64,000 nt of DNA from a virus, in IMG/VR virus record IMGVR_UViG_3300036780_000119, positions 36,467-100,466 of that record, one strand, 5' to 3'. The position numbers were made by a program, and so were the translations under genes. Position 1 is the first letter of the stretch, and every line of letters begins with the position of its first letter. This document shows, piece after piece, positions 1-64,000 of this stretch. A model generated the notes under the pieces. The model searched no databases, was not told the DNA's origin, and saw only the letters and a list, made by a program, of their open reading frames with translations.

Positions 1-582
1 CAGCAGCAGCGGATGCGATTTGACGGTCGTGTCGAGCTCGATCACAGGATCCTCCAGAACCGGGACAGGCGCAGGCGGCGGCGGTGCGGGCGGCGGGGTG
101 GTGGTGAAGAAGTCCGCAGTGAGGAGCGACTGGTCGAGGGTGCGGCCGAGCGCGGTGCTGGTCCACTGGGTGCCGTCGGCTTGCGGGTAGCCGCAGCCGG
201 TGCCGCAGATGTGCTCGCCGAGACCGTAGTGGGCGGTCCACAGCCGGTATTCGCTGCGGGCGTAACCGTTGGCGGTCATGGTGGCGATGAGGTCGGCGGC
301 CAGGCCGGCGCTGATGTAGAGGACGGGCCGGTGCAGGCCGCGCTGCCGCTGGCGGGTGAACCAGCCGTGCACCTGGGCGATGGTGGCGTCGCCGGTTTCC
401 ACGTCGAGGCAGTCGGCGTCTTCGCTGGCGGCGATGGCGATCGACAGCAGGTGCGCGCCGGGGAACATCCCGGTCAGGGTGACCCAGGTTGGCCACCGGC
501 CACCGACATAGCCGGCGTAGGCGGCGCCGCCGCGGGGAAGCTGGCCGGGGTTGATGCTGTCCCACATGGTGATACCGGTCAC
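1..582 (-). CDS. Putative endolysin, glycoside-hydrolase-like (partial)
   Basis: The gene runs off the left edge; 194 codons are visible. Its GTG start overlaps the upstream stop (GTGA). Residues 5-155 read as a TIM-barrel of the GH25/DUF1906 kind found in actinobacterial and phage lysins: W7-D8 in the first strand, a D-x-E pair at D60/E62, an LYIS strand at 88-91, W115, and Q139-W140 late in the barrel. A Thr/Pro/Ala linker starts near residue 157, so a wall-binding C-terminus probably lies outside the window. Its place next to small membrane proteins fits a peptidoglycan-cleaving lysin. The family call is by pattern only; a virion-associated glycosidase is the alternative. Confidence 0.65.
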   Translation of the reverse strand, partial: MTGITMWDSINPGQLPRGGAAYAGYVGGRWPTWVTLTGMFPGAHLLSIAIAASEDADCLDVETGDATIAQVHGWFTRQRQRGLHRPVLYISAGLAADLIATMTANGYARSEYRLWTAHYGLGEHICGTGCGYPQADGTQWTSTALGRTLDQSLLTADFFTTTPPPAPPPPAPVPVLEDPVIELDTTVKSHPLLL

Positions 583-971
583 GGCGGCTCCCCTTGCGCG
601 AGGTGGTGGCGGGTTTTCGCCGCGTGGTGGGCGTGGTGCAGGTCGCGGGCGGTGCGGTGGGGTTCGGGGTGGTGCCGCCAGCAGGCTCGTTCGCCGGCGG
701 CGGTGGTGCGCCGCGCATACCACCAGCAGCCGTCAACCGCGCATTGGTGGTGCCACCACAGCAGCGCGGCGATCAGGGGCCATTCGAAGACCCGCAGGCC
801 ACCTGCGAACCCCGACCACAGGCCATACCAGCCGCCGGGCTCGTCCCGGTTGCCGAGCAGGATGAAGGTTTCGTTGCGGACCTGCGGCCAGTAGACGACG
901 GCCAGTACCACGGCGGCGAGGATCGCGTTGCCGGCGGCCAGCCGCAGGGTCAGCCGCACCGTCGCACGCAT
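579..971 (-). CDS. Small membrane protein with His/Cys-rich tail, lysis region
   Basis: 130 residues from an internal ATG; longer readings to 1085 add a sequence that looks non-coding. There are two hydrophobic segments, about 12-28 and 52-72. The C-terminal third is unusual: C77, C82 and C97 followed by paired histidines at 100-101 and many more His, suggesting a cytoplasmic metal-binding tail. It sits directly upstream of the endolysin gene and overlaps its start, so it is a holin or lysis-accessory candidate by position. No family was recognised. Confidence 0.6.
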   Translation of the reverse strand: MRATVRLTLRLAAGNAILAAVVLAVVYWPQVRNETFILLGNRDEPGGWYGLWSGFAGGLRVFEWPLIAALLWWHHQCAVDGCWWYARRTTAAGERACWRHHPEPHRTARDLHHAHHAAKTRHHLAQGEPP

Positions 972-984
972 GCCGGTCAGGTGG

Positions 985-1149
985 TCAGGGTTTGCGCCAT
1001 GGCGTGTACGCCCAGGCCAGGTGCAGGGCGGTGAGCGCCAGCCCGGCCAGGGTGAAATCGGTGACGTAGCTGCCGGCGTGGCCACCGGTGATGTGCAGGA
1101 TCAGCGCGACAGCGAACGCGGCGACGGCGAGGACAGCCCACATGAGCAT
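985..1149 (-). CDS. Short two-TM protein, holin-like candidate
   Basis: 54 residues. ATG at 1149 is preceded by AGGA with a five-base gap; a second in-frame ATG lies two codons on. Nearly all of it is hydrophobic, with segments about 3-20 and 28-45, ending in a basic WRKP tail. Size, two membrane spans and charged tail are what one expects of a class II holin, and the neighbours are membrane proteins and an endolysin. Holins share almost no sequence, so the role is inferred from position. Confidence 0.55.
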   Translation of the reverse strand: MLMWAVLAVAAFAVALILHITGGHAGSYVTDFTLAGLALTALHLAWAYTPWRKP

Positions 1150-1236
1150 CACGTTCCTGGTGGCGGGGGATGGGGCCGCCGGCTGGTGCACCCCCCCTTG
1201 CCAGCGGCCGGGGCGGGCGCAGAAGCCGGGTAGGGG

Positions 1237-1259
1237 GACCAGCCGGCGGCGGCCTGGTC
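1237..1259 (-). terminator. Possible hairpin in 122-bp intergenic gap
   Basis: GACCAG and CTGGTC form a six-base stem around a GC-rich loop, just downstream of the 1272-1646 gene on its strand. No clear T-run follows, so this may be a weak terminator or a chance hairpin. The rest of the 1150-1271 gap shows nothing else. Confidence 0.25.
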
Positions 1260-1271
1260 AGCGGGCGATGT

Positions 1272-1646
1272 TCACTGTTTTCGCAGCCGTTCGGTCGCGG
1301 CGGACAGGTTGCTGCCGCGTTTGTGCAGCTGGCGGCGGACCTGGATGTCCATTCCGCTGTTGATCAGCCAGATGCCCTGCACGACGGTGAACACCACCAG
1401 CGCTTCGGGGCCGAGCGTGCCGGCGCCGGGGATCCGCACCCCGGCGACCGCCACGGCGGCGGCAGTGGTGTAGATGCAGGCGGCCAGGACCCGGCAGGCG
1501 GCGGTGCGGACGTACCCGTGGCCGGCGCGGCGCTCAGCGTCATAGGAGGCGTGCTGGCGCCACAGGTGGGCCAGGGCGGCGGATTGCAGGATGAGGCTGG
1601 CGCAGGACACCGCCAGCATCATCAGCAGCAGCGGGGACGTGTTCAC
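1272..1646 (-). CDS. Small membrane protein, three TM segments
   Basis: 124 residues with a GTG start overlapping the upstream stop by four bases. Hydrophobic segments lie at about 6-27, 50-71 and 80-96; the C-terminus is basic. It belongs to a row of five small membrane proteins between the tail genes and the endolysin. No family was recognised; a holin, antiholin or host-envelope modifier are the obvious options. Confidence 0.55.
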   Translation of the reverse strand: MNTSPLLLMMLAVSCASLILQSAALAHLWRQHASYDAERRAGHGYVRTAACRVLAACIYTTAAAVAVAGVRIPGAGTLGPEALVVFTVVQGIWLINSGMDIQVRRQLHKRGSNLSAATERLRKQ

Positions 1647-1999
1647 GGGGAGATGTCCCGGCCCCGCAGCAGCCGCTGCAGGCTTTCCACGTCCCGTTCG
1701 AGTTCCTCGATGCGTTTGCGGTCGAGCGCCCGTTCACGTCCGTGCCGGGTTTCCTGCTCGCCCAGCTGCCGTTCGTAGTCCTCACGCATGCGGTCCATTT
1801 CGGTGCGCAACCGCTGGATCTCCCTGTCCAGAGCACTGTTCAGCTTCGTCCAGGACGCGACGTCGGTGGCGTCGCGGTCGTGCTCGGCGCGGTTCTTGTC
1901 CTTGGCGGACTGGCGCCACACCGTCACGATGGCGGCGGCGGCGCCGATGCCCGCACCGGCCGCGCCGAGCCACGCAGTGAGGTCGACCGGGCTAGCCAT
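1643..1999 (-). CDS. N-terminal TM plus coiled-coil protein
   Basis: 118 residues from the ATG at 1999, which overlaps the previous stop by eight bases; an upstream reading to 2062 is not supported. One hydrophobic segment (about 9-28) is followed by a long charged helix (50-112) with regular Leu/Ile/Met spacing, a likely coiled coil. One TM anchor plus a coiled coil resembles Rz-type spanins or tail-lysis scaffolds, but Gram-positive hosts need no spanin, so the role is unknown. Confidence 0.6.
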   Translation of the reverse strand: MASPVDLTAWLGAAGAGIGAAAAIVTVWRQSAKDKNRAEHDRDATDVASWTKLNSALDREIQRLRTEMDRMREDYERQLGEQETRHGRERALDRKRIEELERDVESLQRLLRGRDISP

Positions 2000-2555
2000 C
2001 GGCGTCGGCGCGCGGCAGGGAGGCGGGCCGGTTGCGTTCCTTTCCGACCAGGACCCCGGCACGCAGCAGGACGTAGCTGAATATGGCCCAGCTGGTCCAG
2101 GTCTCTGGGGTGGTGGCGGAGTTGGTGATCCAGCGGACGATGAACGCCACGTCCCAGCTGGCGGTGAGCATGACGGCCAGCAGGACCGCGGAGTAGGCCA
2201 GCCACGGCGGCCGGGGGCGGAACGCGCCGGCCAGCAGCAGGACAGCGGACACGCCGAAGAACACGCCCCACGTCCCGGTGGGCATGATGATCAGCAGGTT
2301 GTGGTAGGCGGGTGTGCGGTGCCAGCGCTGGGACTGGAACGCCAGTGACCAGGAGTAGATGGCGTAGGTGAGTCCCATGACCAGCATGTGTGATCCGGAC
2401 GCGCCGATGGGGCGCGGGATCTTGCGGGGCAACCGGGGCACGGTGTTCCCTCTCTGCCGGGAGGATCCGGCTGCCCGCTGCATCGCCACCACGGTTACCA
2501 GCGAGATGAACACCGCCGTGACGGTGATCAGCAGCACGGCGTTACCGCTCATCAC
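1992..2555 (-). CDS. Multi-pass membrane protein
   Basis: 187 residues starting GTG-ATG at 2555/2552 and overlapping the upstream gene by 14 bases. Four or five hydrophobic segments are visible: about 6-25, 57-75, 88-110, 118-138 and perhaps 152-170, with a basic loop after the first. No catalytic motif was recognised. It is translationally coupled to its neighbours, so it likely works with them at the host membrane. Confidence 0.55.
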   Translation of the reverse strand: MMSGNAVLLITVTAVFISLVTVVAMQRAAGSSRQRGNTVPRLPRKIPRPIGASGSHMLVMGLTYAIYSWSLAFQSQRWHRTPAYHNLLIIMPTGTWGVFFGVSAVLLLAGAFRPRPPWLAYSAVLLAVMLTASWDVAFIVRWITNSATTPETWTSWAIFSYVLLRAGVLVGKERNRPASLPRADADG

Positions 2556-2991
2556 GGACCCGGTAGGACAGCAGGGCGGCGGTGTACAAGAGGGCGGTCA
2601 GGATGACTGGCAGCTGGTCGCCGAGGATGAACGGCCAGGGCCGCGGCACACCGTCCGCGTAGTGGCCTGCGGCGGTGGCGTGCAGGGCCGCGCCGGCGCT
2701 CATCAGCAGCAGGGTCTGCTGCGGCACGAGCAGCACCGGCAGCAGCCGGCCGCGGCGGGCCAGCGGGGCCGCCAGTGCGGCGGACGCGCAGGTGACCAGC
2801 GCGGCCAGCGCACCCCACCGGCCACCGGACACGGCCACGACCGCGGACACGGGTGTTGAGTGCATAGCCTCGGGGCTGGCCGCCAGCAGGACGCTCCAGG
2901 CGTAGTGCAGGACACACGCGTACCAGACGATGACCCGGCCCGGTCTGCGTGCCATCAGGGGAAGGCGGCGGGGCGCAGGTCCAGTCACCAC
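2542..2991 (-). CDS. Multi-pass membrane protein
   Basis: 149 residues. The GTG start at 2991 has a good GGAGG four bases upstream, which decided it over the ATG of residue 13. It has about four hydrophobic segments with a basic N-terminus. It is the first of the membrane-protein run after the tail genes, and its stop overlaps the next start. No family recognised. Confidence 0.55.
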   Translation of the reverse strand: MVTGPAPRRLPLMARRPGRVIVWYACVLHYAWSVLLAASPEAMHSTPVSAVVAVSGGRWGALAALVTCASAALAAPLARRGRLLPVLLVPQQTLLLMSAGAALHATAAGHYADGVPRPWPFILGDQLPVILTALLYTAALLSYRVRDER

Positions 2992-3012
2992 GCCTCCGCC
3001 CGCCGGTCCGGT

Positions 3013-4335
3013 CTAAGGGAAGGTGGCCATCAGCAGCCCCGGCCGGGCCGGGGCGGATGTCACTTCGACGTCGACCCAGTAGTTCTGCGCCAGCCCATCC
3101 ACGTACAGGTAGGGGTAGGTGTCGGAGCCGGCGCCGGACACGGGCTGGTAGAAGGTCGCCTGCCCCGGCTCGGTGATCGTCCCGGAGCTGTTGCTGTACG
3201 GCGGCGTGCCGGCGGGATTGCTGCCGTTGAACAGGTAGGCGGACGACGCGCTGGCCAGGGCGGGTGCGGTGAGCGGCCCGTTGACGAGGTCGGCGTTGGT
3301 GTAGCCGTAGCCGAGGGAGAACCCGGCATTGGCCTGGCCTTGCGGATCCCAGAAGTACAGCGACTTGGCGCCCCACCCGTCTGGGGTGGCGTTGCTGTTG
3401 TACACGCTGGCCTTGTACGACCCGGCGGGCAGCGTCACCCCGCTGAACGTGCAGTACAGCCAGCCCGCCCCGGCCGTGCCCGTGGTGCCGTCCGGGTTCT
3501 TCCACGCCGGGGAGCTGGCGGTGGTGGCCTTCGTGCCGGAGTTAGCCCCGGTGATCGCCCAGATGTCACAGGTGGTGGCGAGCTGCGCGGCACCCGGCGG
3601 CGAGTAGTACCACAGCTTGCCCAGCGTGCACGTGGCGGACAGGTGGAACTCGGTCGCGATCGAGTAGTTGACGGAGGCATCGAACGTGACGGACGGGTTG
3701 GCGCACTTCTGGTTGACCTTCGGCCCGAAGATCGAGTACGGGCCGGTCCAGGTGGACGGCGCGGTGTCGGACACCTGGACGTCGAGCCAGAAGTTGTCCT
3801 CACTGGACAGGGACTGCGGGAAGCTGGCGGCCGGTGCCGCGCCGGACGTGTCGAACGTAACCGGGCCGTTCGCCCACATGTCCTTGTTTGCCGTACCACC
3901 GTTCTGAGGAGAGGAGAACCCGACAAGTGGCCCGTTGATGATCCCGGCCGCGCCCGGCGTGCCAGCGCCGCCCCAGTAGCCGCTAGTGTCGGGGAACCCG
4001 TGCGACGGGGTCCACCCAGTCACCGCCATGTAGCACTGGCCGAAGCCGAGTTCGACGGGTGTGGCCAGTGCGGTGAAGTTCCACGAGTCCGCGGTCAGCG
4101 CCGCAGAGGTGACGGTGCTGTTCGGCACCAGGACGCCAGAGCTACTAGCATTCATCTGCCACAGGGCGAACGGCTGCGCGGCGGTGTCTCCACCGGTCGG
4201 CACCCACCACCAGTAGCCGGTGAACCACATGCCGGCCTTGGTCACCTGGAACTGCATCCCCACGCGGAACGGGGTGCTGGTGTAGGCGACGAGCGAGCCG
4301 CCGTTGGTGGACGGCCACAGCCGGTAGGTGGTCAC
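3013..4335 (-). CDS. Minor tail protein with two DUF4082-like beta repeats
   Basis: 440 residues, GTG start one base after the previous stop. Two similar halves (about 1-190 and 195-440) each show the pattern of a DUF4082-like beta-sandwich: a start resembling FRVGMQFQVTKAGMWFTGYWWW, an ALWQ strand, a W-x-x-x-x-x-T-PV strand and a final aromatic Y-x-A/V strand. Such domains accompany extracellular carbohydrate-active proteins. Placed after the fibre genes, it is probably a surface-exposed tail tip or receptor-binding component that contacts host glycans. Confidence 0.6.
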   Translation of the reverse strand: MTTYRLWPSTNGGSLVAYTSTPFRVGMQFQVTKAGMWFTGYWWWVPTGGDTAAQPFALWQMNASSSGVLVPNSTVTSAALTADSWNFTALATPVELGFGQCYMAVTGWTPSHGFPDTSGYWGGAGTPGAAGIINGPLVGFSSPQNGGTANKDMWANGPVTFDTSGAAPAASFPQSLSSEDNFWLDVQVSDTAPSTWTGPYSIFGPKVNQKCANPSVTFDASVNYSIATEFHLSATCTLGKLWYYSPPGAAQLATTCDIWAITGANSGTKATTASSPAWKNPDGTTGTAGAGWLYCTFSGVTLPAGSYKASVYNSNATPDGWGAKSLYFWDPQGQANAGFSLGYGYTNADLVNGPLTAPALASASSAYLFNGSNPAGTPPYSNSSGTITEPGQATFYQPVSGAGSDTYPYLYVDGLAQNYWVDVEVTSAPARPGLLMATFP

Positions 4336-4336
4336 G

Positions 4337-6268
4337 TCAGTAGCCGAGCCCGCTTCCGAGGTAGCACCATTTGCTGATGCTCGCCACGTACTCGAACGCC
4401 GCGATATCGACCTTCCCGGCGGCGGTGGACAGGGTGGGTGCGGAGGCGGTGCCGAAGTCGTAGGCGGTGCCGTAGGCGAGGGTGAACGAGCCGCCAGTGC
4501 CCTGGGTGATACGGAACCGGATCACCTGCCCGTCCACCGGGTTCGTGGGGTTGGCCAGGGTGCCGGTGGACGCGGTCAGGGTCAGGCTGAACGCGTTGCC
4601 CAGCGCGGCGTTGACCGCGATCGTCGTGCCGAACGTGAGCGCCACCACGGCCGGGGCCAGCCAGCCCGTCATCGTGCCGCCCGCCTGCGGCAGCGGCGTG
4701 GACGCGAACCCCGGGCTGGGGTAGGTGCCGGACAGGACCCCACCCGCGGCCCCGTTCGGCGGCAGCGCGGTGGGGATCTGGCCGAACGCGGCGGCGTCCT
4801 GCGCGCCCGTGCCGTTGACCAGGCCGGTGACCTTGTGGGAGCCCATCGCGATCGCACCGGACATGGTGCCGCCGGCCTTCTGCAGCGCCAGAGCTTCGGC
4901 CGTCTGCGCCCGGCTGGTTTCGGCGGCGACGGCGGTGGTCACGAACGCGTCGGTGGCGATCTTGGTGGAGTTGTCGGCCGCTGTCTGTGTCGGTGCCGTG
5001 GGTGAGCCGGTCAGCGCCGGGGACGCCAGCGGGGCCAGGAGGGTTTCGGCTGCCTGGGCGCGCGTCTTCTCCGCGCCGGTGGCGCTGTCCGCGTAGGCCG
5101 TCGTGGCGAGCTTCGTGGAGTTGTCCAGCGCGGCTGGTGTCGGCGCGGTTGGTGTGCCTGTCAGCGCCGGGCTTGCCTTGGGTGCGAGCAGGGCTTCCGC
5201 CGCCTCAGCCCGCGTGGTCTCGGCACCGATGGCGGTCGCGTTCGCGCCTTCGGCGGCCTGCGCCCGCGTGGTCTCCACGGTGACGGCGGCGTCGGTGTAG
5301 GCGGTGGTGGCGATGGCCGCCGAATCGGTCAGGGCGCCCTGCGTCGGCGCGGTGGGTGTCCCGGTGAGTGCCGGGCTGGCGAGCGGGGCCAGGAGGGCTT
5401 CGGCGGTCTCGGCGCGGCTGGTCTCCGCGGCGGCGGTCCCGGCGGCGTCGAACGCGGACGTGCTCTGGGTGGCGGCCGTGCCGAGCCCGAGGCTGGTGCG
5501 TGCCGTGGCGGCGGACGTGAGGTCGGACAGGTTGCTGGTTTTCTGCAGTGCAGCCGTCTCGGCCGTCTCGGCGCGGGTGGTTTCGGTGGCCACGGCTGAG
5601 GTGGTGAAACCTTCGGCTGCCGTCTGGGCTGCTGAGGCGGCACCGGCCGCGTCCGCGCCCACGTCGGCTGCGGTGAGTTCCACGGCGCCGGTGTGGCCGT
5701 TGACCGAACTGACCGCGCCGCCGCCGCCGGTGGCTGGCTGCCAGGAGCCGTTGCCGTCGGCGTCTGATGTCCACACGTACCCGGCTGCGGCGCCGGCGGG
5801 GATGCGCAGCCCGTTGCCGAGGATCAGCAGCCCGGACAGGGTGCCGCCGGTCAGTGGCAGGTAGCTGGTCAGGCCGGCGGTGGAGGTGGCCGGGATCAGC
5901 TGGGACAGGTCGATGGGGTCGGGGGTGGACGGGATTTGGCAGAGGAACCCGTAGTCGGGGACGCCGGTGATCTGGAAGGTGACCTGATACAGCCAGCCGG
6001 CCGGGGCCAGGCCGGCCGCGTCGGTTGGGGTGAGGGTGAGCCCGGCCGTGCCGCCGGCGCCGGTGACCTGGCCGGCCGGGTCAAGCGGGGCGGTGACACC
6101 GGCCATCGGGATGACGGTTTCCCCGGCCGGGTCGGTGATCACGGTGATGACCGGGTCGCCGAAGGAGTCGTAGGTGCCGGTGGCGGGGGTGAGCACGACC
6201 TGCCCGGTGGCGGGCTGCTGGGCGGCGTCCAGGACGGTGCCGGTCAGCGTCACAGCGGGCAGCGTCAC
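4337..6268 (-). CDS. Tail fibre protein with TxxAxxAE / ALTGTPTAPT repeats
   Basis: 643 residues, GTG start. The middle (about 215-470) is built from phage tail-fibre repeats: short TTRAETAEA-type helices alternating with ASPALTGTPTAPT-type beta segments, at least four rounds. The N-terminal 130 residues look like a globular attachment domain. The C-terminal 100 residues are a beta-rich tip. Repeats of this kind form trimeric fibres in many phages. It lies between other fibre genes and likely contributes to host recognition. Confidence 0.75.
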   Translation of the reverse strand: MTLPAVTLTGTVLDAAQQPATGQVVLTPATGTYDSFGDPVITVITDPAGETVIPMAGVTAPLDPAGQVTGAGGTAGLTLTPTDAAGLAPAGWLYQVTFQITGVPDYGFLCQIPSTPDPIDLSQLIPATSTAGLTSYLPLTGGTLSGLLILGNGLRIPAGAAAGYVWTSDADGNGSWQPATGGGGAVSSVNGHTGAVELTAADVGADAAGAASAAQTAAEGFTTSAVATETTRAETAETAALQKTSNLSDLTSAATARTSLGLGTAATQSTSAFDAAGTAAAETSRAETAEALLAPLASPALTGTPTAPTQGALTDSAAIATTAYTDAAVTVETTRAQAAEGANATAIGAETTRAEAAEALLAPKASPALTGTPTAPTPAALDNSTKLATTAYADSATGAEKTRAQAAETLLAPLASPALTGSPTAPTQTAADNSTKIATDAFVTTAVAAETSRAQTAEALALQKAGGTMSGAIAMGSHKVTGLVNGTGAQDAAAFGQIPTALPPNGAAGGVLSGTYPSPGFASTPLPQAGGTMTGWLAPAVVALTFGTTIAVNAALGNAFSLTLTASTGTLANPTNPVDGQVIRFRITQGTGGSFTLAYGTAYDFGTASAPTLSTAAGKVDIAAFEYVASISKWCYLGSGLGY

Positions 6269-6271
6269 CGC

Positions 6272-6397
6272 TTACCCCCTTCCTGACGGCTGCACGAGGT
6301 AACTGCCGGTGAGGACGGTGGTTTCGCCGGTGGCCGGGTCGGTGACGGTGAAGGTGACCTCGCGGCTGGCCGGCGGCGGCGGGGCGAGGACCGGCAC
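6272..6397 (-). CDS. 41-residue beta-domain peptide between tail genes
   Basis: A short frame starting GTG four bases after the preceding stop. It ends in an AGGAAGGGGG tract that is the ribosome site of the next gene. The sequence TFTVTDPATGETT resembles strands of the neighbouring Ig-like protein (6402-6716), so it may be a split-off strand or a real small tail accessory protein. Tight spacing on both sides supports translation. Confidence 0.45.
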   Translation of the reverse strand: MPVLAPPPPASREVTFTVTDPATGETTVLTGSYLVQPSGRG

Positions 6398-6401
6398 CGG
6401 A

Positions 6402-6716
6402 TCAGGCGGCGGTCGCGGTGAACGTGGCGGTGAACACGGTGCCGGCCTGGCTGGAGGTGCCGGCTGACCACTGGATAGGCGCGTCGGTTTCCGACACCGA
6501 GGCCTGCAGCGGGTTGGGCACGCCGGTCACGTCGAAACTGCCGGTGACCGGGCTGGTTTCGCCGGTGCCCGGGTCGGTGACGGTGCCGTCCAGGGTGCGG
6601 GTCACCGTTGAGGCGTTCTCGCTGGTGGCGGTGAGTGTGGCGGTCACCGGGGCGCCGTAGCTGTAGCCGCCGTCCGGCTCATCGAAGGTCAGCTGGGCGT
6701 TACCGGGTGCGGTCAT
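6402..6716 (-). CDS. Small Ig-like tail protein
   Basis: 104 residues from the second of two close ATGs; the second has the better distance to AAGGA. It is all beta-like: a Y-x-Y-G-A-P-V-T-A-T-L-T-A-T strand pair, a central TVTDPGTGETS turn and a GTVFTATFTATAA end, as in bacterial Ig-like folds. It lies between two large tail proteins and may decorate the tail tip or bind host polysaccharide weakly. Confidence 0.55.
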   Translation of the reverse strand: MTAPGNAQLTFDEPDGGYSYGAPVTATLTATSENASTVTRTLDGTVTDPGTGETSPVTGSFDVTGVPNPLQASVSETDAPIQWSAGTSSQAGTVFTATFTATAA

Positions 6717-6779
6717 GGGCATGGTCCTTCCAGGAAGGGGGGGGGGAAGTGCGGGAGGGTTTGCCTGGTGCCGGTTCTG

Positions 6780-9587
6780 CTAGTTCCAGGCACCGCTTAC
6801 CGGGGTGTGGATCGTGGCGGCCTGCCACGTGCCGCCCTGCACGGACATGGGCTGCGGGAACAGCCAGGTGATGCCGATGAGCACTTGCAGTTCGGCCATG
6901 CCGCCGGCCGGGCCGGCCGCGGGAACGATGATGATCGTCAGCGTCGCCGACGCTGTGGACCCGTTGGCGTCGGTGACGGTGAACTGCGGGCTGTAGGAGC
7001 CGGGTGCGGTGGGTGTGCCGGTGATCGCCCCGGTCACAGTGCTCAGCGTCAGCCCCGGCGGCAGCGCCCCGGCAGTGACCGACCAGGTGTAGGGGCTGGT
7101 GCCGGACGTGACAGCCAGCACCGTTCCTGTGTAGGCGGTGCCGGTGGTGCCGCCAGTCACCGCCGTGGTGGTGATCACCGGGGCGGTGGAGGTGATGGTG
7201 ATGGTGAACGACCCGGGCGCGGTCACCCCGTTGGCGTCGGTCACGGTGATGGTGACCGGCTGGGCGGTGACCGCCCCGGTGGGGGTGCCGTGGATCGTCC
7301 CGGCGGTGCCGGTGGCCGACCCGTCACCGTCGAGCAGCAGCCCGGCTGGCAGCGACCCGGCGGTGACCGCGAACGTGTACGGCGTGGTGCCCTGGGTGGC
7401 GGTCACCACCACCGGGTTGCCGCCGGTCTTGGTGTAGGCGGTGCCGGTCTTGCCGTTGGGCAGGCTGGTGGTGGTGATGGACAGCACCGCCGCGGTGAGG
7501 GTGGTCAGCACGGCCGCCCAGCCGTTGGCCTTGGTGACCGCCGAATAGCTGGGGGCTGCGGTGGCGGTCAGCGCCTGGGTGCCTGCGGACAGGTCGTCGG
7601 CGGTGCACATCTGCCAGACGCTGGGCGCGCTGGACGCCAGGTGCGCGGCCTGCGTGTACCCGGACGGGACGGTCCAGGTGCCGGATGGGCTGGTGGCGTG
7701 GAAGGCGGCCACCGCCAGCAGCGCCATCGAGTCCGCGGCGTTCGGGGCACCGGCTTTGATCGGCATCGTGGCCGTGCCGGTCAGGCTCGCCGCGAATTTA
7801 GAACACTGGTTGTAGATGTAGTTGAGGCCGGGCAGCAGATCGTAGGCGGTGACGAAAAACCCGGCCTGGTTGCCGGCGCTGGAGTAGCTGATGGCGCTGC
7901 CGCCGGAGCTGCCGGCCAGGTAACACACGTCACCCGAGGGCGCGGGGGAGGAGGCGACGAAGTAGAACCCCTCGGTGAACCCGCCCGGCATGGTGGTGTT
8001 GGCGGCCAGCCACAGCTTGTCCCCGGCGTGGAAGGTCATCCCGGGCACGGTGAACTTGGCCGCGCCGCCGCTGCCGGAGGTGACGGTGGCCGCTTGCAGG
8101 ATTTCCCCGTCGGGCAGGATGTTGTACTCCGGGTTATTCGCCCCGGAGAACCAGTTGATGCAGGCCACCGGCTTGCCGGCGGCGAGCCGGGCGGCCATCA
8201 CATCGCCGACGTAGTTCATCCACGGCTTCTGCGTCTGGCCGCCGTCGCCGGGGCTGGCCCAGCCGGCGAAATAGAACTGGTTTTTCACCGGGTAGTTGGT
8301 GACGCCCTGCTGGGACATGCCAAGCTCAGCGACACCGAACGGGACCGGGTAGGGCAGGTGCTGGTCGGCGTAGTCCATCATCGACTTGCCGGGGCCACCC
8401 TGGGATGCCTGCGCAAGGCCGTTCGGCTGGTCCAGGTAGTAGGTCGGCGGCCCGTTGGTGTAGGTGTTGCCGTACATATCAGCGACGATGAAAAAAACGA
8501 ACTGGTCGCCGGGGTAGTACTGGTAGTAGTTGCCCTGGGTGGAGTGGTTGGTGGCCCAGTCCACCCCCACCGGCGTGAACCCGTACGGCCGGGCGGGCAG
8601 CCCCGGGTTGCCGGCCAGGCCCCAGTTCGGGTGCGCGTCCGCGAACAGGATCGCCGGGGCGTAGTAGTTGTAGTAGGCGTTGTACACCGGCCCGGAGCCG
8701 CTGAACGAGCCGCCGTTCGGCTCCTGCCAGACGGTCACCCACAACTGCGGCGGCTGCGTCCACGCGGGGCTGGCCGCCCAGGCGGTGGCCATCGCCTGCT
8801 GGAGGATGTTGACCGTCGTGGCCAGGTGCGAATAGTCGCCGGACGGGCTGGCCGGGTCCGCGCCGTTCAGCGACTGGGACGGCTTGACGCACAGCAGGAC
8901 CGACGTGCCCGCGTTGATCAGGTCGAGCAGGTCGCCGGGCAGCCCGTTCGGGTTGCCGCCGGTGGACGGGCTGGAGTTGAGGATGTACTGCTGGCCGGAT
9001 TCCTGGGCGGTGCCGGACCCAAGGAACCACTTCTGCATGTGGATGGCTATCGGCCCGGCCAGGGTGGTGCCGTCGACGGAGGACGCAGCGGTGTTCACCC
9101 AGTTGGCCAGGTTCAGCCGGCCGGAGGTGGGGGCGTGGCCACCGGGGTCGCCGCCGTACCCGCTGGGCAGTGTGGTGGCGCCGACAAACCCCGCGGACTG
9201 GCCGGAGTTGACCGCTACCGTCTCGATGATCGGGTAGGACCCGGCGGGCAGGCTGTATTCTTTCAGGCCGCCGTGGCAGTTCACCCCCACCTGGGCGGCG
9301 GGCAGGGTGAACGACACGGAGGTGAGGCCGCCGGGCTGGCTGGCGCCGGGCAGCATCCACGTCTCCACCCGGCCCGCGCCGCCGGCCGCTGAGACGGCCA
9401 GCTGAACCCAGTTGCCGTCCGGCGGTGTGAACGGGACCGCGGGTGCCGGGGCGAGCACCATGGCCAGCAGCATGTTCCCGGCGGTTGTCGGGGTAAATGT
9501 GGACCCGGTCTTGGCGGTGGTGAGCGCCACGGTGCCGTTGCCGGTGCACTGCGGCCCAGTCTGCACCGTCGTGAACTTGGCGGTCAC
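6780..9587 (-). CDS. Large tail protein: glycosidase-like barrel plus putative-Ig repeats
   Basis: 935 residues, GTG start one base from the upstream stop. Residues 1-110 look like a beta attachment domain. About 150-500 resembles a glycoside hydrolase TIM barrel: a W-x-E-P-N motif (VWQEPNGG) where clan GH-A enzymes carry the acid/base Glu, and GVAELGMSQ further on where the nucleophile Glu would sit. Then comes a beta domain and, from about 710, two He_PIG-type Ig repeats (GTAYTxT...PYTW/F.V..G.LPxGL). This suggests a tail enzyme that degrades or binds host surface polysaccharide. Substrate unknown. Confidence 0.65.
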   Translation of the reverse strand: MTAKFTTVQTGPQCTGNGTVALTTAKTGSTFTPTTAGNMLLAMVLAPAPAVPFTPPDGNWVQLAVSAAGGAGRVETWMLPGASQPGGLTSVSFTLPAAQVGVNCHGGLKEYSLPAGSYPIIETVAVNSGQSAGFVGATTLPSGYGGDPGGHAPTSGRLNLANWVNTAASSVDGTTLAGPIAIHMQKWFLGSGTAQESGQQYILNSSPSTGGNPNGLPGDLLDLINAGTSVLLCVKPSQSLNGADPASPSGDYSHLATTVNILQQAMATAWAASPAWTQPPQLWVTVWQEPNGGSFSGSGPVYNAYYNYYAPAILFADAHPNWGLAGNPGLPARPYGFTPVGVDWATNHSTQGNYYQYYPGDQFVFFIVADMYGNTYTNGPPTYYLDQPNGLAQASQGGPGKSMMDYADQHLPYPVPFGVAELGMSQQGVTNYPVKNQFYFAGWASPGDGGQTQKPWMNYVGDVMAARLAAGKPVACINWFSGANNPEYNILPDGEILQAATVTSGSGGAAKFTVPGMTFHAGDKLWLAANTTMPGGFTEGFYFVASSPAPSGDVCYLAGSSGGSAISYSSAGNQAGFFVTAYDLLPGLNYIYNQCSKFAASLTGTATMPIKAGAPNAADSMALLAVAAFHATSPSGTWTVPSGYTQAAHLASSAPSVWQMCTADDLSAGTQALTATAAPSYSAVTKANGWAAVLTTLTAAVLSITTTSLPNGKTGTAYTKTGGNPVVVTATQGTTPYTFAVTAGSLPAGLLLDGDGSATGTAGTIHGTPTGAVTAQPVTITVTDANGVTAPGSFTITITSTAPVITTTAVTGGTTGTAYTGTVLAVTSGTSPYTWSVTAGALPPGLTLSTVTGAITGTPTAPGSYSPQFTVTDANGSTASATLTIIIVPAAGPAGGMAELQVLIGITWLFPQPMSVQGGTWQAATIHTPVSGAWN

Positions 9588-9588
9588 G

Positions 9589-11367
9589 TCAGCCGGCCGC
9601 CGTCCACCAGCTCTTGCCGCCGCTGGACAATGCCGGCGTCGTCCCGGGCAGTGTGGTGGCCCCCGTGCCGCCGGTCGCGATCCGGTAGCTGGCCGCGGTG
9701 AGACCCAGGTTGTACAGGCCCCCCTGGCCGGTCGCGCCCCACATGTCGCCGAGCGTCGGCATCGTGGTCGCGTTCATCAGGAACGCCACCCAGTACTGGC
9801 CCGGGGTGAGTGCTTGCGCGGTGATCGTGCAGGTGACCAGGCTGCCGAGGGCGCCGCCGAATGAGGCGTCGGTGGCGGCGGACGCGAGCAGCGCCGTGGA
9901 ACTGTACAGGCCCGCGAAGTTCTCCCCGGCGGTAACTCCCGCAGCGGGGGTGCCGCCCAGCGCGAAATACAGCTTGGAGACGGTGACGGGCTGCCGGATT
10001 TTGAGGCCGAGCAGGTAGATCGTGCCGGAGGTGGGGGCGGTGCTTGCCGCGATCAGCATCGGGTCATATACCCAGGCGGCGAGACCATGGTCGGCGGGCA
10101 TCCAGCCGTGTGCCGGGTGCACGTGCCCGGCGTCGGCCATCAGCCCCTTAGCCCCGGCTGCCTGGTTCCCGGCTGGCTGAATGTCGGTGGCCGTGCTGTC
10201 GAACGACAGCCCCTGGCTGTGCGCGGCCGACAGCCACACCTTGTTCGTGGATACGTACTGGAACAGGACCGTTTCGGCCCGGGACAGCAGGTAGGTGGTG
10301 GCGCCGCCGCCGACGTTGAACACGTCGGTCCCGGCTGCGGCGATCGTGCACGTGTTGCCGCTGGTGATGACCTTGACGCCGATGATGATCCGGTCGGCGG
10401 GGCCGTTGGGCAGCGTGATAGTGACCGCGCCGCCGGACGTGTTCACCCGTACCAGGTCATACGGGGCGGCGGTGTAGGCGGCGGTCTTCACGCCGGTCGG
10501 GATGATCACCCACGGGTGGATGTGGTCAGCGCGGGCCACCGATCCGAGGCTGCCCGCGGACTGGGTGCCGGCCGGCTGAATGTCGGTGCTGGTGGAGTCG
10601 AGCGTCACCGTGGAAAGCTGGCTGACGGTGGCTGCGTCCTGCGGGCTCACCCCGTCGGCCAGGTTCGACAGGGTCTGGCTGTTCATCGGCACCGTGGCCG
10701 TGGGCGGATGCTCGGTGGCAATTATGTCCAGGCTGCTGGTTTTGACCAGCGGCGTGTCCGGGTTGGTGTTGTCCACCGTGACCGAGCCGTCGGCCGCAGT
10801 TACTGACGTGACACCGCCGGGTGCAATGCCGCTGGTCGTGTTCAGCCACACGTCGGTCGGCAGCGCGCCGCCGGTGCCGCCCAGCGTCGGCGCGACCGGC
10901 CCAACCCACCACACCACTGATGAGGTGGTGTCTGGCCGCAGCGGGTAGCTGGCGGTGTCCGGGTCGTAGTACACGTAGGGGGCGAGCTGCATCGCGGCAA
11001 GGGGCGCGACGTCGCCGGCCAGCGTGGTCAGGTCGGTGCCGATGTCGTTGGCGTACAGCCACCGCCGCGGCCCGGTACCACCGGACGCGTCGGCGGCCAT
11101 CCGGTAAATCCCGTCCGGCCCCTGGAGGCTGTCGGGGATTTCCCCGTTGGCATCACAGGTGACCGACGCGGTGGGGGTGCCGGTGCCATCCAGCAGGCCG
11201 GTGCCGTCGTCCACGCCGCCGGGCAGCGGCGCCGCCGGGTACTGGGCGCCGCCGACGAGGCTGTCCCAGAAGGTGAGCGTCACCCCGGGCGCCTGGGCGA
11301 TCGACCCGTCGGTGTTCCAGGTGAACGCCCAGTCCGAGCTGCCGCCGCCGAAAGTGTGCCTAGCCAA
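9589..11367 (-). CDS. Tail fibre / baseplate protein with DIQPAG repeats
   Basis: 592 residues. The start is TTG with GAGGAG seven bases upstream. Two copies of a motif reading DSTxTDIQPAGxQxAGxxG followed by an ADHxH turn occur at about 255-285 and 380-410, each before a beta domain, as in many actinophage upper fibres. The N-terminal 100 residues look like a conserved attachment part. It is the middle of five consecutive fibre or tip genes. Confidence 0.65.
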   Translation of the reverse strand: MARHTFGGGSSDWAFTWNTDGSIAQAPGVTLTFWDSLVGGAQYPAAPLPGGVDDGTGLLDGTGTPTASVTCDANGEIPDSLQGPDGIYRMAADASGGTGPRRWLYANDIGTDLTTLAGDVAPLAAMQLAPYVYYDPDTASYPLRPDTTSSVVWWVGPVAPTLGGTGGALPTDVWLNTTSGIAPGGVTSVTAADGSVTVDNTNPDTPLVKTSSLDIIATEHPPTATVPMNSQTLSNLADGVSPQDAATVSQLSTVTLDSTSTDIQPAGTQSAGSLGSVARADHIHPWVIIPTGVKTAAYTAAPYDLVRVNTSGGAVTITLPNGPADRIIIGVKVITSGNTCTIAAAGTDVFNVGGGATTYLLSRAETVLFQYVSTNKVWLSAAHSQGLSFDSTATDIQPAGNQAAGAKGLMADAGHVHPAHGWMPADHGLAAWVYDPMLIAASTAPTSGTIYLLGLKIRQPVTVSKLYFALGGTPAAGVTAGENFAGLYSSTALLASAATDASFGGALGSLVTCTITAQALTPGQYWVAFLMNATTMPTLGDMWGATGQGGLYNLGLTAASYRIATGGTGATTLPGTTPALSSGGKSWWTAAG

Positions 11368-11431
11368 AGGATGTCTCCTCGCGGGGGTCAGATACCGGGC
11401 GGGTGGCTGCCAGACCCCTCCGTGACGGGGG

Positions 11432-12358
11432 TCAGAAGGCCAGCGGGTAGCAGCCGGTGCCTTCCAGGACGCTGGCTGAGGTGGCGACGCCGTATGCGGC
11501 GACGGTGCCGTCGGCGCGGAAGGTCAGGGACGCGGTTTCGAAGGAGCCGGAGCCGCCTTGCGGGGACTGCTTGACCGCGTCGCAGCGCAGCGGCACGTGG
11601 TGATACACCGGCGGCGCGTAGGAGCTGGAGATGCTGCAGATGACGGTGCCGTCGCCGACGTCCGCGGCGCCGCCCAGGGTGATTTCCGCGGCCACCGCGA
11701 CCAGGCCAGGCGCGACCTTCGCATACGACAAGGTGCCGCGCCAGCCTTGTGGCCGGAAGTTGGTGATGGTGTGGGGTGTGTCGGGGGTCAGCGCGATATA
11801 GGACCAGGAAGACCCGTCCCACAGGGCGACCATCCCGGTGTCGCTTTCATACAGCAGCCCCGGCGATGGCATTTTCGGCCGCACCGACGACACGCCAGCC
11901 AGTATCAGCCCACCGGAGTACCGTTCATCGGCCATCTGGGTGAGCCCGCCGGAGGATGCCGACTGCCAGGACATGATGGGCAGGTCCCACAGGCCGGTGG
12001 AGGTTTGCGTCAGGGCGGGTTTCTGCGGATTGGCGCCGGGGGTTCCGGTGATGACGGTGGGCACGATGAACAGGGACGGGTCGCTGGCGGCCCGGTCCAG
12101 CCTCAGCACGAGCCTGTCGATCCTGTTCTGTGATGAGGCAGCCGGCACCGGCGTGGCGGTGCTGGCGGAGACGGGTTTGCAGAACGACCGGATGATCGCG
12201 GCGCCGGTGCCGATGACGGCGTTGCGGCCCGACCCGTCCAGCGACGGCGCCAGCCCGGTGATCACCCCGGACCACAGGCCGGGGGAGAACAGTTCCTCCC
12301 ACTGGCTGATGTTGCTGACCGTGGAAACACCCGGCAGCGGGAAGGCGTCATCGGCGAT
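11432..12358 (-). CDS. Minor tail protein, apparently ATC-initiated
   Basis: 308 residues if started at the ATC at 12358, two bases after the TAA of the upstream gene. The frame has no ATG, GTG, TTG or CTG between that stop and a GTG about 30 codons inside. The first 30 residues (IADDAFPLPG onwards) look conserved and coding. AGGGCAG lies upstream at usual ribosome-site distance. A -1 frameshift from the upstream gene would also join the frames, but no good slippery heptamer is seen. Function: probable fibre or baseplate component. Confidence 0.6.
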   Translation of the reverse strand: MADDAFPLPGVSTVSNISQWEELFSPGLWSGVITGLAPSLDGSGRNAVIGTGAAIIRSFCKPVSASTATPVPAASSQNRIDRLVLRLDRAASDPSLFIVPTVITGTPGANPQKPALTQTSTGLWDLPIMSWQSASSGGLTQMADERYSGGLILAGVSSVRPKMPSPGLLYESDTGMVALWDGSSWSYIALTPDTPHTITNFRPQGWRGTLSYAKVAPGLVAVAAEITLGGAADVGDGTVICSISSSYAPPVYHHVPLRCDAVKQSPQGGSGSFETASLTFRADGTVAAYGVATSASVLEGTGCYPLAF

Positions 12359-12360
12359 GG

Positions 12361-14160
12361 TTACTGCCCTGCCTTTCTGGCAGCCCTGATGGCCTTGTTG
12401 ATCTTGCGGACCTGGGAGGCGAGCCGCCGCACCGCGCTGCGGTCGGCCGTGCTGTCGTCGGAGGAGGCGCCGACGGTGGGCGTGACCACCTCGTAATAGC
12501 TGCCGTAACTGCCGGTGACCTGCACGCCGGTTGTCGGGCCCATGTAGACGGTGCCGGAGGTGTCTGACCCGGCGGTGAGCTCGACCGCGCTGATCACGTC
12601 GGTGTAGGAGATGCCCGGGTGGATCTGGATGGTGACCGTGTCGCCAAGCTGGTAGCCCTGCACGACGCCCACGGTTTCGCCGAACCGCAAGTGCGGGATG
12701 TCGGTGGCGGTGATGGTCAGCGTGTGCGCGCTCGCGCCGTCCGCCAGATCCTGGTCGACCGCGGTGGAGATGTCGTCGGCGTTGGTGGAGGATGTCTGGT
12801 CCTCGAACAGTTCGGTGCGCCGCCACGGGTCACCGGCCGCGTCGCCGGAACTGTCGTGTTCGGTGAAGTTCGGTGGCTGCGCGCCGTCTTCGATGAGCAC
12901 GACGTCTGTGGTGGGGATGGCGTCGGCGATGCTGTCGCCGCGCAGGTTGCCCAGCGTCGTGGAGAACACGGCCTTTTTGGACAGGTCACGGGGCAGGTAG
13001 CAGTCGAACACCAGATTGCCGCCGGCCAGGCCGATGCTGACCCCGATCAGGCTCTTGGACGCGACCGTCCGGATTTTGTCCATCAGGGTCTGCCCCAGGT
13101 TGGACACGTAGGTGCCGGTGGCGCCGCCGCCGGAGTCATACAGCATCACGTCATCGACGTAGTGCACCTCACCGGCGTTCTGCGTGTTCTGCACCTTGAC
13201 CGCGGCCAGCGCCCACACCGAGTTGTCCGGGGCGGCGACCGACCCGGTGGACTGGGTCCAGCCGGAGTCGGAGTCCACGGCACCCTGGGCGTAGATGGTG
13301 GCCAGGTGGCTGCCGGAAATGTCATAGAACGACGCGCCCGTGTCGCAGGTCTGGGCGAAGTTGAAGGTGCGGAACCATGCGGAGCAGTTGATGGAATCAC
13401 CGGGGCGGACGCTCATCCCCTGGGCGGCGACACTGCCCGGGGCGCCGGAGAACGCGGTCATGTCCCCCGCCGCGGCCGATGTCATCTGCATGCTGTGGCC
13501 GCCGGAGTGGGCACGGTCGGTGGTGCGGGCAATGCCGCAGTTCGCCTGGGCGGTCCAGTTGCCGAGGCTGCCGTCGAATCCGGCGCTGTCACCGGACAGC
13601 CAGTTCGATGACCCGGTGGCCAGCGGCGCGGTCAGGGTGAGGCTGATCGTGCCGCCGCGGCCCTGGTCGGTGGCGACGGTGAAGTTGGGCACATTGCGGG
13701 CCGTGTCGCCGGCGGTCACCATGTTCTCGGTGACCAGGGTTTTGATGACGGTCTCGGCCGGGCCGGAGATGACCCGCGGGGTGGTGGGCTGGTTCGCCCA
13801 CGTTTTGGTGCCGTCGATGTACGCGACCCGGTTGGCCAGCAGGCACAGGAAGTCCGCGCCAGACAGTGTGATGGTTTCGGTGATGATGCCGGTGTTCGGG
13901 TCAACAACCAGGTCGTGTTCCCACTGCTCGGCCAGCAACGGCACCTGGAACACGCCGTTCCAGTCCACAAACAAGGCGCGGGGAATGAACTCGCCCTGGG
14001 AGTCGAACGTGACCAGCAGCCAGTTCCGCGGGGTCGCCGGCAATACCAGGGTGAACGCGCCGACCTGGTTGAACTGCAGCGTGTTGACGTCCAGTTTCTG
14101 CCAGGTGATCGGCTGCTGGGGCACCAGCTCGTCGCTGAGCGCGTCAATGCGGACCGTCAC
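12361..14160 (-). CDS. ReqiPepy6 Gp37-like tail protein with inserted CBM-like domain
   Basis: 599 residues; the GTG start overlaps the previous stop (GTGA), and earlier starts add non-coding-looking sequence. The N-terminus (about 1-165) and C-terminal half match the Gp37-like family: a W-x-K-L-D strand, a GAFTLVLPATPRNWLL strand and a conserved ADFLCLLANR helix. Between about 180 and 340 sits a beta-sandwich resembling CBM4/9-type modules (NWTAQANC, HSGGHSMQM, DDVMLYD). It is probably the tail hub or upper baseplate protein. Confidence 0.7.
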   Translation of the reverse strand: MTVRIDALSDELVPQQPITWQKLDVNTLQFNQVGAFTLVLPATPRNWLLVTFDSQGEFIPRALFVDWNGVFQVPLLAEQWEHDLVVDPNTGIITETITLSGADFLCLLANRVAYIDGTKTWANQPTTPRVISGPAETVIKTLVTENMVTAGDTARNVPNFTVATDQGRGGTISLTLTAPLATGSSNWLSGDSAGFDGSLGNWTAQANCGIARTTDRAHSGGHSMQMTSAAAGDMTAFSGAPGSVAAQGMSVRPGDSINCSAWFRTFNFAQTCDTGASFYDISGSHLATIYAQGAVDSDSGWTQSTGSVAAPDNSVWALAAVKVQNTQNAGEVHYVDDVMLYDSGGGATGTYVSNLGQTLMDKIRTVASKSLIGVSIGLAGGNLVFDCYLPRDLSKKAVFSTTLGNLRGDSIADAIPTTDVVLIEDGAQPPNFTEHDSSGDAAGDPWRRTELFEDQTSSTNADDISTAVDQDLADGASAHTLTITATDIPHLRFGETVGVVQGYQLGDTVTIQIHPGISYTDVISAVELTAGSDTSGTVYMGPTTGVQVTGSYGSYYEVVTPTVGASSDDSTADRSAVRRLASQVRKINKAIRAARKAGQ

Positions 14161-15110
14161 GGGCGCAGCCAGCGGCGCGTGTAGAACAGGGCAATCTGGG
14201 ATCCGGCGCCGGTGCCGGTGAGCTCGACGTCGATCAGGTTGACGCCGGGCACCAGCGGCCACAGGTCCCGCGGGTCGGCGGCGGCCAGATGCGCCCACTG
14301 GGAGTTCCCGGCGGCGTCGGTGACGCTAGTGCCGGTGACCGGGTCGGTGACGACCGTCCACACATCGCCGTCGGGCACGGACGTGTCCAGGGTCCACTCC
14401 AGGCCGGTGGTCACGTTGGTCACGGCCGGCTGGCCAGGACCGGTGACCTGCCAGGTCGGGTAGGTGTCGGCGTCGCCGGTGTAGTTGATGTCGCTCTGCC
14501 CGAGTGCCATGCCGGGGGACAGCAGGATCGGCGGCATCGGCGGCACCCCGGCGCCGGGGATGGCGGCGGCGAACACGATCGGCCCCACCTGCTGGGCGGG
14601 CACATCGGTCCAGTACGGCTGCCCGGTGAGGGTGAGCGTCCACTGTGACCACCACAGCGGGATGTCGGTCTCATCGGGCTGGTCCAGCCCGGCCGTGCAG
14701 TAGCATTCGAGCAGCCGCAAACTCCCGTCGGGCTGCTGAATCCCCAGGTAGCCGGGTTTCGGAACGCCGGCGCGGACGGTCCAGAAAGCGTTGCTGACCG
14801 CCTCATACAGCAGGTGCGCGGCCGATGGGTCGGTTTTGTCCGGCGCTTCGGCGTACAAGGCGAGGGTGACGGTCCGCGGCTGCGGGATCTGGCTCTGGAT
14901 GATGAACGCGCCGGTCGGCAGCGGCAGCATGGTCAGCGCGTTGGGGAAGCCGCCGATGCCGCTGATGGCGGTGGCGATGACCCCGTCGCCCAGGCCCAGG
15001 TCGGACAGGTCCCACACTTTCCCGTCCGGGTCGGTCCAGGTCAGGTCGGGCCGTGCGCCCAGCTGCGGGAAGGTGGGCAGGGTGATGGTGGCCTGGGCGA
15101 GAACAGGCAA
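14157..15110 (-). CDS. Distal tail protein (Dit-like)
   Basis: 317 residues, TTG start behind a G-rich tract. It directly follows the tape measure gene, as distal tail proteins do. The sequence shows an N-terminal beta-barrel region with the GFPNALTMLPLPTGAFI strand pair and the R-x-V-T-L-A-L-Y strand typical of siphophage tail-family proteins, then a galectin-like beta C-terminus. It would form the ring linking tail tube to baseplate. Confidence 0.75.
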   Translation of the reverse strand: MPVLAQATITLPTFPQLGARPDLTWTDPDGKVWDLSDLGLGDGVIATAISGIGGFPNALTMLPLPTGAFIIQSQIPQPRTVTLALYAEAPDKTDPSAAHLLYEAVSNAFWTVRAGVPKPGYLGIQQPDGSLRLLECYCTAGLDQPDETDIPLWWSQWTLTLTGQPYWTDVPAQQVGPIVFAAAIPGAGVPPMPPILLSPGMALGQSDINYTGDADTYPTWQVTGPGQPAVTNVTTGLEWTLDTSVPDGDVWTVVTDPVTGTSVTDAAGNSQWAHLAAADPRDLWPLVPGVNLIDVELTGTGAGSQIALFYTRRWLRP

Positions 15111-15137
15111 ACCGTGCCCCCCTTTCCCGGCGGCTGG

Positions 15138-18100
15138 CTAGTTGGGGCGGCCGATGCGGGCGCGGCGGCCGTCGTTGATGGCCATGGCGGTGAACGCCTG
15201 CCGGACGCGGGATTCCATCGCCGTGGCGGCCCATTCGTCGGGGAACTGGGCGATGTAGGTGTTTGAGCCCGCGCCGGGGTGCCCGGCCCGGTGGAGCTGG
15301 CTGGCCGGCAGCACAACCTCGGGTTTGCCGGTCAGGTTCGCGGCCAGGGTGAGACCCGGCGGCAAGATGCCGCCGCGGTCATACCAGCCGTGCGAAAGCT
15401 CATGCGCCCAGGCGTTGTCCGGGCCGCCGTAGGTTGCCTTGATGTAGCCGAGACCCCACCGGATCTGTGTTTCGGGGTTGGTGAGGTAGTCCGCGCCGGC
15501 GGCGGCCATTTTCGACGCCGGGAGGGACTGCGGGATACCGTATGCGCCGCTCGGGTTGGCCGCGTTCCACCGCCAGCCCGATTCGCGGGTCCACAGCAGG
15601 TCCAGCGCCGGCCACTGATCGGCCCAGCCCATCGTGGCGATCAGCCGTTTGGCGATCGACTGGGCCGGCCCGGTGGCCGCCACGGCACCGGGAATGCCAA
15701 ACCCGGATGCCGCTGCGGTGGCGGCGGTTTTGATGGCGGACTTCATCGCCGACACCATGGAGCTGGTCATGTCGCTGGTGAAGTTGTTCACCATGTTCGT
15801 CGCGTACTTGCCGTCCAGCACGTTTTTGTTGCCGGCCAGGACGAGGCCGCCGTCGGCGAAACCGGGGATGCTGCCGCGCAGGTGATCGACCAGGCCGGCC
15901 GAGACCATTTTCGCCGGGACGATCAGCTCACCCTTGGACACGCGGGCGAACACGTCATCGGCGGTCGCGGTCGTGCCGGCGTGCACGTAGGCCCCGCTGG
16001 CACCAGATACCGGCGTGGTGCCGCCCTGGGTGGCGTGCCCGCTTTCACCCTGGAAGTACGCGCCCTGCTGGTGGATCGAATACTGGCCTTTGCCGGTCAT
16101 CGACAGGTAAAAACCCTCTTTGGGAGGGATTTTCTTGATGGCGCCGGTCAGGTTGTTGACATCGATTTTGGCCTGGCCGGCGGTCAGCCCGGTTTTCTCC
16201 AGGTCTTTAATCAGCTGGGCGCGGGCGCCACGCCCGGCGTCGGTGTTCTGCGTGTTGTTCCGGACATCGGTGTTGTAAGCCTCAAGTGCCTTGCTCAGGG
16301 TGCTGGTCTGGGTTTGCCCCTGATGCATTGAATCCCACAGCGCGGTCGCCGCGGTTTTGCTGATACCCAGTTTTTGCGCCAGCTGGGCGATCTGCTGCTG
16401 CACGTTCTGGATTTTCGAGCCGGTGGCGCTGAACGGCTGATTGCGGAAGGTGTCCCACAGCACCTTCGCCTGGTAGTTGGTGGCACCCATTCCCTCGGCG
16501 AACGTCATGAATGCCTGCCGCGCTTCCCCCACATTGTGCAGGGTGCCGATGAGGGTGTTGCCGACCCGTTTCGTCGCCGCCGCCACCTGGCTGCTGGCGA
16601 GGCTGTGATGGGCCATCGCCTCGGCGAAATTATTGAATGATGCCTGGCCGCCGTGTGCGATGAAAATCGCGGTGGACATGGCATTGGTGAGGGTGGTGCC
16701 AAGCGCCGTGGACAGCCGCTTGACGTCGCGGGCCAGCCCGGCCGCGTCGACGGTCAGCGTGGTCGTTGCCTTGTCGGTGCGGGCCAGCCCGGTGGCGGGT
16801 TTCCCGGCCCATTCGGCCAGCTGCTTGAAACTGTCGGCCGCGGGGTAGCCGCCCTGCTGGGCCAGTGCGTACAGTTCGGCGGTCGCGGACTTGCTGCCCT
16901 TCACCGACGGCAGCAGCGTCGCGACAAGCCCCTTGATGCCGTCGGTGAGCAGGTGGTAGCCCTTGGTGCCGTCCCCGGCGGCGCTGGCCAGGGTCATCAG
17001 GTTGTCCGCCTGGGTCTGGGCAGCGCCGATGGTCTGCTGGAACTGCATCCGGGCGGCGATGCTGGACGTGTTCAGCCCGTCCAGGGACACCTTGGTGGCC
17101 TTGGCTGCGGAGCCGCTGCCGGACATGTCCTTGTTCAGCGTCGCCAGCTGCTGGGCGAACTGGCTGAACCCGGTCTCACCGCCGGACACGGTTTTGAAGA
17201 ACGCATCCCAGCCGCCGGTCACCTTAGCGATCGAGGACTGCTGCTGCAGCGTCGCGAAGGTGACCGCGTTGACGCTGTTGCCGAGCAGCCCCGCCTGGAT
17301 ACCGGCGGCTTTGTAGCCGTCCTTCAGGTTCTGGACCTTGATCGCCATCGTGGCGACGGAGTCACCGGCCCGCACCCCGGCCAGGTTCATGATCGCCAGC
17401 GACTGGGAGTAGGTGTGCCCCTGGGTGATCAGGTTCCCGGTCTCGGTGAACAGGTTTTTCTGTTTCCCGAGCAGCTGACCGATTTCGGCGTTGTATTTGG
17501 AAATGTCGATGCGGGCGGCTTCGGCACCGGCGCCGGCGTGGCCGAAAATGGCGGTGAAGATGCCGCCGATGGCCTTGATCTGGCCCAGGCCGGGCCCCTG
17601 GGAACCCATGACGTGGCCGAGGTTCGCGAACGCATGCCCGACACCCATGATCCAGTTCGGGACGCCCTGGGTGAAGAACTCGCCGAGCTGGGTCCAGAAC
17701 CCGCCGGACTGCATCTGCTTGAGTTCGCTGCCAGAGGTGGTGGCCGCGATTTTGGTGTTGAGCTGGCCGATCGCGACGCCGATGTCGGTGATCGCGGTGG
17801 ATGCCTGGTCGGTGTCGATCCGCTGGTTGATCGTGTCGATGAACTTCCGCGCCGCCGGGGTGCCCTGCGACGCCTGGTAGGTGAAGTAGCCGATCGCCGC
17901 GGACGCGGTGGCGATCCACCCCCACGGGCTGGTGACGGCGAACTTGAGAAGGTTCTTGAAACTGGTCCCAGACTTGACCGCGTCAACCTGCTTGGCGCTG
18001 AGATAGCCGAGCCCCCGGCCCGCAGCCAGCAGCGGCGCGGACAGCACCTTGGACCACAGCCACAGGCCATGCAGGGCAAGAACGGTTTGCACGATCGGTG

Positions 18101-19619
18101 CTGGCAGTTCGGTGAACAGTTTCAGCAGTTCCGCGGCGCCCTGCACAATGTCCAGCAGGTAGTGGGCGATGCCCGGGTCTTCCTTGAGCAGGTTGCCCAG
18201 CGCCTGCCCCAGGGTGCCGACGATGTGGCCGAACTGCTGCAGGTAGCCGACACCGGACTGGAGCAGCGAGCCGAACCCGCCTTGTGCCTTAACCCACAGG
18301 TCGATCTTGGCGATCCAGTCGTCAAAGACCGTGACAACCTGCCGGGCGGTGCTGTTGAACGCGCCGGTGTTCGACTCGACCGCACGCAGCGCGCCGCCGT
18401 AGGCCTCGATGGTCTGCGGCGCCATCGCCTTGTTCAGGTTGTCGAACGAGCCGGTGATCGGCTTGAGGTGGGTGCCGAAGGAGTCGCCGACCTGGGTGAG
18501 CGCCATCCAGTGCGTGTACAGATCCTGGGTGCTGTTCACCATGGCGGTGATGCCGGCGGCTGCCGCCACGGTGGCCAGCCCGACGGACAGCATCGCTTCG
18601 GCGACGCCGTCCAGGGCGACGTGCCACAGCTTGACCCCGCCGATGGTGCCGGTCAGCCAGCCGAACCGGCCACCCGCACCGCCGAGCACCCCGCGGCCCC
18701 CACCGCCGGCGGCGCCCCCGGCGGCGTTGGCTGCCAGGTTGGTGCTGATCGCGGCCCGGATCGCCGCCAGCCGGGCCAGCCCGGCAGCACCCAGGCTGGG
18801 CAGGATCGGCACCGTCACCGGCCGGTGGGTCGCGGCCACGAGCTGCGCCCAGGCGGCGACAAGGGACGGCTTGTTCAGGCTGGCACCCAGCGGGACCGTG
18901 CCGCCGGGCAGCAGGTGCAGGCCGGCCCGGAACGCTGCCTGCGCCCGCGCCAGCGACGTCTGATTCAGGCTGATGTTCAGCGGCAGCTGGCCGCCGTGGG
19001 CGATGCCGGTGGCGGCGCGGAACTGGGCGAGCGCCTGCGTCAGGGACGTCTGGTTCAGGTTCACATCCAGCGGGATGCTGCCGCCGTGGGCGATGCCGGT
19101 GGCGGCGCGGAACGCCGCCATGGCCCGCTGCAGGCTGGGGTAGTCGAAGTCCACGACCAGGGGCAGCCGGCCACCGGTCAGCAGCCCGGTGGCGGTGCGG
19201 AACTGGGCCGCGGCCTTGGCCAGCGACCCGGTGTTGAGGGCAAAGTTCAGGTCGATGGTGCCGCCGGGCAGCAGCCCGAGCGCGTCCCGCGCGGCGGCCT
19301 GCGCACGGGCGAGGGATGCCTTGTCGGTGTCGAATTTGATCGGCACCGTCTGGCCGGCCAGCGGCCCGAGCGCGGCCTTGGCCTTGGCCGCCGACGCGGG
19401 GTCCACGTTGAACCGCAGCGGCACCGACTTGCCGGCCACCAGCGGCCCAAGCGCGGCCTGCGCTTTGGCCACGGAGTCTTTGTCGATGGTGAACTTGACC
19501 GGGACGCTCGTGTCGAGGGCGGCGAGCGCGGTTTTGAGGTCAGCCTGGGTTTCGGCGAGGAAACCCCGCATGTCCGGGAGGATTCCGACCCGGGCGGTGC
19601 CGACCAGGACTCCAGGCAT
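15138..19619 (-). CDS. Tail tape measure protein with lytic-transglycosylase-like domain
   Basis: 1493 residues; ATG with GGAGG seven bases upstream. About 20-290 holds some nine repeats of 35-40 residues (helix, then an LPLxVNLN-type strand). Hydrophobic segments follow around 335-365 and 560-580. The middle is helical. About 1330-1405 resembles an SLT-type lysozyme fold: TRESGW with the catalytic Glu, GAYGIPQ, then W-G-L-G-Y-I. Length suggests a tail of roughly 220 nm at 0.15 nm per residue. The lytic domain would help open the wall during DNA injection. Confidence 0.85.
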   Translation of the reverse strand: MPGVLVGTARVGILPDMRGFLAETQADLKTALAALDTSVPVKFTIDKDSVAKAQAALGPLVAGKSVPLRFNVDPASAAKAKAALGPLAGQTVPIKFDTDKASLARAQAAARDALGLLPGGTIDLNFALNTGSLAKAAAQFRTATGLLTGGRLPLVVDFDYPSLQRAMAAFRAATGIAHGGSIPLDVNLNQTSLTQALAQFRAATGIAHGGQLPLNISLNQTSLARAQAAFRAGLHLLPGGTVPLGASLNKPSLVAAWAQLVAATHRPVTVPILPSLGAAGLARLAAIRAAISTNLAANAAGGAAGGGGRGVLGGAGGRFGWLTGTIGGVKLWHVALDGVAEAMLSVGLATVAAAAGITAMVNSTQDLYTHWMALTQVGDSFGTHLKPITGSFDNLNKAMAPQTIEAYGGALRAVESNTGAFNSTARQVVTVFDDWIAKIDLWVKAQGGFGSLLQSGVGYLQQFGHIVGTLGQALGNLLKEDPGIAHYLLDIVQGAAELLKLFTELPAPIVQTVLALHGLWLWSKVLSAPLLAAGRGLGYLSAKQVDAVKSGTSFKNLLKFAVTSPWGWIATASAAIGYFTYQASQGTPAARKFIDTINQRIDTDQASTAITDIGVAIGQLNTKIAATTSGSELKQMQSGGFWTQLGEFFTQGVPNWIMGVGHAFANLGHVMGSQGPGLGQIKAIGGIFTAIFGHAGAGAEAARIDISKYNAEIGQLLGKQKNLFTETGNLITQGHTYSQSLAIMNLAGVRAGDSVATMAIKVQNLKDGYKAAGIQAGLLGNSVNAVTFATLQQQSSIAKVTGGWDAFFKTVSGGETGFSQFAQQLATLNKDMSGSGSAAKATKVSLDGLNTSSIAARMQFQQTIGAAQTQADNLMTLASAAGDGTKGYHLLTDGIKGLVATLLPSVKGSKSATAELYALAQQGGYPAADSFKQLAEWAGKPATGLARTDKATTTLTVDAAGLARDVKRLSTALGTTLTNAMSTAIFIAHGGQASFNNFAEAMAHHSLASSQVAAATKRVGNTLIGTLHNVGEARQAFMTFAEGMGATNYQAKVLWDTFRNQPFSATGSKIQNVQQQIAQLAQKLGISKTAATALWDSMHQGQTQTSTLSKALEAYNTDVRNNTQNTDAGRGARAQLIKDLEKTGLTAGQAKIDVNNLTGAIKKIPPKEGFYLSMTGKGQYSIHQQGAYFQGESGHATQGGTTPVSGASGAYVHAGTTATADDVFARVSKGELIVPAKMVSAGLVDHLRGSIPGFADGGLVLAGNKNVLDGKYATNMVNNFTSDMTSSMVSAMKSAIKTAATAAASGFGIPGAVAATGPAQSIAKRLIATMGWADQWPALDLLWTRESGWRWNAANPSGAYGIPQSLPASKMAAAGADYLTNPETQIRWGLGYIKATYGGPDNAWAHELSHGWYDRGGILPPGLTLAANLTGKPEVVLPASQLHRAGHPGAGSNTYIAQFPDEWAATAMESRVRQAFTAMAINDGRRARIGRPN

Positions 19620-19654
19620 GGCGTGACCTCCCTCACCGGGGCTCGTGGAGGTAC

Positions 19655-19666
19655 GCTGACGTCAGC
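19655..19666. promoter_or_regulatory. 12-bp perfect palindrome between divergent genes
   Basis: GCTGACGTCAGC reads the same on both strands and lies 35 bases before the tape measure start and 23 bases before the lipoprotein start. It is the only strong symmetric element in this 70-bp divergent gap. A regulator site for the lipoprotein gene is plausible; no clear -35/-10 pair was seen. Confidence 0.4.
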
Positions 19667-19689
19667 CGTCAAGAGGGGGAAGGATTTAC

Positions 19690-20058
19690 ATGAGCATGCG
19701 CAGAACACGCGCCGCCGTGGTGGTGTGCGCGGTAGCCGCCGCGGTGGCCGGGTGTGCCGCATCCGGGCAGACGCCGGTGCAGCGTAATATCGCCGCGCAC
19801 CCGGCGGTGGCCTGTCCGGTGATCGCCGCGCAGGTGCGGGCGCTGAACCGGTACAGCAGTTTCCCCGGGCCGGTGGGTGACCCGGGCGCGGGGGAGCGGG
19901 AACTGGCCGGCGAGTTCGGCAACGTCAGCTCGGGGGCGGGCCGGCTCGCCGCCGCCGAAGTGACCTTCGCCAGCGACGTTTCGTCCCTGCCCGCCGGCAC
20001 GCCCGGGTATAACAGCACCGTGGCCGGTGACGTGGCCGCTCTCGCCCGCCTCTGCTAG
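19690..20058 (+). CDS. Secreted lipoprotein on the opposite strand of the tail operon
   Basis: 122 residues, ATG behind GAGGGGGAAGGA. The N-terminus is a lipoprotein signal: basic start (MRRTR), hydrophobic core to about residue 20, and a lipobox AVAG-C with Cys22 as the lipidated residue. The mature part is small, with Gly/Ala-rich helices and a final Cys. It is transcribed against the tail genes, and its end overlaps the end of the chaperone frame. Phage lipoproteins expressed alone often act in superinfection exclusion or prophage conversion; that role is inferred. Confidence 0.65.
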   Translation: MSMRRTRAAVVVCAVAAAVAGCAASGQTPVQRNIAAHPAVACPVIAAQVRALNRYSSFPGPVGDPGAGERELAGEFGNVSSGAGRLAAAEVTFASDVSSLPAGTPGYNSTVAGDVAALARLC

Positions 20059-20884
20059 CTGCCGCCCTCGCCGTGAATCAGGTGCAGCGGCGGGTCCTGC
20101 CCGGTCAGCTGCCGGTAGGCGGCAACGGTCAGCACCTTGCGTGGCCTGCCGGTCACACCCGGCCGGATGATCGGGTCGGGCCGGGGGACGCGGGTGCTGC
20201 TGCCACTGTTCACCGTCGAATACAGCCAGACCAGTTCCCGCATCGTGTCCACCGCCGCGGCGAGCAGCATCTGATCATGGGACCAGGGCCGCGCCGCCGG
20301 GTCTGCGTCCCCCGCCGCCTGGGCGGTGGCTTCGGGGATCTCGGTGCGGATCGCGGTCATCGTCGCCGACTCCGCGGGCAGATGCTGCACGAGCCGGCCC
20401 AGTTTCCGCCACGACAGGCGGCTGCCGGGCCGCCACAGGTCCAGCAGGTCCAGGTGGTAGTAGCGGTGCAGGTCGGCCTCTACTGCCCCGCCGTGCTCGT
20501 GGACGAGCCAGGCGAGGCGGCGGATTCCCCCTCATCCACCCCGGAATGCTCCTGCCAGGACTGCCACAGCTTGTTGTAGCCGCCGGTGCTGAGCCGGACC
20601 GCGGTGAACTTCTCCCACTGGCCGGCCAGGCCGGCTTTCAGCAGGTCGTGGATGGTGGCCTGCGCCGACATGACACCGTCGGGGCCTTCGCCGACATGCC
20701 AGTCCAGGTCGGCCATGTGCGGCATCTCGAACCGGTGGCCGCCGAGAGTGAAAACGAACGGCTCCCGCAGCGCCTCCGCCTGCCAGATGTCCAGGTCAAG
20801 CGCCACCGGCAGCCCGTTTCTCTTGTTTTCCAGTGGCGTGCCGTGGTTCTGCGGGCTGCGGGCCCTGGCGGATGTTCCTGCCAT
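20055..20884 (-). CDS. Tail assembly chaperone GT fusion (-1 frameshift product)
   Basis: Reading the upstream chaperone to the heptamer GGGGGAA and slipping back one base continues as GGA-ATC-CGC-CGC and stays open to 20055. The T part contains a conserved-looking stretch of the kind WLVHEHG, ADLHRYYHLDLLDLWR and RKLGRLVQHLP, typical of this family. The ribosome would make both short G and long GT, which chaperone the tape measure during tail assembly. The T part has no good start of its own. Order tube-G-GT-tape measure is the standard siphophage arrangement. Confidence 0.85.
20480..20884 (-). CDS. Tail assembly chaperone G
   Basis: 134 residues, ATG start. Key segment F-V-F-T-L-G-G-H-R-F-E-M-P-H-M-A-D-L-D-W, then a helical WEKFTA...YNKLWQSWQEHSG end, as in actinophage chaperones encoded just before the tape measure. 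The zero-frame product stops at 20480 after a short Ser/Gly/Thr tail. It partners with the frameshifted GT product. Confidence 0.8.
   Translation of the reverse strand: MAGTSARARSPQNHGTPLENKRNGLPVALDLDIWQAEALREPFVFTLGGHRFEMPHMADLDWHVGEGPDGVMSAQATIHDLLKAGLAGQWEKFTAVRLSTGGYNKLWQSWQEHSGVDEGESAASPGSSTSTAGQ
20525..20531 (-). promoter_or_regulatory. -1 ribosomal slippery heptamer GGGGGAA
   Basis: On the coding strand the zero-frame codons are GAG GGG GAA TCC. The heptamer G-GGG-GAA lets both tRNAs re-pair after a one-base slip. This is the X-XXY-YYZ type known from phage tail chaperone genes. The -1 frame is open on both sides of it. Confidence 0.8.
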
Positions 20885-20898
20885 AGGTCAGGCCTCTC

Positions 20899-21495
20899 TC
20901 AGGAGTTGGTCGCGGCCGGGGTGACCGGCGCGTTGTCGAGCCGGTAGCAGGTGACCCCGGCGTTGTCGGGGTAGCAGGTCAGGGTGCAGTCGAACTTGGC
21001 GACGTCGTTCTGGCTGTAGGCCACGTTCGCCCGGGTGGTGACCTCACCGACCGGGACGTAGAACTGCTGGAGGGTGGGCCCGTCGGCGAGCCGGAACAGC
21101 CACGCCCGCCGGTCAGGCACCGGCGTTGGCGAGTCCGCGACAGTGCGCAGCCCGGTGGTGCGGGTCAGCGACGACAGCGGCACCCGGAACATGACCGACT
21201 GGCAAATGTCCCGTTCGGCTTCGAGCATGACCACCTGGAACGTTTTCGCCTGCTCCGTGTACAAAACACGAAAGGGTGTCAGAATGCCAATGGCCATGAC
21301 ATTCGTGGTGGTTTCGGAAAAGCCTTCGGTGATGCCGGTCTGGTCACATGCGCCGACCGGGATCCACGACGCCGACGGGACGGTGGACGGGTCAGCGGGC
21401 GCGCCGGGCGGATCCCCGGCATAGTCCACGGTGAATGCGACAGCATTGCCCGCGTTGAGGGTAAGCGCCTCGTCACGGTCGACAACGAACGTCAT
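20899..21495 (-). CDS. Major tail tube protein
   Basis: 198 residues; ATG behind AGGAAAGG. It sits between the tail terminator and the chaperone, where siphophages encode the tube protein. The sequence is beta-rich with the features EGFSETTTNVMAIG and a long middle strand pair, consistent with a tube fold that stacks as hexamers around the DNA channel. The best-supported call is by position plus size. Confidence 0.75.
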   Translation of the reverse strand: MTFVVDRDEALTLNAGNAVAFTVDYAGDPPGAPADPSTVPSASWIPVGACDQTGITEGFSETTTNVMAIGILTPFRVLYTEQAKTFQVVMLEAERDICQSVMFRVPLSSLTRTTGLRTVADSPTPVPDRRAWLFRLADGPTLQQFYVPVGEVTTRANVAYSQNDVAKFDCTLTCYPDNAGVTCYRLDNAPVTPAATNS

Positions 21496-21513
21496 AATGG
21501 ATCGCCTTTCCTG

Positions 21514-21942
21514 TTATGCGGGCGCTGGGTGCAGATAGATTTCGTAGGTGGCGGTGCTGCGGCGCACATCCAGGTCCTGGTAGGTCATCCAGCCGGGGCC
21601 TTTGATGGTGTTGACCAGGCCGATGACGGCACCGCCGGTTACCGCGCCGGTCAGGTAGCGGGTGAGCAGAAGGTGGGCCTGCCGGCCCAGCAGCGACGCG
21701 CCGATCCGGTCGGCGGCGAACGCGTCCACGTCCACGATGGGCCGGTCGAGGATGCCTTCGAGGTCGCTGCCGCTGCTGCGGGCGACCGCCACGAGAGGCA
21801 CCGCACTGGCCAGGCCGGCGGGGGTTTCAGTGCAGGTGCGGACCGTGGCCGCGTACCGGGTGGTGAACTGGGCGGCCAGCCACGGCACCAGCACGGCCTC
21901 GATGTCGGGGAACAGCGCCGGCGCGGGAACCGGGGTGGTCAA
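21514..21942 (-). CDS. Tail terminator protein
   Basis: 142 residues; TTG start overlapping the upstream stop (TTGA). The pattern is an N-terminal helix (DIEAVLVPWLAAQF), beta strands with VPLVAV and RPIVDVDAFA, a helix (AHLLLTRYL) and final strands VRRSTATYEIYL. It matches the tail terminator/completion family, which caps the tube and binds the head connector. Confidence 0.7.
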   Translation of the reverse strand: MTTPVPAPALFPDIEAVLVPWLAAQFTTRYAATVRTCTETPAGLASAVPLVAVARSSGSDLEGILDRPIVDVDAFAADRIGASLLGRQAHLLLTRYLTGAVTGGAVIGLVNTIKGPGWMTYQDLDVRRSTATYEIYLHPAPA

Positions 21943-22292
21943 GCCGCGCCCCCGGCCGCCTGGAGCAGGGCAATGAGCAGCGTGTGATACCGCTGAATGT
22001 TTTTGTTGCCGTACTCGATGAACAGCGCTTCGGGGGCGTCGTTTTCCACCGTGGCCCAGGCCCGGTCGCTCAGCACGCGTGCGCCCGGCATCCCGGACAG
22101 GCCGTGATGCAGCCGGAACGATTCCTTGTAGCGGCCCCTGTGCGGGTCGTCGCCGCCGCCGACGGGTGCCTGCGCGATGGCCTGCGCCATGACAGCTTCC
22201 ATGCGGCGCACCATGTCGGCTTCCATGTCGGGGGTGCGGAGCAGTTCACCGACTGCGGCCTTGTCGAAATCGATGGACGTGACCTTGGCCAT
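21939..22292 (-). CDS. HK97 gp10-like head-tail protein
   Basis: 117 residues from ATG at 22292; the longer frame to 22403 starts with unlikely Arg-rich sequence. It shows the gp10 pattern: N-terminal helix, APVGGGDDPHRGRYKESF, a VENDAPEALFIEYGN motif and a last helix. Such proteins join head and tail. It lies between the head stopper and the tail terminator. Confidence 0.7.
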   Translation of the reverse strand: MAKVTSIDFDKAAVGELLRTPDMEADMVRRMEAVMAQAIAQAPVGGGDDPHRGRYKESFRLHHGLSGMPGARVLSDRAWATVENDAPEALFIEYGNKNIQRYHTLLIALLQAAGGAA

Positions 22293-22309
22293 GGAAAACG
22301 CACCCCCGG

Positions 22310-22699
22310 TCAGCCGGTGATTTTGATCAGTTCCACTTGCACGCATGCGGCGACGCCGGTGAAAGGTGACGTGTAGCTGCCGGGGACGCCGGCGACGCGC
22401 CACGTTTCGCCGCCGATCAGCACCTCATCGAGATCCCCAACCGGGGTGCCGGGCGGCAGGAACATCGTGTAACCGGCCGCGATGATGACTTCGCCTTGCA
22501 GTTCCTCAGCGAACGAGGAGCCGCGGGTGGCGCGGGGCGCGAGTTTCATCTGCAGCGGCACCAGGACGGCCTGCACCTGGAAGGAGGTTGTGACCGTGTA
22601 CACGTCGTTGCCGAGGTCGTCGGTGCCGGTGACGCCGCGCCGCTGGATGGTGACCGGGGTGCCGCCGGGCCAGTTGGAGGTGAGCGCGGGTGTGCTCAC
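22310..22699 (-). CDS. Head closure / stopper protein
   Basis: 129 residues, GTG start just behind AGGTGAG. Beta-rich with TPVTIQRRGVTGTDDLGNDVYT near the start and GETWRVAGVPGSYTSPFTG near the end, as in small phage head-closure proteins. These plug the portal after packaging. Its order relative to the gp10-like and terminator genes agrees. Confidence 0.65.
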   Translation of the reverse strand: MSTPALTSNWPGGTPVTIQRRGVTGTDDLGNDVYTVTTSFQVQAVLVPLQMKLAPRATRGSSFAEELQGEVIIAAGYTMFLPPGTPVGDLDEVLIGGETWRVAGVPGSYTSPFTGVAACVQVELIKITG

Positions 22700-22702
22700 C
22701 TG

Positions 22703-23314
22703 TCAGGCCCTCCGCCACAGCGACACCGGTTGCGCGGCCGGGGACGTGTGCAGCGACCAGCCCGCAGGAGGGTCTAGTGGCTCCAGCCCGCATGCCCGCG
22801 CCACTGCGAGCCGCCGGGCCCGGTCCCAGGTGGTGACACCTATCCAGGTCGCCGCCTCGCACGGGTACGGGCTGACCGGCCAGTCGAGTGCCAGCACGCC
22901 ACCGGGGCGCACCGCTCCGGCGAGAGCAGCGGTGATGCGGGCGCCGTCGTCCCAGCTGTGATGGATCAGGACCGCCAGGCATATGGCCGCATCCACCTCG
23001 AACCCGGCGAGCGCGGTGCCCTGGGTGAGGGCAACCGGAATGTGGGGTGCCCGGCGGGTCAGTTCGCGGAGCATTCTCGCGGACGCGTCGGCGGCGGTCA
23101 CGTCGTAGCCGAGCGCGGCGAGGGGGATGGTTACCCGGCCGTCGCCGCAGCCGAAGTCGATCACGCTCCAGTCAGCGGGGAGCAGCTTCGCGAGATGGCG
23201 TGCCTGGGCGGCACCGGACGCCCAGTAGGCGTCCTCAGAGACGTGTTCCCGGGTGGGGTGGATGCACGCCAGGTCCGCTTCGTCCCACGCCTGGATGACC
23301 GACTGGAAGGTCAC
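22703..23314 (-). CDS. Class I SAM-dependent methyltransferase within the connector genes
   Basis: 203 residues; the GTG start overlaps the glycosyltransferase stop. Motif I is VIDFGCGDG at 51-59 (SAM-binding glycine loop), followed by VTAADAS (acidic end of strand 2) and a DAAICLAVLIHH strand 4. This is a small-molecule or sugar methyltransferase type rather than a DNA methylase: no DPPY or PC motif. It is coupled to the glycosyltransferase and inserted between connector genes, so I infer that it modifies the glycan put on virion proteins or on the host surface. Confidence 0.75.
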   Translation of the reverse strand: MTFQSVIQAWDEADLACIHPTREHVSEDAYWASGAAQARHLAKLLPADWSVIDFGCGDGRVTIPLAALGYDVTAADASARMLRELTRRAPHIPVALTQGTALAGFEVDAAICLAVLIHHSWDDGARITAALAGAVRPGGVLALDWPVSPYPCEAATWIGVTTWDRARRLAVARACGLEPLDPPAGWSLHTSPAAQPVSLWRRA

Positions 23315-24276
23315 GGCGCGAGCGCCTCAACGGCGCGGCACCACGCCTCCAGTTCCCCGGCCGGGTCGAGTTCGGCGTACCGTTTCTGCGCCGCCTCGGA
23401 GGCTTTGAGCCACGCAGCGGGTTTGGCCAGCCGCCGGATCTGGGTGACCCATTCGGCTGGGTTGTCCCGGCTGGCCCAGATGGCCGCGCCGCCGAGGTTC
23501 TCCACCAGGGCGCCTTCGGCCTGGTGGGCGATGACGGGGATGCCCGAGCACATGGCTTCGGTGGCGACGCGGCCCCAGCTTTCGTAGTTTGAGGGGACCA
23601 TGAGGATGCGGGTGCGGGCATACACGTCGTCACGCATCAGGCGGCCGTCCATGCAGTCCAGGACGGTCACGTTCGGCGGCACCACGGGGGGGATGACCTG
23701 CTCGCCGTAGGAGCCTTTGACGGCGAGGAACCCGGTGCCCGGCATCTGCCGGGCAACCTCCCAGAACAGTGGGGCGCCTTTGCCGGGGGTGAGGTTGATC
23801 TGGGTGACCAGGGTGCCCGGGGTGGTCTGGTAGGTGCCGGCGTCGACCGGTGGCCGCACCAGGACGGTGGTGCCGGCCCAGGAAAGCTGGCTGGCCATCC
23901 ATTCGCTGTTCACCACGGCGAGGGCCGGGCTGGCGGCCGGCAGCAGTTCGGCGTCGCGGCGGGTGTTGTGCAGCACCAGCACCAGCGGGACGCCGTAGCC
24001 GCGGGCCAGGTCGGCAACCGGGACGGTGTTGTTCAGGTGGGTGACGTACACGTCGGGGCGCGGCCCGGCCGGGATGCTGCCCGGTGGCAGCACCCGCACC
24101 CCGTCCAGGGTCCACGGGTCTGGGTGGGCGGGCACCGGCTGGCTCAGCCGCACCTCCACCCGGTGGCCCCGGGCCGCGAGGGCGGCGAGCATCGGCGCCA
24201 GCATCCATTCCGCGCCGGCGTTGGTGGCCGGCGGGAACCCGTGCACCTGCGCAACCACATGCAGCCGCCGGGTCAC
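23311..24276 (-). CDS. GT4-family glycosyltransferase
   Basis: 321 residues, GTG start overlapping the connector gene. GT-B fold: N-terminal VHGFPPATNAGAEWML loop, HNT near 103, VVNSEWMA at 121-128. In the C-terminal half an E-x7-E pair is visible at E232 and E240 in YESWGRVATEAM, followed by GIPVIA, the donor-nucleotide side of GT4 enzymes. With the neighbouring methyltransferase it probably builds a modified sugar on capsid or tail proteins. Activated sugar unknown. Confidence 0.8.
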   Translation of the reverse strand: MTRRLHVVAQVHGFPPATNAGAEWMLAPMLAALAARGHRVEVRLSQPVPAHPDPWTLDGVRVLPPGSIPAGPRPDVYVTHLNNTVPVADLARGYGVPLVLVLHNTRRDAELLPAASPALAVVNSEWMASQLSWAGTTVLVRPPVDAGTYQTTPGTLVTQINLTPGKGAPLFWEVARQMPGTGFLAVKGSYGEQVIPPVVPPNVTVLDCMDGRLMRDDVYARTRILMVPSNYESWGRVATEAMCSGIPVIAHQAEGALVENLGGAAIWASRDNPAEWVTQIRRLAKPAAWLKASEAAQKRYAELDPAGELEAWCRAVEALAP

Positions 24277-24905
24277 CGCAGTCCCGTCTGGATCGTGTTC
24301 ACCTTGTCGCGGAAGTCGTCCAGGATGGCCAGGTCAGCCTGCGACAGTGCCACCGCGACGCCGCCGCCGCCGGCCTCCAGCCGGTAGGAGTAGGGGCCGA
24401 TGGTTTCGCCGATGACCCCGGCCGCGGCGGTGGGTGCGGTGAGCACGGCGAGGGCGGCGTTCGCGCACACCATCACCACCTCGTCGGGCACCTGCGGGTA
24501 GCCGTAGCTGTAGGTGACGCGGAACGTCTGCGGGTACAGGTCGCTGGTCCACCAGATTTCCGGCAGGTTGATGATCCCGGTGCCCGGCGACATGCGGATG
24601 GTGCGGATCCCGTCGAACGTGTACCAGGGGATGGGCACGTCGGGCAGGCCCATCCCGCCGCCGATCGCCACCACCGCCGAGACGGACTGCACCGGGTACT
24701 GGGGCAGCCAGATCATGCTGTCGTGCCCGTGCAGCACCTGCGTTTCGCTGGTGTGCAGGAGGAAGTCCCGGCGGCAGTACCTGCGGATCTGGGCGGACGC
24801 GTCGGCGAGCAGCGCACCGAGCCGGGCGTTTTCCGCCTCGGTGATGTTGCGGCCGAGCCGGGCGGCCACGTCGGTTGGTGTGGCGAGAGGAGGCAGCGAG
24901 GACAT
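24273..24905 (-). CDS. Head-tail connector (gp6-like adaptor)
   Basis: 210 residues from ATG at 24905, the first start after the intergenic gap with GGGGG upstream; a reading from 24956 is possible. The N-terminal PLATPTDVAARLGR...ENARLGALLADASAQIRRYC pattern is typical of phage connector proteins. Four following beta segments (YPVQSVSAVV, RTIRMSPG, FRVTYSYGYPQVPDEV) agree. It would bind under the portal. Confidence 0.75.
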   Translation of the reverse strand: MSSLPPLATPTDVAARLGRNITEAENARLGALLADASAQIRRYCRRDFLLHTSETQVLHGHDSMIWLPQYPVQSVSAVVAIGGGMGLPDVPIPWYTFDGIRTIRMSPGTGIINLPEIWWTSDLYPQTFRVTYSYGYPQVPDEVVMVCANAALAVLTAPTAAAGVIGETIGPYSYRLEAGGGGVAVALSQADLAILDDFRDKVNTIQTGLR

Positions 24906-24986
24906 GGCCCAACCCCCGTAAACGTTGCTCGTGAGAAGCTGCCGGGCACGGTTCACCGGCGAGACGCGCAGCAGACCCGGGAAGGA

Positions 24987-25003
24987 GGCTGCTCCCGGCA
25001 GCC
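24987..25003 (-). terminator. Hairpin after the decoration genes
   Basis: GGCTGC and GCAGCC pair around a five-base loop, four bases past the stop of the 25008 gene on the minus strand, followed by a pyrimidine stretch (TCCTTCCC). It could attenuate transcription from the highly expressed capsid genes into the connector genes. The 24906-25007 gap contains no gene. Confidence 0.45.
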
Positions 25004-25007
25004 GTTT

Positions 25008-25676
25008 CTAGAACGCGACGACCTGCACCGCGCTGCCGAGGGTGGCGAACCCCTGCAAGGTGTCACCCGGGCTGAGGAACACCCCTTCCTCCGCCAGCCG
25101 CGGGTCATCCAGCGCCGAGTACGCCCACGACCCCTGCAAGGTGACAGCGGCGGCGACGGTTTCGGTCACGCCGGAAATGGCCCGCACGATCGTGAGGGTC
25201 ACGTTCGCGTTCGCGCCCGACGTGTTCTGCACCGGCGGTGCCGCACCCGTGCCGCTGGGCGGCGCGGTCAGGGTGAGGCCGGTCCCGATCGCGGTTGGCG
25301 AACCCGCCGCCTGCTGCCGGGTCAGGCCGGTCCCGTTAACCTGGGAAACGTAGGCGTACCAGCCGGTCGCGCCGGTGGAGGCTCCCGGCGACGACACGGT
25401 CAGTGTGGATGTGCTGCCGGTGGTCACCTGCGTCTTCGCCGCCGACGGGGTTGTCTCGCCGCTGGCTGTCACGTACGTGACCTCCACCGTGTACGTTCCC
25501 GCCGCCACCGTGCCGCCCGTCGTCGCCGTGCTCGTGGACGGCTGGGCAGGTGCCGCAAGGTCGGTGCTGCTGACCGCGACCAGGCTGGAGAACGCCGTCT
25601 CCCCGCCTGCGGGTGCCGTGTACAGCGTCGCGTTGGAGGTGGTGAGAGTCCCGTTGTACAGGACCGGCGCAGTCAT
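25008..25676 (-). CDS. Putative capsid decoration protein with inserted Fn3/Ig-like domain
   Basis: 222 residues. The two ends align with the next gene (25680-26009): YNGxxxTSxAxLYTA at the start, and VTETVAAAVTL, ALDDPRLAxE, SPGDTLQG and a final V-A-F at the end. Between about residues 37 and 150 an extra beta domain is inserted (AGTYTVEVTYVTASGETTPSA, then GWYAYVSQVNGTG), which looks like Fn3 or Ig. Right after the capsid gene, this fits a surface-exposed decoration or head-fibre protein that displays the inserted domain. Confidence 0.55.
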   Translation of the reverse strand: MTAPVLYNGTLTTSNATLYTAPAGGETAFSSLVAVSSTDLAAPAQPSTSTATTGGTVAAGTYTVEVTYVTASGETTPSAAKTQVTTGSTSTLTVSSPGASTGATGWYAYVSQVNGTGLTRQQAAGSPTAIGTGLTLTAPPSGTGAAPPVQNTSGANANVTLTIVRAISGVTETVAAAVTLQGSWAYSALDDPRLAEEGVFLSPGDTLQGFATLGSAVQVVAF

Positions 25677-25679
25677 CGG

Positions 25680-26009
25680 CTAGAACGCGGTGACGGTGAC
25701 CGCGGTCGCGGTGCCAGCCGAGCCGTGCAGGCTGTCGCCCGGTTCCAGCTCGACCTCTTCGAGGGCAAGCCGCGGGTCGTCCAGCAGCGACACCGCCGAC
25801 AGGGTCGGGATCGACAGGGCCGCGCAGATGGTCTCCACGTCCGTGCTGATGGACCGGTGCACGCTCAGGGAGAGCGTGACCGCGGCGCCGGTGGCGTTCA
25901 CCGCGACCAGGCTGGCGAACGTCTTCGCCGACCCGGAGGCGGTGTAGAGGGCCGCGTCGGAGGTGCCGGGCTGCCCGTTGTACAGGTATGCGGTGGGGGT
26001 TGCGGTCAT
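25680..26009 (-). CDS. Putative capsid decoration protein, compact paralog
   Basis: 109 residues immediately downstream of the capsid gene. It is the shorter paralog of 25008-25676, with the same start (YNGQPGTSDAALYTA), DDPRLALEE and LEPGDSLHG segments but no inserted domain. The tandem pair suggests gene duplication followed by domain gain. Role inferred from position; a head-tail connector of unknown fold is the alternative. Confidence 0.55.
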   Translation of the reverse strand: MTATPTAYLYNGQPGTSDAALYTASGSAKTFASLVAVNATGAAVTLSLSVHRSISTDVETICAALSIPTLSAVSLLDDPRLALEEVELEPGDSLHGSAGTATAVTVTAF

Positions 26010-26072
26010 GACGGTGTGTTCCTTTCGTGCCGCTCACGCGGCGCTGAAATACCAGGGCCGGGAAAGGCGCGG

Positions 26073-27068
26073 TCAGGAGACGCCGTGAGTGGTCACGACA
26101 CCGAACGGGAACCGCTGGGTGATGGTCTTGGAACGCTGCAGGATGGTCACCGGGTTGACCGTGGCATAGGCGAGCCGCATAACGAGCCGCATGGCGACAG
26201 CGTCCTGCTGCATCAGGTTCAGGACCACGTTTCCGGAATCATCCGAAATGACACCTTCGGTGAACAGCTTGAAGGTCATATCCTGGCGGATGCCGATGAT
26301 TGCCTTGCCGAAGTCACCGGCCAGCAGTTGCGCTTTCGACGCATCCCACGACCCGTTTTCGATCATGCTGATCGGGTAGCCGTACAGGCTGGGCATGCCC
26401 GGCACGGCACCCTGGGGCTGGATGGCGTTCGCGGCGAAGATCGGCACACCGGAACCAGAGGACCGCAGGCCCATCAGCTTCCAGTTCAGCCCAGGCCGGC
26501 CGGCGAACCCGTTGATGTTGTAGCCGGTGTTGGACATCAGGTCGCCGAGCGCGGTGACGGTGACACCGAAGTCGTCGGCGGCGGTGGTGCCGTCGTCGGT
26601 GTACCCGTCCTGGATGATGTTCCCGGCGCCGTGCGCGGCGGTGTAAATGTCGGTGCCCCAGGTGGCTGGCTTGTTCACGCCGAACAGCACAGCGGAGTCG
26701 ATCAGCGCGCCGAGCGCCTCAACCATGCGGGGCTGCACCTCAGACCAGATCGGCACGTCCGCGTCGGCCAGGTACGCCTCTGGGACGGGGATGATCGTCG
26801 CGGCTTCTTCCACGACGAGGGTGACGTTTTTCCATTCCTGGGTGCTGGTCTGCTTCATGCCGGTGTCGCCGCCGACCCAGTAGGCCATCGGCAGCACGTC
26901 CAGCACGGGCAGCCGCTGCGTCTTAGACGACAGGTTGGCCCGCCGCATGAGGGTCAGCGCGGAGCTGGCTTTCGGCAGTTCCTGGATGATCTGTGCCGAC
27001 AGGGGTTCGGGGACGAGGGCGTCCGAACCCGGGCTGGTGCGGGCAATGATGTCCGTGTAGTCGGGCAT
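26073..27068 (-). CDS. Major capsid protein (HK97 fold)
   Basis: 331 residues, ATG start. HK97-type features: an N-arm with SALTLMRRAN, E-loop region SSKTQRLPVLDVLPMAYWVGGDTG, spine helix WSEVQPRMVEALGALIDSAVLFG, P-domain strands, LYGYPISMIENG and the final GIRQDMTFKLF strand. There is no long N-terminal delta domain, consistent with the separate scaffold gene upstream. It forms the capsid shell. Confidence 0.9.
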   Translation of the reverse strand: MPDYTDIIARTSPGSDALVPEPLSAQIIQELPKASSALTLMRRANLSSKTQRLPVLDVLPMAYWVGGDTGMKQTSTQEWKNVTLVVEEAATIIPVPEAYLADADVPIWSEVQPRMVEALGALIDSAVLFGVNKPATWGTDIYTAAHGAGNIIQDGYTDDGTTAADDFGVTVTALGDLMSNTGYNINGFAGRPGLNWKLMGLRSSGSGVPIFAANAIQPQGAVPGMPSLYGYPISMIENGSWDASKAQLLAGDFGKAIIGIRQDMTFKLFTEGVISDDSGNVVLNLMQQDAVAMRLVMRLAYATVNPVTILQRSKTITQRFPFGVVTTHGVS

Positions 27069-27130
27069 TGCTGCGTTACCTCACTTCTAGTGCAGGCAGC
27101 CGGATCCACACGGGTGTCCGCTGCGTGGCG

Positions 27131-27826
27131 TTACTGCCGTTTGGCGTTGAGGAGTTCCCGGAACCATGCGTTGGCGTCCCGGGGTTTGTTGTCGCTGGCT
27201 GGCAGGGCGCCGGGGCGCAGCGACTCGACGGGGCCGCGGTATCCGGCACCGCCCGGTGGGCTGGTGGTGGGGTTTGCCTTGGCCTGCGCGGCGGCGAGCA
27301 CAGCGGCGCGTTCGTTGATCGCGGCGGCGAGCGTCTCCGCGGAGGCGTTGATCTCGTCTTCGCTGCCGCCGTGCACCTTGTCGATCAGGTCTGGCGGCAG
27401 GTCGTAGCGGGCGCAGGCGAGGGTGCGGTGGTAGAGGCTTTCCGCCTCGGTGGCGCGTTTTTCCGCCTGGATGGCCCGGTCGCTGGCCCGCTGCACCTCG
27501 GTCTTGTTGGCGTCCTCGAACTCTTTGAGTTTCGACGCGGCGCCCGAGTTTTCCTTGGCGCGGGTTTCCCAGGTGCGCGAATGCCGTTTCATGTCGGCGA
27601 GCTGCTTTTCCAGCCGCTTCACCTGCGCGGCCGGATCATCCCCGGCACCGTTATCGTCGTCGCCGTTGCCGCTGGTGGCGTCGGCGAGCATCTGCTCGGG
27701 GCTGCGGCCATCGGCTGCGTCCCCGCCGGCGGCGGTGGCCGGGTCCTGACCCTGACCGTGGCCCTGGGGGGTGGTGTCGTTGCTGGCGCTGTCCATTGCG
27801 GTGCCGGCGCCGGCGTCGTCTGCCAT
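27131..27826 (-). CDS. Capsid scaffold protein
   Basis: 231 residues. Acidic Ala/Gly/Asp-rich N-terminus (1-65), central coiled-coil helix (about 68-140: LEKQLADMKRHSRTWETRAKE, AIQAEKRATEAESLYHRTL) and a C-terminal tail ending DANAWFRELLNAKRQ. This layout, directly before the capsid gene, is that of phage scaffolds that shape the procapsid and then leave. Confidence 0.8.
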   Translation of the reverse strand: MADDAGAGTAMDSASNDTTPQGHGQGQDPATAAGGDAADGRSPEQMLADATSGNGDDDNGAGDDPAAQVKRLEKQLADMKRHSRTWETRAKENSGAASKLKEFEDANKTEVQRASDRAIQAEKRATEAESLYHRTLACARYDLPPDLIDKVHGGSEDEINASAETLAAAINERAAVLAAAQAKANPTTSPPGGAGYRGPVESLRPGALPASDNKPRDANAWFRELLNAKRQ

Positions 27827-27854
27827 GGTGGTTCTCCCGTTCCGGGCATGAGAA

Positions 27855-27883
27855 AGGGCACCTGCCGTCGCGGCCGGTGCCCT
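27855..27883 (-). terminator. Intrinsic terminator before the scaffold gene
   Basis: AGGGCACC pairs with GGTGCCCT, with an inner GCCG/CGGC stem around a three-base loop. On the minus strand the stem is followed by TTTCTC. It lies between the 27904 gene and scaffold, so part of the transcription from upstream may stop here, or capsid genes may have their own promoter. Confidence 0.55.
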
Positions 27884-27903
27884 GGAAAAGAGGAGGGGTG
27901 GTG

Positions 27904-28386
27904 TCAGGCGGCTTTCTTGCGGGCGAAGATGCGCTGCGCGGTGGGGCTCAGCGGCTTGCCGGGCAGCGATTTCTTCTGCCGGCCGCCTTTGGTCCAGTAG
28001 TCGTGGTCGGTGTCCCCAGCGGGGGTGGCGTCGTTGTCGCCGTCATGGTCGGGGTCCACCCGCTTACTGGCGGCGGTACTGCCGCTCCGGCTGGAAGAGG
28101 TGCCGGAGCTGCTGGAGTCATCACCCCCGTCCTTGAGCGACCCGTCACCCGCCCACGAGTCCGGGATCTTGCTGGTCAGGCCAAGCGCCTTGGCGCGGCT
28201 GATGATGTACCGGCGCACCTTGGACCGGGCCGCGCCGGTGTTGGGCCGGACCCGGCCCACCGCCCGGATCGCGTTGTCCAGGTCGCCGCCGTTGCGGATC
28301 GGGAACGACGGATTACCCTGGGCGTTTCTGACCGCCTTGCCCTGGGATTGCAGCTTCCGCATGGTCGCCGCGTCGGGAGTGGCCAT
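27904..28386 (-). CDS. Basic protein with DUF6582-like motif, head region
   Basis: 160 residues from ATG at 28386. The N-terminal half has FPIRNGGDLDNAIRAVGR, then R-x-Y-I-I-S-R-A-K-A-L-G-L-T-S-K-IPDSW. I know this motif from actinophage head genes, often fused to prohead proteases. The middle is Ser/Asp-rich, and the C-terminus is Lys/Arg-rich (GRQKKSLPGK). No protease catalytic residues are visible. A DNA- or scaffold-interacting head protein is the best guess. Confidence 0.55.
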   Translation of the reverse strand: MATPDAATMRKLQSQGKAVRNAQGNPSFPIRNGGDLDNAIRAVGRVRPNTGAARSKVRRYIISRAKALGLTSKIPDSWAGDGSLKDGGDDSSSSGTSSSRSGSTAASKRVDPDHDGDNDATPAGDTDHDYWTKGGRQKKSLPGKPLSPTAQRIFARKKAA

Positions 28387-28423
28387 CTTCGTTCTGCCTT
28401 TCAGTGGTTCTGGGACAAGCGGG

Positions 28424-28606
28424 TCAGAGCCGGGTGAGCGGCTGATCGACTGGCCGTAGCCGGCCACCGGCACCTCCCTGCAGCGCGTGCTCAATGCACA
28501 GCCACCGGCCGGCGACGCGGGCGATCATGTGACCGGGGCGGATGTAACAGCCGCAGGCGAGGGTGGAGGATTTGCGGGCCTTGCGGACCCGGTCGGCGCG
28601 GGGCAT
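28424..28606 (-). CDS. Small zinc-binding protein in the head module
   Basis: 60 residues with CGCYIRPGHMIARVAGRWLCIEHAL: two N-terminal Cys, then a C-x2-H pair, a plausible single zinc knuckle. Basic N-terminus. It lies between the MuF-type gene and the 27904 gene. Small proteins with this CxC...W-x-C-x2-H pattern are frequent in actinophages; function unknown. Confidence 0.5.
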   Translation of the reverse strand: MPRADRVRKARKSSTLACGCYIRPGHMIARVAGRWLCIEHALQGGAGGRLRPVDQPLTRL

Positions 28607-28636
28607 GACACACCACCACCCCCAGCCGTGTGGGTG

Positions 28637-29575
28637 TCAGGCGGCGGGCAGCACCCGGATGCCGTCGCGGCTGGTTTTCCTGTCCCAGTACCGGCGCCAC
28701 GCAAGGAACGCGTCGTGCCTGCCGAACCCTTTCGTGACGTCTTTCCACTGCTCGTACAGGTCGTTGTGTTTCAGCGCCTCAGCGTCCCGTTCGGAGAAAA
28801 CAGGCTGCGGTGTGCATTTGCACAGGTTGTGCCAGAACGCCATCGCGGTCGCCTCGGACTTATACACCGGCCCCCTGGACGCGAGCATGCTGCAGAACGC
28901 GCACGGGCCGGTGCGGCTGCTGCCGAGAACCCGCATCCACGCCACCGCCTTGCTGTCTTTCTGCACGAGGGTGACGATGGCCTGCCGGGCGCCGTTCTGG
29001 ATCAGCCTGGTCGCTGCGCCGCTCATCACAACACCGGTGTTTTCCGCGGCCTGCGGCAGCGGCTGCCCCTGCTGGATCCGGGCCAGCAGCGCGAACGGCC
29101 CGGTGGAGTCGAGCGTGGCGGTGATCAGCGGCTGCGGCGGCGGCGGGATGCTCACCAGCGGCGGCACCGGCACAGCCGCCTGGGCGGCGGCGCGGGCGGA
29201 CTCGGCGACGGCGTGGGCGTAGGCGGCCTGGTCGAGCCGGGCCGCAGCGGCCAGGGTGGGCGACACCGGCAGCACCGTCACCACGGGCGCCGGGCCGGGC
29301 ACACCCGCAGCCGAGCGGGCCTGCGCGTAATACTGGCCGCCGGCGGCGGCGGACAGGGCGAACCGGTCACCGATCAGGCCGGCGATGCCGGTCCGCAGCA
29401 CCGGCCAGGACGCTTTGATGTCCCGCAGGTCCAGTTGCTGCCAGATGGCCAGCACGTCCCGGATGGCCACCGCCGCCATCAGCGCCTGCGCGGAATGGAA
29501 CCCGGCGGCCAGCGACGCCGACGCGGCGGCTGACGCGGTCGGGTAGCCCTGCTGCTGCTGGGGGGGTGTGGTCAC
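28637..29575 (-). CDS. MuF/VG15-type head morphogenesis protein
   Basis: 312 residues, GTG start. The diagnostic part is near 215-260: SSRTGPCAFCSMLASRGPVYKS and a later FWHNLCKC, the Cys/His-bearing MuF-like region known from VG15 minor capsid proteins. The N-terminal half is helical and Ala-rich. It follows the portal gene, as usual. It likely enters the capsid with the DNA or helps portal incorporation. Confidence 0.75.
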   Translation of the reverse strand: MTTPPQQQQGYPTASAAASASLAAGFHSAQALMAAVAIRDVLAIWQQLDLRDIKASWPVLRTGIAGLIGDRFALSAAAGGQYYAQARSAAGVPGPAPVVTVLPVSPTLAAAARLDQAAYAHAVAESARAAAQAAVPVPPLVSIPPPPQPLITATLDSTGPFALLARIQQGQPLPQAAENTGVVMSGAATRLIQNGARQAIVTLVQKDSKAVAWMRVLGSSRTGPCAFCSMLASRGPVYKSEATAMAFWHNLCKCTPQPVFSERDAEALKHNDLYEQWKDVTKGFGRHDAFLAWRRYWDRKTSRDGIRVLPAA

Positions 29576-29578
29576 CGG

Positions 29579-31171
29579 TCAGACGCCGGCGGTTTTCGAC
29601 ATGGCCGGCCCCTGGAACGGCTCCGCCTCGTCCGGTCCCTGCGTCTGCGCGCCGCGGGTCATCTGCTGCTCGATCAGCGCGTTCAGCTCGGCCAGGGCAC
29701 CATGCGACGCGGCGACCTTCTTCCACCGGGCCACCTCTTCGGCGGTCACCCCGGGGATACGCGACCACAGTTCGGTCGCCGGGATGCCGAGCATCTGCAC
29801 CATCTTCCCCAGCGCGTCCGCGGTCGCGGCGAACGCCCGCGCCGAGGTGTCCCGCCACACCACCGTCGAGCTCGTGTCCGCCCACCCGGTTTTGTTCCCG
29901 GCCGCCAGCGACGCCAGCCGCAGCGTCTGCTTCCACGGGTCAGACAGGACACCCTGCAGTTCGGCCACCTTGCGGTCCAGCGCATCCCGGGTTGCAGCGA
30001 GGGCGTCAGCGGACAGGTTCGCGATCATCCCCAGCAGGTAGTACGGCGGCACCTGCGCGATGGTCGCCATATGCCGGATGCTCGCTTCGCGGGCGTTCAG
30101 GAAGCCCGCCAGGTCCGTCTGGGAGAATTCGCCGAATTTGGTGTCGGTGTCTTCGGCGACCCACAGCCGGTCCACCCCGGCGCGGAATGGTTCCCGTGGC
30201 CGGCCGTCCTCATCATCGGGGACCATCCCGGTGACCCACCGCTGCCGGAACGCGGCGTATTGCTGCGCCATCAGCGTGTTGAACGTGGTGGTATTGATCT
30301 GGTCCTGCAAAGGGATGAGGGGTTCGGCTTCGCCGGACACGTCCATTTCCCCGTCGAGGTCGATTTCGTGGAGGAACCGGACGACCGGGCACACGCCCAG
30401 GCCGTGTTCGGCGATCGCCGGCTCGACATCGGGGATGGACTGCCACGGGCCACCGCTGGTTTCTTCCGCGCCGAGCAGCCCAGACCCTTCACCGGGCCAG
30501 AACAGGGTGGGTTCGGTGGTGCGGCCGATCAGCGTGTACCGGTTCTCGTCGTCGTACAGCCACACCTTCCGCAGCTGCCCTTTCGAGGACCGGATCAGCC
30601 GCTCCTCGACCGCGAACACCGGCCACTCGTCGTCCACGTCGTCCTGATACAGGGCGGTCAGCCGCCGCGGTGACACCGGCCGGATCACCGGCACGTCAGC
30701 AGACACACCGTCGCCGTCATCAGCGGTGCCGGGCAGCACCACGTTGTAGGCGATGCCGTATTTCGCCACCGCCCGGTGCAGGCCATGCTGCCGGGAGATC
30801 ATCCGGTTGGCGGTGAAAATGTTCCACGGGTCCAGCGGGTCCGCCGTCGCCGCCCCCGACGGCTGAATGTCCTCATCCGGGGTACCGCCAAGATCGCCGG
30901 TGCCCTCCGAGCCGTCCGACCCGCTGCCGGTGCGCATGTACCCGTCCACGTGCAGGTTTTCCGCGATCGTGGACACCACCAGCGGCAGGAAGTTCACCAC
31001 CGACCGGTGCAGCAGCCACCGGTACTCCTCCCGGGCGCCATGCGGCACATACACCGAGTCGTGCCGGCCCCGCATGTACTCGCCGATCCGGTGCAGCCGC
31101 GCCTGCTCACGTTCCCGCATCGCCAGCACACGGGTCGCCACACCAGGCACCTGGTCCGGGGTAAGCGCCAT
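29579..31171 (-). CDS. Portal protein (SPP1 gp6-like)
   Basis: 530 residues, ATG start. N-terminal helix followed by NFLPLVVSTIAENLHVDGY, NRMISRQHGLHRAVAKYGIAYNVV, then QDQINTTTFNTLMAQQYAAFRQRW and PYYLLGMIANLSADALAATRDALDRKV, the stem and crown pattern of SPP1-type portals. It forms the dodecameric vertex for DNA entry. It is followed by the MuF-type gene and preceded by terminase, with an opposite-strand gene between. Confidence 0.85.
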   Translation of the reverse strand: MALTPDQVPGVATRVLAMREREQARLHRIGEYMRGRHDSVYVPHGAREEYRWLLHRSVVNFLPLVVSTIAENLHVDGYMRTGSGSDGSEGTGDLGGTPDEDIQPSGAATADPLDPWNIFTANRMISRQHGLHRAVAKYGIAYNVVLPGTADDGDGVSADVPVIRPVSPRRLTALYQDDVDDEWPVFAVEERLIRSSKGQLRKVWLYDDENRYTLIGRTTEPTLFWPGEGSGLLGAEETSGGPWQSIPDVEPAIAEHGLGVCPVVRFLHEIDLDGEMDVSGEAEPLIPLQDQINTTTFNTLMAQQYAAFRQRWVTGMVPDDEDGRPREPFRAGVDRLWVAEDTDTKFGEFSQTDLAGFLNAREASIRHMATIAQVPPYYLLGMIANLSADALAATRDALDRKVAELQGVLSDPWKQTLRLASLAAGNKTGWADTSSTVVWRDTSARAFAATADALGKMVQMLGIPATELWSRIPGVTAEEVARWKKVAASHGALAELNALIEQQMTRGAQTQGPDEAEPFQGPAMSKTAGV

Positions 31172-31187
31172 CGTGCCCCCGTCCGGT

Positions 31188-31193
31188 TAGGCT
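31188..31193 (+). promoter_or_regulatory. -10 hexamer TAGGCT, leaderless arrangement
   Basis: TAGGCT ends six bases before the ATG at 31200, the distance at which transcription would start on the A of the ATG. No ribosome site precedes that ATG. No convincing -35 was found. Leaderless starts with TANNNT at this spacing are common in Actinobacteria. Confidence 0.5.
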
Positions 31194-31199
31194 GCGTCC

Positions 31200-31391
31200 A
31201 TGGCCAGGAGAAATGCATTCCTCAGCGTGCCGGCTCCAGCACCTGGTGACGTTGTCCTCACCGCTGCCGCCGAGGATGGGGCGGTAGCTCACATCGCGGT
31301 GCCGATGGCAATGCTCACCGGGCAGGAGATGGGCAAGATTCCACGTCTTTTCGAGGAAGCCTGGGAGCAGGTGCGGAAGGCGAAACGGTGA
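31200..31391 (+). CDS. Small opposite-strand protein between portal and terminase
   Basis: 63 residues, probably translated from a leaderless mRNA. Acidic/hydrophobic middle (PGDVVLTAAAEDGAVAHIAVPM) and a helical end (LFEEAWEQVRKAKR). It fills the 318-bp gap between portal and terminase on the strand opposite to both. No family recognised. It could be a late moron gene or a regulator; codon third positions are only moderately GC-rich, unlike its neighbours. Confidence 0.5.
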   Translation: MARRNAFLSVPAPAPGDVVLTAAAEDGAVAHIAVPMAMLTGQEMGKIPRLFEEAWEQVRKAKR

Positions 31392-31489
31392 CCCTGCCGT
31401 CCCTAATTCACGGAACGTGAACAGCCCACCTGCGGTTACTACGCTCCGCGTACATGCCGGCCCGTGGGAAAGGGTAAGAACGATCTTGC

Positions 31490-33166
31490 TCAGGCGAAGC
31501 CGTGAACGCGGCCGGAGCGTTCCTTCTTCACCACCGGGTGAGCCTCCCGCCACGCCAGCAGCAGCCGCCGCACCATCCGGGCGCCGACCACGCACACCGC
31601 AGCGTCGATCTTCCGCGGGCTGCCCCGCGACTCCTTCGAAATGGACACGCCCCACCGGTTCGGGTACCGCCGCGCGTTCGTCACGTGCCGGCCCACCCGC
31701 GAGTCCCCGTCGTGGCGGAACGCCTTGTCCTCAGTGATCTCGGTGAAGGTGAGCTCGGCCGCCATGGTGAAGTCGTGCACGTGGTTCTGTGAGCGCATGT
31801 CCCACGCGATGGCCTGCGGCTCCCGCCCCCCCGGCACTGCCTCAATCTCCAGACCCTCCGCATACCGGCCCGGCCACGTCACCTTCGTGAAGCTTTCCCA
31901 TTCGCGCACGTCCGCGAAGAACGCCCGCACGTCCCACCGGTCAAACATCCGCTCCACCGCAGCGTCAACCTGGCCGACCGGGACACTCCACCCCTCCCCC
32001 AGTTCAGGCGAGGGAGGTGCCTCCCACACGTCGATGCAGAACACGTACCCGCTCGCCACATGGCAGCCGATCAGCGCCGTCGCGTCCTGGGTGCGGGAAC
32101 CGTCGAAAAACGCGACGATCTCATCACCATCACCGATGACCTGCGTGGCGTCGGCCAGCGCCGCCCACTCCTGCGGGGTCACCCACGCGTCATGGGAGGC
32201 GACCGGCTGGTTCAGGTAAAACCGGCGCGCCACATCCGGTTTCGTCCGCAACGACAGGACACGGTCCCGGATGGTCTGCTGATCCACCCACCAGCAGTCA
32301 CCGTAAGCGTGCGCGATACCAGCCCGCAGGCTCACGTCATCGGTGAGATCCGTGTCCGCCGGCGCGACCCGCGCATCGTAGAGGATCTTCGACCCAGACA
32401 GGGTGCGGCCTTCCTCCTGCGCCACCCACGCGTCGAACGTCTCCTCCGCGACCGACGCCGCGCCCGGCACCCACGCGTTCGTCGTCTCGATCGCACGGCT
32501 GTTCGACTTCGCCAGGTTCCGGTCGACCACGTCGGCCAGGTCGCTGCCACCATTCGCCGGGGTCCACAACTCGGTCTCATCAAGCACCGCGAACGTGGTC
32601 AGCGCACCCTCCGCCGCCGCCGCAGACGAGGTGATGATCTCAAGCTGCCCGCCCTCACCCTTATAGGTGACGGTCTTCCCCGGGTCCAGGGCGTACTCCC
32701 GCACCAGCCGCGAACCCTTCGGCATCATCGCCCGCACCATGCGGTTCGTGTTCGCCGTCTGCGACTCGCTCGTCGCCGCGATCTGCACCAGCGGCATATC
32801 CACCGGCCGGCCCCGCACCCGGCCACGGGTCCGCACATCACCCGGATCCACATCACAGAAATGACCGACCCGCACCGGCCCGCACAGCTCAGCCAGGCAC
32901 AGCGCCGCAGCACACGGCGACTTCCCCGAACTCTTAGCCAGCCGCCGGCACCCGTGCTCAAACAGCCAGCGGCCATCCGCGCCGACGGCATACCACCACA
33001 AGATGAAACGGAACTGGCTCGCCGTCCACGCCCACGGCTGCCCCGCACGCGGGCCATTGGGCTGCCGCAGGTACTTCCCCGTCCACACCGCCACCTCGTA
33101 GCCGAGCGTGAACTCCGGCTCACCAGACGGCAGCGTGACAAGACGGTCAGCAGGAGCGGCCAGCAA
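31490..33166 (-). CDS. Terminase large subunit
   Basis: 558 residues; TTG start, weak ribosome site. ATPase: Walker A-like RRLAKSSGKS at 74-83 and Walker B TFAVLDET at 191-198 with the catalytic Glu. Nuclease: VAFFDGSRTQDAT with D355, and FFADVREW with D419, as in the RNase H-like terminase nuclease. It packages DNA through the portal. A C-terminal basic tail ends KKERSGRVHG. Confidence 0.9.
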   Translation of the reverse strand: MLAAPADRLVTLPSGEPEFTLGYEVAVWTGKYLRQPNGPRAGQPWAWTASQFRFILWWYAVGADGRWLFEHGCRRLAKSSGKSPCAAALCLAELCGPVRVGHFCDVDPGDVRTRGRVRGRPVDMPLVQIAATSESQTANTNRMVRAMMPKGSRLVREYALDPGKTVTYKGEGGQLEIITSSAAAAEGALTTFAVLDETELWTPANGGSDLADVVDRNLAKSNSRAIETTNAWVPGAASVAEETFDAWVAQEEGRTLSGSKILYDARVAPADTDLTDDVSLRAGIAHAYGDCWWVDQQTIRDRVLSLRTKPDVARRFYLNQPVASHDAWVTPQEWAALADATQVIGDGDEIVAFFDGSRTQDATALIGCHVASGYVFCIDVWEAPPSPELGEGWSVPVGQVDAAVERMFDRWDVRAFFADVREWESFTKVTWPGRYAEGLEIEAVPGGREPQAIAWDMRSQNHVHDFTMAAELTFTEITEDKAFRHDGDSRVGRHVTNARRYPNRWGVSISKESRGSPRKIDAAVCVVGARMVRRLLLAWREAHPVVKKERSGRVHGFA

Positions 33167-33174
33167 CGTGATGC

Positions 33175-33627
33175 TCAGCCCGGAACCGCCGACAAGGCAG
33201 TCACCGAAGCAAGCGCGGCCTTCTCGTCCTCATCGTCACGGCCAGCCTTCTCCAGCTCAACCCGCATCCGCCGCCGGTCACCCTCACTCACCAGCAGCCG
33301 CGCCGTATGGCCCGCCCACGCGGCATACAGCATCGCCGACACCCGGCCAGCGTTCAGCAGCTCCGACAGGATCTCCGCCGCCACATAGGCTTCCATCCAG
33401 TCCGACGGCTGATAGAACACCGTCTGAGCCGACATCCGCAACGCCAGATACCACTTCTTCGCCGTCGGATGCCACGAACCACTCGCCGGCAACGGCACCC
33501 GGAACGTCCCCCGCGGCGACGGGGCATCATCCCCCGGGCGCCGTGCGGGTGCCCTATCCACCGGCTCAGCCTTCCGGTGGCCATGCCGCTGATCAGTCCT
33601 CTTCGGAATCGGACCCCTCTGGCCCAT
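33175..33627 (-). CDS. Terminase small subunit
   Basis: 150 residues from the ATG at 33627 behind GGGAG. It begins MGQRGPIPKRTDQRHGHR, the basic start typical of actinophage small terminases. A helical body follows (WYLALRMSAQTVFYQPSDWMEAYVAAEILSELL) with an acidic EKAGRDDEDE linker. It recognises the packaging site and loads the large subunit encoded directly downstream. Confidence 0.8.
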   Translation of the reverse strand: MGQRGPIPKRTDQRHGHRKAEPVDRAPARRPGDDAPSPRGTFRVPLPASGSWHPTAKKWYLALRMSAQTVFYQPSDWMEAYVAAEILSELLNAGRVSAMLYAAWAGHTARLLVSEGDRRRMRVELEKAGRDDEDEKAALASVTALSAVPG

Positions 33628-33883
33628 GCTCAACTCCCGTTCCGGGACGAGCCGCCGTCGCGGCGGCCTCACGCTTCCTCACACGCCCGGGCACCGGCAA
33701 CGGCGACCCATCCAGCAGCCACGGCAGAAACAGCTCCGCCACCCAGACCACAGCCGTAGCGGCCTCATCCGGATGCCGGTCCACAATCCCGCCAGGCACC
33801 GTCGGCCCAATCAGCGCCGCCGCCGCCAGCAACGCCGCCTGCCGCCGGCCCTGCAACTCGCGGCGCGACTCCGCCGCATCCAC
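33593..33883 (-). CDS. Small helical protein upstream of terminase
   Basis: 96 residues; the GTG directly abuts the previous TGA, and the end overlaps the terminase small subunit by 35 bases. One hydrophobic helix (ATAVVWVAELFLPWLL), basic N-terminus, acidic C-terminus ending DSEED. Coupled with terminase genes, so possibly a packaging accessory. No family recognised. Confidence 0.5.
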   Translation of the reverse strand: MDAAESRRELQGRRQAALLAAAALIGPTVPGGIVDRHPDEAATAVVWVAELFLPWLLDGSPLPVPGRVRKREAAATAARPGTGVEHGPEGSDSEED

Positions 33884-34066
33884 TCAGCTCACGATGTTCG
33901 CGTTGACCCCATCACCCTCACCGTGACCCGGCTCAACCTCACGCGGGATATCCACAACAGCCGCGTTGATACCCGGATCAGCATCCTCCGCAGCAGCCGC
34001 AGGCTTCGCCGGCGTCACCACCGGTGCCGCAGGTGCCACCGGAGCCACAGGCTTCGAATCCGCCAT
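33884..34066 (-). CDS. Short Pro/Ala-rich acidic protein, first gene of the leftward operon
   Basis: 60 residues, ATG behind a clean AAGGAG. Composition is dominated by Pro, Ala and Val in the first half (PVAPVAPAAPVVTPAKPAAA) and by Asp/Glu in the second. Probably unstructured. It is the most upstream leftward gene; its leader contains the TTCCCC-AA-GGGGAA inverted repeat. Confidence 0.55.
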   Translation of the reverse strand: MADSKPVAPVAPAAPVVTPAKPAAAAEDADPGINAAVVDIPREVEPGHGEGDGVNANIVS

Positions 34067-34089
34067 AACCACAACTCCTTTCCAGACCA

Positions 34090-34103
34090 TTCCCCAAGGG
34101 GAA
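34090..34103. promoter_or_regulatory. Inverted repeat TTCCCC-AA-GGGGAA
   Basis: Perfect six-base arms around AA, 24 bases upstream of the start of the first leftward gene. As RNA it would form a short hairpin in the leader; as DNA it is a symmetric protein site. Either could regulate the late operon. Confidence 0.45.
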
Positions 34104-34445
34104 AAACAATGCACAAAGGCCCCCGCCACGCAATTAGCGCCACCATTCCCCGCGCCGCAGCGGAAAGCCACCCGGCACGCGCCAGAATGTGGCCACCCCG
34201 CCCATCCCCGCAGGCACGCAAACCCGGGCGCGACGCGAAAAGCAATCACGTGCCGGTCCGCGCTTGGCCAGCCGTTGGGGGTCCACCCCCACGCCGCGGC
34301 CGCCGTGGCGATTCGAGCTGCGCCGTGGCGCGGTTACAGCTGTTGACCTGCGGTTGTGTGGGGTTGGTGCCATGGTTCCCAACCGTGCCGGCTAGGCGTG
34401 GCGCCGTGGCCAGTCACCTCGCAGCGGCCAGCTCTGAAATGCGTA

Positions 34446-34474
34446 TGTGGCGTGTCGCGGTTGTGTGGCGTGTC
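34446..34474. repeat. Tandem direct repeat TGTGGCGTGTC, 18-bp period
   Basis: Two exact copies of the 11-mer begin 18 bp apart, 100 bp before the early promoter. Repeats spaced by about two helix turns are typical of regulator or initiator binding arrays. Nothing else identifies them. Confidence 0.45.
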
Positions 34475-34570
34475 ATTCGTGTCTCTCGAGCTCTGGCGCG
34501 TCGCATGGTGGCTTACAGGCCTGCCGCGGGCATGTCTGGCGACGGTTGGGGGTTGCCACGCGCGCTACTT

Positions 34571-34624
34571 AACTTGACGGTTGCCTACATGGGGCGTACA
34601 AAGAGAGAGTTAAACCGCCAAGTT
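34571..34624. promoter_or_regulatory. Operator-like inverted repeat around the early promoter
   Basis: AACTTGACGGTT (34571-34582) and AACCGCCAAGTT (34613-34624) are reverse complements with one mismatch, 30 bp apart. The left arm contains the -35; the right arm covers the start of the transcript. A dimer bridging both would shut the promoter. The right arm shares AACCGCCA with the motif repeated before downstream genes. Confidence 0.6.
34574..34602 (+). promoter_or_regulatory. Early rightward promoter TTGACG-17-TACAAA
   Basis: -35 TTGACG (five of six), exact 17-bp spacer, -10 TACAAA (four of six). The expected start is near 34609, about 30 bases before the first ATG of the rightward operon. 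It is the best sigma-70-type promoter seen on the plus strand. Confidence 0.65.
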
Positions 34625-34640
34625 TGGGAACGGAGCTCCG

Positions 34641-34808
34641 ATGCGAAGCATCACAATCCGCGCAATCAGCGCCGGCGTGGCCGCGCTTGCGGCGCCGCTG
34701 GCGCTGGCGGCCGGCCTCACAACCGCGGCGCCGAGCTCGGCGCAGACTGTCCGCCCTGCCCACGTGCGTACCGAGCTCGGCTCGGCCGGCATGCTCGGGT
34801 TGAACTAG
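34641..34808 (+). CDS. Small secreted peptide, first gene of the early operon
   Basis: 55 residues, ATG at 34641 with CGGAG just upstream. N-terminus RSITIR, hydrophobic core from about 11 to 26, then TTAAPSSA with a likely signal-peptidase site after A34; the released part would be 21 residues ending AGMLGLN. It is the first gene behind the regulated promoter. A secreted peptide could signal, block receptors or alter the envelope; none is proven. A GGCCTCACAACCGCGG stretch inside the gene resembles the repeated motif. Confidence 0.6.
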   Translation: MRSITIRAISAGVAALAAPLALAAGLTTAAPSSAQTVRPAHVRTELGSAGMLGLN

Positions 34809-34828
34809 GGACAAGGGGAGAACTGATC

Positions 34829-35281
34829 ATGGGTAGTTACAGGCGCAACTACCGGCGCAGCGCGCCGACCGTGGGGCGTATCCGCCGGCCCAACCGGCGG
34901 CCCGGGCCCTGCCGTGGTTGCGGGGAGGAGATACCGGCCGGTTGCGGGCAACTCTGGCGTGACGCGTCCGGCGCCTGGTCACCTGTGCACGTGGAGTCGT
35001 CGCAAGGTGGCTGGCTGATGGATCCGCAGCCTGTTACCGGCGGTTGCCCGGTAGACACTGACAAGCGCAACGCTGAGTTGCACGCGTCGGGATTCTTCGG
35101 TAAGGATGCGCCGGCGCCGCGGTCCGAACGGGCCCGTATCGCCTACGCGGCGGCCCGCGCGCCGGAGGCTACCGCGCCGAGTCCGGCGCGTGCCGGCCGG
35201 TACGCGCTCAACTCTGGCGCCGTTGTGACGGGTAGCCGCGGACGCTGCGAAGACGCGCCGTGCTGCGGATGTTGTGACTAG
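34829..35281 (+). CDS. Cys-rich zinc-binding protein
   Basis: 150 residues; ATG eight bases after AGGGGAG. Basic start, then C28-x2-C31 and C39 with H54, likely one zinc site (PCRGCGEEIPAGCGQLW). The last ten residues carry five Cys (CEDAPCCGCC). Ala/Arg-rich linker in between. Unknown function; the same Cys-pair style recurs in the next gene. Confidence 0.55.
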   Translation: MGSYRRNYRRSAPTVGRIRRPNRRPGPCRGCGEEIPAGCGQLWRDASGAWSPVHVESSQGGWLMDPQPVTGGCPVDTDKRNAELHASGFFGKDAPAPRSERARIAYAAARAPEATAPSPARAGRYALNSGAVVTGSRGRCEDAPCCGCCD

Positions 35282-35293
35282 GGAGCATTGATC

Positions 35294-35803
35294 ATGACAA
35301 CGGTTAAGCGCAGTCACGAGACACACCGTCACGCGTCGCACGCGACGCCGGAGGAGATCCGGGCCGGCCGGCCGGTTTGCCGTACGGCATGCGGGATCCC
35401 GTGTGACCAGGTCGACATCGTGTATTCGCAGGATGCCAGGCCAATCACGTGCGCGGTATGCGCGCCACACCGCGAATGCACACCGGGCGAGGGTCAACGC
35501 TGGCAGGCGCAGCATGGCGACGGTTACCGGGTAGGCGCCGGCGACGCACGCGCCGATCGGGCGCCGCGGATCCAGCTGATACCGGTACCGGCGGAGATTC
35601 CAGGCGAGACCGGATCCCGGTACGTCGCAAGGCACGTGGCACAAGCGTGGCCGATCGGGTACACAACCGGCTACGCCTGGACATCCGGCCGTGCCGTACA
35701 CGCCGATTGCGCCGACAAAGACTCCGAGGTGTGCGCCGGCTGCGGTGGGCACTGTGCACACCGCGGCCCGTGCGACCACATAAGCCGTAACGGCGCCAAC
35801 TAA
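35294..35803 (+). CDS. Cys/His-rich protein with two zinc-like clusters
   Basis: 169 residues from ATG at 35294, eight bases after GGGAG; the TTG two codons earlier is less well placed. Cysteines at 29, 33, 37, 53 and 56, and a C-terminal cluster (CADKDSEVCAGCGGHCAHRGPC). The middle shows YVARHVAQAWPIGYTTGYAW. No family was recognised. It ends just before the first copy of the start-associated motif. Confidence 0.55.
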   Translation: MTTVKRSHETHRHASHATPEEIRAGRPVCRTACGIPCDQVDIVYSQDARPITCAVCAPHRECTPGEGQRWQAQHGDGYRVGAGDARADRAPRIQLIPVPAEIPGETGSRYVARHVAQAWPIGYTTGYAWTSGRAVHADCADKDSEVCAGCGGHCAHRGPCDHISRNGAN

Positions 35804-35810
35804 ACCGACT

Positions 35811-35829
35811 CTCACAACCGCCAGAAACG
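35811..35829 (+). repeat. Start-associated motif copy 1
   Basis: CTCACAACCGCCAGAAACG, followed by GGAGACAAGATC, 37 bases before the ATG at 35848. Same strand and position relative to the gene as the other copies. Confidence 0.75.
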
Positions 35830-35847
35830 AACGGAGACAAGATCGAA

Positions 35848-36102
35848 ATGCAGCCTCTGACGAACGGACCGCGGCGTAAGGATCTGCGCCGTGCCATGCA
35901 TACGGCACGCGACACGCGTCCGGTGCACTACCGGCCCGGTGCGCATGGTGTGCCCGTGGCCACCTCGCCGGATTACCAGGCCGGCCAGGAGCAGGGACGC
36001 GCGGACTATGCGCGTGGATGGTTCGCGATACCCGCCGGCGCGTCGCCGGCGTGGGCGGACGGGTACCGGCTCGGATACCCGCGGCGCCTGGTGACGTCCT
36101 AG
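35848..36102 (+). CDS. Small basic protein of unknown function
   Basis: 84 residues. Arg-rich N-terminus and a segment YQAGQEQGRADYARGWFAIPAGASPAWADGYRLGY with paired aromatic/Gly repeats, typical of small phage proteins that bind nucleic acid or protein, but no family was recognised. It has its own copy of the start-associated motif. Confidence 0.5.
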   Translation: MQPLTNGPRRKDLRRAMHTARDTRPVHYRPGAHGVPVATSPDYQAGQEQGRADYARGWFAIPAGASPAWADGYRLGYPRRLVTS

Positions 36103-36159
36103 CGGGTCTGCAGCGTACGGATCCCCGCCCGTGCGCTGCGATGCCCGCTAGGGCAAAGC

Positions 36160-36190
36160 CTCACAACCGCCAGACAACCGCCAGACAACC
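36160..36190 (+). repeat. Start-associated motif copy 2 (tandem)
   Basis: CTCACAACCGCCAGACAAC followed immediately by a second ACAACCGCCAGACAACC, giving two overlapping copies before AGGAGGAG and the ATG of the sliding clamp gene. Confidence 0.75.
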
Positions 36191-36206
36191 AGGAGGAGCA
36201 AAGATC

Positions 36207-37439
36207 ATGCGCATTACCGTTGACCGTACCGAGCTCGCACGTGCCATCACATGGGCAAGCAAAGGCCTGCCACGCCGGCCCGTGGTTCCCGTGCTCGGAG
36301 GTATCCGGCTGCAAGTCGCCGGCGCACGTCTCACAATCAGCGCGTTTGACTACGACGTGTCCGCAACCGCCAGCGTCGCCGGCGTCGGCGTCGGCGAGTA
36401 CGGTTCGCATGCCAGCGCAGCCGGCTCGATGCTGGTCAACGGCGCGGCGCTGGCCGGAATCGTCAAAGCCGCGCCGAAGGGAAAGACTGTCCGTGTCGCG
36501 CTGGAACGCGTCGACACGCCGGCCAGCGAAGCAACCGAAGCAACCGGCGACACGCCGGCCACGCCGGCGCGTGGCGCCATGTCCGCCCTGGTGGTCACCT
36601 GCCAGGGGAGTACGTCGCGGCTGACAGCCATGCCCGGCGAGGATTACCCCGACCTGCCGGAGATGCCCCCGGCGGCCGGAGTGTTCACCTCCGGGACGTT
36701 CAAACGGTCCGCGGCGCGTGTCGCGGCGCTGGCCGGCACGGATGACACGCTGCCGATCCTGACCACCGTACGGCTGGAGCTGGGCGCCGGCGCGGTCACC
36801 ATGGCCGCGACGGACCGGTACCGGCTCGGCGTCGACACGCCGGCGTACACCGCGACGCATGACGCGCCGGAGGGGATCACGCCGGCGATCCAGATCCCGG
36901 CGAAACTGCTGGCCGACTTCGCGAAGACAACCGGCAAAGACGCGAAGGTGACCGTGCACTACAGTCCGGCGGCCGGCACTGTGCCAATGTTCGGTGGCCT
37001 GTCCGACGAGACACGCACGGTCACGTTCCGCGCCGACTCCGGCGACTTCCCGCGGTATCGCGCGCTGATGCCCGGACAGGCTGACGTGACGGCCCTGGTC
37101 GACGCTGGCGCGCTGGCCGCTGCCGTGAAACGCGCCGCGGTGGTGTGCGAGCGGAACACTCCGGTGCGGTTGACGTTCGCGCCGGACAGTCCGCGCGTGG
37201 TGATCCAGGCCGGCACAGAAGGGGAATCCGCCGCGGAAGAAAGCGTCGACGTGGCATTCGACGGCGCCGGCGCGATGACCGTGGCCTACAACCCCGGATA
37301 CCTGGTGTCCGTGCTGGCCGGCGTGACGGGTGACGCGTGGCTGTCATGGACAACGCCGGCGCGTCCGCTGGTCGTGTCCAGCGCCGGCGAAACCGACCCA
37401 TACCGCGCGCTGATCATACCGATCCGGCTCGCAGGTTGA
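36207..37439 (+). CDS. dnaN: DNA polymerase III sliding clamp (beta subunit)
   Basis: 410 residues from the ATG at 36207 (AGGAGGAG upstream), a little longer than the bacterial clamp of about 370. Three clamp domains are visible: RITVDRTELARAITWASKGLP at the start, FKRSAARVAALAGTDDTLPILTTVRLEL and MAATDRYRLGVDTP in the middle, YNPGYLVSVLAG and a final YRALIIPIRL strand. An Ala/Thr-rich linker (about 105-125) is extra. It would tether the replicative polymerase, so the phage brings its own processivity factor. No polymerase gene is in the window. Confidence 0.88.
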   Translation: MRITVDRTELARAITWASKGLPRRPVVPVLGGIRLQVAGARLTISAFDYDVSATASVAGVGVGEYGSHASAAGSMLVNGAALAGIVKAAPKGKTVRVALERVDTPASEATEATGDTPATPARGAMSALVVTCQGSTSRLTAMPGEDYPDLPEMPPAAGVFTSGTFKRSAARVAALAGTDDTLPILTTVRLELGAGAVTMAATDRYRLGVDTPAYTATHDAPEGITPAIQIPAKLLADFAKTTGKDAKVTVHYSPAAGTVPMFGGLSDETRTVTFRADSGDFPRYRALMPGQADVTALVDAGALAAAVKRAAVVCERNTPVRLTFAPDSPRVVIQAGTEGESAAEESVDVAFDGAGAMTVAYNPGYLVSVLAGVTGDAWLSWTTPARPLVVSSAGETDPYRALIIPIRLAG

Positions 37440-37525
37440 CAGCTGGCGCCGCGGGCCCGCACCTCGCCGCGGGCCCGCGGCGCGAACCGTCAGAACACGG
37501 AACCCAGACGATTGGAGCTCGGAAC

Positions 37526-37600
37526 ATGGTCAAGACGCCATGCCGGAAAGCCACAAACCCGCGTCGCAAGTGCGCGCAATGCGCTAGCGGCCAGCGCTAA
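37526..37600 (+). CDS. 24-residue Cys-rich peptide
   Basis: ATG behind GGAG. The product is basic with cysteines at 6, 16 and 19 (one C-x2-C) and ends in GQR. A degenerate copy of the start-associated motif (GAACCGTCAGAACACGGA) lies upstream, which supports expression. Too short to assign; possibly a zinc-binding micro-protein. Confidence 0.4.
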   Translation: MVKTPCRKATNPRRKCAQCASGQR

Positions 37601-37609
37601 CCCCGAAAC

Positions 37610-37628
37610 CTCACAACCGCCAGAAACG
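37610..37628 (+). repeat. Start-associated motif copy 3
   Basis: CTCACAACCGCCAGAAACG followed by AGGAGACAAGATC, 34 bases before the ATG at 37644. Identical over 19 bases to copies 1 and 5. Confidence 0.75.
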
Positions 37629-37643
37629 CGAGGAGACAAGATC

Positions 37644-37913
37644 ATGAGTGTTACGGTCATCACACCACTAGCGCCGGGCCGGTACATCGTACGCGGCGGC
37701 CCACGAGGCGACACGGCCATACAGCGTGTCATGCAGCCTGTCAGCCTGGGCGATTCACACGCGATAGACCACGGGCGCATGGTGATACGGAATACCGCCC
37801 GCGACCGCTGGCCGATCCTGGCCGCGTTCCGTATCCGCCCAGGCCACCGCGTCACGAGTTACGGCGCGCTTGACGCGGTCGCGCGTGTCTGGTCTTACGG
37901 TGGCGCGCCGTGA
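37644..37913 (+). CDS. Unknown 89-residue protein
   Basis: Starts at the ATG behind copy 3 of the motif; the longer frame upstream is out of use. Beta-rich: VTVITPLAPGRYIVRGGPRG, then MVIRNTARDRWPILAAFRIRPGHRVTSYG. No family recognised. The next gene starts by GTGA overlap, so the two are coupled. Confidence 0.5.
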   Translation: MSVTVITPLAPGRYIVRGGPRGDTAIQRVMQPVSLGDSHAIDHGRMVIRNTARDRWPILAAFRIRPGHRVTSYGALDAVARVWSYGGAP

Positions 37914-38137
37914 TTGTCACTGACCAGTGCCCGGAGCTGGCCGAGCTCGCAGGCTGGACAGAAGACGACATGTCGGTATGGGCCGGCGATGCTGAAACCG
38001 CGTGGCGCGATGACCAGCTGGACGCGCAGCGCGAATGCGACCAGGCGCGCGAACGTGGCGAGTACGCCGATCAGCGCGCGCATGACGTGGCGTGGATGAC
38101 TGCCAGCGGACGCGCCGCGGTGGAGTGCGCGTCATGA
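37910..38137 (+). CDS. Small acidic helical protein
   Basis: 75 residues, GTG start overlapping the previous stop. Acidic and probably helical (ELAELAGWTEDDMSVWAGDAE, then DAQRECDQARERGEYADQRAHD). Could be a small DNA-mimic or adaptor; nothing specific is visible. Its stop overlaps the next ATG. Confidence 0.5.
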   Translation: MIVTDQCPELAELAGWTEDDMSVWAGDAETAWRDDQLDAQRECDQARERGEYADQRAHDVAWMTASGRAAVECAS

Positions 38138-38493
38138 TGCCATGCGACGCCGCGGGAGACGTGGCCATCGCTGCGGCCATGGTGGCCGCTGGCAGGCCTG
38201 CAGCGCGCCATACGGCGCCCGGTGCGGTGCGGCTGGCCGTGGCCGAGCTCGGCACCTACGCCGCGGCCACGGCCCGGTGGTACGCGCTGGCCGCGTGGTG
38301 CGCGATGCTGCAAACCTGGCACGACATGCCGGGCCCCTGGTGGGTCAAGGTCGCGCTAGTCGCGGTGTGTCTCGCGATACCGGGCCCGCAAGATGAGATC
38401 TTGCTGATCCTGCTAACGCGCGTGTTCCGTGCGTGGCGGGCCCGGCAATCTGCCAGCCTCACAACCACCAGGCCACCGGTGGAGCGATCATGA
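38134..38493 (+). CDS. Membrane-associated protein of unknown function
   Basis: 119 residues; ATG overlaps the previous TGA. Hydrophobic segments about 45-70 and 76-104 (WWVKVALVAVCLAIPGPQDEILLILL) followed by a basic R-A-W-R-A-R end. Its 3' end contains copy 4 of the start-associated motif, which belongs to the next gene. Confidence 0.5.
   Translation: MMPCDAAGDVAIAAAMVAAGRPAARHTAPGAVRLAVAELGTYAAATARWYALAAWCAMLQTWHDMPGPWWVKVALVAVCLAIPGPQDEILLILLTRVFRAWRARQSASLTTTRPPVERS
38458..38471 (+). repeat. Start-associated motif copy 4 (one mismatch)
   Basis: CTCACAACCACCAG, one base off the core, inside the end of the preceding gene and 32 bases before the ATG at 38490. Its survival inside coding sequence suggests selection for the site. 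Confidence 0.6.
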
Positions 38494-39083
38494 TCGCTAC
38501 CCGGCCGGACGCTGCCACACTCCGGCGTTACCGGCGCAATCTGCGGCGCTGCCTAGACACCGCTACCCCGGATCAATGGGCCCGCGGTGTCACCTGGTAC
38601 CAGACGGCGCATGATCTCGCGCGCGCGCTAGCGGGTGACGGTTGCGTCTCCAGCGCTGCGGGTTGTATCGCTGCGCTATCGGCGCAGAAGTCCTGGCCGC
38701 GTAACGTCAAGCTAGCCACCGATGCGCTAGCGGGTACGCCTAACGGTCACACCGCAGACACGCTAACTAAGGTCCGGCGGATACTCGCGGGTGAAACCCC
38801 GGAAACCGTGCTGCCGATGGATCTCAAGACCGGGCATTTCTTCCGCTGTATCGCCGATCCTGGCGACGCTGACGCGGTTGTGATTGACCGTCACACACAC
38901 GATGTCATCGTGGGCGAACGGTACGGCCAGCGGAACCGCGGACTATCCAACCGGACGCGTTACGCGGCGCTGGCCGGCGTTGTCCGTGACGTTGCGCGTC
39001 AGCGTGGCATCTTGGCCAGCCACGCGCAGGCTATCGGCTGGCTAGTTCAACTCGAAGCGACGGGAGCAAACAGCGATGCGTAA
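38490..39083 (+). CDS. Phage protein resembling a DNA-glycosylase-type helical fold (DUF7178-like)
   Basis: 197 residues; start chosen at the ATG behind copy 4 and GGTGGAG. Segments AALSAQKSWPRNVKLATDAL, VLPMDLKTGHFFRCIADPGDADAVVIDRHTHDVIVGERYG and RYAALAGVVRDVARQRG form a pattern I have seen in actinophage proteins of unknown function. The SAQ-x-W-x-x-N start and the late Asp recall HhH-GPD glycosylases, but the hairpin glycines are not clear. Third positions are less GC-rich than its neighbours, hinting at separate acquisition. Confidence 0.5.
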   Translation: MIATRPDAATLRRYRRNLRRCLDTATPDQWARGVTWYQTAHDLARALAGDGCVSSAAGCIAALSAQKSWPRNVKLATDALAGTPNGHTADTLTKVRRILAGETPETVLPMDLKTGHFFRCIADPGDADAVVIDRHTHDVIVGERYGQRNRGLSNRTRYAALAGVVRDVARQRGILASHAQAIGWLVQLEATGANSDA

Positions 39084-39246
39084 GCGGTGGAGTTACTACG
39101 GAATCAACGTGTACCCGGCTGGTGTGAACGGTTCCGGGATCCGCTGGTACGCCATGAATGCGCCCGGCGCGCCTGGTGTGCTCGTGGCGGACACGAAAGA
39201 CGGCATGCGTGACCTGATCAAGCATTACCGGCAGAGGGGAGCATAA
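39076..39246 (+). CDS. 56-residue protein of unknown function
   Basis: ATG overlaps the upstream stop by eight bases; it ends four bases before the next start. Short beta-helix pattern: WSYYGINVYPAGVNGSGIRWYAMNAPG, VLVADTKDGMRDLIKHYRQ. Compact and plausible as a folded mini-protein; no family recognised. Confidence 0.55.
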   Translation: MRKRWSYYGINVYPAGVNGSGIRWYAMNAPGAPGVLVADTKDGMRDLIKHYRQRGA

Positions 39247-39249
39247 GCG

Positions 39250-39744
39250 ATGAGCACGCACCGGGACAAGATCAAGGCAGCCCTAGCGGCTGGCGCGTGG
39301 GCATTCAACGGCAACTACAAGGATCTCTCGCAGGTGGCAGCGTTCTACCCGGCGTACCTGGCCGTCTATGACGAGATGCGCGCGGCCAGCCGGTACCCGT
39401 ACAACGACGATTTCAAGGGCCGGATCCCGGGTATCGCGGGCCCGTGCGAAGTCACCGCTATCTACCTGCTGCAGCAGCTGCGATCCGTCCGCGAAATGGA
39501 AGCGCAGGTTAACGAGCGCAAGGCTGCGGGCTGGCGCGACTTCGATCCGGCCGAGCTGGCCGGCGTTCCGCTGCGGTTCGCCGGCGTCGCCGAATACGGC
39601 TGGTACCACGGCGGAAACGGTTTCCGCGCATGGGACAACGCGCGGCTCACCCGCTACGGGCAGTCGTCGGTCATGGTCCTGACCGGGCGCGCCCGGACAC
39701 GCGGCCACCTCGTGACCGGCCGTCTCATCGTCAAGGATGCGTGA
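39250..39744 (+). CDS. Unknown 164-residue protein
   Basis: ATG start close behind the previous stop with AGGGGAG. Helical N-terminal half (DKIKAALAAGAWAFNGNYKDL, YLAVYDEMRAASRYPYNDDFKG) and beta-rich C-terminal half (RFAGVAEYGWYHGGNG, SSVMVLTGRA). No catalytic motif seen. Overlaps the next gene by eight bases. Confidence 0.55.
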   Translation: MSTHRDKIKAALAAGAWAFNGNYKDLSQVAAFYPAYLAVYDEMRAASRYPYNDDFKGRIPGIAGPCEVTAIYLLQQLRSVREMEAQVNERKAAGWRDFDPAELAGVPLRFAGVAEYGWYHGGNGFRAWDNARLTRYGQSSVMVLTGRARTRGHLVTGRLIVKDA

Positions 39745-40009
39745 CCAGGTGACAGGCCAGGACAAGCCACGGCTTGACGTTGTGCACGCGGCGAACATGC
39801 GCCCGGGTGACTGGTACGCCGGCCGCGTCGAGCCGCACGCGCCAACCCGGCCCGTGCAGCTGTTCGCGGCGCCGTTCCAGGTCGCCGGCCTCGAACGGTT
39901 CAAGACGGGGGAGGGCCGGTCCATGGTCCGCGTGATCCCCAGCGGCGGGATCCTGCAGCCGGACCCGGTGCCGGTCGGCACGCAAGTGCTAGTGATCCGC
40001 ACGCCTTAA
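39737..40009 (+). CDS. Unknown 90-residue protein
   Basis: ATG start eight bases inside the previous gene. It has an LDVVHAANMRPGDWYAGRV start and an SMVRVIPSGG strand followed by PVPVGTQVLVIRTP, a small beta-barrel-like protein. Last gene before a new start-associated motif, so it closes a sub-cluster. Confidence 0.5.
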   Translation: MRDQVTGQDKPRLDVVHAANMRPGDWYAGRVEPHAPTRPVQLFAAPFQVAGLERFKTGEGRSMVRVIPSGGILQPDPVPVGTQVLVIRTP

Positions 40010-40015
40010 CCGAAA

Positions 40016-40034
40016 CTCACAACCGCCAGAAACG
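40016..40034 (+). repeat. Start-associated motif copy 5
   Basis: CTCACAACCGCCAGAAACG, then GAAGGAGACAAAAAC and the ATG at 40053. Seven bases after the stop of the preceding gene. Confidence 0.75.
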
Positions 40035-40052
40035 GACGAAGGAGACAAAAAC

Positions 40053-41054
40053 ATGATCACCATTACGCACACCCGCGACGCGGGCACACTGGTCGACGGC
40101 ACCTCACGCCGCGACGGTTCAAACGTTCCGCTCAAATCAGCCGGTTTCCGCTGGTCGCGTCAGCTCGGCTGCTGGTACCTGCCACACTCCCGGGACAACT
40201 CCGCGAAGTCGTGGAAGATCAGCGCCGCGCAAACCGCGCTGGAGGCGGCCGGATTCAAGGTCACAACCGAGATCGACAACGCCACGCCGGGACGCGCGTT
40301 CGCCGACGCCGAAGCCGAGCGTTACGAACGGGCCGAGCGGCGCGCCGACTACCACGCCGGCCGCGCCGGAGCATGCGACAGTGAGGCCGCATCACGGTTC
40401 GGCGCCGAGCATCAGATCTTGGACATGATCCCGCCCGGGCAGCCGATCCTGGTGGGGCATCACTCCGAGGGCAGGCACCGCCGGCACCTGGCCCGCGCGG
40501 AGTCACACCTCCGGGCCGGTATCGCAGCGCAAGAGCGCGGCGAGTACCACGAGCAGCGCGCCGAAACCGCCGGACGCTTCCAGGCGCGCCGCGAATCGGT
40601 GCCGACCACCCTACGGCGCATCGAGAAACTGGAAGCCGAACAGCGGCTGATACAGCGGCGCCTGGACGGTTCCGGCCATGCACTGTACGGCCAGGACCGG
40701 CCCGCGGCCGGTGGCTACCGTGTCCGGCTGGAGGCACGCGCCGCGGACATCGCCAAGGAACTCGAATACTGGCGCGAGCATGTCAAGCGAGCCGAAGCGT
40801 CCGGCGCCAAGTTGTGGTCACGCGCGGACTTCACCAAAGGTGATTTCGTGCGGTTTCTCGGCACCTGGTACGAGGTGCTGCGGGTGAACGCGAAAAGCGT
40901 CACCATTCCAGCCATGATCAACGATGGGCCGATCGTCCGCAAGGACGGCGCGCGCTGCACCTGGACCGACACCATCCCGTATCACAAAGTCAAAGGCCGC
41001 AAGAGCGCCGCAGAGGTGGCCGCGTTGCTGGCCGAAGCCGACGGCACCGTCTGA
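40053..41054 (+). CDS. DUF3560-type protein
   Basis: 333 residues. The middle has the DUF3560 signature around 125-150: a PPGQPILVGHHSEGRHRRH stretch followed by an Arg-rich helix, preceded by Arg/Glu-rich helices with many Tyr. The N-terminus has a small FRWSRQLGCWYLPHSRD beta domain. The C-terminus adds a GDFVRFLGTWYEVLRVNAKSV barrel-like part. DUF3560 proteins occur on actinobacterial plasmids and phages; molecular function unknown. Confidence 0.65.
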   Translation: MITITHTRDAGTLVDGTSRRDGSNVPLKSAGFRWSRQLGCWYLPHSRDNSAKSWKISAAQTALEAAGFKVTTEIDNATPGRAFADAEAERYERAERRADYHAGRAGACDSEAASRFGAEHQILDMIPPGQPILVGHHSEGRHRRHLARAESHLRAGIAAQERGEYHEQRAETAGRFQARRESVPTTLRRIEKLEAEQRLIQRRLDGSGHALYGQDRPAAGGYRVRLEARAADIAKELEYWREHVKRAEASGAKLWSRADFTKGDFVRFLGTWYEVLRVNAKSVTIPAMINDGPIVRKDGARCTWTDTIPYHKVKGRKSAAEVAALLAEADGTV

Positions 41055-41064
41055 CCGTTCAAGC

Positions 41065-41079
41065 CTCACAACCGCCAAA
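41065..41079 (+). repeat. Start-associated motif copy 6
   Basis: CTCACAACCGCCAAA, 36 bases before the ATG at 41101, followed by GAAGGAGAAAACATC. The core is exact; the tail differs from copies 1, 3 and 5. Confidence 0.7.
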
Positions 41080-41100
41080 GATCACGAAGGAGAAAACATC

Positions 41101-41721
41101 ATGACCACAAACGCAACCGCCGCAATCAGCAAGATGACCGCAGCACTCGAAGCGGTCGGGGATGACAGTTTCGCCGAGCTGGGCAGTCTGCTGTCCGGCG
41201 TGTTCGAGCAAATGGACTGGGCCGAAGACGAGATCAAGGCCGCGCAGAAGCGGCACCCGGCCACCGCGGATCTGCTGTATCACTCGTTCAAGCTGCTCTG
41301 CGCGCCGCATGAGCTCATGGCAAAGGAGCACGTTTACCGGGCACACTGCCGGGAGCTGCTCGACCGTGTCGCGGCCGGCGCCGACACGCGGCCCGGCACC
41401 GCGGCCCAGGTCTGCATCGCGTGCTCTGAGTCGTCCAACCTCGCGCCGCTGACAAGCACCGCAACCGGTCTCTACGCGCGCATGTGGCAGCAGGCCTTTC
41501 CCCGGCTCGGCATGCAATGGGATGACGTGAGCGAGCATTACGAGGCGCTCCGCGGCGCGCAGATTGACGACGCCGAACAGGAGATGCGGCGCAAGCTGGC
41601 CGACCCTGAGCGGCGCATCACGGAGATCGACTGCAAGGGGATGCACCACGGGGAAACCGTGAACTGCACCGCGCAGGCGCCCGGCAAGCGCGCCGGGCAG
41701 GCCGCGAAGGTGGCCGCGTGA
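41101..41721 (+). CDS. Unknown helical protein, 206 residues
   Basis: ATG behind copy 6 and GAAGGAG. Largely helical: FAELGSLLSGVFEQMDWAEDE, KRHPATADLLYHSFKLL, EHVYRAHCRELLDRVA. Cysteines at about 69, 84, 105 and 108 could form one metal site (VCIACSES). It is coupled to the next gene by GTGATG. No family recognised. Confidence 0.55.
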   Translation: MTTNATAAISKMTAALEAVGDDSFAELGSLLSGVFEQMDWAEDEIKAAQKRHPATADLLYHSFKLLCAPHELMAKEHVYRAHCRELLDRVAAGADTRPGTAAQVCIACSESSNLAPLTSTATGLYARMWQQAFPRLGMQWDDVSEHYEALRGAQIDDAEQEMRRKLADPERRITEIDCKGMHHGETVNCTAQAPGKRAGQAAKVAA

Positions 41722-42374
41722 TGGGCGGTGCCGTGGCTGGTGGCCCGCTGCTGCTGCTGGATCAGCACAAGATCGCCGCGCCGGATTTCCCGCGGTCGCC
41801 GGAATGGTGGGCCCGGTTCCTGCCGGGCTGGATGACCGCGGAGCATCGCGACGGCGGCATCGTGGCACTGGATGTCACCGGGCAGGCGCACCCGAGCCAG
41901 GGCCCGCGGCCGGTGGAGCAGGTGCGCCGTAACCAGCGGACAGCCGCGCTCCGGTTCCTGTTCGGGCTGCCGCAGCTGGAGCCGGCCATCGTGGAAGACA
42001 CCGCGCCGCGGTGCCAGTGCTGGCGGCTGCCCGGTGCCGCGCTGCATGGCGGTCACTGCTGTTTCAGCGATGACCGGGTGTGTCATGCGCTGCCCGAGAA
42101 CATCCGCGCCGATGGCGTCGATACGCTGCTCGCCATGTCGGCGACCTGGCGGCGTGTCGCCGCGCTGGATCGGCGTTACCGCCAGTATGCGATCAAATTC
42201 GCGCTGGACAGTGACGCCGAGCCCACGGACGCCAAGCTCAAGCGGATACTTGACCGGTGCGCACGGCCCGCCCGCGCGGGCGAGTACCCCGAGATCCGGC
42301 GGCGGGTCGTGCTGTACCGGGCCGACCCGGAGGGATTCGCACGCCAGGCTGACGCGGGGGAGTGCCCACAATGA
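41718..42374 (+). CDS. Unknown protein with Cys cluster, 218 residues
   Basis: GTG at 41718 (ATG next codon) overlaps the previous stop. N-terminal WWARFLPGWMTAEHRDGGIVALDV, then AALRFLFGLPQLEPAIVED and a Cys-rich PRCQCWRLPGAALHGGHCCFSDDRVCH stretch, likely zinc-bound. C-terminal helices are Arg-rich. Function unknown. Confidence 0.5.
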   Translation: MMGGAVAGGPLLLLDQHKIAAPDFPRSPEWWARFLPGWMTAEHRDGGIVALDVTGQAHPSQGPRPVEQVRRNQRTAALRFLFGLPQLEPAIVEDTAPRCQCWRLPGAALHGGHCCFSDDRVCHALPENIRADGVDTLLAMSATWRRVAALDRRYRQYAIKFALDSDAEPTDAKLKRILDRCARPARAGEYPEIRRRVVLYRADPEGFARQADAGECPQ

Positions 42375-42718
42375 GCGCGGCGCTTACCCGTGTGCGGGAG
42401 GTTGACCGGTTCGGCAACGTCGCGCAGGTGATCCACGACGGCGGGCAGCTGCTCGGCTGGGTACTCAAGACCGGTTCCGGGAAGTGGCGCGCCGAATCGC
42501 CTTGGCTGTCGTGGGCGCCCGTGCCGAGCATCAAGGCCGGCGAGCGGTGGCTAGTGCAGCTGTGGGAGGCGCGGAAACTGCCGCCCGATCCGCGGACCGC
42601 TGCGGAGATGCGCCCGGTACGGGCTGCCGAGTACGCGAACCATGCCGGGGAGACGTTCGACTGCCCGAACGGTCACGGGGCCGATGCCGGCCCGGCCGCT
42701 GGATCGTCAGACCTATGA
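42371..42718 (+). CDS. Unknown 115-residue protein
   Basis: ATG overlaps the previous TGA and sits eight bases after GGGGGAG. Beta start (VAQVIHDGGQLLGWVLKTGSGKW), then a Trp-rich ESPWLSWAPVPSIKAGERWLVQLW part. The end overlaps the next gene by 35 bases. No family recognised. Confidence 0.5.
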   Translation: MSAALTRVREVDRFGNVAQVIHDGGQLLGWVLKTGSGKWRAESPWLSWAPVPSIKAGERWLVQLWEARKLPPDPRTAAEMRPVRAAEYANHAGETFDCPNGHGADAGPAAGSSDL

Positions 42719-42983
42719 GCAACTGTGGTGTGGGCTGTGGTGGGACTGCCAGCAGTGCGGCTCGTCAAGTGGGTATGCGAGCCGGGAGCTGGCCGCCTAC
42801 CACGGGGAACCGTACACGGTGCGGAAAGGCAGTTACGAGGTGTGGAACGGTGCCGCGTGGCTGCCGCTGCCGTCGGCTCACTACAAGGTCTACTGGCTGC
42901 GCCGGACCGCTGGCGCTGAGCAGCGGCGCCGGGCTATGGCCCGGGCCGCGCGGCGCGGCCGGAGGAAGGGGATGGCACGATGA
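42684..42983 (+). CDS. Small protein with CxxC motif and Arg-rich tail
   Basis: 99 residues; ATG inside the end of the previous gene. Contains CGLWWDCQQCGSS, a Trp/Tyr-rich body (YEVWNGAAWLPLPSAHYKVYW) and a strongly basic C-terminus (RRRAMARAARRGRRKG), compatible with nucleic acid binding. Function unknown. Confidence 0.5.
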   Translation: MPARPLDRQTYEQLWCGLWWDCQQCGSSSGYASRELAAYHGEPYTVRKGSYEVWNGAAWLPLPSAHYKVYWLRRTAGAEQRRRAMARAARRGRRKGMAR

Positions 42984-43285
42984 CCAACTGGAACGCCGTA
43001 GGACTGGCGGCCTACCGCCGCGAGCGGAAGCTAGTTCACCTGCAGTACGTCGGCGAGATGCCCGGCACACCCGCGGGTGAGCTCGAAACCGGCGACCGGC
43101 TCATGTGGAACGGTGGCGCCATCTACACAATCGTCAAGATCGAGCGGGTGTCGCCGCAGTTCATCAAGGTGACCGAACGCGCCGACGGTGGCAGCAACCA
43201 GGGCCAGGAGTACACGCGGCGGCTCAAGCTCGACCGGCTCGTAGTGCGGGCCAAGCCAGGCGAGAAATTCAAGCGGGCCCGATAA
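42980..43285 (+). CDS. Unknown small beta-barrel-like protein
   Basis: 101 residues, ATG overlapping the previous stop. ELETGDRLMWNGGAIYTIVKIERV followed by FIKVTER resembles SH3-like or Tudor-type small barrels found in phage accessory genes. Basic C-terminus. No specific family. Confidence 0.5.
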   Translation: MTNWNAVGLAAYRRERKLVHLQYVGEMPGTPAGELETGDRLMWNGGAIYTIVKIERVSPQFIKVTERADGGSNQGQEYTRRLKLDRLVVRAKPGEKFKRAR

Positions 43286-43311
43286 TCAAGCGAAAGGAAG
43301 GAGTTTCAACG

Positions 43312-43605
43312 ATGGCAACATGGTTCGAGATCACCTATACAGGCCAGCCAACCGAAGACGATTACGAGCGCGTCTCAGAGATGGCCGCCGAAGGATACAC
43401 GAGCGGGCAGCTGATCAACGACAGCGAGCCGGGCACCGGCACCGGTGTACCGGACTACCAGGGCCGGGCCATGCGTGCCGCTATGGACACGCTAGGCGAC
43501 CTGTACAGCGCGGCAATTGACCGGCTCAACGCGGACGAACAACACGCGATCAGCATCGTTCGTGAGGTGCTATCCCGCGAGGTGGACCGGGAGCGGGGCT
43601 CATGA
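43312..43605 (+). CDS. Unknown 97-residue acidic protein
   Basis: ATG with a strong AAGGAAGGAG upstream. FEITYTGQPTEDDYERVSEMAAEGYTSGQLI at the start and a helical AAMDTLGDLYSAAIDRLNADEQHAISIV end. Acidic, soluble. Overlaps the next ATG by four bases. Confidence 0.55.
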   Translation: MATWFEITYTGQPTEDDYERVSEMAAEGYTSGQLINDSEPGTGTGVPDYQGRAMRAAMDTLGDLYSAAIDRLNADEQHAISIVREVLSREVDRERGS

Positions 43606-43919
43606 TCGACAGCATGCGGGTACTCGACGTGCTACGGGAACGCGGGTACATGCCGCTAGACGACGCCGACCTAGGCGAAGGGTGGTTCGACTACCCAGCC
43701 GGGCGGCACACCGTGCGGGCTGTGCTCCGCGACGATGGCGAGGGCGGCGAAGTCGTCACACTCACCGAACACGGCACCACGGAATGGGCCGTGGAGGTGC
43801 GTGGGGCACCGGGTGCGGTGTTCCTCGCCATCCTCGACGCGGCCGAACGGGAAGCCGGAATCGTGCGGGACGACGGGCCAGCCGGCGAGTGCGAAAGCGC
43901 ACCGGAGCGGGCACTGTGA
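43602..43919 (+). CDS. Unknown 105-residue acidic protein
   Basis: ATGA overlap with the preceding gene. Helical start (MRVLDVLRERGYMPLDDADLG), beta middle (HTVRAVLRDD, EVVTLTEHGTTEWAVEVRGAP) and helix (VFLAILDAAEREAG). The alternation resembles small immunity or anti-restriction folds, but nothing identifies it. Confidence 0.5.
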   Translation: MIDSMRVLDVLRERGYMPLDDADLGEGWFDYPAGRHTVRAVLRDDGEGGEVVTLTEHGTTEWAVEVRGAPGAVFLAILDAAEREAGIVRDDGPAGECESAPERAL

Positions 43920-44044
43920 ACCATCCCGATGCGTGGCCCTGGATCTGGTTCGTAGTCGGCTACGCCGCCCTGCTGGCCGGGACCATACCCGCCGTGTGGT
44001 GGGTCATGGACCGGCGCCGGCGCAACCGGATCAACCAGCCGTAG
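43916..44044 (+). CDS. 42-residue single-TM protein
   Basis: GTG overlaps the previous TGA. One membrane span (about 7-31: WPWIWFVVGYAALLAGTIPA) with a basic cytoplasmic tail (DRRRRNRINQP). It ends seven bases before a strong terminator and is the last gene of its sub-operon. Candidate small membrane effector. Confidence 0.55.
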   Translation: MNHPDAWPWIWFVVGYAALLAGTIPAVWWVMDRRRRNRINQP

Positions 44045-44050
44045 ACAGGT

Positions 44051-44084
44051 CCGCAGCCCCAGGCCGTGGGGTCTGGGGCTGCGG
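44051..44084 (+). terminator. 12-bp perfect stem terminator
   Basis: CCGCAGCCCCAG and CTGGGGCTGCGG pair completely around a ten-base loop. No T-run follows (GTCTCGAC), as often in GC-rich Actinobacteria. The next gene begins 44 bases later with its own start-associated motif. Confidence 0.7.
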
Positions 44085-44091
44085 GTCTCGA

Positions 44092-44106
44092 CTCACAACC
44101 GCCAAG
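44092..44106 (+). repeat. Start-associated motif copy 7
   Basis: CTCACAACCGCCAAG, directly after the terminator and before GAAGGAGACAAGACACC and the ATG at 44128. It shares AACCGCCAAG with the operator arm at 34613. Confidence 0.75.
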
Positions 44107-44127
44107 AAGTGAAGGAGACAAGACACC

Positions 44128-45405
44128 ATGCTAGACCAGACCGAGCACGACACCACCACCGCGCCCGCCTGGACGCCGCTGGATGAGGCGCGCGAATTCA
44201 TCGGCCGGTTCATCGACGCCAGCCCGACGCAGCTCGACGTGATGACTACGTGGGCGGCGCACACGCACGTGCTGCGGGCATTCGTCACGACACCGCGGCT
44301 GCTGTTCACCAGCAAGGAAGCCGAATCCGGGAAGTCCGAAGCGCTGCAGCGGGTGATAGACCTGTCCGCGAACGGGTGGGGGGTCAGCAAGGAGACCACG
44401 AAGGACGCGATCCGGTCCAAGCTGGACTGCCCGCCAGAGTCGAAACCGACTGTCAGCATCGATGAGGTGTCCGACATCTTCGGCCAGAACGGGCACGCGC
44501 GCAGCCCGCACCCGATCGCCTCATACTTGCGGCTGGGGTACAAGGTCGGCGCGAACGCGTCAATGTCGCGCAGCGGCGTGGCGGTGGATATTGATGTGTT
44601 CCTCGCCGCGGCGATGGCCGGGCTGGGCAACGCGGTGCCGAAAGACATCCGCACCCGGGCTATCTGGATTTTCATGCGGGTGGGATGGCCGCAGGAAGAT
44701 TACCTCGTCCGTGAACACGTGCCGCAGGCGGAGATGCTCCGTGAGGCGCTCGCAAATTTCTTCGGCAAGCACATTCCGGAGCTGGAGGCGTTCCGTGCCC
44801 GGGGCATCCACCCGAAGCTGACCGGCCGCAAACGGGAGATCTGGGAGCCGCTGTTCGCGGTCGCGCACGTGGCCGGCGGATCGTGGCCGCGGCGGATCCT
44901 GGCCGCGTTCCTGGATCTGGTGATGGACGAAGGCGAGCACGTGATCCTGACGCCGAAACAGACCGTGCTGCGGGACATGCAGACCGCTGCGGAAACGCTC
45001 GGCCTCGCCCGGGTTGGAGGTTCGGCGCTGCTGGGGATACTGCGTACCTGCCGGACGCCGATGTATGAGCCGATGCCGGACCGGTCGCTGGCGATGCTCA
45101 TGGCTGCGGCGATGGAGCCGGTACGGCCCACCCAGTTCCGCGACGCGGAGACGGGGCGCCCGGTCCGCGGGTACACGCTGGCCGATATCCGCCGGATCGC
45201 CGCCGAGCGGCTGCCCGCGCCGCCGGAGATGGCCGAGCCGGAGGAGCCGGAAGACGCCGGGGTGACCATCTTCGACGTGCCGGCAGGTGACGGCGCGCTG
45301 GAGGGTAACGACCTGGCCGGGGTTGTGACGGGCGTCGAGCCGCCGGCCAGCGGTGTAACAACCGTCACGGCCGGTGCAACCTCCCCGGGGAAGGCTGCGG
45401 CCTGA
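44128..45405 (+). CDS. P-loop ATPase, DUF3631-like
   Basis: 425 residues. Walker A-like SKEAESGKS at 62-70, Walker B TVSIDEV at 108-114, then RSPHPIASYLRLGYKVGA and a sensor-like RAIWIFMR. The C-terminal half has PLFAVAHVAGGSWPRRI and a disordered Pro/Ala/Val tail. DUF3631 ATPases occur in actinobacterial mobile elements, next to primase or helicase functions. It may act as a replication helicase or loader together with the clamp encoded upstream; that is inference. Confidence 0.65.
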   Translation: MLDQTEHDTTTAPAWTPLDEAREFIGRFIDASPTQLDVMTTWAAHTHVLRAFVTTPRLLFTSKEAESGKSEALQRVIDLSANGWGVSKETTKDAIRSKLDCPPESKPTVSIDEVSDIFGQNGHARSPHPIASYLRLGYKVGANASMSRSGVAVDIDVFLAAAMAGLGNAVPKDIRTRAIWIFMRVGWPQEDYLVREHVPQAEMLREALANFFGKHIPELEAFRARGIHPKLTGRKREIWEPLFAVAHVAGGSWPRRILAAFLDLVMDEGEHVILTPKQTVLRDMQTAAETLGLARVGGSALLGILRTCRTPMYEPMPDRSLAMLMAAAMEPVRPTQFRDAETGRPVRGYTLADIRRIAAERLPAPPEMAEPEEPEDAGVTIFDVPAGDGALEGNDLAGVVTGVEPPASGVTTVTAGATSPGKAAA

Positions 45406-45480
45406 CCGGTTGGTGTGACGGTGCTGGGCGGTGAGCCATCCCCGCCCGGTGCCGCCGGCAACCGGGCAAGAGGAAAGGAA

Positions 45481-45529
45481 GCTCAGCCCCTGAGCGCTTT
45501 GGGCCTGCGCACCCCAGGCGGGGTGTGCG
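45481..45529. terminator. Double hairpin between convergent genes
   Basis: GCTCAG-CCC-CTGAGC is followed by CGCACCCC-AGGC-GGGGTGTGCG (one bulge). Both lie in the 178-bp gap between the end of the plus-strand ATPase and the end of the minus-strand HNH gene, so they can stop transcription from either side. Nothing else is visible in 45406-45583. Confidence 0.5.
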
Positions 45530-45583
45530 GGTCCATGGCTTTCAGGCCAGCGGATTTACACCTAGCTAGCTCGCATCGCCTTG

Positions 45584-45907
45584 TCAGGTCAGGCCCGGGT
45601 GGCGTTCACCGGGCCGGTGCCTGGCGGTGGCCATCTGGCGGCGTAGTTTGCCCCAGGCGGCACCGGCTTCGCGGCCGGTTTTGCTGGCGTGGTGGCCGGG
45701 GCAGAGGGCTTGCAGGTTCCACAGTTCGTCGGGGCCACCGGGGTTGATGTGATCAACCTGGCTGGCGGGCAGCCCGCAGATGCGGGGGCCCGCTGGCCAG
45801 CGGCACCGGTAGCCGTCGCGGGCGAGCACCGCCGGGCGGAGTTCGGTTTCCCAGTTCGGCGGCAGCGGTGTGCGCCGCCACGAGCCGGCCCGGCCACCCA
45901 TCGCCAC
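45584..45907 (-). CDS. HNH endonuclease
   Basis: 107 residues. Zinc-finger cysteines C35 and C44, catalytic D52-H53 (VDHINPGG), N64 in ELWNLQALC, then C69-x2-H72-H73 and K76 (CPGHHASKT): the complete HNH fold. Encoded on the minus strand with a small zinc protein and a MerR-like HTH protein, apart from the terminase genes. It may be a homing or recombination nuclease. Confidence 0.8.
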   Translation of the reverse strand: MAMGGRAGSWRRTPLPPNWETELRPAVLARDGYRCRWPAGPRICGLPASQVDHINPGGPDELWNLQALCPGHHASKTGREAGAAWGKLRRQMATARHRPGERHPGLT

Positions 45908-45917
45908 CCCCGGATGC

Positions 45918-46022
45918 TTAGTCGGTGTCGCCGTGGGTGCAGCCGCACGCCGGGTCGTCGCACCGGTCGCAGTCGCCGGCGCGGCAGCGCCGGCACACCC
46001 AGCCCGTGGTGTCAGGCTGCAC
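45918..46022 (-). CDS. 34-residue zinc-ribbon peptide
   Basis: GTG start overlapping the end of the HTH gene. Six cysteines in WVCRRCRAGDCDRCDDPACGC with a final His: two C-x2-C pairs, enough for a small zinc knuckle. There is no strong ribosome site, so translation would depend on coupling. Confidence is limited by size. Confidence 0.4.
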   Translation of the reverse strand: MQPDTTGWVCRRCRAGDCDRCDDPACGCTHGDTD

Positions 46023-46257
46023 TGTGTGCCCGCAGGCTGCGCGGGTCGACGCCGGAGGTGCGCAGCCCGTTGGCGCGGACCTTCCGCTCGGCCGCGCGGA
46101 CCGCTTCGCGGGTGTGCAGTGGCCGGCCGTGCTCGTCCAGGCCCTGGGGGGCGAGCCAGCCGCGGTTACGCCACGAGCGGATCGTGGCAGCGGACACGCC
46201 GGCGAGCTGGCCCGCCTCCGCAGTAGTGAGGAATCCGTCACCGCGGGTGGGGCGCAT
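46012..46257 (-). CDS. MerR/excisionase-type HTH protein
   Basis: 81 residues from ATG at 46257. FLTTAEAGQLAGVSAATIRSWRNRGWL is a winged-helix HTH of the MerR/AlpA type, followed by a wing (GRPLHTREAVRAAERK) and a basic tail. Small size means DNA binding only, as in excisionases and plasmid regulators. It has its own promoter at 46337-46365. Confidence 0.7.
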   Translation of the reverse strand: MRPTRGDGFLTTAEAGQLAGVSAATIRSWRNRGWLAPQGLDEHGRPLHTREAVRAAERKVRANGLRTSGVDPRSLRAHSAA

Positions 46258-46336
46258 CCGTTCACCGCCCCACGGGGGATACAGAAAACCCCCGGGCGCG
46301 GCGCGCTTCCGGGGGCACAGTTGTTCCTTCGGGACC

Positions 46337-46365
46337 ATCGTGTTGCACACCAGCGTGATTGTCAA
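46337..46365 (-). promoter_or_regulatory. Minus-strand promoter TTGACA-17-CACGAT
   Basis: A perfect -35 (TTGACA, 46360-46365) overlaps the stop codon of the 46362 gene. A 17-bp spacer leads to a weak -10. Transcription would begin near 46330 and give a leader of about 70 bases containing a CGGGGG/CCCCCG hairpin before the HTH gene. Confidence 0.55.
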
Positions 46366-47300
46366 ATACCGGCGGTCACCACGGCGTGGCCACGTGCCCG
46401 GCACATGCACCGCGGGTAGGCGCATTCATCGCACCGCGGCGGGGTGAATTGGCAGCGGCGGCAGGTCAGGCCGGCCCGGTCGGCCCACGCCGCATACCAT
46501 TTCGCCCATTCGGTGAAGGTCTTGCGGTCCATGGTGTGGCGGCAGGTGGCGCAGCGGGAATGCATCGCCGGCTGCGCCGGGTCGGACGGCGGCTCGGCGC
46601 GTTCGAGGGCCATATCTTCGCAGTTGCGGCAGGGGATGCCGTCGAACGATTCGGGGGCGGCGCGGGTTTCGCCGAGAATGCGGCGGGCCCGGTAATGCAG
46701 CCGGAGGATTTCGTTTCCGGCGTCGGCGCCGGACAGCGGCAGCAGCATGTGTGCCTGCCCGTCGGGCCGGACGATCCCGTCTGCGGTGTGCCATTCCTCC
46801 CCGGCGTGGGTGGGGTGCATCACCCGGTGCATCGGCCCGGGAGGCAGCGCCAGCATCACGTCCAGGTGGGCGCCGAGGACCGTGGTGGCGCGTTCGACCT
46901 GGTGGCCGAGTTCCCGCACGGACGTGTCCGGGATGTCGAGAGCGGCGATCATGGCGGTGCGTTCGTGCCAGGAGCCGAGGACGGTGGCCATGTCGCGGAT
47001 GAGGGCGTCAATGTCGCCGCGCAGCGGCAGCACCGGGCCGAAGGGTGTGCGGATCGTGGTGCCGCCGGGGGGGTGTTCGCCGATCTCGTTCTCGAGCCTG
47101 CCGAACGCGGCGGGGAGTTCTTCGAGGCAGTGCAGGATCATCGACCGGTCGTAGTCGCAGTAGGGGCGCCAGACGAGGGCGGGCAGGCGGGTGACGGTGC
47201 CGTCGGGGTTGCGGATGATTCTCGGGTCGGCGCACCAGCCGCCGCGGGCGCAGGGCCGCTGGCCGGTGTCGCTGCTGTCCGGGCAGCCCGTGGCACGCAC
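46362..47300 (-). CDS. Large zinc-binding protein of unknown function
   Basis: 312 residues; GTG four bases after AAAGGGGAG. The N-terminal third has Cys pairs (DSSDTGQRPC, WCADPR). The middle is helical (DIDALIRDMATVLGSWHERTAMI). The C-terminal 90 residues carry at least ten Cys in C-x2-C pairs (PCRNCED, RCATCRH, CRRCQF, CDECAYPRCMC). Similar zinc proteins are scattered in actinophages; an RNA-polymerase-binding or DNA-binding role is possible. Confidence 0.55.
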   Translation of the reverse strand: MRATGCPDSSDTGQRPCARGGWCADPRIIRNPDGTVTRLPALVWRPYCDYDRSMILHCLEELPAAFGRLENEIGEHPPGGTTIRTPFGPVLPLRGDIDALIRDMATVLGSWHERTAMIAALDIPDTSVRELGHQVERATTVLGAHLDVMLALPPGPMHRVMHPTHAGEEWHTADGIVRPDGQAHMLLPLSGADAGNEILRLHYRARRILGETRAAPESFDGIPCRNCEDMALERAEPPSDPAQPAMHSRCATCRHTMDRKTFTEWAKWYAAWADRAGLTCRRCQFTPPRCDECAYPRCMCRARGHAVVTAGI

Positions 47301-47389
47301 CCCGCTCCCCTTTGTGCTGGCCTGGGCGGGACGTTAGCCGGGGAGTGCGGCAACTACCGGGTGATATTCGGCGGGGATGGTCTGCGGGA

Positions 47390-47420
47390 TTGTGTGCCGG
47401 GCTGGCTGGGCGGGTAGTGT
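47390..47420 (+). promoter_or_regulatory. Plus-strand promoter TTGTGT-19-TAGTGT, leaderless spacing
   Basis: TAGTGT ends six bases before the ATG of a 14-codon frame at 47427, the same spacing as at 31188 and 48798. The -35-like TTGTGT is 19 bases upstream. It faces away from the divergent zinc-protein gene. Confidence 0.45.
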
Positions 47421-47426
47421 CCGGCC

Positions 47427-47471
47427 ATGCATTCAGTGGATCTTGCCGGGTGGGTGGTGCGGGATGCCTGA
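47427..47471 (+). CDS. 14-residue leader peptide
   Basis: ATG at the predicted transcription start. The frame ends in a TGA overlapping the ATG of the next gene by eight bases, so ribosomes from the leader could restart there. Sequence is not attenuator-like (no run of one amino acid). It may simply feed ribosomes to the downstream gene. Confidence 0.35.
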   Translation: MHSVDLAGWVVRDA

Positions 47472-47946
47472 CCGCGGGCCGGAGGAGGCCCGGCGGCGCA
47501 TCGAAGCCGACCCGGGGCCCGGCGATGATGCGGCAGTGCTTACCCGGGGCGAGCTCGCGCAGGTGTGGCAGCCGGATGGGTGCCCGGTCGCGCCGGATCA
47601 GCGGGCCGGCTACCGGCATGCGTGCCCAGAGCATCCCCGGCCGCCGGCGTGGTGGCAGCGGTATGTGGCGCGGCTGCTCGGCCACCGGCCGGCACCGCAG
47701 CAGCCGCAGGCGCCGGCCGGTGGCCAGGAGGTGGCGGCGCGGGCGTATGACGTGGCTGTCGATTTGCGGTGTGTGAAGCTGACCCGGCGGCGGGCGCGGC
47801 GGCAGGTACGGCTGCTGTTCGGTGTCATCGATCATCTGCTGAACACGCACATTCCCAGGGGGGATGACGCCGGGGTGTGCCGGCGGTGCGGCAACCCGTG
47901 GCCGTGCAGCGTGGTCGCCGACATCGGCGAGCAGCTCACCCGGTAA
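47464..47946 (+). CDS. Unknown 160-residue basic protein
   Basis: ATG within the leader stop. Acidic N-terminus, Pro/Gln-rich middle (HRPAPQQPQAPAG), then a basic helix (LTRRRARRQVRLLFGVIDHLLNTH) and a C-terminal C-x2-C-x4-C (CRRCGNPWPC) before a final helix. This recurring phage-type zinc end is followed by a bidirectional terminator. Confidence 0.5.
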   Translation: MPDRGPEEARRRIEADPGPGDDAAVLTRGELAQVWQPDGCPVAPDQRAGYRHACPEHPRPPAWWQRYVARLLGHRPAPQQPQAPAGGQEVAARAYDVAVDLRCVKLTRRRARRQVRLLFGVIDHLLNTHIPRGDDAGVCRRCGNPWPCSVVADIGEQLTR

Positions 47947-47999
47947 GGCCGGGTGCGGGGTTATGGTTGGCATGGCAAGCGCATGCACCTTGTACAGCG

Positions 48000-48034
48000 G
48001 AAGAGGGAGACCCTCCCAGGCGGTCTCCCTCTTC
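48000..48034. terminator. Bidirectional terminator, 13-bp stem
   Basis: GAAGAGGGAGACC pairs perfectly with GGTCTCCCTCTTC around a nine-base loop. It lies between the convergent ends of the 47464 and 48048 genes. On the plus strand CTTC ends the stem; on the minus strand similar pyrimidines do. It is the clearest terminator in the window. Confidence 0.8.
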
Positions 48035-48047
48035 TGCGTGCCCCTGG

Positions 48048-48791
48048 CTAGCTGGTGAGCGGGGCGAGGCCGCGTGCTTTGCGGACTTCGGGAATCTTGT
48101 ACAGGGTGGGGGTGCGGACACCGGTCGCGGTGGCCAGGTCGGCCGTGCTGATAGCGGGGTTGCGTGCCAGTTCGGCGGCGACTTTGGCGCGGGTTTCGCC
48201 GCTGACGCCGCGCACCGGCCGGCCGGTGGCGGCCAGGGTGAGCGCCCTGGCCGCGTCGGGCTCGCCGGCCAGGACGGCGGCTTTCCATGCGCGCCAGGTG
48301 CCGGGGGTGTCGATCAGCCAGCGGGCGGTGCCGAACCGTGGCCGCGGTGGCGGCGGGGCGGCGGCCCGGCCGTCCGCGTGCTGCTGGCTGCGGCGCAGCC
48401 GGTGCAGGATCTGGTGCCACATGACCAGCGCGAGGATGCTGGCCCCAGCCAGGTAGAGGGCGCCGGCGACGGGCAGGCCGGCGGCGCGGGAGCCGAGCCA
48501 GCTGGCCGCTGATGCGGCCAGCACGGCAACGGCGGTCATCAGCCGGGACGTGGGGGCGTGTTCGCCGTGCAGGGTGGCCCACAGGGTGAGGCCGGCGAAG
48601 GTGAGGCCGCCTGCTTCGAGGGCGACGGGGACGGCGGCCCGGTAGCTGCCGGTGAGGTGGATGATGTGCTGGGCGAAGTCGAGCTGGCCGCGGACGGCGA
48701 GTGACTCGATCGCGGCCAGGACGGTGGTGAGGCCGGCGAAGGCGGCGGCTGCGGCGATCGCGGTGCGGTGGGCACTGACGTTAGTAGGCAT
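48048..48791 (-). CDS. Membrane-anchored HTH protein, DUF2637-like
   Basis: 247 residues from ATG at 48791, which is six bases after a -10 (leaderless). Four hydrophobic segments span about 10-27, 52-70, 78-97 and 101-121. A Pro/Arg linker follows. The C-terminal part (about 195-240) is a helix-turn-helix: AELARNPAISTADLATATGVRTPTLYKIPEVRKAR. DUF2637 proteins of Streptomyces elements have this plan. Such a protein could sense the membrane and bind DNA directly. Divergent from the next HTH gene. Confidence 0.65.
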   Translation of the reverse strand: MPTNVSAHRTAIAAAAAFAGLTTVLAAIESLAVRGQLDFAQHIIHLTGSYRAAVPVALEAGGLTFAGLTLWATLHGEHAPTSRLMTAVAVLAASAASWLGSRAAGLPVAGALYLAGASILALVMWHQILHRLRRSQQHADGRAAAPPPPRPRFGTARWLIDTPGTWRAWKAAVLAGEPDAARALTLAATGRPVRGVSGETRAKVAAELARNPAISTADLATATGVRTPTLYKIPEVRKARGLAPLTS

Positions 48792-48839
48792 GTGCCTAGT
48801 ATCGGGGTGGGTTGCCGTGTTAGTCAAGTGCCTACTATC
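48785..48839. promoter_or_regulatory. Divergent overlapping promoters with repeated operator
   Basis: Minus promoter: TTGACT (48822-48827), 18-bp spacer, GATACT (48798-48803), then six bases to the ATG. Plus promoter: -10 TACTAT (48833-48838), TTGCCG 15 bases upstream. CATGTGCCTAGTATC (48789) and CAAGTGCCTACTATC (48825) are near-identical direct repeats covering the two -10/-35 regions. A TAGGCA-TG-TGCCTA inverted repeat (48785-48798) covers the minus start codon. One regulator could control both genes. Confidence 0.65.
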
Positions 48840-48847
48840 CTTGCGGG

Positions 48848-49333
48848 ATGGACCACTGGCAGCCACTTGTGGGGGCGAAGGAGATCGGCGAGATGTTCGG
48901 CGATCTCAGCCGGCAGCGGGTATCGCAGATCGCGGCCGAGCCGGGTTTCCCTGCGCCCGTGGCCATCCTCGCCACCGGCCGGGTATGGGAACGCCACGCC
49001 GTGGCCGCGTGGGCGCGGGAAAATGGCCGCGCCGGGCCCGGCCACGGTACTCCACCCGCCGCAGCGCGCCAGAAAGGACTCGCCCCTGTGGACATCCGCC
49101 ACCTCACCCGCATGCAGATCGCCACCGCACGCGCGGCCACGGACCACCTGATCAGCCTGGGCGCGCATGCCCGCCTGGACGCCGAACTGATCATCAAGCT
49201 GGACACGCTGCGCGCCGACCTCACCGCCGCGCTGGAAGACCACGACCACGCCCAGGCCAGCCGGGCAGCGAATGGGCAACCCGCCACCGGCCCGGCTGTC
49301 CCTGACCCCGGTGGCCCCCCTGGCGTGAGGTAA
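48848..49333 (+). CDS. HTH DNA-binding protein with helical C-terminus
   Basis: 161 residues; ATG nine bases after the -10, so the leader is nearly absent. N-terminal HTH (VGAKEIGEMFGDLSRQRVSQIAAEPGFPAPV) with a wing (TGRVWERHAVAAWARE), AlpA/MerR-like. About 80-145 forms long helices (RMQIATARAATDHLI, AELIIKLDTLRADLTAALEDHDH), likely for dimerisation. The end is disordered. It probably regulates its own divergent promoter region. Confidence 0.65.
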   Translation: MDHWQPLVGAKEIGEMFGDLSRQRVSQIAAEPGFPAPVAILATGRVWERHAVAAWARENGRAGPGHGTPPAAARQKGLAPVDIRHLTRMQIATARAATDHLISLGAHARLDAELIIKLDTLRADLTAALEDHDHAQASRAANGQPATGPAVPDPGGPPGVR

Positions 49334-49344
49334 ATCCCACGCAT

Positions 49345-49677
49345 GTGAGTACAGAATCCGGTGAAAATCAGCAAGTAGCTGCGTTGCAGGGCTGGCTAAC
49401 GTCCCGGGGCATGAAGGCAGACAAGGCCACTGGCCACCACGAAGGCACCCTGCACGTTCTCGACCACACCGGCGACACGCCGGTGATGTGGGACACCCGC
49501 AAGCCGGACACCGTCGAGGAGGTGCGGGCGAAGTTCAACGAGCTGATCAAGGCTCAGGGCTGCGCCGCGTTCGCCACCACCCGGCAGGACGAGCGCGGGC
49601 TGACCGGCACCCAGCTGCGCGAGTTCGACCCGGCGGCCGAGCGGATCATCGTCACCCGGCCGCTGCAGGGCGGCTGA
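49345..49677 (+). CDS. Unknown 110-residue protein
   Basis: GTG start 11 bases after the previous stop. Mixed helix/strand: LQGWLTSRGMKADKATGHHEGTLHVLDHTGDTPVMWD and a later IKAQGCAAFATT, RIIVTRP. Compact and soluble. No family recognised. Likely co-transcribed with the HTH gene. Confidence 0.5.
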   Translation: MSTESGENQQVAALQGWLTSRGMKADKATGHHEGTLHVLDHTGDTPVMWDTRKPDTVEEVRAKFNELIKAQGCAAFATTRQDERGLTGTQLREFDPAAERIIVTRPLQGG

Positions 49678-49758
49678 GCCCCCATTCCTGCCCGTCTCTG
49701 TGATCGCCTGGGCGGCTGGTGGCAGCGTGCCGCCGGCCGCCTGGGCTGGAGGACCGCC

Positions 49759-50193
49759 ATGACGCTGACGATGGAGGAACGCGACGCCGAGCGGCGTCGC
49801 ATGCACCGCGAGTTCATGCGGGCGCAGAAGGCCGCGCCGGCGCGCGCCCGGGAACTGCTGGCGGCGTGCCTGAGCGCGGAGCAGTTCGCCAGCTATGTGG
49901 CGCGCCTCCATTTCGTGGTGACCGCCAGCAGCGGGGAGCAGTGGGAGATCTGGGACGCCGGCGTCTCCGGGAACGTGGTGCGCCGGCCCCGCGACGGCCA
50001 CAAGCATTACGAGCGGTACTGCATCCACCCGCCGTGCGGGGAGTTCCGCGAGTTCCGGTATTACCTCGCCGACGCGGACGCGCACCTGGCGCAGGCGCTC
50101 GCCCTGGCCGCCGGCGAGCGGGCGTTCCTGCGCACCGCGCACATCATGGAACGCACCCCCTATCACCCGTACAACCGCTGGCGGAAGGACTGA
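49759..50193 (+). CDS. Stand-alone small conserved domain (shared with next gene)
   Basis: 144 residues. After a charged helix it has the pattern R-E-L-L-A-A-C-L-S-x-E-Q-x-A-S-Y, FVVTASSGEQWEIW, GVSGNVV and ADAHLAQALALAAGERAFLRTAH. The N-terminal part of the next gene has the same order of motifs. I know this roughly 90-residue arrangement from many phage and bacterial proteins, but no function. A tandem duplication is likely. Confidence 0.6.
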   Translation: MTLTMEERDAERRRMHREFMRAQKAAPARARELLAACLSAEQFASYVARLHFVVTASSGEQWEIWDAGVSGNVVRRPRDGHKHYERYCIHPPCGEFREFRYYLADADAHLAQALALAAGERAFLRTAHIMERTPYHPYNRWRKD

Positions 50194-50194
50194 C

Positions 50195-51550
50195 GTGGAC
50201 GAGTACGAGTACCTGACCGGTGCCCAGGTGGGCTACTTCCGGCGGGCGATGGGCCGCGTCTACGATGAGGAGCAGATGCGGGCGGCGCTGCGCGCGCAGG
50301 AGGATGCCGGGCGGGTGCGGGCCGAAGGCAGCAAGCGGGCCACGCAGCTGCTGGAGGCGTGCCTGGGTGCGGCGCAGGTCGCCAGCTACCAGAAGGTGGG
50401 CTATTTCGAGGTGACCGGCAGCCTGGGTGGCCGGTGGCGGATCAGCAACGGGGGCATGTCTGGCAACGTGACCCTCATCACCGCTGCGCAATCGTTTACC
50501 TACTGTGGTTACCCGCGCCCCGGCGGCGAGGGGGAGCTGCCGCAGGCGGACGTGATGCTCGCCCAGGCGCTGCACCTGATCGCCGACGAGGGGCACTTCC
50601 GCCGCACCGCGCTGCACGAGTGGTGGTGCGGTTCCGGCTGCGGCTTCGACGGCTGCCCCGTCTGCACCAGCAGGCACCTGCTGGCCCTTCTAGGAAACCA
50701 GGCCCGGGGTTTATCACCCGGCAGTTGCACGGGCGGGGCCGGCACGCTGCCGTGCATGGCAGACAGTGATGTTCCCCGGCGTGTGGTGGCCGCCGGTGAC
50801 TGGCACGGCAACACCCCGTGGGCGCTGCACGTCATCGCCGTGGCGGCCGGCCTCCTTAAGGACGAGCCGGTGAAGCTGCTGCTGCACTGCGGCGACTTCG
50901 GCATCTGGCCCGGCGTGCGTGGCCGCGACTACCTGTTCCAGGTGTCGGCGGCCCTGGACCAGGCGGGGGCCCGGCTGTGGTTCGTGGACGGCAACCACGA
51001 AGACCATGACATGCTCGCCGGCCTGGGCCGGCGTGACGGGCTGCCGGTGCCGGCCGGGCCGGGCGTGGCGGGGCTGGAGGCGCGTGTTTTCTGGCTGCCC
51101 CGCGGTCACCGCTGGACGTGGCACGGCCGGACCTGGCTGGCGTGTGGTGGTGGCGTGTCGCTGGACAGGGCGGTCCGCACCGAAGGGGAAAACTGGTGGC
51201 CTGCCGAGGAGATCACCGGTGAGCAGGAGCAGGCGGTGACCGCGGCCGGGCGGGCGGACGTGATGCTCACCCACGACTGCCCGGCGGGCGTGACGCATAT
51301 CTTCCCCGGCCGGCCGGCCTGGTGGGATGAGGCCGACGTGACCCGGTCACAAGCGCACGAGGAGCGGCTGCAGCGGATCGTGGACGCCGTCCAGCCCCGG
51401 CACATCATCCACGGGCATCTGCACCGGGTGTATGGGCGGACGTGTGACTTCGGGTATGGGCCGGTGCGGGTGACCGGGCTGGGCGCTGACGGTGCCCCGG
51501 GGAATTATGTGCTGCTGGACACCGTGGCGATGCGGTCACTGCTGCGGTGA
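50195..51550 (+). CDS. Metallophosphoesterase with N-terminal accessory domain
   Basis: 451 residues. About 45-140 is the domain shared with the previous gene. C144, C149, C154 and C157 form a zinc-like group. From 196 onward comes a calcineurin-type phosphoesterase: DWHGN (D202, H204), HCGDFG (D234), DGNHED (N267, H268), LTHDCP and GHLH near the end, so all metal ligands are present. A start at M188 (ATG at 50756) could give the enzyme alone. It could act on nucleic acid or on cyclic or dinucleotide signals; substrate unknown. Confidence 0.75.
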   Translation: MDEYEYLTGAQVGYFRRAMGRVYDEEQMRAALRAQEDAGRVRAEGSKRATQLLEACLGAAQVASYQKVGYFEVTGSLGGRWRISNGGMSGNVTLITAAQSFTYCGYPRPGGEGELPQADVMLAQALHLIADEGHFRRTALHEWWCGSGCGFDGCPVCTSRHLLALLGNQARGLSPGSCTGGAGTLPCMADSDVPRRVVAAGDWHGNTPWALHVIAVAAGLLKDEPVKLLLHCGDFGIWPGVRGRDYLFQVSAALDQAGARLWFVDGNHEDHDMLAGLGRRDGLPVPAGPGVAGLEARVFWLPRGHRWTWHGRTWLACGGGVSLDRAVRTEGENWWPAEEITGEQEQAVTAAGRADVMLTHDCPAGVTHIFPGRPAWWDEADVTRSQAHEERLQRIVDAVQPRHIIHGHLHRVYGRTCDFGYGPVRVTGLGADGAPGNYVLLDTVAMRSLLR

Positions 51551-51735
51551 GCACCGTGGGTGAGGCCGGCTGGGTGGTGCGGGCCGGCGCGGGCGGGCCC
51601 GCGTACCTGTTCGCGTCGCAGCGGGCCGCGCGGGTGTGGGCGGCCCGGCATCCGCGGGCGACCACGTTCCTGTTCCCGGTGTTCACCCCGCCGGATGTGG
51701 CGGGGGCCACGCCCGAAGACGCAGCCCCCGCCTGA
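51547..51735 (+). CDS. 62-residue protein of unknown function
   Basis: GTG overlaps the previous stop. WVVRAGAGGPAYLFASQRAARVWAARHP and TTFLFPVFTPPD: a small alpha-beta protein. It is the last gene of this plus-strand unit, followed by a hairpin. Confidence 0.5.
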   Translation: MSTVGEAGWVVRAGAGGPAYLFASQRAARVWAARHPRATTFLFPVFTPPDVAGATPEDAAPA

Positions 51736-51747
51736 ACACCCCTGTTA

Positions 51748-51772
51748 CCCCGCTGCCCAGTATAGGCAGGGG
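51748..51772. terminator. Hairpin between convergent genes
   Basis: CCC-g-CTGCC pairs with GGCAG-GGG around CAGTATA, in the 42-bp gap between convergent gene ends. A short stem with one bulge. Confidence 0.45.
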
Positions 51773-51777
51773 CGCGG

Positions 51778-52458
51778 TCAGCCCCGCAGCGCGGTCAGGG
51801 CCCGCAGCAGATGCCGCGCCGCAGAGCTGGCCGTTGTGCCGAGGGGGGGCAGCGGCAGGCTGGTGGGCAGCAGTCCGCCGATCGGGGCGGGCAGTGAGGG
51901 CAGCGGCAGGCTGGTGGGCAGCAGTCCGCCGGGCAGCAGCGGCGGCGGGGACGCCCGTGGCGGCGCGGATGGCGGCACGGGCGGGCTGGGCTGCGGCTGG
52001 TGGCGGGGCAGGCTGCGGCTGGTGTGCGTGTCGGTGGCCGGCCGGCGGCCCTGGTGGGCTGCCGGGATGGCTGCGGGTGCCGCGCTGCCTGTGGCGGGGT
52101 GCTGGTGGTGGCTGTGGTGCTGCGGCGGGGTGGTGGTGATGGCCACGCCGGCGGCTATGGCGGTGGTGCCCGCCGCGGCGAGCGCGACGGCTCCCCCGGT
52201 GTGTATTTTCAGTCCGGTGAGCAGCCGCCGGGCCAGGGTGGCCCCGGGCAGCAGCAGGAATGGCCTGCCGCGGTGCCCGGCGGGGGGGCGGTCGTCTCTG
52301 GCTTTCTGCCGGGCGCGCAGGATGGCCGCGGTGCGGCGCACCCGGCCGAGTTCCTCGTTGACCTCGATGACCAGCTCGTGGCGGCTGGCCCACGTGGTGC
52401 GTGATTCCAGATCCCCGGGCAGCGGGACGTAGAGGATCCGGTCGGTTACGCCCCACAT
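51778..52458 (-). CDS. Membrane protein with Pro-rich repeat C-terminus
   Basis: 226 residues; start ATG at 52458 overlapping the previous stop. N-terminal 60 residues are charged (HELVIEVNEELGRVRRTAAILRARQKAR). One hydrophobic segment (about 86-106) follows, then a His/Pro/Ala-rich extracellular-type region with two copies of a 17-residue GGLLPTSLPLP unit. Likely inner-side coiled part, single TM and an extended wall-spanning stalk. Function unknown. Confidence 0.55.
   Translation of the reverse strand: MWGVTDRILYVPLPGDLESRTTWASRHELVIEVNEELGRVRRTAAILRARQKARDDRPPAGHRGRPFLLLPGATLARRLLTGLKIHTGGAVALAAAGTTAIAAGVAITTTPPQHHSHHQHPATGSAAPAAIPAAHQGRRPATDTHTSRSLPRHQPQPSPPVPPSAPPRASPPPLLPGGLLPTSLPLPSLPAPIGGLLPTSLPLPPLGTTASSAARHLLRALTALRG
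51847..51931. repeat. 34-bp direct repeat, 51-bp period
   Basis: Two identical 34-base copies begin at 51847 and 51898, exactly 17 codons apart inside the membrane-protein gene, encoding GGLLPTSLPLP units. Exact identity in codon third positions implies recent duplication. Confidence 0.7.
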
Positions 52459-52784
52459 GGGCGGGCGAGCAGGGCGGCGTAGACGGCGTCGGGGTGGGCG
52501 TGCGGGTACTGGTCGGTGTCTACCTCGATGCGTTCCATGTGGCCGCCGACCTTGATGAGGACGTCGATCACGCCGTTGCCGGGTGGCACGCAGAACGCTT
52601 CCAGGAGTGCCTGCGGTGCTGGTGGTGTGGCGCCGCCAGCTTCGGCGGCGGCGCGGAATACCGGTGCGATGGCGTCTCGCATTTCCAGGAGTTCCCCGAC
52701 GTTGCTTTCCAGCTCGGCGAGCCGGCGCGGGAAGTCGCCGATGTGGACGACATTGTCCCCTCCTGTACCCGGTGGCTCATGCAT
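52446..52784 (-). CDS. Unknown 112-residue protein
   Basis: ATG at 52784 behind GGAGGAGGGG. DNVVHIGDFPRRLAELESNVGELLEMRDAIAPVF is helical, then VIDVLIKVGGHMERIEVDTDQYPHAHPDAVYAALL. It is coupled to the membrane-protein gene downstream by a 13-base overlap. No family recognised. Confidence 0.5.
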   Translation of the reverse strand: MHEPPGTGGDNVVHIGDFPRRLAELESNVGELLEMRDAIAPVFRAAAEAGGATPPAPQALLEAFCVPPGNGVIDVLIKVGGHMERIEVDTDQYPHAHPDAVYAALLARPCGA

Positions 52785-52868
52785 CACCCCGGACCCCTCC
52801 TCCCCCCTGGCTGTTCCGCCAGCCTTGGGGTGCTTCTGAGTTTGTTGCACAGTGCTAACAGCAACGGG

Positions 52869-52898
52869 ACGATACCGCAAGCACAGGATCTATCGCAA
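52869..52898 (-). promoter_or_regulatory. Minus-strand promoter TTGCGA-18-TATCGT
   Basis: -35 TTGCGA (52893-52898), 18-bp spacer, -10 TATCGT (52869-52874), start expected near 52862. It lies in the 184-bp gap 52785-52968, whose middle (about 52900-52925) is unusually AT-rich for this genome. It would serve the 52446 and 51778 genes. Confidence 0.5.
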
Positions 52899-52968
52899 TG
52901 CGTGAGATTAATCGTTATTAACTGGGCTTCCCGGTAACCCTGTTGCTGGTGTGGCGCGCCCGGGGTGG

Positions 52969-53412
52969 TTACGCGCTGTGCGCGTCCCGGGCTGCGGGGG
53001 GCGCGTAGACGGTGCTGGAGAACACGCCCGCCAGCCGGTCCCGCTCGGCGGCCGGCAGGGTGGCGATCCAGGCGGCGAGGCCGCGCACCAGGTTCTCCCT
53101 CTCGCTGCCCACCGCAGCGGGGCTGGCGGGCTGCGGCTGGGTGCCTGCGGGCTGCGGCTCGATGCCGTTGCGGTAGAGGTTCTCGCTGCTGCCGGTGGCC
53201 CAGCGGAGCACGATGTCCAGGCGGTTCAGTGTGCCGGCCCGGGGGGGCGCCCCGGTGGCTGTCTCGATCTGCCGCAGGGTGTTGCGGCTGGGGCCCCCTA
53301 GCCGTTCGACGTCGCGGGGGGAGTAGCCGAGCTCGAGGCGGCGGCTGATGACGGCGGTGGCGAGCCGGGCGGCGGCTGCGGGACGGTCAGGGGGGGCCAT
53401 GGCCTCCATCAT
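52969..53412 (-). CDS. XRE-type HTH regulator
   Basis: 147 residues if started at the ATG at 53412; ATGs at 53409 and 53400 and a TTG at 53475 are alternatives, none with a well-spaced ribosome site. AARLATAVISRRLELGYSPRDVERLGG, SRNTLRQIETATG and PRAGTLNRLDIVLRW form an XRE helix-turn-helix (about 10-75). A Gln/Pro linker and a C-terminal helix follow (LVRGLAAWIATLPAAERDRLAGVF). Divergent from a second XRE gene. Confidence 0.65.
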   Translation of the reverse strand: MMEAMAPPDRPAAAARLATAVISRRLELGYSPRDVERLGGPSRNTLRQIETATGAPPRAGTLNRLDIVLRWATGSSENLYRNGIEPQPAGTQPQPASPAAVGSERENLVRGLAAWIATLPAAERDRLAGVFSSTVYAPPAARDAHSA

Positions 53413-53535
53413 GCCGCGCAACTTCGCACAAGTCCACGCCTGTAACCAGCTTGTCAGCAACTTTTTCGTGCTCAACTCATCTCATCTTGTGGCTCAGCTT
53501 GCGCAACTGCGTTCAACTGCGCCAGGATTCTGGGC
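53413..53535. promoter_or_regulatory. Repeat-rich divergent operator region
   Basis: This 123-bp gap between two XRE genes holds GCGCAACT at 53416, the palindrome TTGCGCAA at 53499-53506 and two 10-bp units ending CAACTGC in tandem (53501-53520). It is richer in A and T than its surroundings. No consensus promoter stands out. Shared half-sites suggest that one or both XRE proteins bind here. Confidence 0.45.
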
Positions 53536-53832
53536 ATGCCGACCCGCAAACAGCCCGTCTTCGGCCCGCTCGTCCCGCTGCGTGAAGTGCGCACCGCCCA
53601 CGGGCTCACCCTCAAAGAACTCGCCGACCGCATCGAGCACCTGTCCGGCAAACGCCCCGACGAGGGCACCCTGTCCAACGTCGAGACGGGCAAGCAGTTC
53701 GCCTCCCAGGCGCTCATCATCTCCTGGTGCCGGGCGCTGCGGATGAACCCCATAGACGTGCTGCAGGAGCCAGAACTGCGCGGCATCCTGGCCGCCAGCC
53801 ACCCGGCGCTGCGGGACCGCGGTGCGGCATGA
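53536..53832 (+). CDS. XRE/Cro-type HTH regulator
   Basis: 98 residues, ATG start. PLREVRTAHGLTLKELADRIEHLSGKRPDEGTLSNVETG is a classical XRE helix-turn-helix, followed by LIISWCRALRMNPIDVLQEP. DNA-binding domain only, Cro-like in size. It heads the plus-strand unit that continues to the recombination genes and overlaps the next start (ATGA). Confidence 0.75.
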   Translation: MPTRKQPVFGPLVPLREVRTAHGLTLKELADRIEHLSGKRPDEGTLSNVETGKQFASQALIISWCRALRMNPIDVLQEPELRGILAASHPALRDRGAA

Positions 53833-54530
53833 CCACCCCCGCTGCCACCGGCGAAGCCGAAGCCGAGCTCACCGGCCGTCTCGCGCAGGCCCAGGCCCGG
53901 TTCGGCCAGGCCACCACCGCCGGTGACGGCGGTGACATCGCCGTCCTGCTGGAGGTCAAAAAGGCCGCCGAGGCCGTCCGCAGCGGCGCCTGGCACCTCA
54001 GCGGCGCGCTGCGGCTGGACGCCGAGGAGCTGACCCGCCGCACCGAACGGGCGCTGGCGCTCGCCGTGCGCGCCGGCCAGCGGTCCGGCACGGTCCGGCT
54101 GCGGGGCGAATCCGGGTCCACCGGCAAGCTGGGCTCCCGGGACCTGATCGGCGGCGGCGGCACCCTGACCGAGACATACCGGCTCGCCGACGGGGTCAGT
54201 GACGCCAGGTTTGAGCGGGCGCTGGCCGCCGCGCGGGCCGAGGAGAACCTGTCCCGGCGCGGTGTGGTCCGCAAACTGCGCGGCAGCATCTCCCGGCCCA
54301 ATGGGCGGCCACCGGCCGGCCGGGCCAGCCCGGGGCCGCTGCCCGACTATGCCCGCGACAGTGCGTGGCAGCTGCGGCGCGCCGTCGAACGGTGTGAGCG
54401 GATTTTCGCCGATGACCGGTTCGACGGCTCAAAAGCGCAGGTGACTGCGCATCTGCACAGTCACCTGCGGTATGCGGCCCAGGTTTGCCAAGACCTGCTG
54501 GGCCGCCTCGAACAACAGACAGGAGCTTAA
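53829..54530 (+). CDS. Paralog A flanking the ParB-like gene
   Basis: 233 residues from ATG at 53829 (overlaps previous stop). AVLLEVKKAAEAVRSGAWHL, EELTRRTERALALAVRAGQRSG and YRLADGVSDARFERALAAARAEENLSRRGVVRKLRG also occur in 55394-55942. The C-terminal 65 residues are extra and helical (DSAWQLRRAVERCERIF). Looks like a partner of ParB-type proteins; possibly DNA binding through the SRRGVVRKL helix pair. Confidence 0.55.
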   Translation: MTTPAATGEAEAELTGRLAQAQARFGQATTAGDGGDIAVLLEVKKAAEAVRSGAWHLSGALRLDAEELTRRTERALALAVRAGQRSGTVRLRGESGSTGKLGSRDLIGGGGTLTETYRLADGVSDARFERALAAARAEENLSRRGVVRKLRGSISRPNGRPPAGRASPGPLPDYARDSAWQLRRAVERCERIFADDRFDGSKAQVTAHLHSHLRYAAQVCQDLLGRLEQQTGA

Positions 54531-54533
54531 CAG

Positions 54534-55397
54534 ATGCCCTCCAAGACTGCCGTCCCGGCGGCCACTGCGGTGGCCACGTCCGCGGACGGCAAGATAACCG
54601 CCAGGTTCGTGCTCGTCACCCCCGAGATGGCCCGCGAATGGCTGTCCGGGAACACCCACAACCGGCACCTGCGGCCCCGCCGGATCGGCCCGCTGGTCGC
54701 CGACATGACCACCGGCAGCTACGTGCTCAACGGTGAGACTGTCAAGCGGTCCACCGACGGGACGCTGCTGGACGGGCAGCACCGGCTCGCCGCGATCGCC
54801 GAATCGGGCACCGCGCAGGAACTGCTCGTGGTCGAAGGACTCGACGCGCCCGCGCAGGAAACCACCGACATCGGCATCAAACGCAACTTTTCCGACGTGC
54901 TCGCGCTGCGTGGGGAGAAGGACGCGTTCACCCTGGCGGCGATCTGCCGGCGGGTCACCATCTGGGAGGCGGGAGGCCGCGCCTACACCGGCGCCGGGAA
55001 CTTCACGCCCACCCCGGCGCAGATGCTCGGCACGCTGCACCGCTACCCGGGGCTGCGGTCGGTGACCCGGTGGGCGATGAACGTGACGGCGCACTGTGAC
55101 CTGCCCGCCTCCCACATCGGGCTGGGAATCTGGCTGTTCGCGCAGCTGGACGAGGAGGACTGTGAGTTCTTCTTCGCCCGTCTCGCCGACGGGCAGAACA
55201 TGGCCAAGGGCGACCCGGTCTATGAGCTGCGCAGGGCGCTGGCCGAGGCGCGGAACGTGCGGGGCCGGCGGTCAGAAACCTACCTGACCGCGATCCTGAT
55301 CAAGGCGTGGAACGCCTACCGGGCCGGCAGCAAGCTCGCGTTCCTGACGTTCAAGCCGGGTGGTGCCCGGCCCGAGGCGTTCCCGGAGCCACAGTGA
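54534..55397 (+). CDS. ParB/Srx-like protein with DGQHR motif
   Basis: 287 residues, ATG behind AGGAG. VTPEMAREWLSGNTHNRHLRP, RIGPLVADMTTGSYVLNG, then LLDGQHRLAAIAESG at about 76-90: the ParB/sulfiredoxin fold with its Q-H-R signature. The C-terminal half is helical (FTLAAICRRVTIWEAGG, LPASHIGLGIWLFAQLDEEDCEFFF). It could bind or nick DNA or use nucleotide. Encoded between two paralogous genes, with overlaps, so the three likely act as one unit. Confidence 0.65.
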   Translation: MPSKTAVPAATAVATSADGKITARFVLVTPEMAREWLSGNTHNRHLRPRRIGPLVADMTTGSYVLNGETVKRSTDGTLLDGQHRLAAIAESGTAQELLVVEGLDAPAQETTDIGIKRNFSDVLALRGEKDAFTLAAICRRVTIWEAGGRAYTGAGNFTPTPAQMLGTLHRYPGLRSVTRWAMNVTAHCDLPASHIGLGIWLFAQLDEEDCEFFFARLADGQNMAKGDPVYELRRALAEARNVRGRRSETYLTAILIKAWNAYRAGSKLAFLTFKPGGARPEAFPEPQ

Positions 55398-55942
55398 CCG
55401 CCGGGCTGGCGCGCTGCGCCGCCGACCCCCGCGGTTACGCCGCCGCCGCGGCGGAAGGCCTCGCCGACGCGCTCGGCGACGGCGACATCCGGCAGGTGCT
55501 GGCGATCCGCTCCGACGCCGAAACGGTGCGCGTGCGGGCGGGGAAGCTGACCCGCGACATGCAGCTCGCCGCGGCCGAGGTGTGCCGCCGCGCCGAACGG
55601 TGCGCCGGGCTGCTGCTGCGCTCGGGGCAGCAGGCCGGGCAGATCCGGCGGCCCGGGATGCGCCCGGCCACCCGCGGCGGCTATGACCGGGTGCGCCGTG
55701 GCCGGTTTGAGCGGGTCGCCGCCGACGGGAAAGGCCGCCGCAGCAGCGGCGCCGCTGCGGTGCCGGTGTCCCCGCAGGCGTGGGTGTCCAAGGAAGACCT
55801 GTCGGCCAACTCCACCGGCATCTACGCGCTGACCGACGGGGTGACCGACGAGGTGTTTGAGAAGGCCCTCGCCGCTGCCCGCGCGGACGGGCGGCTGACC
55901 CGCGCCAACCTGGTCCGCCGCATCCGGCAGGCCACGCCATGA
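55394..55942 (+). CDS. Paralog B flanking the ParB-like gene
   Basis: 182 residues, GTG overlapping the ParB-like stop. It shares motif order with 53829-54530: QVLAIRSDAETVRVRAGKL, EVCRRAERCAGLLLRSGQQAG, IYALTDGVTDEVFEKALAAARADGRLTRANLVRRIRQ. It lacks the extra C-terminal helices. A basic middle (RRPGMRPATRGGYDRVRRGR) suggests nucleic acid contact. Confidence 0.55.
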   Translation: MTAGLARCAADPRGYAAAAAEGLADALGDGDIRQVLAIRSDAETVRVRAGKLTRDMQLAAAEVCRRAERCAGLLLRSGQQAGQIRRPGMRPATRGGYDRVRRGRFERVAADGKGRRSSGAAAVPVSPQAWVSKEDLSANSTGIYALTDGVTDEVFEKALAAARADGRLTRANLVRRIRQATP

Positions 55943-56322
55943 CCACCCAGAAGGAGGAGACCCCCGTGGACAGCGGCCACGCACGCGGTGCCCTGGCGGC
56001 ACTGGCCGGTTTCCTCGCGGGCAACACCGCGTGCCTGCGGACCGTCTGCGACACGCCCGGCTGCGGGGAAGTGTTCGAGGGCAGCCCGTACCTGGCGGTG
56101 GACGCGGGATGGCGGCACGACCCGACCCGGCTGTTCCGCTGCCCCGGCTGCACCGCCGCCGGCTGGCCGGGCATGCTCACCCCCGCCGTCAAGATTCCCG
56201 CCAGCCTGTACAAGGCGTGGGCTGGCGGGGACGCCAGCAAACTCACCACCTGGCTGGACCGCAAGTTCGGGCCACTGCCCGCAGCTGATGCCACCGGGGG
56301 GGAGCAGCCCGGTGACCGGTAG
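55939..56322 (+). CDS. Small zinc protein
   Basis: 127 residues, ATG overlapping the previous stop. C37-x4-C42 and C68-x2-C71 (VCDTPGCGEVF, LFRCPGCTAAGWPGM) make one zinc site. A helical C-terminal half follows (VKIPASLYKAWAGGDASKLTTWLDRKFG). Overlaps the next GTG. Function unknown. Confidence 0.55.
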   Translation: MTTQKEETPVDSGHARGALAALAGFLAGNTACLRTVCDTPGCGEVFEGSPYLAVDAGWRHDPTRLFRCPGCTAAGWPGMLTPAVKIPASLYKAWAGGDASKLTTWLDRKFGPLPAADATGGEQPGDR

Positions 56323-56803
56323 CCAGTTCGACCTGGCCCAGGTGGCGGCGCAGGCGTGGCGGGATCTGGGCGGCGGCGACCGCAAGGTGCTGGCCAGGGA
56401 GATCTGGGAACGGATCCCGGCCCGCCACCGCGGCGACGCGCTGCTGGTGGCGCTGGAGGAATACTGCCGCCGGTTCAACGCCCAGCGCCGGCCCACCGGG
56501 TTCAAGCCGGTCGCCGGGGTGCGCCGGCCCGGCCGGTCGGCGAAGGTGACCGCGATCCGCGAATCCTGGCCGGCGCTGCGGGCCACCATCTACACCCCCG
56601 GCGGGCAGAAGCCGTTCGGCGAATGCACCAGCGCCGACCTGATTTTCCACGCCGGGCTGCTGGAACGGCAGGCCGCCACGTTCTCCCGCAAGGCCGCCTA
56701 CGAACGTGAGCTCGCCGCCGCGCTCGACATCCACCGGGTGCAGCAGGTGGGGCAGCTGCCCGCCGGGGTGCTCGCCGAATACGTCACCGCCAGGAGCGGG
56801 TGA
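56312..56803 (+). CDS. Unknown helical basic protein
   Basis: 163 residues, GTG start 11 bases inside the previous gene. LAQVAAQAWRDLGGGDRKVLAREIWERIPARHRGDALLVAL, then basic RRPTGFKPVAGVRRPGRSAKVTAIRE, and a helical end with AERQAATFSRKAAYERELAA-like spacing. Might bind DNA in the recombination cluster. No family recognised. Confidence 0.5.
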   Translation: MTGSQFDLAQVAAQAWRDLGGGDRKVLAREIWERIPARHRGDALLVALEEYCRRFNAQRRPTGFKPVAGVRRPGRSAKVTAIRESWPALRATIYTPGGQKPFGECTSADLIFHAGLLERQAATFSRKAAYERELAAALDIHRVQQVGQLPAGVLAEYVTARSG

Positions 56804-56807
56804 ACCA

Positions 56808-58316
56808 ATGCCAGGCAAGATCAGCTGGGCTGCGATCCGCGGCCAGGACACCCCCACCATCCCCCCCGGCGGCCACGTCACCGGTGGCACCCAAAGGGAC
56901 GCCGCCGCCGGGGGCACAGACGAGACCCGCAGCCACAAGATCACCGGTGACCATCTTGCCGGCGCTGCGGGCGGTGGCCGGGGCCAAGGAGGAAGCGCCA
57001 CCGCCACCGGCAGTGCCGCCCCGGCCGCCGCTGTCCCCGCCGGCCACACCCACCCCGCACACCCACGGGGGACGCACGCCGGCGGGGACGGCATGGCCGG
57101 CCAGCTGGGTGACCCGCTGCTGGCGTTCGCCGCCGACATCCTCGACGACCTCGAACGCACCAGGATCGCGAATGAGAACCGGCTGCGGCAGCTGACCCGC
57201 GCCACCGCCGACACCGACGGGGAGGTCCGCGGCTTCGGCCTGGACGCCTCCCACCCGGACGTGGCGCGGCTCGCCGCCCTCGTGGCGATGCTCGAAGACG
57301 CCGAGCATCAGGCCGAGCTGAACCTGACCGGGCGGATGCGCAGCCACCCGCTGTATGGGTGGGTGCGCCGGTCCAAGGGGGTCGGCGCGAAACAGGCCGC
57401 CCGGCTGCTCGCCACCCTCGGTGACCCCTACGTGCGGCCCGCGATCACCCGCGCAGACGGGGAGGCCGAGCCGGCCCGGCCCCGCAAGGTCAGCGAGCTG
57501 TGGGCGTTCGCCGGCTACCACGTCATCCAGGTTCCCGCCACCAGCCATATTGCCAGCAACAGCCAAAGTGATCCCGCTGGTGGCGGGGCAGGCACCCCCG
57601 CCAGCCATGATTCCGCCGCTGGCCAGGATTCCGCCGCTGGCGGGGGCCCCGGTCCGGTGCTGGTGGGGGTCGCGCCCCGCAGGCAGCGGGGGGTGCGGGC
57701 GAACTGGTCCCCGGCCGCGAAAATGCGCGCCCACCTCGTCGCCGCGTCCTGCATCAAGCAGCGCGGCGGTGGCCTGCGGGCCGTCTACGACCAGGCGCGG
57801 GACAAGTACGCCGGCGCGGTGCACGCCACCGGCTGTGTGCGCTGCGGCCCCCGCGGCAGCCCCGCCCAGCCCGGCTCGCCGCTGTCGGATGGGCACAAGC
57901 ACGCCCGCGGGCTGCGCGCCGTCGCCAAGCAGGTGCTGCTGGAACTGTGGCGCGAGGCCCGCGCCATCCACGAAGACACCGGCCTGGCCAGCGGCCACAC
58001 TGCCGCCGGCACCCATGCGACGATCGCTGCCGGCCAGGCCGGCTCTCCCGCCCCCGGTGGCCATGTCCTCGACGGTGGCCATGTCGAAGCCGCCGCCGGG
58101 GGCGGGGATCAGGCCACCGCCAGCAGCCAAGAAGATCCCGGCACCCAAGGTTGCGGCGCTGCTGGCGGTGCCCAGGCCACGGCCGGCGGCCAAACCTGTA
58201 CCGGCACCCAGCGGACCATCGCCGCCGGCCGTGACACGGCCGCCACCAGCAGCCCCGTAACGTCCGGCACCCATCACGGTCGCGCTGCTGGTGGCCCAGA
58301 CCCAGACGGAGAGTGA
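56808..58316 (+). CDS. IS110 Transposase_20-like HhH protein with low-complexity islands
   Basis: 502 residues, ATG five bases after the previous stop. Conserved-looking core: helical 100-185, then WVRRSKGVGAKQAARLLATLGDP (helix-hairpin-helix), RKVSELWAFAGYHV and ANWSPAAKMRAHLVAASCIKQRGGGLRAVYDQARDKYA, the pattern of the IS110 transposase C-terminal domain. The catalytic N-terminal domain of IS110 is not seen. Three islands of Gly/Ala/Thr/His/Gln-rich sequence (about 10-95, 245-285, 420-500) share words like AAG, GT and TIAAG. Domesticated DNA-binding protein rather than active transposase. Confidence 0.55.
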   Translation: MPGKISWAAIRGQDTPTIPPGGHVTGGTQRDAAAGGTDETRSHKITGDHLAGAAGGGRGQGGSATATGSAAPAAAVPAGHTHPAHPRGTHAGGDGMAGQLGDPLLAFAADILDDLERTRIANENRLRQLTRATADTDGEVRGFGLDASHPDVARLAALVAMLEDAEHQAELNLTGRMRSHPLYGWVRRSKGVGAKQAARLLATLGDPYVRPAITRADGEAEPARPRKVSELWAFAGYHVIQVPATSHIASNSQSDPAGGGAGTPASHDSAAGQDSAAGGGPGPVLVGVAPRRQRGVRANWSPAAKMRAHLVAASCIKQRGGGLRAVYDQARDKYAGAVHATGCVRCGPRGSPAQPGSPLSDGHKHARGLRAVAKQVLLELWREARAIHEDTGLASGHTAAGTHATIAAGQAGSPAPGGHVLDGGHVEAAAGGGDQATASSQEDPGTQGCGAAGGAQATAGGQTCTGTQRTIAAGRDTAATSSPVTSGTHHGRAAGGPDPDGE

Positions 58317-59341
58317 TGACCACCGCCCTTGCCATCCGCGACGACCAGGAAGCCTGGAACGATCAGCAGCTCGCGGCCCTCTTCCAGATGGGCGTCAGCG
58401 ACCAGATCAGCCAGGCCGAGCTCGCGCTCTATTTTCATGAATGCCGCCGCCGCCGGCTCGACCCGTTCGCCCGGCAGATCGTCTGCATCGGCCGTTATGA
58501 CAAGCGGGCGGGCCGGGACGTGTACCGGGCGCAGACCACCATCGACGGGTTCCGGGTGATTGCCCGCCGCGCCGCCGACGAGGCCGGCATCGACTACTCC
58601 TACGAGGACACCATCTGGTTCGGCCCCGACGGCGGCAAGCATGAGGTGTGGCTGGGCGACGGGCCACCGGCCGCGGCCAAGGTGGTCGTGGTCCGCAACG
58701 GGCACCGGTTCGACGCGACCGCCCGGTTCACCTCCTATGTGCAGACCTACCGGGACGGCAACCCGCAGGGCCAGTGGGCGTCCATGCCCGACCACATGAT
58801 CGCCAAATGCTCCGAGGCGCTCGCCCTCCGCAAAGCCTTCCCGGAGGATTTGGGGGGCCTGTACACCGACGACGAGATAGGGCAGGCCGCTGATGGGACG
58901 GCTGCCCCGCCGGCCAAAGGAATGCCGGCCGGGGTCATCGCCCGGCCCAGTGCTGATCCGCCGGCGGGGCAGCAGGCCACCGGTGAGACCGACCCGGACG
59001 CGCAGGCGTTCGCCGGTGAAGCGTGGGCGGCGCACACCGTCGCCGAACTGTCTGCGATCTCCACCCGGGCTCGTGAGGCCCGCAAGCAGCCCGCCCTGAT
59101 CCGCGACCCCGAATCCGGGAAAACCGGTGGCCTGGGCCAGTACATCGCCCACCGGCGCCGCCAGCTGGAGGACGCGGACCGGGCGCTGGCCAGCCTCATC
59201 GAGGCCGCCGAGGCGGCCGGGGTCGCCGCGGACAGCCTGGACGAGCGGGTACGCGGCATCACCGGCACCGGTGTGGAGGATGCCACCCCGGCCCAGTTGC
59301 GGGCCGCCGCGCAGGCGCTGCTCGGGGCGGTGCAGCCGTGA
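58316..59341 (+). CDS. recT: RecT-family single-strand annealing recombinase
   Basis: 341 residues; ATG one base into the previous stop, GGAGA upstream. The RecT/Bet pattern is clear: SQAELALYFHECRRRRLDPFARQIVCI, YDKRAGRDVYRAQTTIDGFRVIARR, RFTSYVQTYRDGNPQGQWASMPDHMIAKCSEALALRKAFPEDLGGLYT. The C-terminal 140 residues form a separate helical domain (THTVAELSAISTRAREAR-like). It pairs complementary strands and works with the exonuclease encoded next. Confidence 0.85.
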   Translation: MTTALAIRDDQEAWNDQQLAALFQMGVSDQISQAELALYFHECRRRRLDPFARQIVCIGRYDKRAGRDVYRAQTTIDGFRVIARRAADEAGIDYSYEDTIWFGPDGGKHEVWLGDGPPAAAKVVVVRNGHRFDATARFTSYVQTYRDGNPQGQWASMPDHMIAKCSEALALRKAFPEDLGGLYTDDEIGQAADGTAAPPAKGMPAGVIARPSADPPAGQQATGETDPDAQAFAGEAWAAHTVAELSAISTRAREARKQPALIRDPESGKTGGLGQYIAHRRRQLEDADRALASLIEAAEAAGVAADSLDERVRGITGTGVEDATPAQLRAAAQALLGAVQP

Positions 59342-60294
59342 CGTGGCTGGATGAGACGATCGCCACCGTCCGCGCCTATGACGCGGCCCGGCCCCGGTCC
59401 CGGCAGGCCGAAATCGGCTGGTCGGAGGTGGGTGGCTGCCGGGCCCGGCTCGGCTACCGGCTCGGCGGCGAATGGCCCTCGGATGCGCCGGACACGTGGG
59501 CGGCGCAGCGCGGCACCGCCATCCACGAATACCTGCAGCGCATCCTCGCCGGTGACGGGGTCCGGGCCGAAGTGGCGACCTGTTACCGGGATATCCCCGG
59601 CCGCGCCGACCTGGTCGACGCGGGCGGCGTGACCGACATCAAAACCACCAGGCTGGCGTCCGCCCGCACCTGGGCCACCCGCCCGGCCAGCCTGTGGCCG
59701 AAACGGGTCCAGGCGCACGGCTACGCCGCAGGGCTCATCGACGCCGGGGAACTGCCCGCCGGCGCGGCGGTGCGGATCCTCGTGGTGCCGGTCGACGGCA
59801 CGTTCAGCGACTGGTGGTGCTATGAGGAGCCCTTTGACCGGGCGCTCGCCGACGAGGGCGCCGACCGGCTCGCCTACGTGCGCACCGTGCTGGCCGGCGG
59901 CGGGCTGCCGCCGCGGGATGAGCCGTGGGCGTGGTGCACCGCCTACTGCGAGTTCTTCTCCCTCTGCCGGGCCGGGCAGTCACCGCCGGAGGGGGAGCCG
60001 ATCACCGACGTGCAGCTGGCCGAGGCGGTCATCGGCTACGGCGAAGCCAGCGAGCAGATCAAGGCGCTGGACGCGGACCGGGCGCACTACGCGGACCTGA
60101 TCCGTGGCCTGGACGGCACCGCCGGCGGCTGGCAGGTGTCGATGACGAAACCCGGTGAGGCCAGGCGGGTTCTCGATGAGGACCAGGTGCTCGCCGACTA
60201 CACCAGCCGGGGGCTGAAACCGCCCTGGATCGACAAGCCGGCCACGGTGGCCAAGCTGCAGGTGCGGCGGGTCAAGACCGGGGCGGTGCCGTGA
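59338..60294 (+). CDS. Cas4/RecB-type PD-(D/E)XK exonuclease
   Basis: 318 residues, GTG start overlapping recT. Nuclease residues: H63 (GTAIHEYLQ), D91 in GRADLV, D100-I-K102 (TDIKTT) and Q125 in KRVQAHGYAAGL. Four cysteines C34, C200, C204 and C210 match the iron-sulfur cluster of Cas4/AddB-like nucleases. It resects ends to make single strands for RecT. The pair forms a phage recombination module. No CRISPR genes are present, so it is not Cas4 in the adaptation sense. Confidence 0.8.
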   Translation: MTWLDETIATVRAYDAARPRSRQAEIGWSEVGGCRARLGYRLGGEWPSDAPDTWAAQRGTAIHEYLQRILAGDGVRAEVATCYRDIPGRADLVDAGGVTDIKTTRLASARTWATRPASLWPKRVQAHGYAAGLIDAGELPAGAAVRILVVPVDGTFSDWWCYEEPFDRALADEGADRLAYVRTVLAGGGLPPRDEPWAWCTAYCEFFSLCRAGQSPPEGEPITDVQLAEAVIGYGEASEQIKALDADRAHYADLIRGLDGTAGGWQVSMTKPGEARRVLDEDQVLADYTSRGLKPPWIDKPATVAKLQVRRVKTGAVP

Positions 60295-60614
60295 GACATG
60301 AAATGGACGGCGTGTGCGACGCCCTCGACCAGGCCGTCAAAGACCTCCGCCGGCATCTGGACACGTGCACCGACGCCGAAGTGGATTACAAGCTGGACAA
60401 CTACCGCATTTACCGGGAAGCCGGCGGCACCGTCGATGACCGCAAAGCCGAAGCGTTCCTCGCCACCGCCGTCAGATACCGGGTGTGGAAGAAAGCGGAA
60501 AACCTGGTGAAAGTGCAGTGGGCACACCTGGGCGCGCTCAAAGAACGCCTCGGGAAACTCCGCACCGAGGAGGCCACCGAACGGGAACTGTCCGGGACGG
60601 GGCGGCACCCATGA
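60291..60614 (+). CDS. Small helical protein of the recombination cluster
   Basis: 107 residues, GTG overlapping the exonuclease stop. Entirely helical and charged: VCDALDQAVKDLRRHLDTCTDAEVDYKLDNYRIYREAGG, AVRYRVWKKAENLVKVQWAHLGALKERLGKL. A small DNA-binding or SSB-loading partner is possible. No family recognised. Confidence 0.5.
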   Translation: MRHEMDGVCDALDQAVKDLRRHLDTCTDAEVDYKLDNYRIYREAGGTVDDRKAEAFLATAVRYRVWKKAENLVKVQWAHLGALKERLGKLRTEEATERELSGTGRHP

Positions 60615-61015
60615 TCGGGCGCAGGCGGGTGAAAGACACCGGCCCGGACCGGGTCACGCGGGCGCTCATCTGGGACCGGGAAGGTGGCTGCTGCGCCGCC
60701 TGCGGCCGGGGCCTGGGTTATGGCGGCTGGTGGTCGATCCAGCACCGGGTGGCCCGCGGCACCGGCGGCATCAACAACAGCCCCGAGAATTTGATACTGG
60801 TATGCGGGTCGGCGACCTCATGTGGCTGTCACCGGCTGTGCGAGGACCGAGACGCCGACATGCACGACCGCGGGTTCTGGCTCTGGTCGCATGAGGACCC
60901 GGCGCTGATACCGGTGCATTTGTGGGCGCCGTACCGGGACGGTTGGTCGGTGCGGTGGCTCACCCCAGGTGCCAGCTACACCGCCGAACCACCGGAGGGG
61001 GCGCTGGTGTCATGA
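60611..61015 (+). CDS. HNH endonuclease
   Basis: 134 residues, ATG four bases before the previous stop ends. C27/C28 and C31, then H45 in WWSIQHRVARGTGGINN (N55/N56), SPENLILVCGS, and C73-H74 with C77: a complete HNH with zinc cysteines. It sits behind RecT and exonuclease, so it may process recombination intermediates or cut competitor DNA. Confidence 0.75.
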   Translation: MIGRRRVKDTGPDRVTRALIWDREGGCCAACGRGLGYGGWWSIQHRVARGTGGINNSPENLILVCGSATSCGCHRLCEDRDADMHDRGFWLWSHEDPALIPVHLWAPYRDGWSVRWLTPGASYTAEPPEGALVS

Positions 61016-61227
61016 CCGGCCAGCCGGACTGGTGGGACCACCCCGAATGGGGGCAGCGCTGCCCCACCTGCGGGCATGTGCGGGCACCGGCGCTGCGGGA
61101 CTGCTACTGCACCCACTCAATTCTGGAGCACGACATCACCAGCACGGGCGCCCGGGCTAAATGCCTGCGCGGCAGTTGCGGCTGCACCCAATGGCGCCCC
61201 AACGAAGAAACCAAGCAGGAGGAATAG
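61012..61227 (+). CDS. Small zinc-ribbon protein
   Basis: 71 residues, ATG overlapping the HNH stop. C17-x2-C20-x-H22, C31-x-C33-x-H35, C51, C56 and C58: two zinc sites. The pattern C-x-C-x-H-S...H...C-x4-C-x-C-x2-W recurs in small actinophage proteins. Ends EETKQEE. Confidence 0.55.
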   Translation: MTGQPDWWDHPEWGQRCPTCGHVRAPALRDCYCTHSILEHDITSTGARAKCLRGSCGCTQWRPNEETKQEE

Positions 61228-61521
61228 ATGCGGCAGGAAACCGCAGACGCGATTCTCGCGCAGCTCGACCAGCACGGCTGGGGCCAGGGACAGGCGGTCA
61301 GCGGCGACGGCAAAATCTGCCTGAGCCACGCACTCACCCTCGCATACACAGCCCAGAACATTGGCAATGTGCGGGTGGTGTGGGACGAACTGTGCGATAA
61401 GGCGCGTGCCCTCTTTCCCAGCCAGATCGGCAAGGGTGACGCGATCACTTTCAACGATGACCCGCAGACCAGCGAAGAGGATGTGCGGCTGCTCATCAAG
61501 CAGTGTGTGGAGGACACGTGA
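61228..61521 (+). CDS. DUF6197-like paralog 1
   Basis: 97 residues, ATG directly after the previous stop with AGGAGGAAT. ILAQLDQHGWGQGQ, GKICLSHALTLA, then ITFNDDPQTSEEDVRLLIKQCVED. The FND-x-P-x-T-S-E-x-V-x-x-x-(L/I)-K pattern is that of DUF6197. First of three tandem copies; function unknown. Confidence 0.6.
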   Translation: MRQETADAILAQLDQHGWGQGQAVSGDGKICLSHALTLAYTAQNIGNVRVVWDELCDKARALFPSQIGKGDAITFNDDPQTSEEDVRLLIKQCVEDT

Positions 61522-61811
61522 AACGCGACGTCGCGGACCGGATCCTCGCCCAGCTTGACCAGCACGGCTGGACCCAGGACCGCAGCGTCAGCACCAGCGG
61601 GCAGATCTGCGCGTCCGAGGCGGTGTGCCGGGCCCTCGGGCAGCAGTTCGGCCTCAACGCCGTAGACGACGCGGAATGCGAACTGGGCACCAAGGCCAAG
61701 CGCATGTTCCCCGGCCGGGGCAAATGCGCGGACCTGATCTATTTCAACGACCACCCGCAGACCAGCGAAGAAGACCTGCGGCTCGTCATCAAGCACTGCG
61801 TGGAGGACTAG
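61518..61811 (+). CDS. DUF6197-like paralog 2
   Basis: 97 residues, GTG overlapping copy 1. VADRILAQLDQHGWTQDRSV, GQICASEAVCRALGQQF, then YFNDHPQTSEEDLRLVIKHCVED. Closest to copy 1 at both ends; the middle has diverged. Confidence 0.6.
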   Translation: MKRDVADRILAQLDQHGWTQDRSVSTSGQICASEAVCRALGQQFGLNAVDDAECELGTKAKRMFPGRGKCADLIYFNDHPQTSEEDLRLVIKHCVED

Positions 61812-62141
61812 GTGAAACAGGAAACCGCGGACACGATCCTGCGGCTGCTGGACGAACACGGCTGGGGGCAGGCAACCGGGGCGGCCGGGTCGTGGCCACC
61901 GGGTGCGATCTGCCTGGGCATGGCGGCATCTGCTGCCGTCGGCGACTCCATGGCCCTGATGAGCGGTGGCCGCGCGGATCCGGTGATGTGGCAGCTGCAG
62001 CGGGTCATCCGCGACCACTTCCCCGGCCGGATGCGGGCCAGCGAGACGCCGCTGGGTGTGGTGGCCCGGTTCAACGACAACCCGGCCACCGGCCGCGAAG
62101 ACGTCAGCCTCGTGGTCAAGCACGCCGTGGACGGGCCGTGA
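61812..62141 (+). CDS. DUF6197-like paralog 3
   Basis: 109 residues, GTG directly after the stop of copy 2. TADTILRLLDEHGWGQATG, GAICLGMAASAAVG, ARFNDNPATGREDVSLVVKHAVD. Longer middle than the other two. It keeps the same end motif, so all three descend from one gene. Confidence 0.6.
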   Translation: MKQETADTILRLLDEHGWGQATGAAGSWPPGAICLGMAASAAVGDSMALMSGGRADPVMWQLQRVIRDHFPGRMRASETPLGVVARFNDNPATGREDVSLVVKHAVDGP

Positions 62142-62305
62142 CCCGCGCCGGCGCGATCGCCCGGCAGTACACCGAAGCCTGCACCGACGCAGACCAGGCA
62201 CTGGCTGCCGGGCTGATCACCGCCGCCGAACGTTCACAGGCCGTGCTGGTGGCTGTGCTGCTGCGGGACGCCGCGCTGAAAGCAGCGGGGAGGCAGCCGG
62301 GGTGA
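62138..62305 (+). CDS. 55-residue helical protein
   Basis: GTG overlapping the previous stop. IARQYTEACTDADQALAAGLITAAERSQAVLVAVLLRDAALK is one long helical hairpin. Overlaps the next GTG. No family recognised. Confidence 0.45.
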   Translation: MTRAGAIARQYTEACTDADQALAAGLITAAERSQAVLVAVLLRDAALKAAGRQPG

Positions 62306-62565
62306 AAACACCAGCGGCGTGCGGCACCCGCTCGGGCTACATGCGGCACAAACGCGCCGGAGAAGACCCGTGCGCGGCGTGCGTGGAGGCGAACCGGGCC
62401 TACTTCCGGGCGTGGCGGAAAACCCACCCGAACGTGTACAGCCGCCTGTTCAGCCGCGGCGCGGCCCGCAACCGGGCACTGACCCGGCTCGCCCGCGAGC
62501 AGCCCGCACGGTTCCGCGAACTGTACGCCGACGAACTCGGCGCGGAGGAAAGGAAAGGCGGATGA
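62302..62565 (+). CDS. Small zinc protein (CGTxSGYxRHKRxGExPCxxC type)
   Basis: 87 residues, GTG start. C7, H16, C24 and C27 form a compact zinc site in ACGTRSGYMRHKRAGEDPC; basic helices follow (FSRGAARNRALTRLAREQPARFREL). This type recurs in actinophage genomes near DNA-modification genes. Overlaps the methyltransferase ATG. Confidence 0.6.
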   Translation: MKTPAACGTRSGYMRHKRAGEDPCAACVEANRAYFRAWRKTHPNVYSRLFSRGAARNRALTRLAREQPARFRELYADELGAEERKGG

Positions 62566-64000
62566 CGGGGCCGGCGGTCGGTGAACTGTGCGCCGGGTAC
62601 GGCGGCCTGGGCATGGGCGTGACAGCGGTGTTCGGCGGGCAGGTCGTGTTCACCGCCGACAACGACCCGGGCGCGGCGGCGATCCTCGCGCACCGGTACC
62701 CCGGCGTGCCGAACCTGGGCGACATTACCCGGGCCGACTGGACCCAGGTAAGCCCAGTGGACATCCTGCTGGCCGGGTTTCCCTGCACTGATCTTTCGTG
62801 CGCTGGTGCACGAAAGGGTCTTCACGGCGGCACCAGGAGCGGAATCTGGGCCAATGTCGTCCTGGCCATTGCAGCGCTCAAGCCTCCGCTTGTTGTGCTT
62901 GAGAATGTTGCCAACCTTCTATCTGGAGGTGACTGGATTGACGAGCCTATTGCCCGATGCGTATGTGGCTGGCCTTATCGACGGCGAGGGATGCATACAT
63001 GTCAGCGGCAAGAAGAAGAACTTCGCCACTGTAGTGACCGTCGGGATGACCGTGAAGGCGATGGACATTCTCACGGCCCTGCACAGGCAGTTCGGGGGCT
63101 CTCTCCACATGTCGCGGGCGGCGACGGGGAAGTGGGACGAGGCGCACGCCTGGACGATCTCGGGACAGGCCGCGTCCGTGATGCTGCGCCAGATCGCGCC
63201 ACATCTCGTGCTGAAAGCGGAACAGGCGCGCCTCGGGATCCGGCTGGAGGACATCAAGTCGTTGCTGCCGAGGCGCCCGAACAAGCTGGGTTGCGTGTGG
63301 ACGGATCATGCGAGGGATCACTGCCGCACTATCCAGCGCAGAATGCAGGAGCTGAATGCCAAGGGGCCGAGTGCGCACCGGGAACCTGTGACACCTGCTG
63401 GATGCCGGAAAATTGCCCGGCTTGTGGGCGGCCAGTGGGTGACGGATCAGGGGGACCTATTTTCCGACCTTGGATGGGCACCGTTCAGGCAGACCTGGCC
63501 GAAGTCGGGTTCGATGCGCAGTGGTGTGTTGTACGAGCATCCGATGTCGGCGCCCCCCACCGGCGGGAACGGGTTTTCATCCTGGCGTGGCCTGCTGCCG
63601 ACACCAGCGGCGGGGAACTTCAACGACGGGGAGTCGCCGGAATCCTGGGAGGCACGCAGGCAGGCGAACCTGGCGAAGGGCATCAACGGGAACGGCCAGG
63701 GGACTCCACTGGCGATGGCCGTGCAGCTGCTCAAAACCCCAACCGCCCAGCTTGCGGTGAACGGCGGGAGCCAGCACCCAGACAAACGCCGGGAGGGCGG
63801 CCACGGGCCGACGCTGGCCGACCAGGTGGAGTGCGAGCTCCTGCCGACGCCCGGCGACCCGGCCCAGATTCATCAGGCCCGGGGCGAGGGAGGCCACTCC
63901 GACCTGGCCAGCGCGGCAATGTGGCTGGGCCAGGACCCGGCGCTGCTGCCGACCCCAGATGCGTCGATGGGCACCGGGGGCCGGGTGTCGGCGACGCCGG
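62562..64000 (+). CDS. C5-cytosine DNA methyltransferase, interrupted by a homing endonuclease gene (partial)
   Basis: Open from ATG at 62562 to the right edge (479 codons). Motif I GELCAGYGGLG (7-17), motif II FTADNDP, motif IV AGFPCTDLS with P74-C75, motif VI LENV (113-116). Directly after GG (122-123) the frame runs through about 500 bases that in another frame encode a LAGLIDADG enzyme. It then shows a Cys cluster, DLAEVGFDAQW and GAPHRRERVFIL (motif VIII, from codon 330). Beyond about 63620 this frame is low-complexity. Third-position GC drops from about 62785. Motifs IX-X lie outside or in the other frame, so activity is uncertain. Confidence 0.75.
   Translation, partial: MTGPAVGELCAGYGGLGMGVTAVFGGQVVFTADNDPGAAAILAHRYPGVPNLGDITRADWTQVSPVDILLAGFPCTDLSCAGARKGLHGGTRSGIWANVVLAIAALKPPLVVLENVANLLSGGDWIDEPIARCVCGWPYRRRGMHTCQRQEEELRHCSDRRDDREGDGHSHGPAQAVRGLSPHVAGGDGEVGRGARLDDLGTGRVRDAAPDRATSRAESGTGAPRDPAGGHQVVAAEAPEQAGLRVDGSCEGSLPHYPAQNAGAECQGAECAPGTCDTCWMPENCPACGRPVGDGSGGPIFRPWMGTVQADLAEVGFDAQWCVVRASDVGAPHRRERVFILAWPAADTSGGELQRRGVAGILGGTQAGEPGEGHQRERPGDSTGDGRAAAQNPNRPACGERREPAPRQTPGGRPRADAGRPGGVRAPADARRPGPDSSGPGRGRPLRPGQRGNVAGPGPGAAADPRCVDGHRGPGVGDA
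62925..62932 (+). promoter_or_regulatory. Strong ribosome site GGAGGTGA
   Basis: Eight bases complementary to the 16S 3' end, inside the methyltransferase frame, five bases before a TTG start at 62938. This decides the start of the homing endonuclease and suggests it is translated on its own. Confidence 0.7.
62938..64000 (+). CDS. LAGLIDADG homing endonuclease, frame continuing into methylase-like C-terminus (partial)
   Basis: TTG start, +1 relative to the methyltransferase; open for 354 codons to the edge. Residues 9-18 are VAGLIDGEGC, the LAGLIDADG helix with its acidic residue (62965-62991). Then come FATVVTVGMTVKAMDILTAL, FGGSLHM, W-T-I-S-G and LRQIAPHLVLKAEQARL, a single-motif enzyme of about 140 residues. 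From about 63422 the same frame reads GQWVTDQGDLFSDLGWAPF, TWPKSGSMRSG, LLPTPAAGNFNDGE and GGHGPTLADQVE, which resembles the C-terminal region of phage cytosine methylases, with GC-rich third positions after 63620. Confidence 0.75.
   Translation, partial: MTSLLPDAYVAGLIDGEGCIHVSGKKKNFATVVTVGMTVKAMDILTALHRQFGGSLHMSRAATGKWDEAHAWTISGQAASVMLRQIAPHLVLKAEQARLGIRLEDIKSLLPRRPNKLGCVWTDHARDHCRTIQRRMQELNAKGPSAHREPVTPAGCRKIARLVGGQWVTDQGDLFSDLGWAPFRQTWPKSGSMRSGVLYEHPMSAPPTGGNGFSSWRGLLPTPAAGNFNDGESPESWEARRQANLAKGINGNGQGTPLAMAVQLLKTPTAQLAVNGGSQHPDKRREGGHGPTLADQVECELLPTPGDPAQIHQARGEGGHSDLASAAMWLGQDPALLPTPDASMGTGGRVSATP

What the first reader, a model, noticed from the sequence alone, without database searches (positions are those of the whole stretch)
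62562..63440. LAGLIDADG homing endonuclease gene inside a phage C5-methyltransferase gene
Seen: methyltransferase motifs I, IV and VI run up to codon 123. There, without intron-like sequence, GGAGGTGA and a TTG open a +1 frame whose first motif is VAGLIDGEGC and whose next 130 residues follow the single-motif LAGLIDADG plan. Third-position GC falls from about 62785 on, before the insertion, as expected if flanks were co-converted from a donor. Inference: the element homed into the conserved ENV-to-motif-VIII segment and brought its own ribosome site, leaving the host frame open. Homing genes usually hide in introns or inteins or stand free between genes; a coding insertion with overlapping frames is unusual.
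Basis: partly seen in the sequence, partly recalled or inferred. Interest (0 to 1): 0.82.

Follow-up and report, generated by a model that had tools for sequence, protein, structure and literature searches.

The report
Out-of-frame homing nuclease in phage methylase
A selfish DNA-cutting gene sits inside a phage DNA-methylase gene in a shifted reading frame, and comparison of ten lineages suggests evolution has kept the methylase readable straight through it by making the same DNA spell two proteins at once.

Summary
Confirmed. A LAGLIDADG homing-endonuclease gene lies in the +1 frame inside a phage cytosine-C5 methyltransferase gene, between motif VI (ENV) and motif VIII. Its AlphaFold model is confident (pLDDT 92) and matches I-MsoI/I-CreI. 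No intron or intein was found. Empty alleles exist in near-twin phages and show a recoded 5' flank, the footprint of homing with co-conversion.

In eleven lineages (actinophages, uncultured viruses, an actinomycete MAG, a Methylibium MAG) the same element sits at the same site in the same +1 frame, and the host frame never has a stop; synonymous shuffles make this unlikely by chance. In the host frame every intact copy begins CxCG and ends CxxCG. All four cysteines depend on a rarely used wobble T in nuclease codons (combined log10 P about -29 over ten lineages, treated as independent). So the DNA appears selected in two frames: nuclease in +1, and in frame 0 an insert bracketed by a predicted zinc-binding clasp. 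Zinc binding and cleavage are untested.

The kind is known: ShiLan-type out-of-frame HNH insertions in phage methylases (PMC11855218). New: LAGLIDADG class, site, spread, selection test, clasp. Verdict: new variant of a known kind.

The parts
62562..64000 (+). Cytosine-C5 DNA methyltransferase gene, host frame 0; open to the end of the record and continued at record start (G000:C1:1-782), 647 aa in all
62781..62930 (+). Low-GC3 stretch of methylase codons just upstream of the insert; probable co-converted donor flank
   Evidence: GC3 0.53 vs mean 0.89; analogous recoded flanks
62901..62909 (+). Motif VI ENV codons; the insert lies just downstream
62925..62932 (+). Shine-Dalgarno GGAGGTGA for the nuclease
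62938..63420 (+). LAGLIDADG homing endonuclease, +1 frame, TTG start; LAGLIDADG motif VAGLIDGEG at 62965-62991
62911..63470 (+). Inserted element, approximate ends set by comparison with methylases that lack it
62958..62966 (+). Host-frame C-V-C (first half of predicted zinc clasp); both Cys come from wobble T of +1 codons GAT and TAT
63414..63425 (+). Host-frame C-P-A-C (second half of predicted zinc clasp); both Cys come from wobble T of +1 codons ATT and CTT
63426..64000 (+). +1-frame ORF fused in frame behind the nuclease (QWVTDQGDLFS..TWPKSGSMRSG..LLPTP repeats; phrog_1008), overlapping motif VIII and the target-recognition region; continues at record start
63549..63581 (+). Methylase motif VIII (GAPHRRERVFI) in frame 0, resuming after the insert

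Best explanation
This is a mobile homing element that lives in a coding gene by stacking two frames. In the +1 frame it makes a small, probably homodimeric LAGLIDADG nuclease from its own ribosome site (TTG 62938). The nuclease would cut uninterrupted methylase alleles near the codons after ENV (the V-x-GLLS codons), and repair would copy the element with a recoded flank that is no longer a target (inferred). In the host frame the same DNA is read through, not spliced: the methylase gains about 150-180 residues whose ends carry CxCG and CxxCG, predicted to bind one zinc and pin the insert as an outward loop, so that the methylase stays functional (inferred). Shown: insertion, +1 nuclease, empty alleles, recoded flank, stop-free host frame and conserved host-frame cysteines. 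Not shown: cleavage, zinc binding, methylase activity.
For: Same element, same site, same +1 frame in 11 lineages, each free of host-frame stops (third frame 5-15 stops); synonymous-shuffle P of zero stops 0.065, 0.21, 0.22, 0.006, 0.0002, 0.022, 0.045, <0.0002, 0.0018, 0.005, 0.087. Four host-frame Cys in 10/10 lineages with both ends intact, log10 P -6.8, -5.3, -9.6, -7.8. Of 37 relatives outside this methylase, 3 have an open -1 frame and 3 a CxC. Inventum (empty) and DotProduct (filled): upstream codons nearly identical (6 nt), then 20/36 nt changed in 12 codons, mostly synonymous, then the insert; the Gordonia phage Hans shares the recoded flank (5/36) although its upstream codons differ. 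Same pattern in L190 vs L044. Nuclease frame under purifying selection. Fold. No Rfam intron.
Against: The AlphaFold2 model of the host-frame protein is poor in the insert (residues 136-271 below 50; Cys zones 50-65), so the clasp is not seen in a model. L045 and L051 have no evident start codon for the nuclease, and L042 and L103 no strong Shine-Dalgarno. Hans and Getalong have methylase frames disrupted further downstream. The lineages share ancestry, so multiplied probabilities overstate significance.
Confidence: 0.8

Rival explanations
1. The host frame is open only because the DNA is GC-rich; the methylase is simply broken or tolerant, and the host-frame reading has no role.
For: In the most GC-rich members alone, zero stops is not rare (P 0.2-0.4); AlphaFold finds the host-frame insert disordered.
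Against: Host frame is open in all eleven lineages, including two at 52% GC where shuffles give P<=0.0002; four Cys kept by rare wobble T in ten lineages; third frame full of stops.
Confidence: 0.07
2. The nuclease has been domesticated and now serves the phage, for example as a partner of the methylase or in superinfection exclusion, rather than homing.
For: Always in the same methylase site across distant phages; in eight lineages the +1 frame runs on without stop into a conserved +1 ORF.
Against: Presence and absence within close phages (Hans vs MelBins; DotProduct vs Inventum and Quico) and the recoded flank shared across hosts point to recent movement.
Confidence: 0.1
3. It is an undetected self-splicing intron or an intein.
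For: Homing genes usually ride in these.
Against: No Rfam intron; the nuclease is out of frame with the host, excluding an intein; about 540 bp is nearly all nuclease; a stop-free host frame and host-frame Cys are unnecessary if the insert is removed.
Confidence: 0.03

Closest known systems
[quoted passage not shown] also Pacc40 gp60 and Applejack (PMC12613952)
   Same: Homing nuclease hidden out of frame inside a phage methylase gene; host frame open; no intron or intein detected; patchy distribution
   Different: Nuclease is LAGLIDADG, not HNH; site between motifs VI and VIII of a C5 methylase; own strong Shine-Dalgarno here (that paper found none for ShiLan); host-frame selection and cysteine clasp tested here
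Lone LAGLIDADG in cluster F1 methylases such as Taj_79 and Akhila_67 (PMC9957025, 2023)
   Same: LAGLIDADG nuclease in a phage methylase without intein or intron
   Different: It was read from the methylase protein sequence, so apparently in frame; not among the tblastn hits of this nuclease, where DotProduct is the only Mycobacterium phage; reported as restricted to F cluster and vertically inherited
I-CreI / I-MsoI / I-CvuI homodimeric LAGLIDADG endonucleases
   Same: Single-motif fold, E about 1e-7, TM 0.65
   Different: Those ride in group I introns; this one is out of frame in a protein-coding gene
Free-standing phage HEGs such as the LAGLIDADG gene overlapping thyX in Streptomyces phage Braelyn
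   Same: Related LAGLIDADG family (31% identity)
   Different: Lies beside its neighbour gene, not inside it

Membership tests
LAGLIDADG homing endonuclease (single-motif, I-CreI type) | LAGLIDADG motif with acidic catalytic residue | tested here: met
   VAGLIDGEG; D14, G15, E16, G17 invariant in 17 relatives
LAGLIDADG homing endonuclease (single-motif, I-CreI type) | alpha-beta-beta-alpha-beta-beta-alpha fold | tested here: met
   AF2 pLDDT 92.3; Foldseek PDB I-MsoI, I-CreI
LAGLIDADG homing endonuclease (single-motif, I-CreI type) | Pfam LAGLIDADG model above curated cut-off | tested here: not met
   LAGLIDADG_1 20.0 bits, cut-off 23.1. This is a detection threshold, not a defining trait; the fold and phrog_5046 match instead
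LAGLIDADG homing endonuclease (single-motif, I-CreI type) | Cuts an uninterrupted allele and homes | not testable with these tools
   Only indirect: empty and filled near-twins, recoded flank
ShiLan-type out-of-frame homing insertion in phage methylase | Nuclease ORF out of frame inside a methylase gene whose own frame stays open | tested here: met
ShiLan-type out-of-frame homing insertion in phage methylase | No intron or intein | tested here: met
   No Rfam intron; out-of-frame nuclease excludes an intein
ShiLan-type out-of-frame homing insertion in phage methylase | HNH nuclease of the ShiLan family at the ShiLan site | tested here: not met
   LAGLIDADG fold; so the same kind, not the same family
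Cytosine-C5 DNA methyltransferase (PF00145) | Motifs I, IV (PC), VI (ENV), VIII, IX, X in one frame | tested here: met
   Frame 0 across the record junction, 647 aa
Group I intron with HEG | Conserved catalytic RNA | tested here: not met
   cmscan finds only a sub-threshold ilvH hit
Intein | Nuclease in host frame between splicing domains | tested here: not met
   Nuclease is in +1; no splicing-domain match in frame 0

The most novel reading that the evidence does not exclude
A class of homing elements that carry two overlaid genes on one strand: a nuclease in the shifted frame and, in the host's frame, a purpose-evolved domain with a zinc clasp that lets the invaded protein fold and work without splicing, a third way beside introns and inteins to live inside a coding sequence.
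Probability: 0.5. Interest if true: 0.85.

Novelty: new variant of a known kind. Interest (0 to 1): 0.72.

Why it matters
Introns and inteins let homing genes invade conserved coding sequence because they are removed. How an element that is not removed persists was left open for the ShiLan insertions (PMC11855218). Here comparison across lineages gives a testable answer: the host-frame reading is itself selected, stop-free and bracketed by cysteines made from otherwise disfavoured wobble bases. It is also a clear natural case of one DNA stretch constrained in two frames, with empty, filled and decayed alleles available in cultured Gordonia and Mycobacterium phages.

Tried and rejected
Group I/II intron: Rfam at E<=1 gave only a sub-threshold ilvH match. 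Intein: nuclease out of frame, no splicing-domain match. Chance openness from high GC: single members are not significant, all lineages together are. Origin of the Cys pairs from the host: methylases lacking the insert have at most one CPxC and no CxCG before motif VIII; some (for example L121, CPWCMGE) have a native CxxC at the 3' side, so a host origin of the second pair, or a scar left by loss of the element, is not fully excluded. AlphaFold test of the clasp: inconclusive. A megablast for close phage relatives of window 20000-44000 found none. Two scans anchored on motif VIII gave no methylase with a short-spaced clasp but supplied the empty allele L190.

Full report
What is there. The window is the last 64 kb of a 100,466-bp virus record. 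A cytosine-C5 methyltransferase gene opens at 62562 in frame 0 (PF00145 E 2.9e-29). Its end lies at the start of the record: window 63723-64000 repeats at C1:1-334 with a short indel, and frame 0 continues there through motifs IX and X to a stop at 782. Read across the junction the methylase frame is 647 aa. Between ENV (62901-62909) and motif VIII (from 63549) lie about 540 extra bases.

The extra bases encode a homing nuclease in the +1 frame. phrog_5046 matches at 2.8e-25; Pfam LAGLIDADG_1 at 0.0013, below its cut-off. AlphaFold2 gives pLDDT 92.3 with the LAGLIDADG order of helices and strands; Foldseek against the PDB returns I-MsoI, I-CreI and I-CvuI at about 1e-7. Motif residues D, G and E are invariant in 17 relatives. 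Start signals: GGAGGTGA, then TTG 62938, -10.6 kcal/mol, in the best 1.6% of local starts. Between relatives, substitutions concentrate on the wobble of the nuclease frame. No intron was found by Rfam.

Empty alleles and the footprint of homing. tblastn found 50%-identical nucleases inside methylase genes of Gordonia phages Sitar, Sedona, Hans and Inspectinfecti and of Mycobacterium phage DotProduct. MelBins (same genus as Hans), Quico and Inventum (same genus as DotProduct) lack it. Inventum and DotProduct are nearly identical up to ENV (6 nt in the upstream windows compared); in the next 12 codons (VRGLLSA.AHRP) 20 of 36 bases differ, mostly synonymously; then the insert begins. Hans shares that recoded flank with DotProduct (5/36 differences) though their upstream codons differ by 6-17 per 36. 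An independent pair, L190 (empty) and L044 (filled), has an identical 3' flank and again a recoded VPGLLS 5' flank. This is expected if the nuclease cuts at these codons and the element is copied with a resistant flank. That this is a co-converted donor flank is inference by analogy.

The host frame is not merely open. Further scans gave eleven lineages in all, including an actinomycete MAG (L102) and a Methylibium MAG (L103). In every one the nuclease is in the +1 frame of the methylase at the same site, with no host-frame stop through the nuclease; where motif VIII is still present (all but Getalong) the two methylase parts are in one frame. Shuffling synonymous nuclease codons gives a chance of no stop from 0.22 down to below 0.0002 per lineage. 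Relatives outside this methylase mostly have -1-frame stops (34 of 37), though many are AT-rich, so the shuffle is the better control.

Four cysteines. Read in the host frame, each intact insert starts CxCG and ends CxxCG (usually CPxCG). Each Cys arises from a wobble T of a nuclease codon followed by G. The amino acids concerned differ between lineages (D, L, H, A; Y; I, R, A, F, V, P; L, I, S, H, F), so the nuclease does not force them. Given each lineage's codon use, the log10 probabilities are -6.8, -5.3, -9.6 and -7.8. The lineages share ancestry, so these overstate the surprise, but at 30-50% protein identity synonymous sites should be well mixed. The insert-free methylases examined lack the pattern. 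My reading is a zinc-binding clasp joining the two ends of an otherwise disordered loop. AlphaFold neither supports nor excludes it.

The +1 frame goes on. In the window and seven other lineages the nuclease frame is fused without a stop to a +1 ORF that overlaps motif VIII and the target-recognition region (LLPTP repeats, phrog_1008). In Gordonia phages, DotProduct and L005 the nuclease stops just before the ATG of that ORF. Insert-free methylases also carry it, and among close phages the substitutions there fall on its wobble position (for example 8,2,2 and 13,6,4 at frame-0 positions 1,2,3), unlike motifs I-VI. So a conserved overlapping +1 ORF exists independently of the insertion; its function is unknown to me.

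Literature. [quoted passage not shown] PMC9957025 describes a lone LAGLIDADG in F1-cluster methylases. Neither main text names DotProduct or Gordonia. The kind is therefore known; the LAGLIDADG class out of frame at this site, its spread to a proteobacterial MAG, the evidence for selection on the host frame and the cysteine clasp are, as far as these searches show, new.

Limits. No activity was tested; insert ends in the window are approximate because no close insert-free relative was found; the methylase of this phage is split by the record junction.

Noticed in passing
window 63426-64000 and L003, L018, L020, L023, L025: Conserved +1-frame ORF (W.T.Q.DLFS..TWP.SGSMR.G..LLPTP repeats) overlapping methylase motif VIII and the target-recognition region; substitutions among close phages fall on its wobble position, so it is probably translated; function unknown.
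   Followed up: partly
L004 (GigiOuiOui gp65/gp66), L005, L113, L115, L119-L121, L140: Many phage C5 methylases appear split into two ORFs: motifs I-VIII ending just after motif VIII, and (seen in L004 and L005) a +1 ORF with LPTP repeats and motifs IX-X; suggests two-subunit enzymes or programmed frameshifting.
   Followed up: partly
window 63723-64000 vs G000:C1:1-334: The record's ends overlap inside the methylase gene with an indel of about 57 bp in an LPTP-repeat region, so the genome is circular or terminally redundant and the assembly broke at a repeat.
   Followed up: partly
L108 2312-4594: LAGLIDADG domain in frame inside a different DNA methylase, shortly after the TDPPYG motif.
   Followed up: no
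L058 2184-3443: Relative of the nuclease with an open -1 frame that runs into what looks like a major capsid protein; a possible second host gene for out-of-frame insertion, or an intron.
   Followed up: no
L022 (Getalong) 1422-2512: Element present but methylase motif VIII deleted: a decayed filled allele.
   Followed up: partly
window 61228-61521, 61503-61811, 61812-62141: Three tandem paralogous small genes (M.xETAD.IL..LD.HGW.Q...) just upstream of the methylase.
   Followed up: no
L121, L111, L120 and similar insert-free methylases: Insert-free methylases often carry a single CPxC(M/L)GD between ENV and motif VIII that aligns with the 3' cysteine pair of the element; either a native motif or a scar left by loss of the element.
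   Followed up: no
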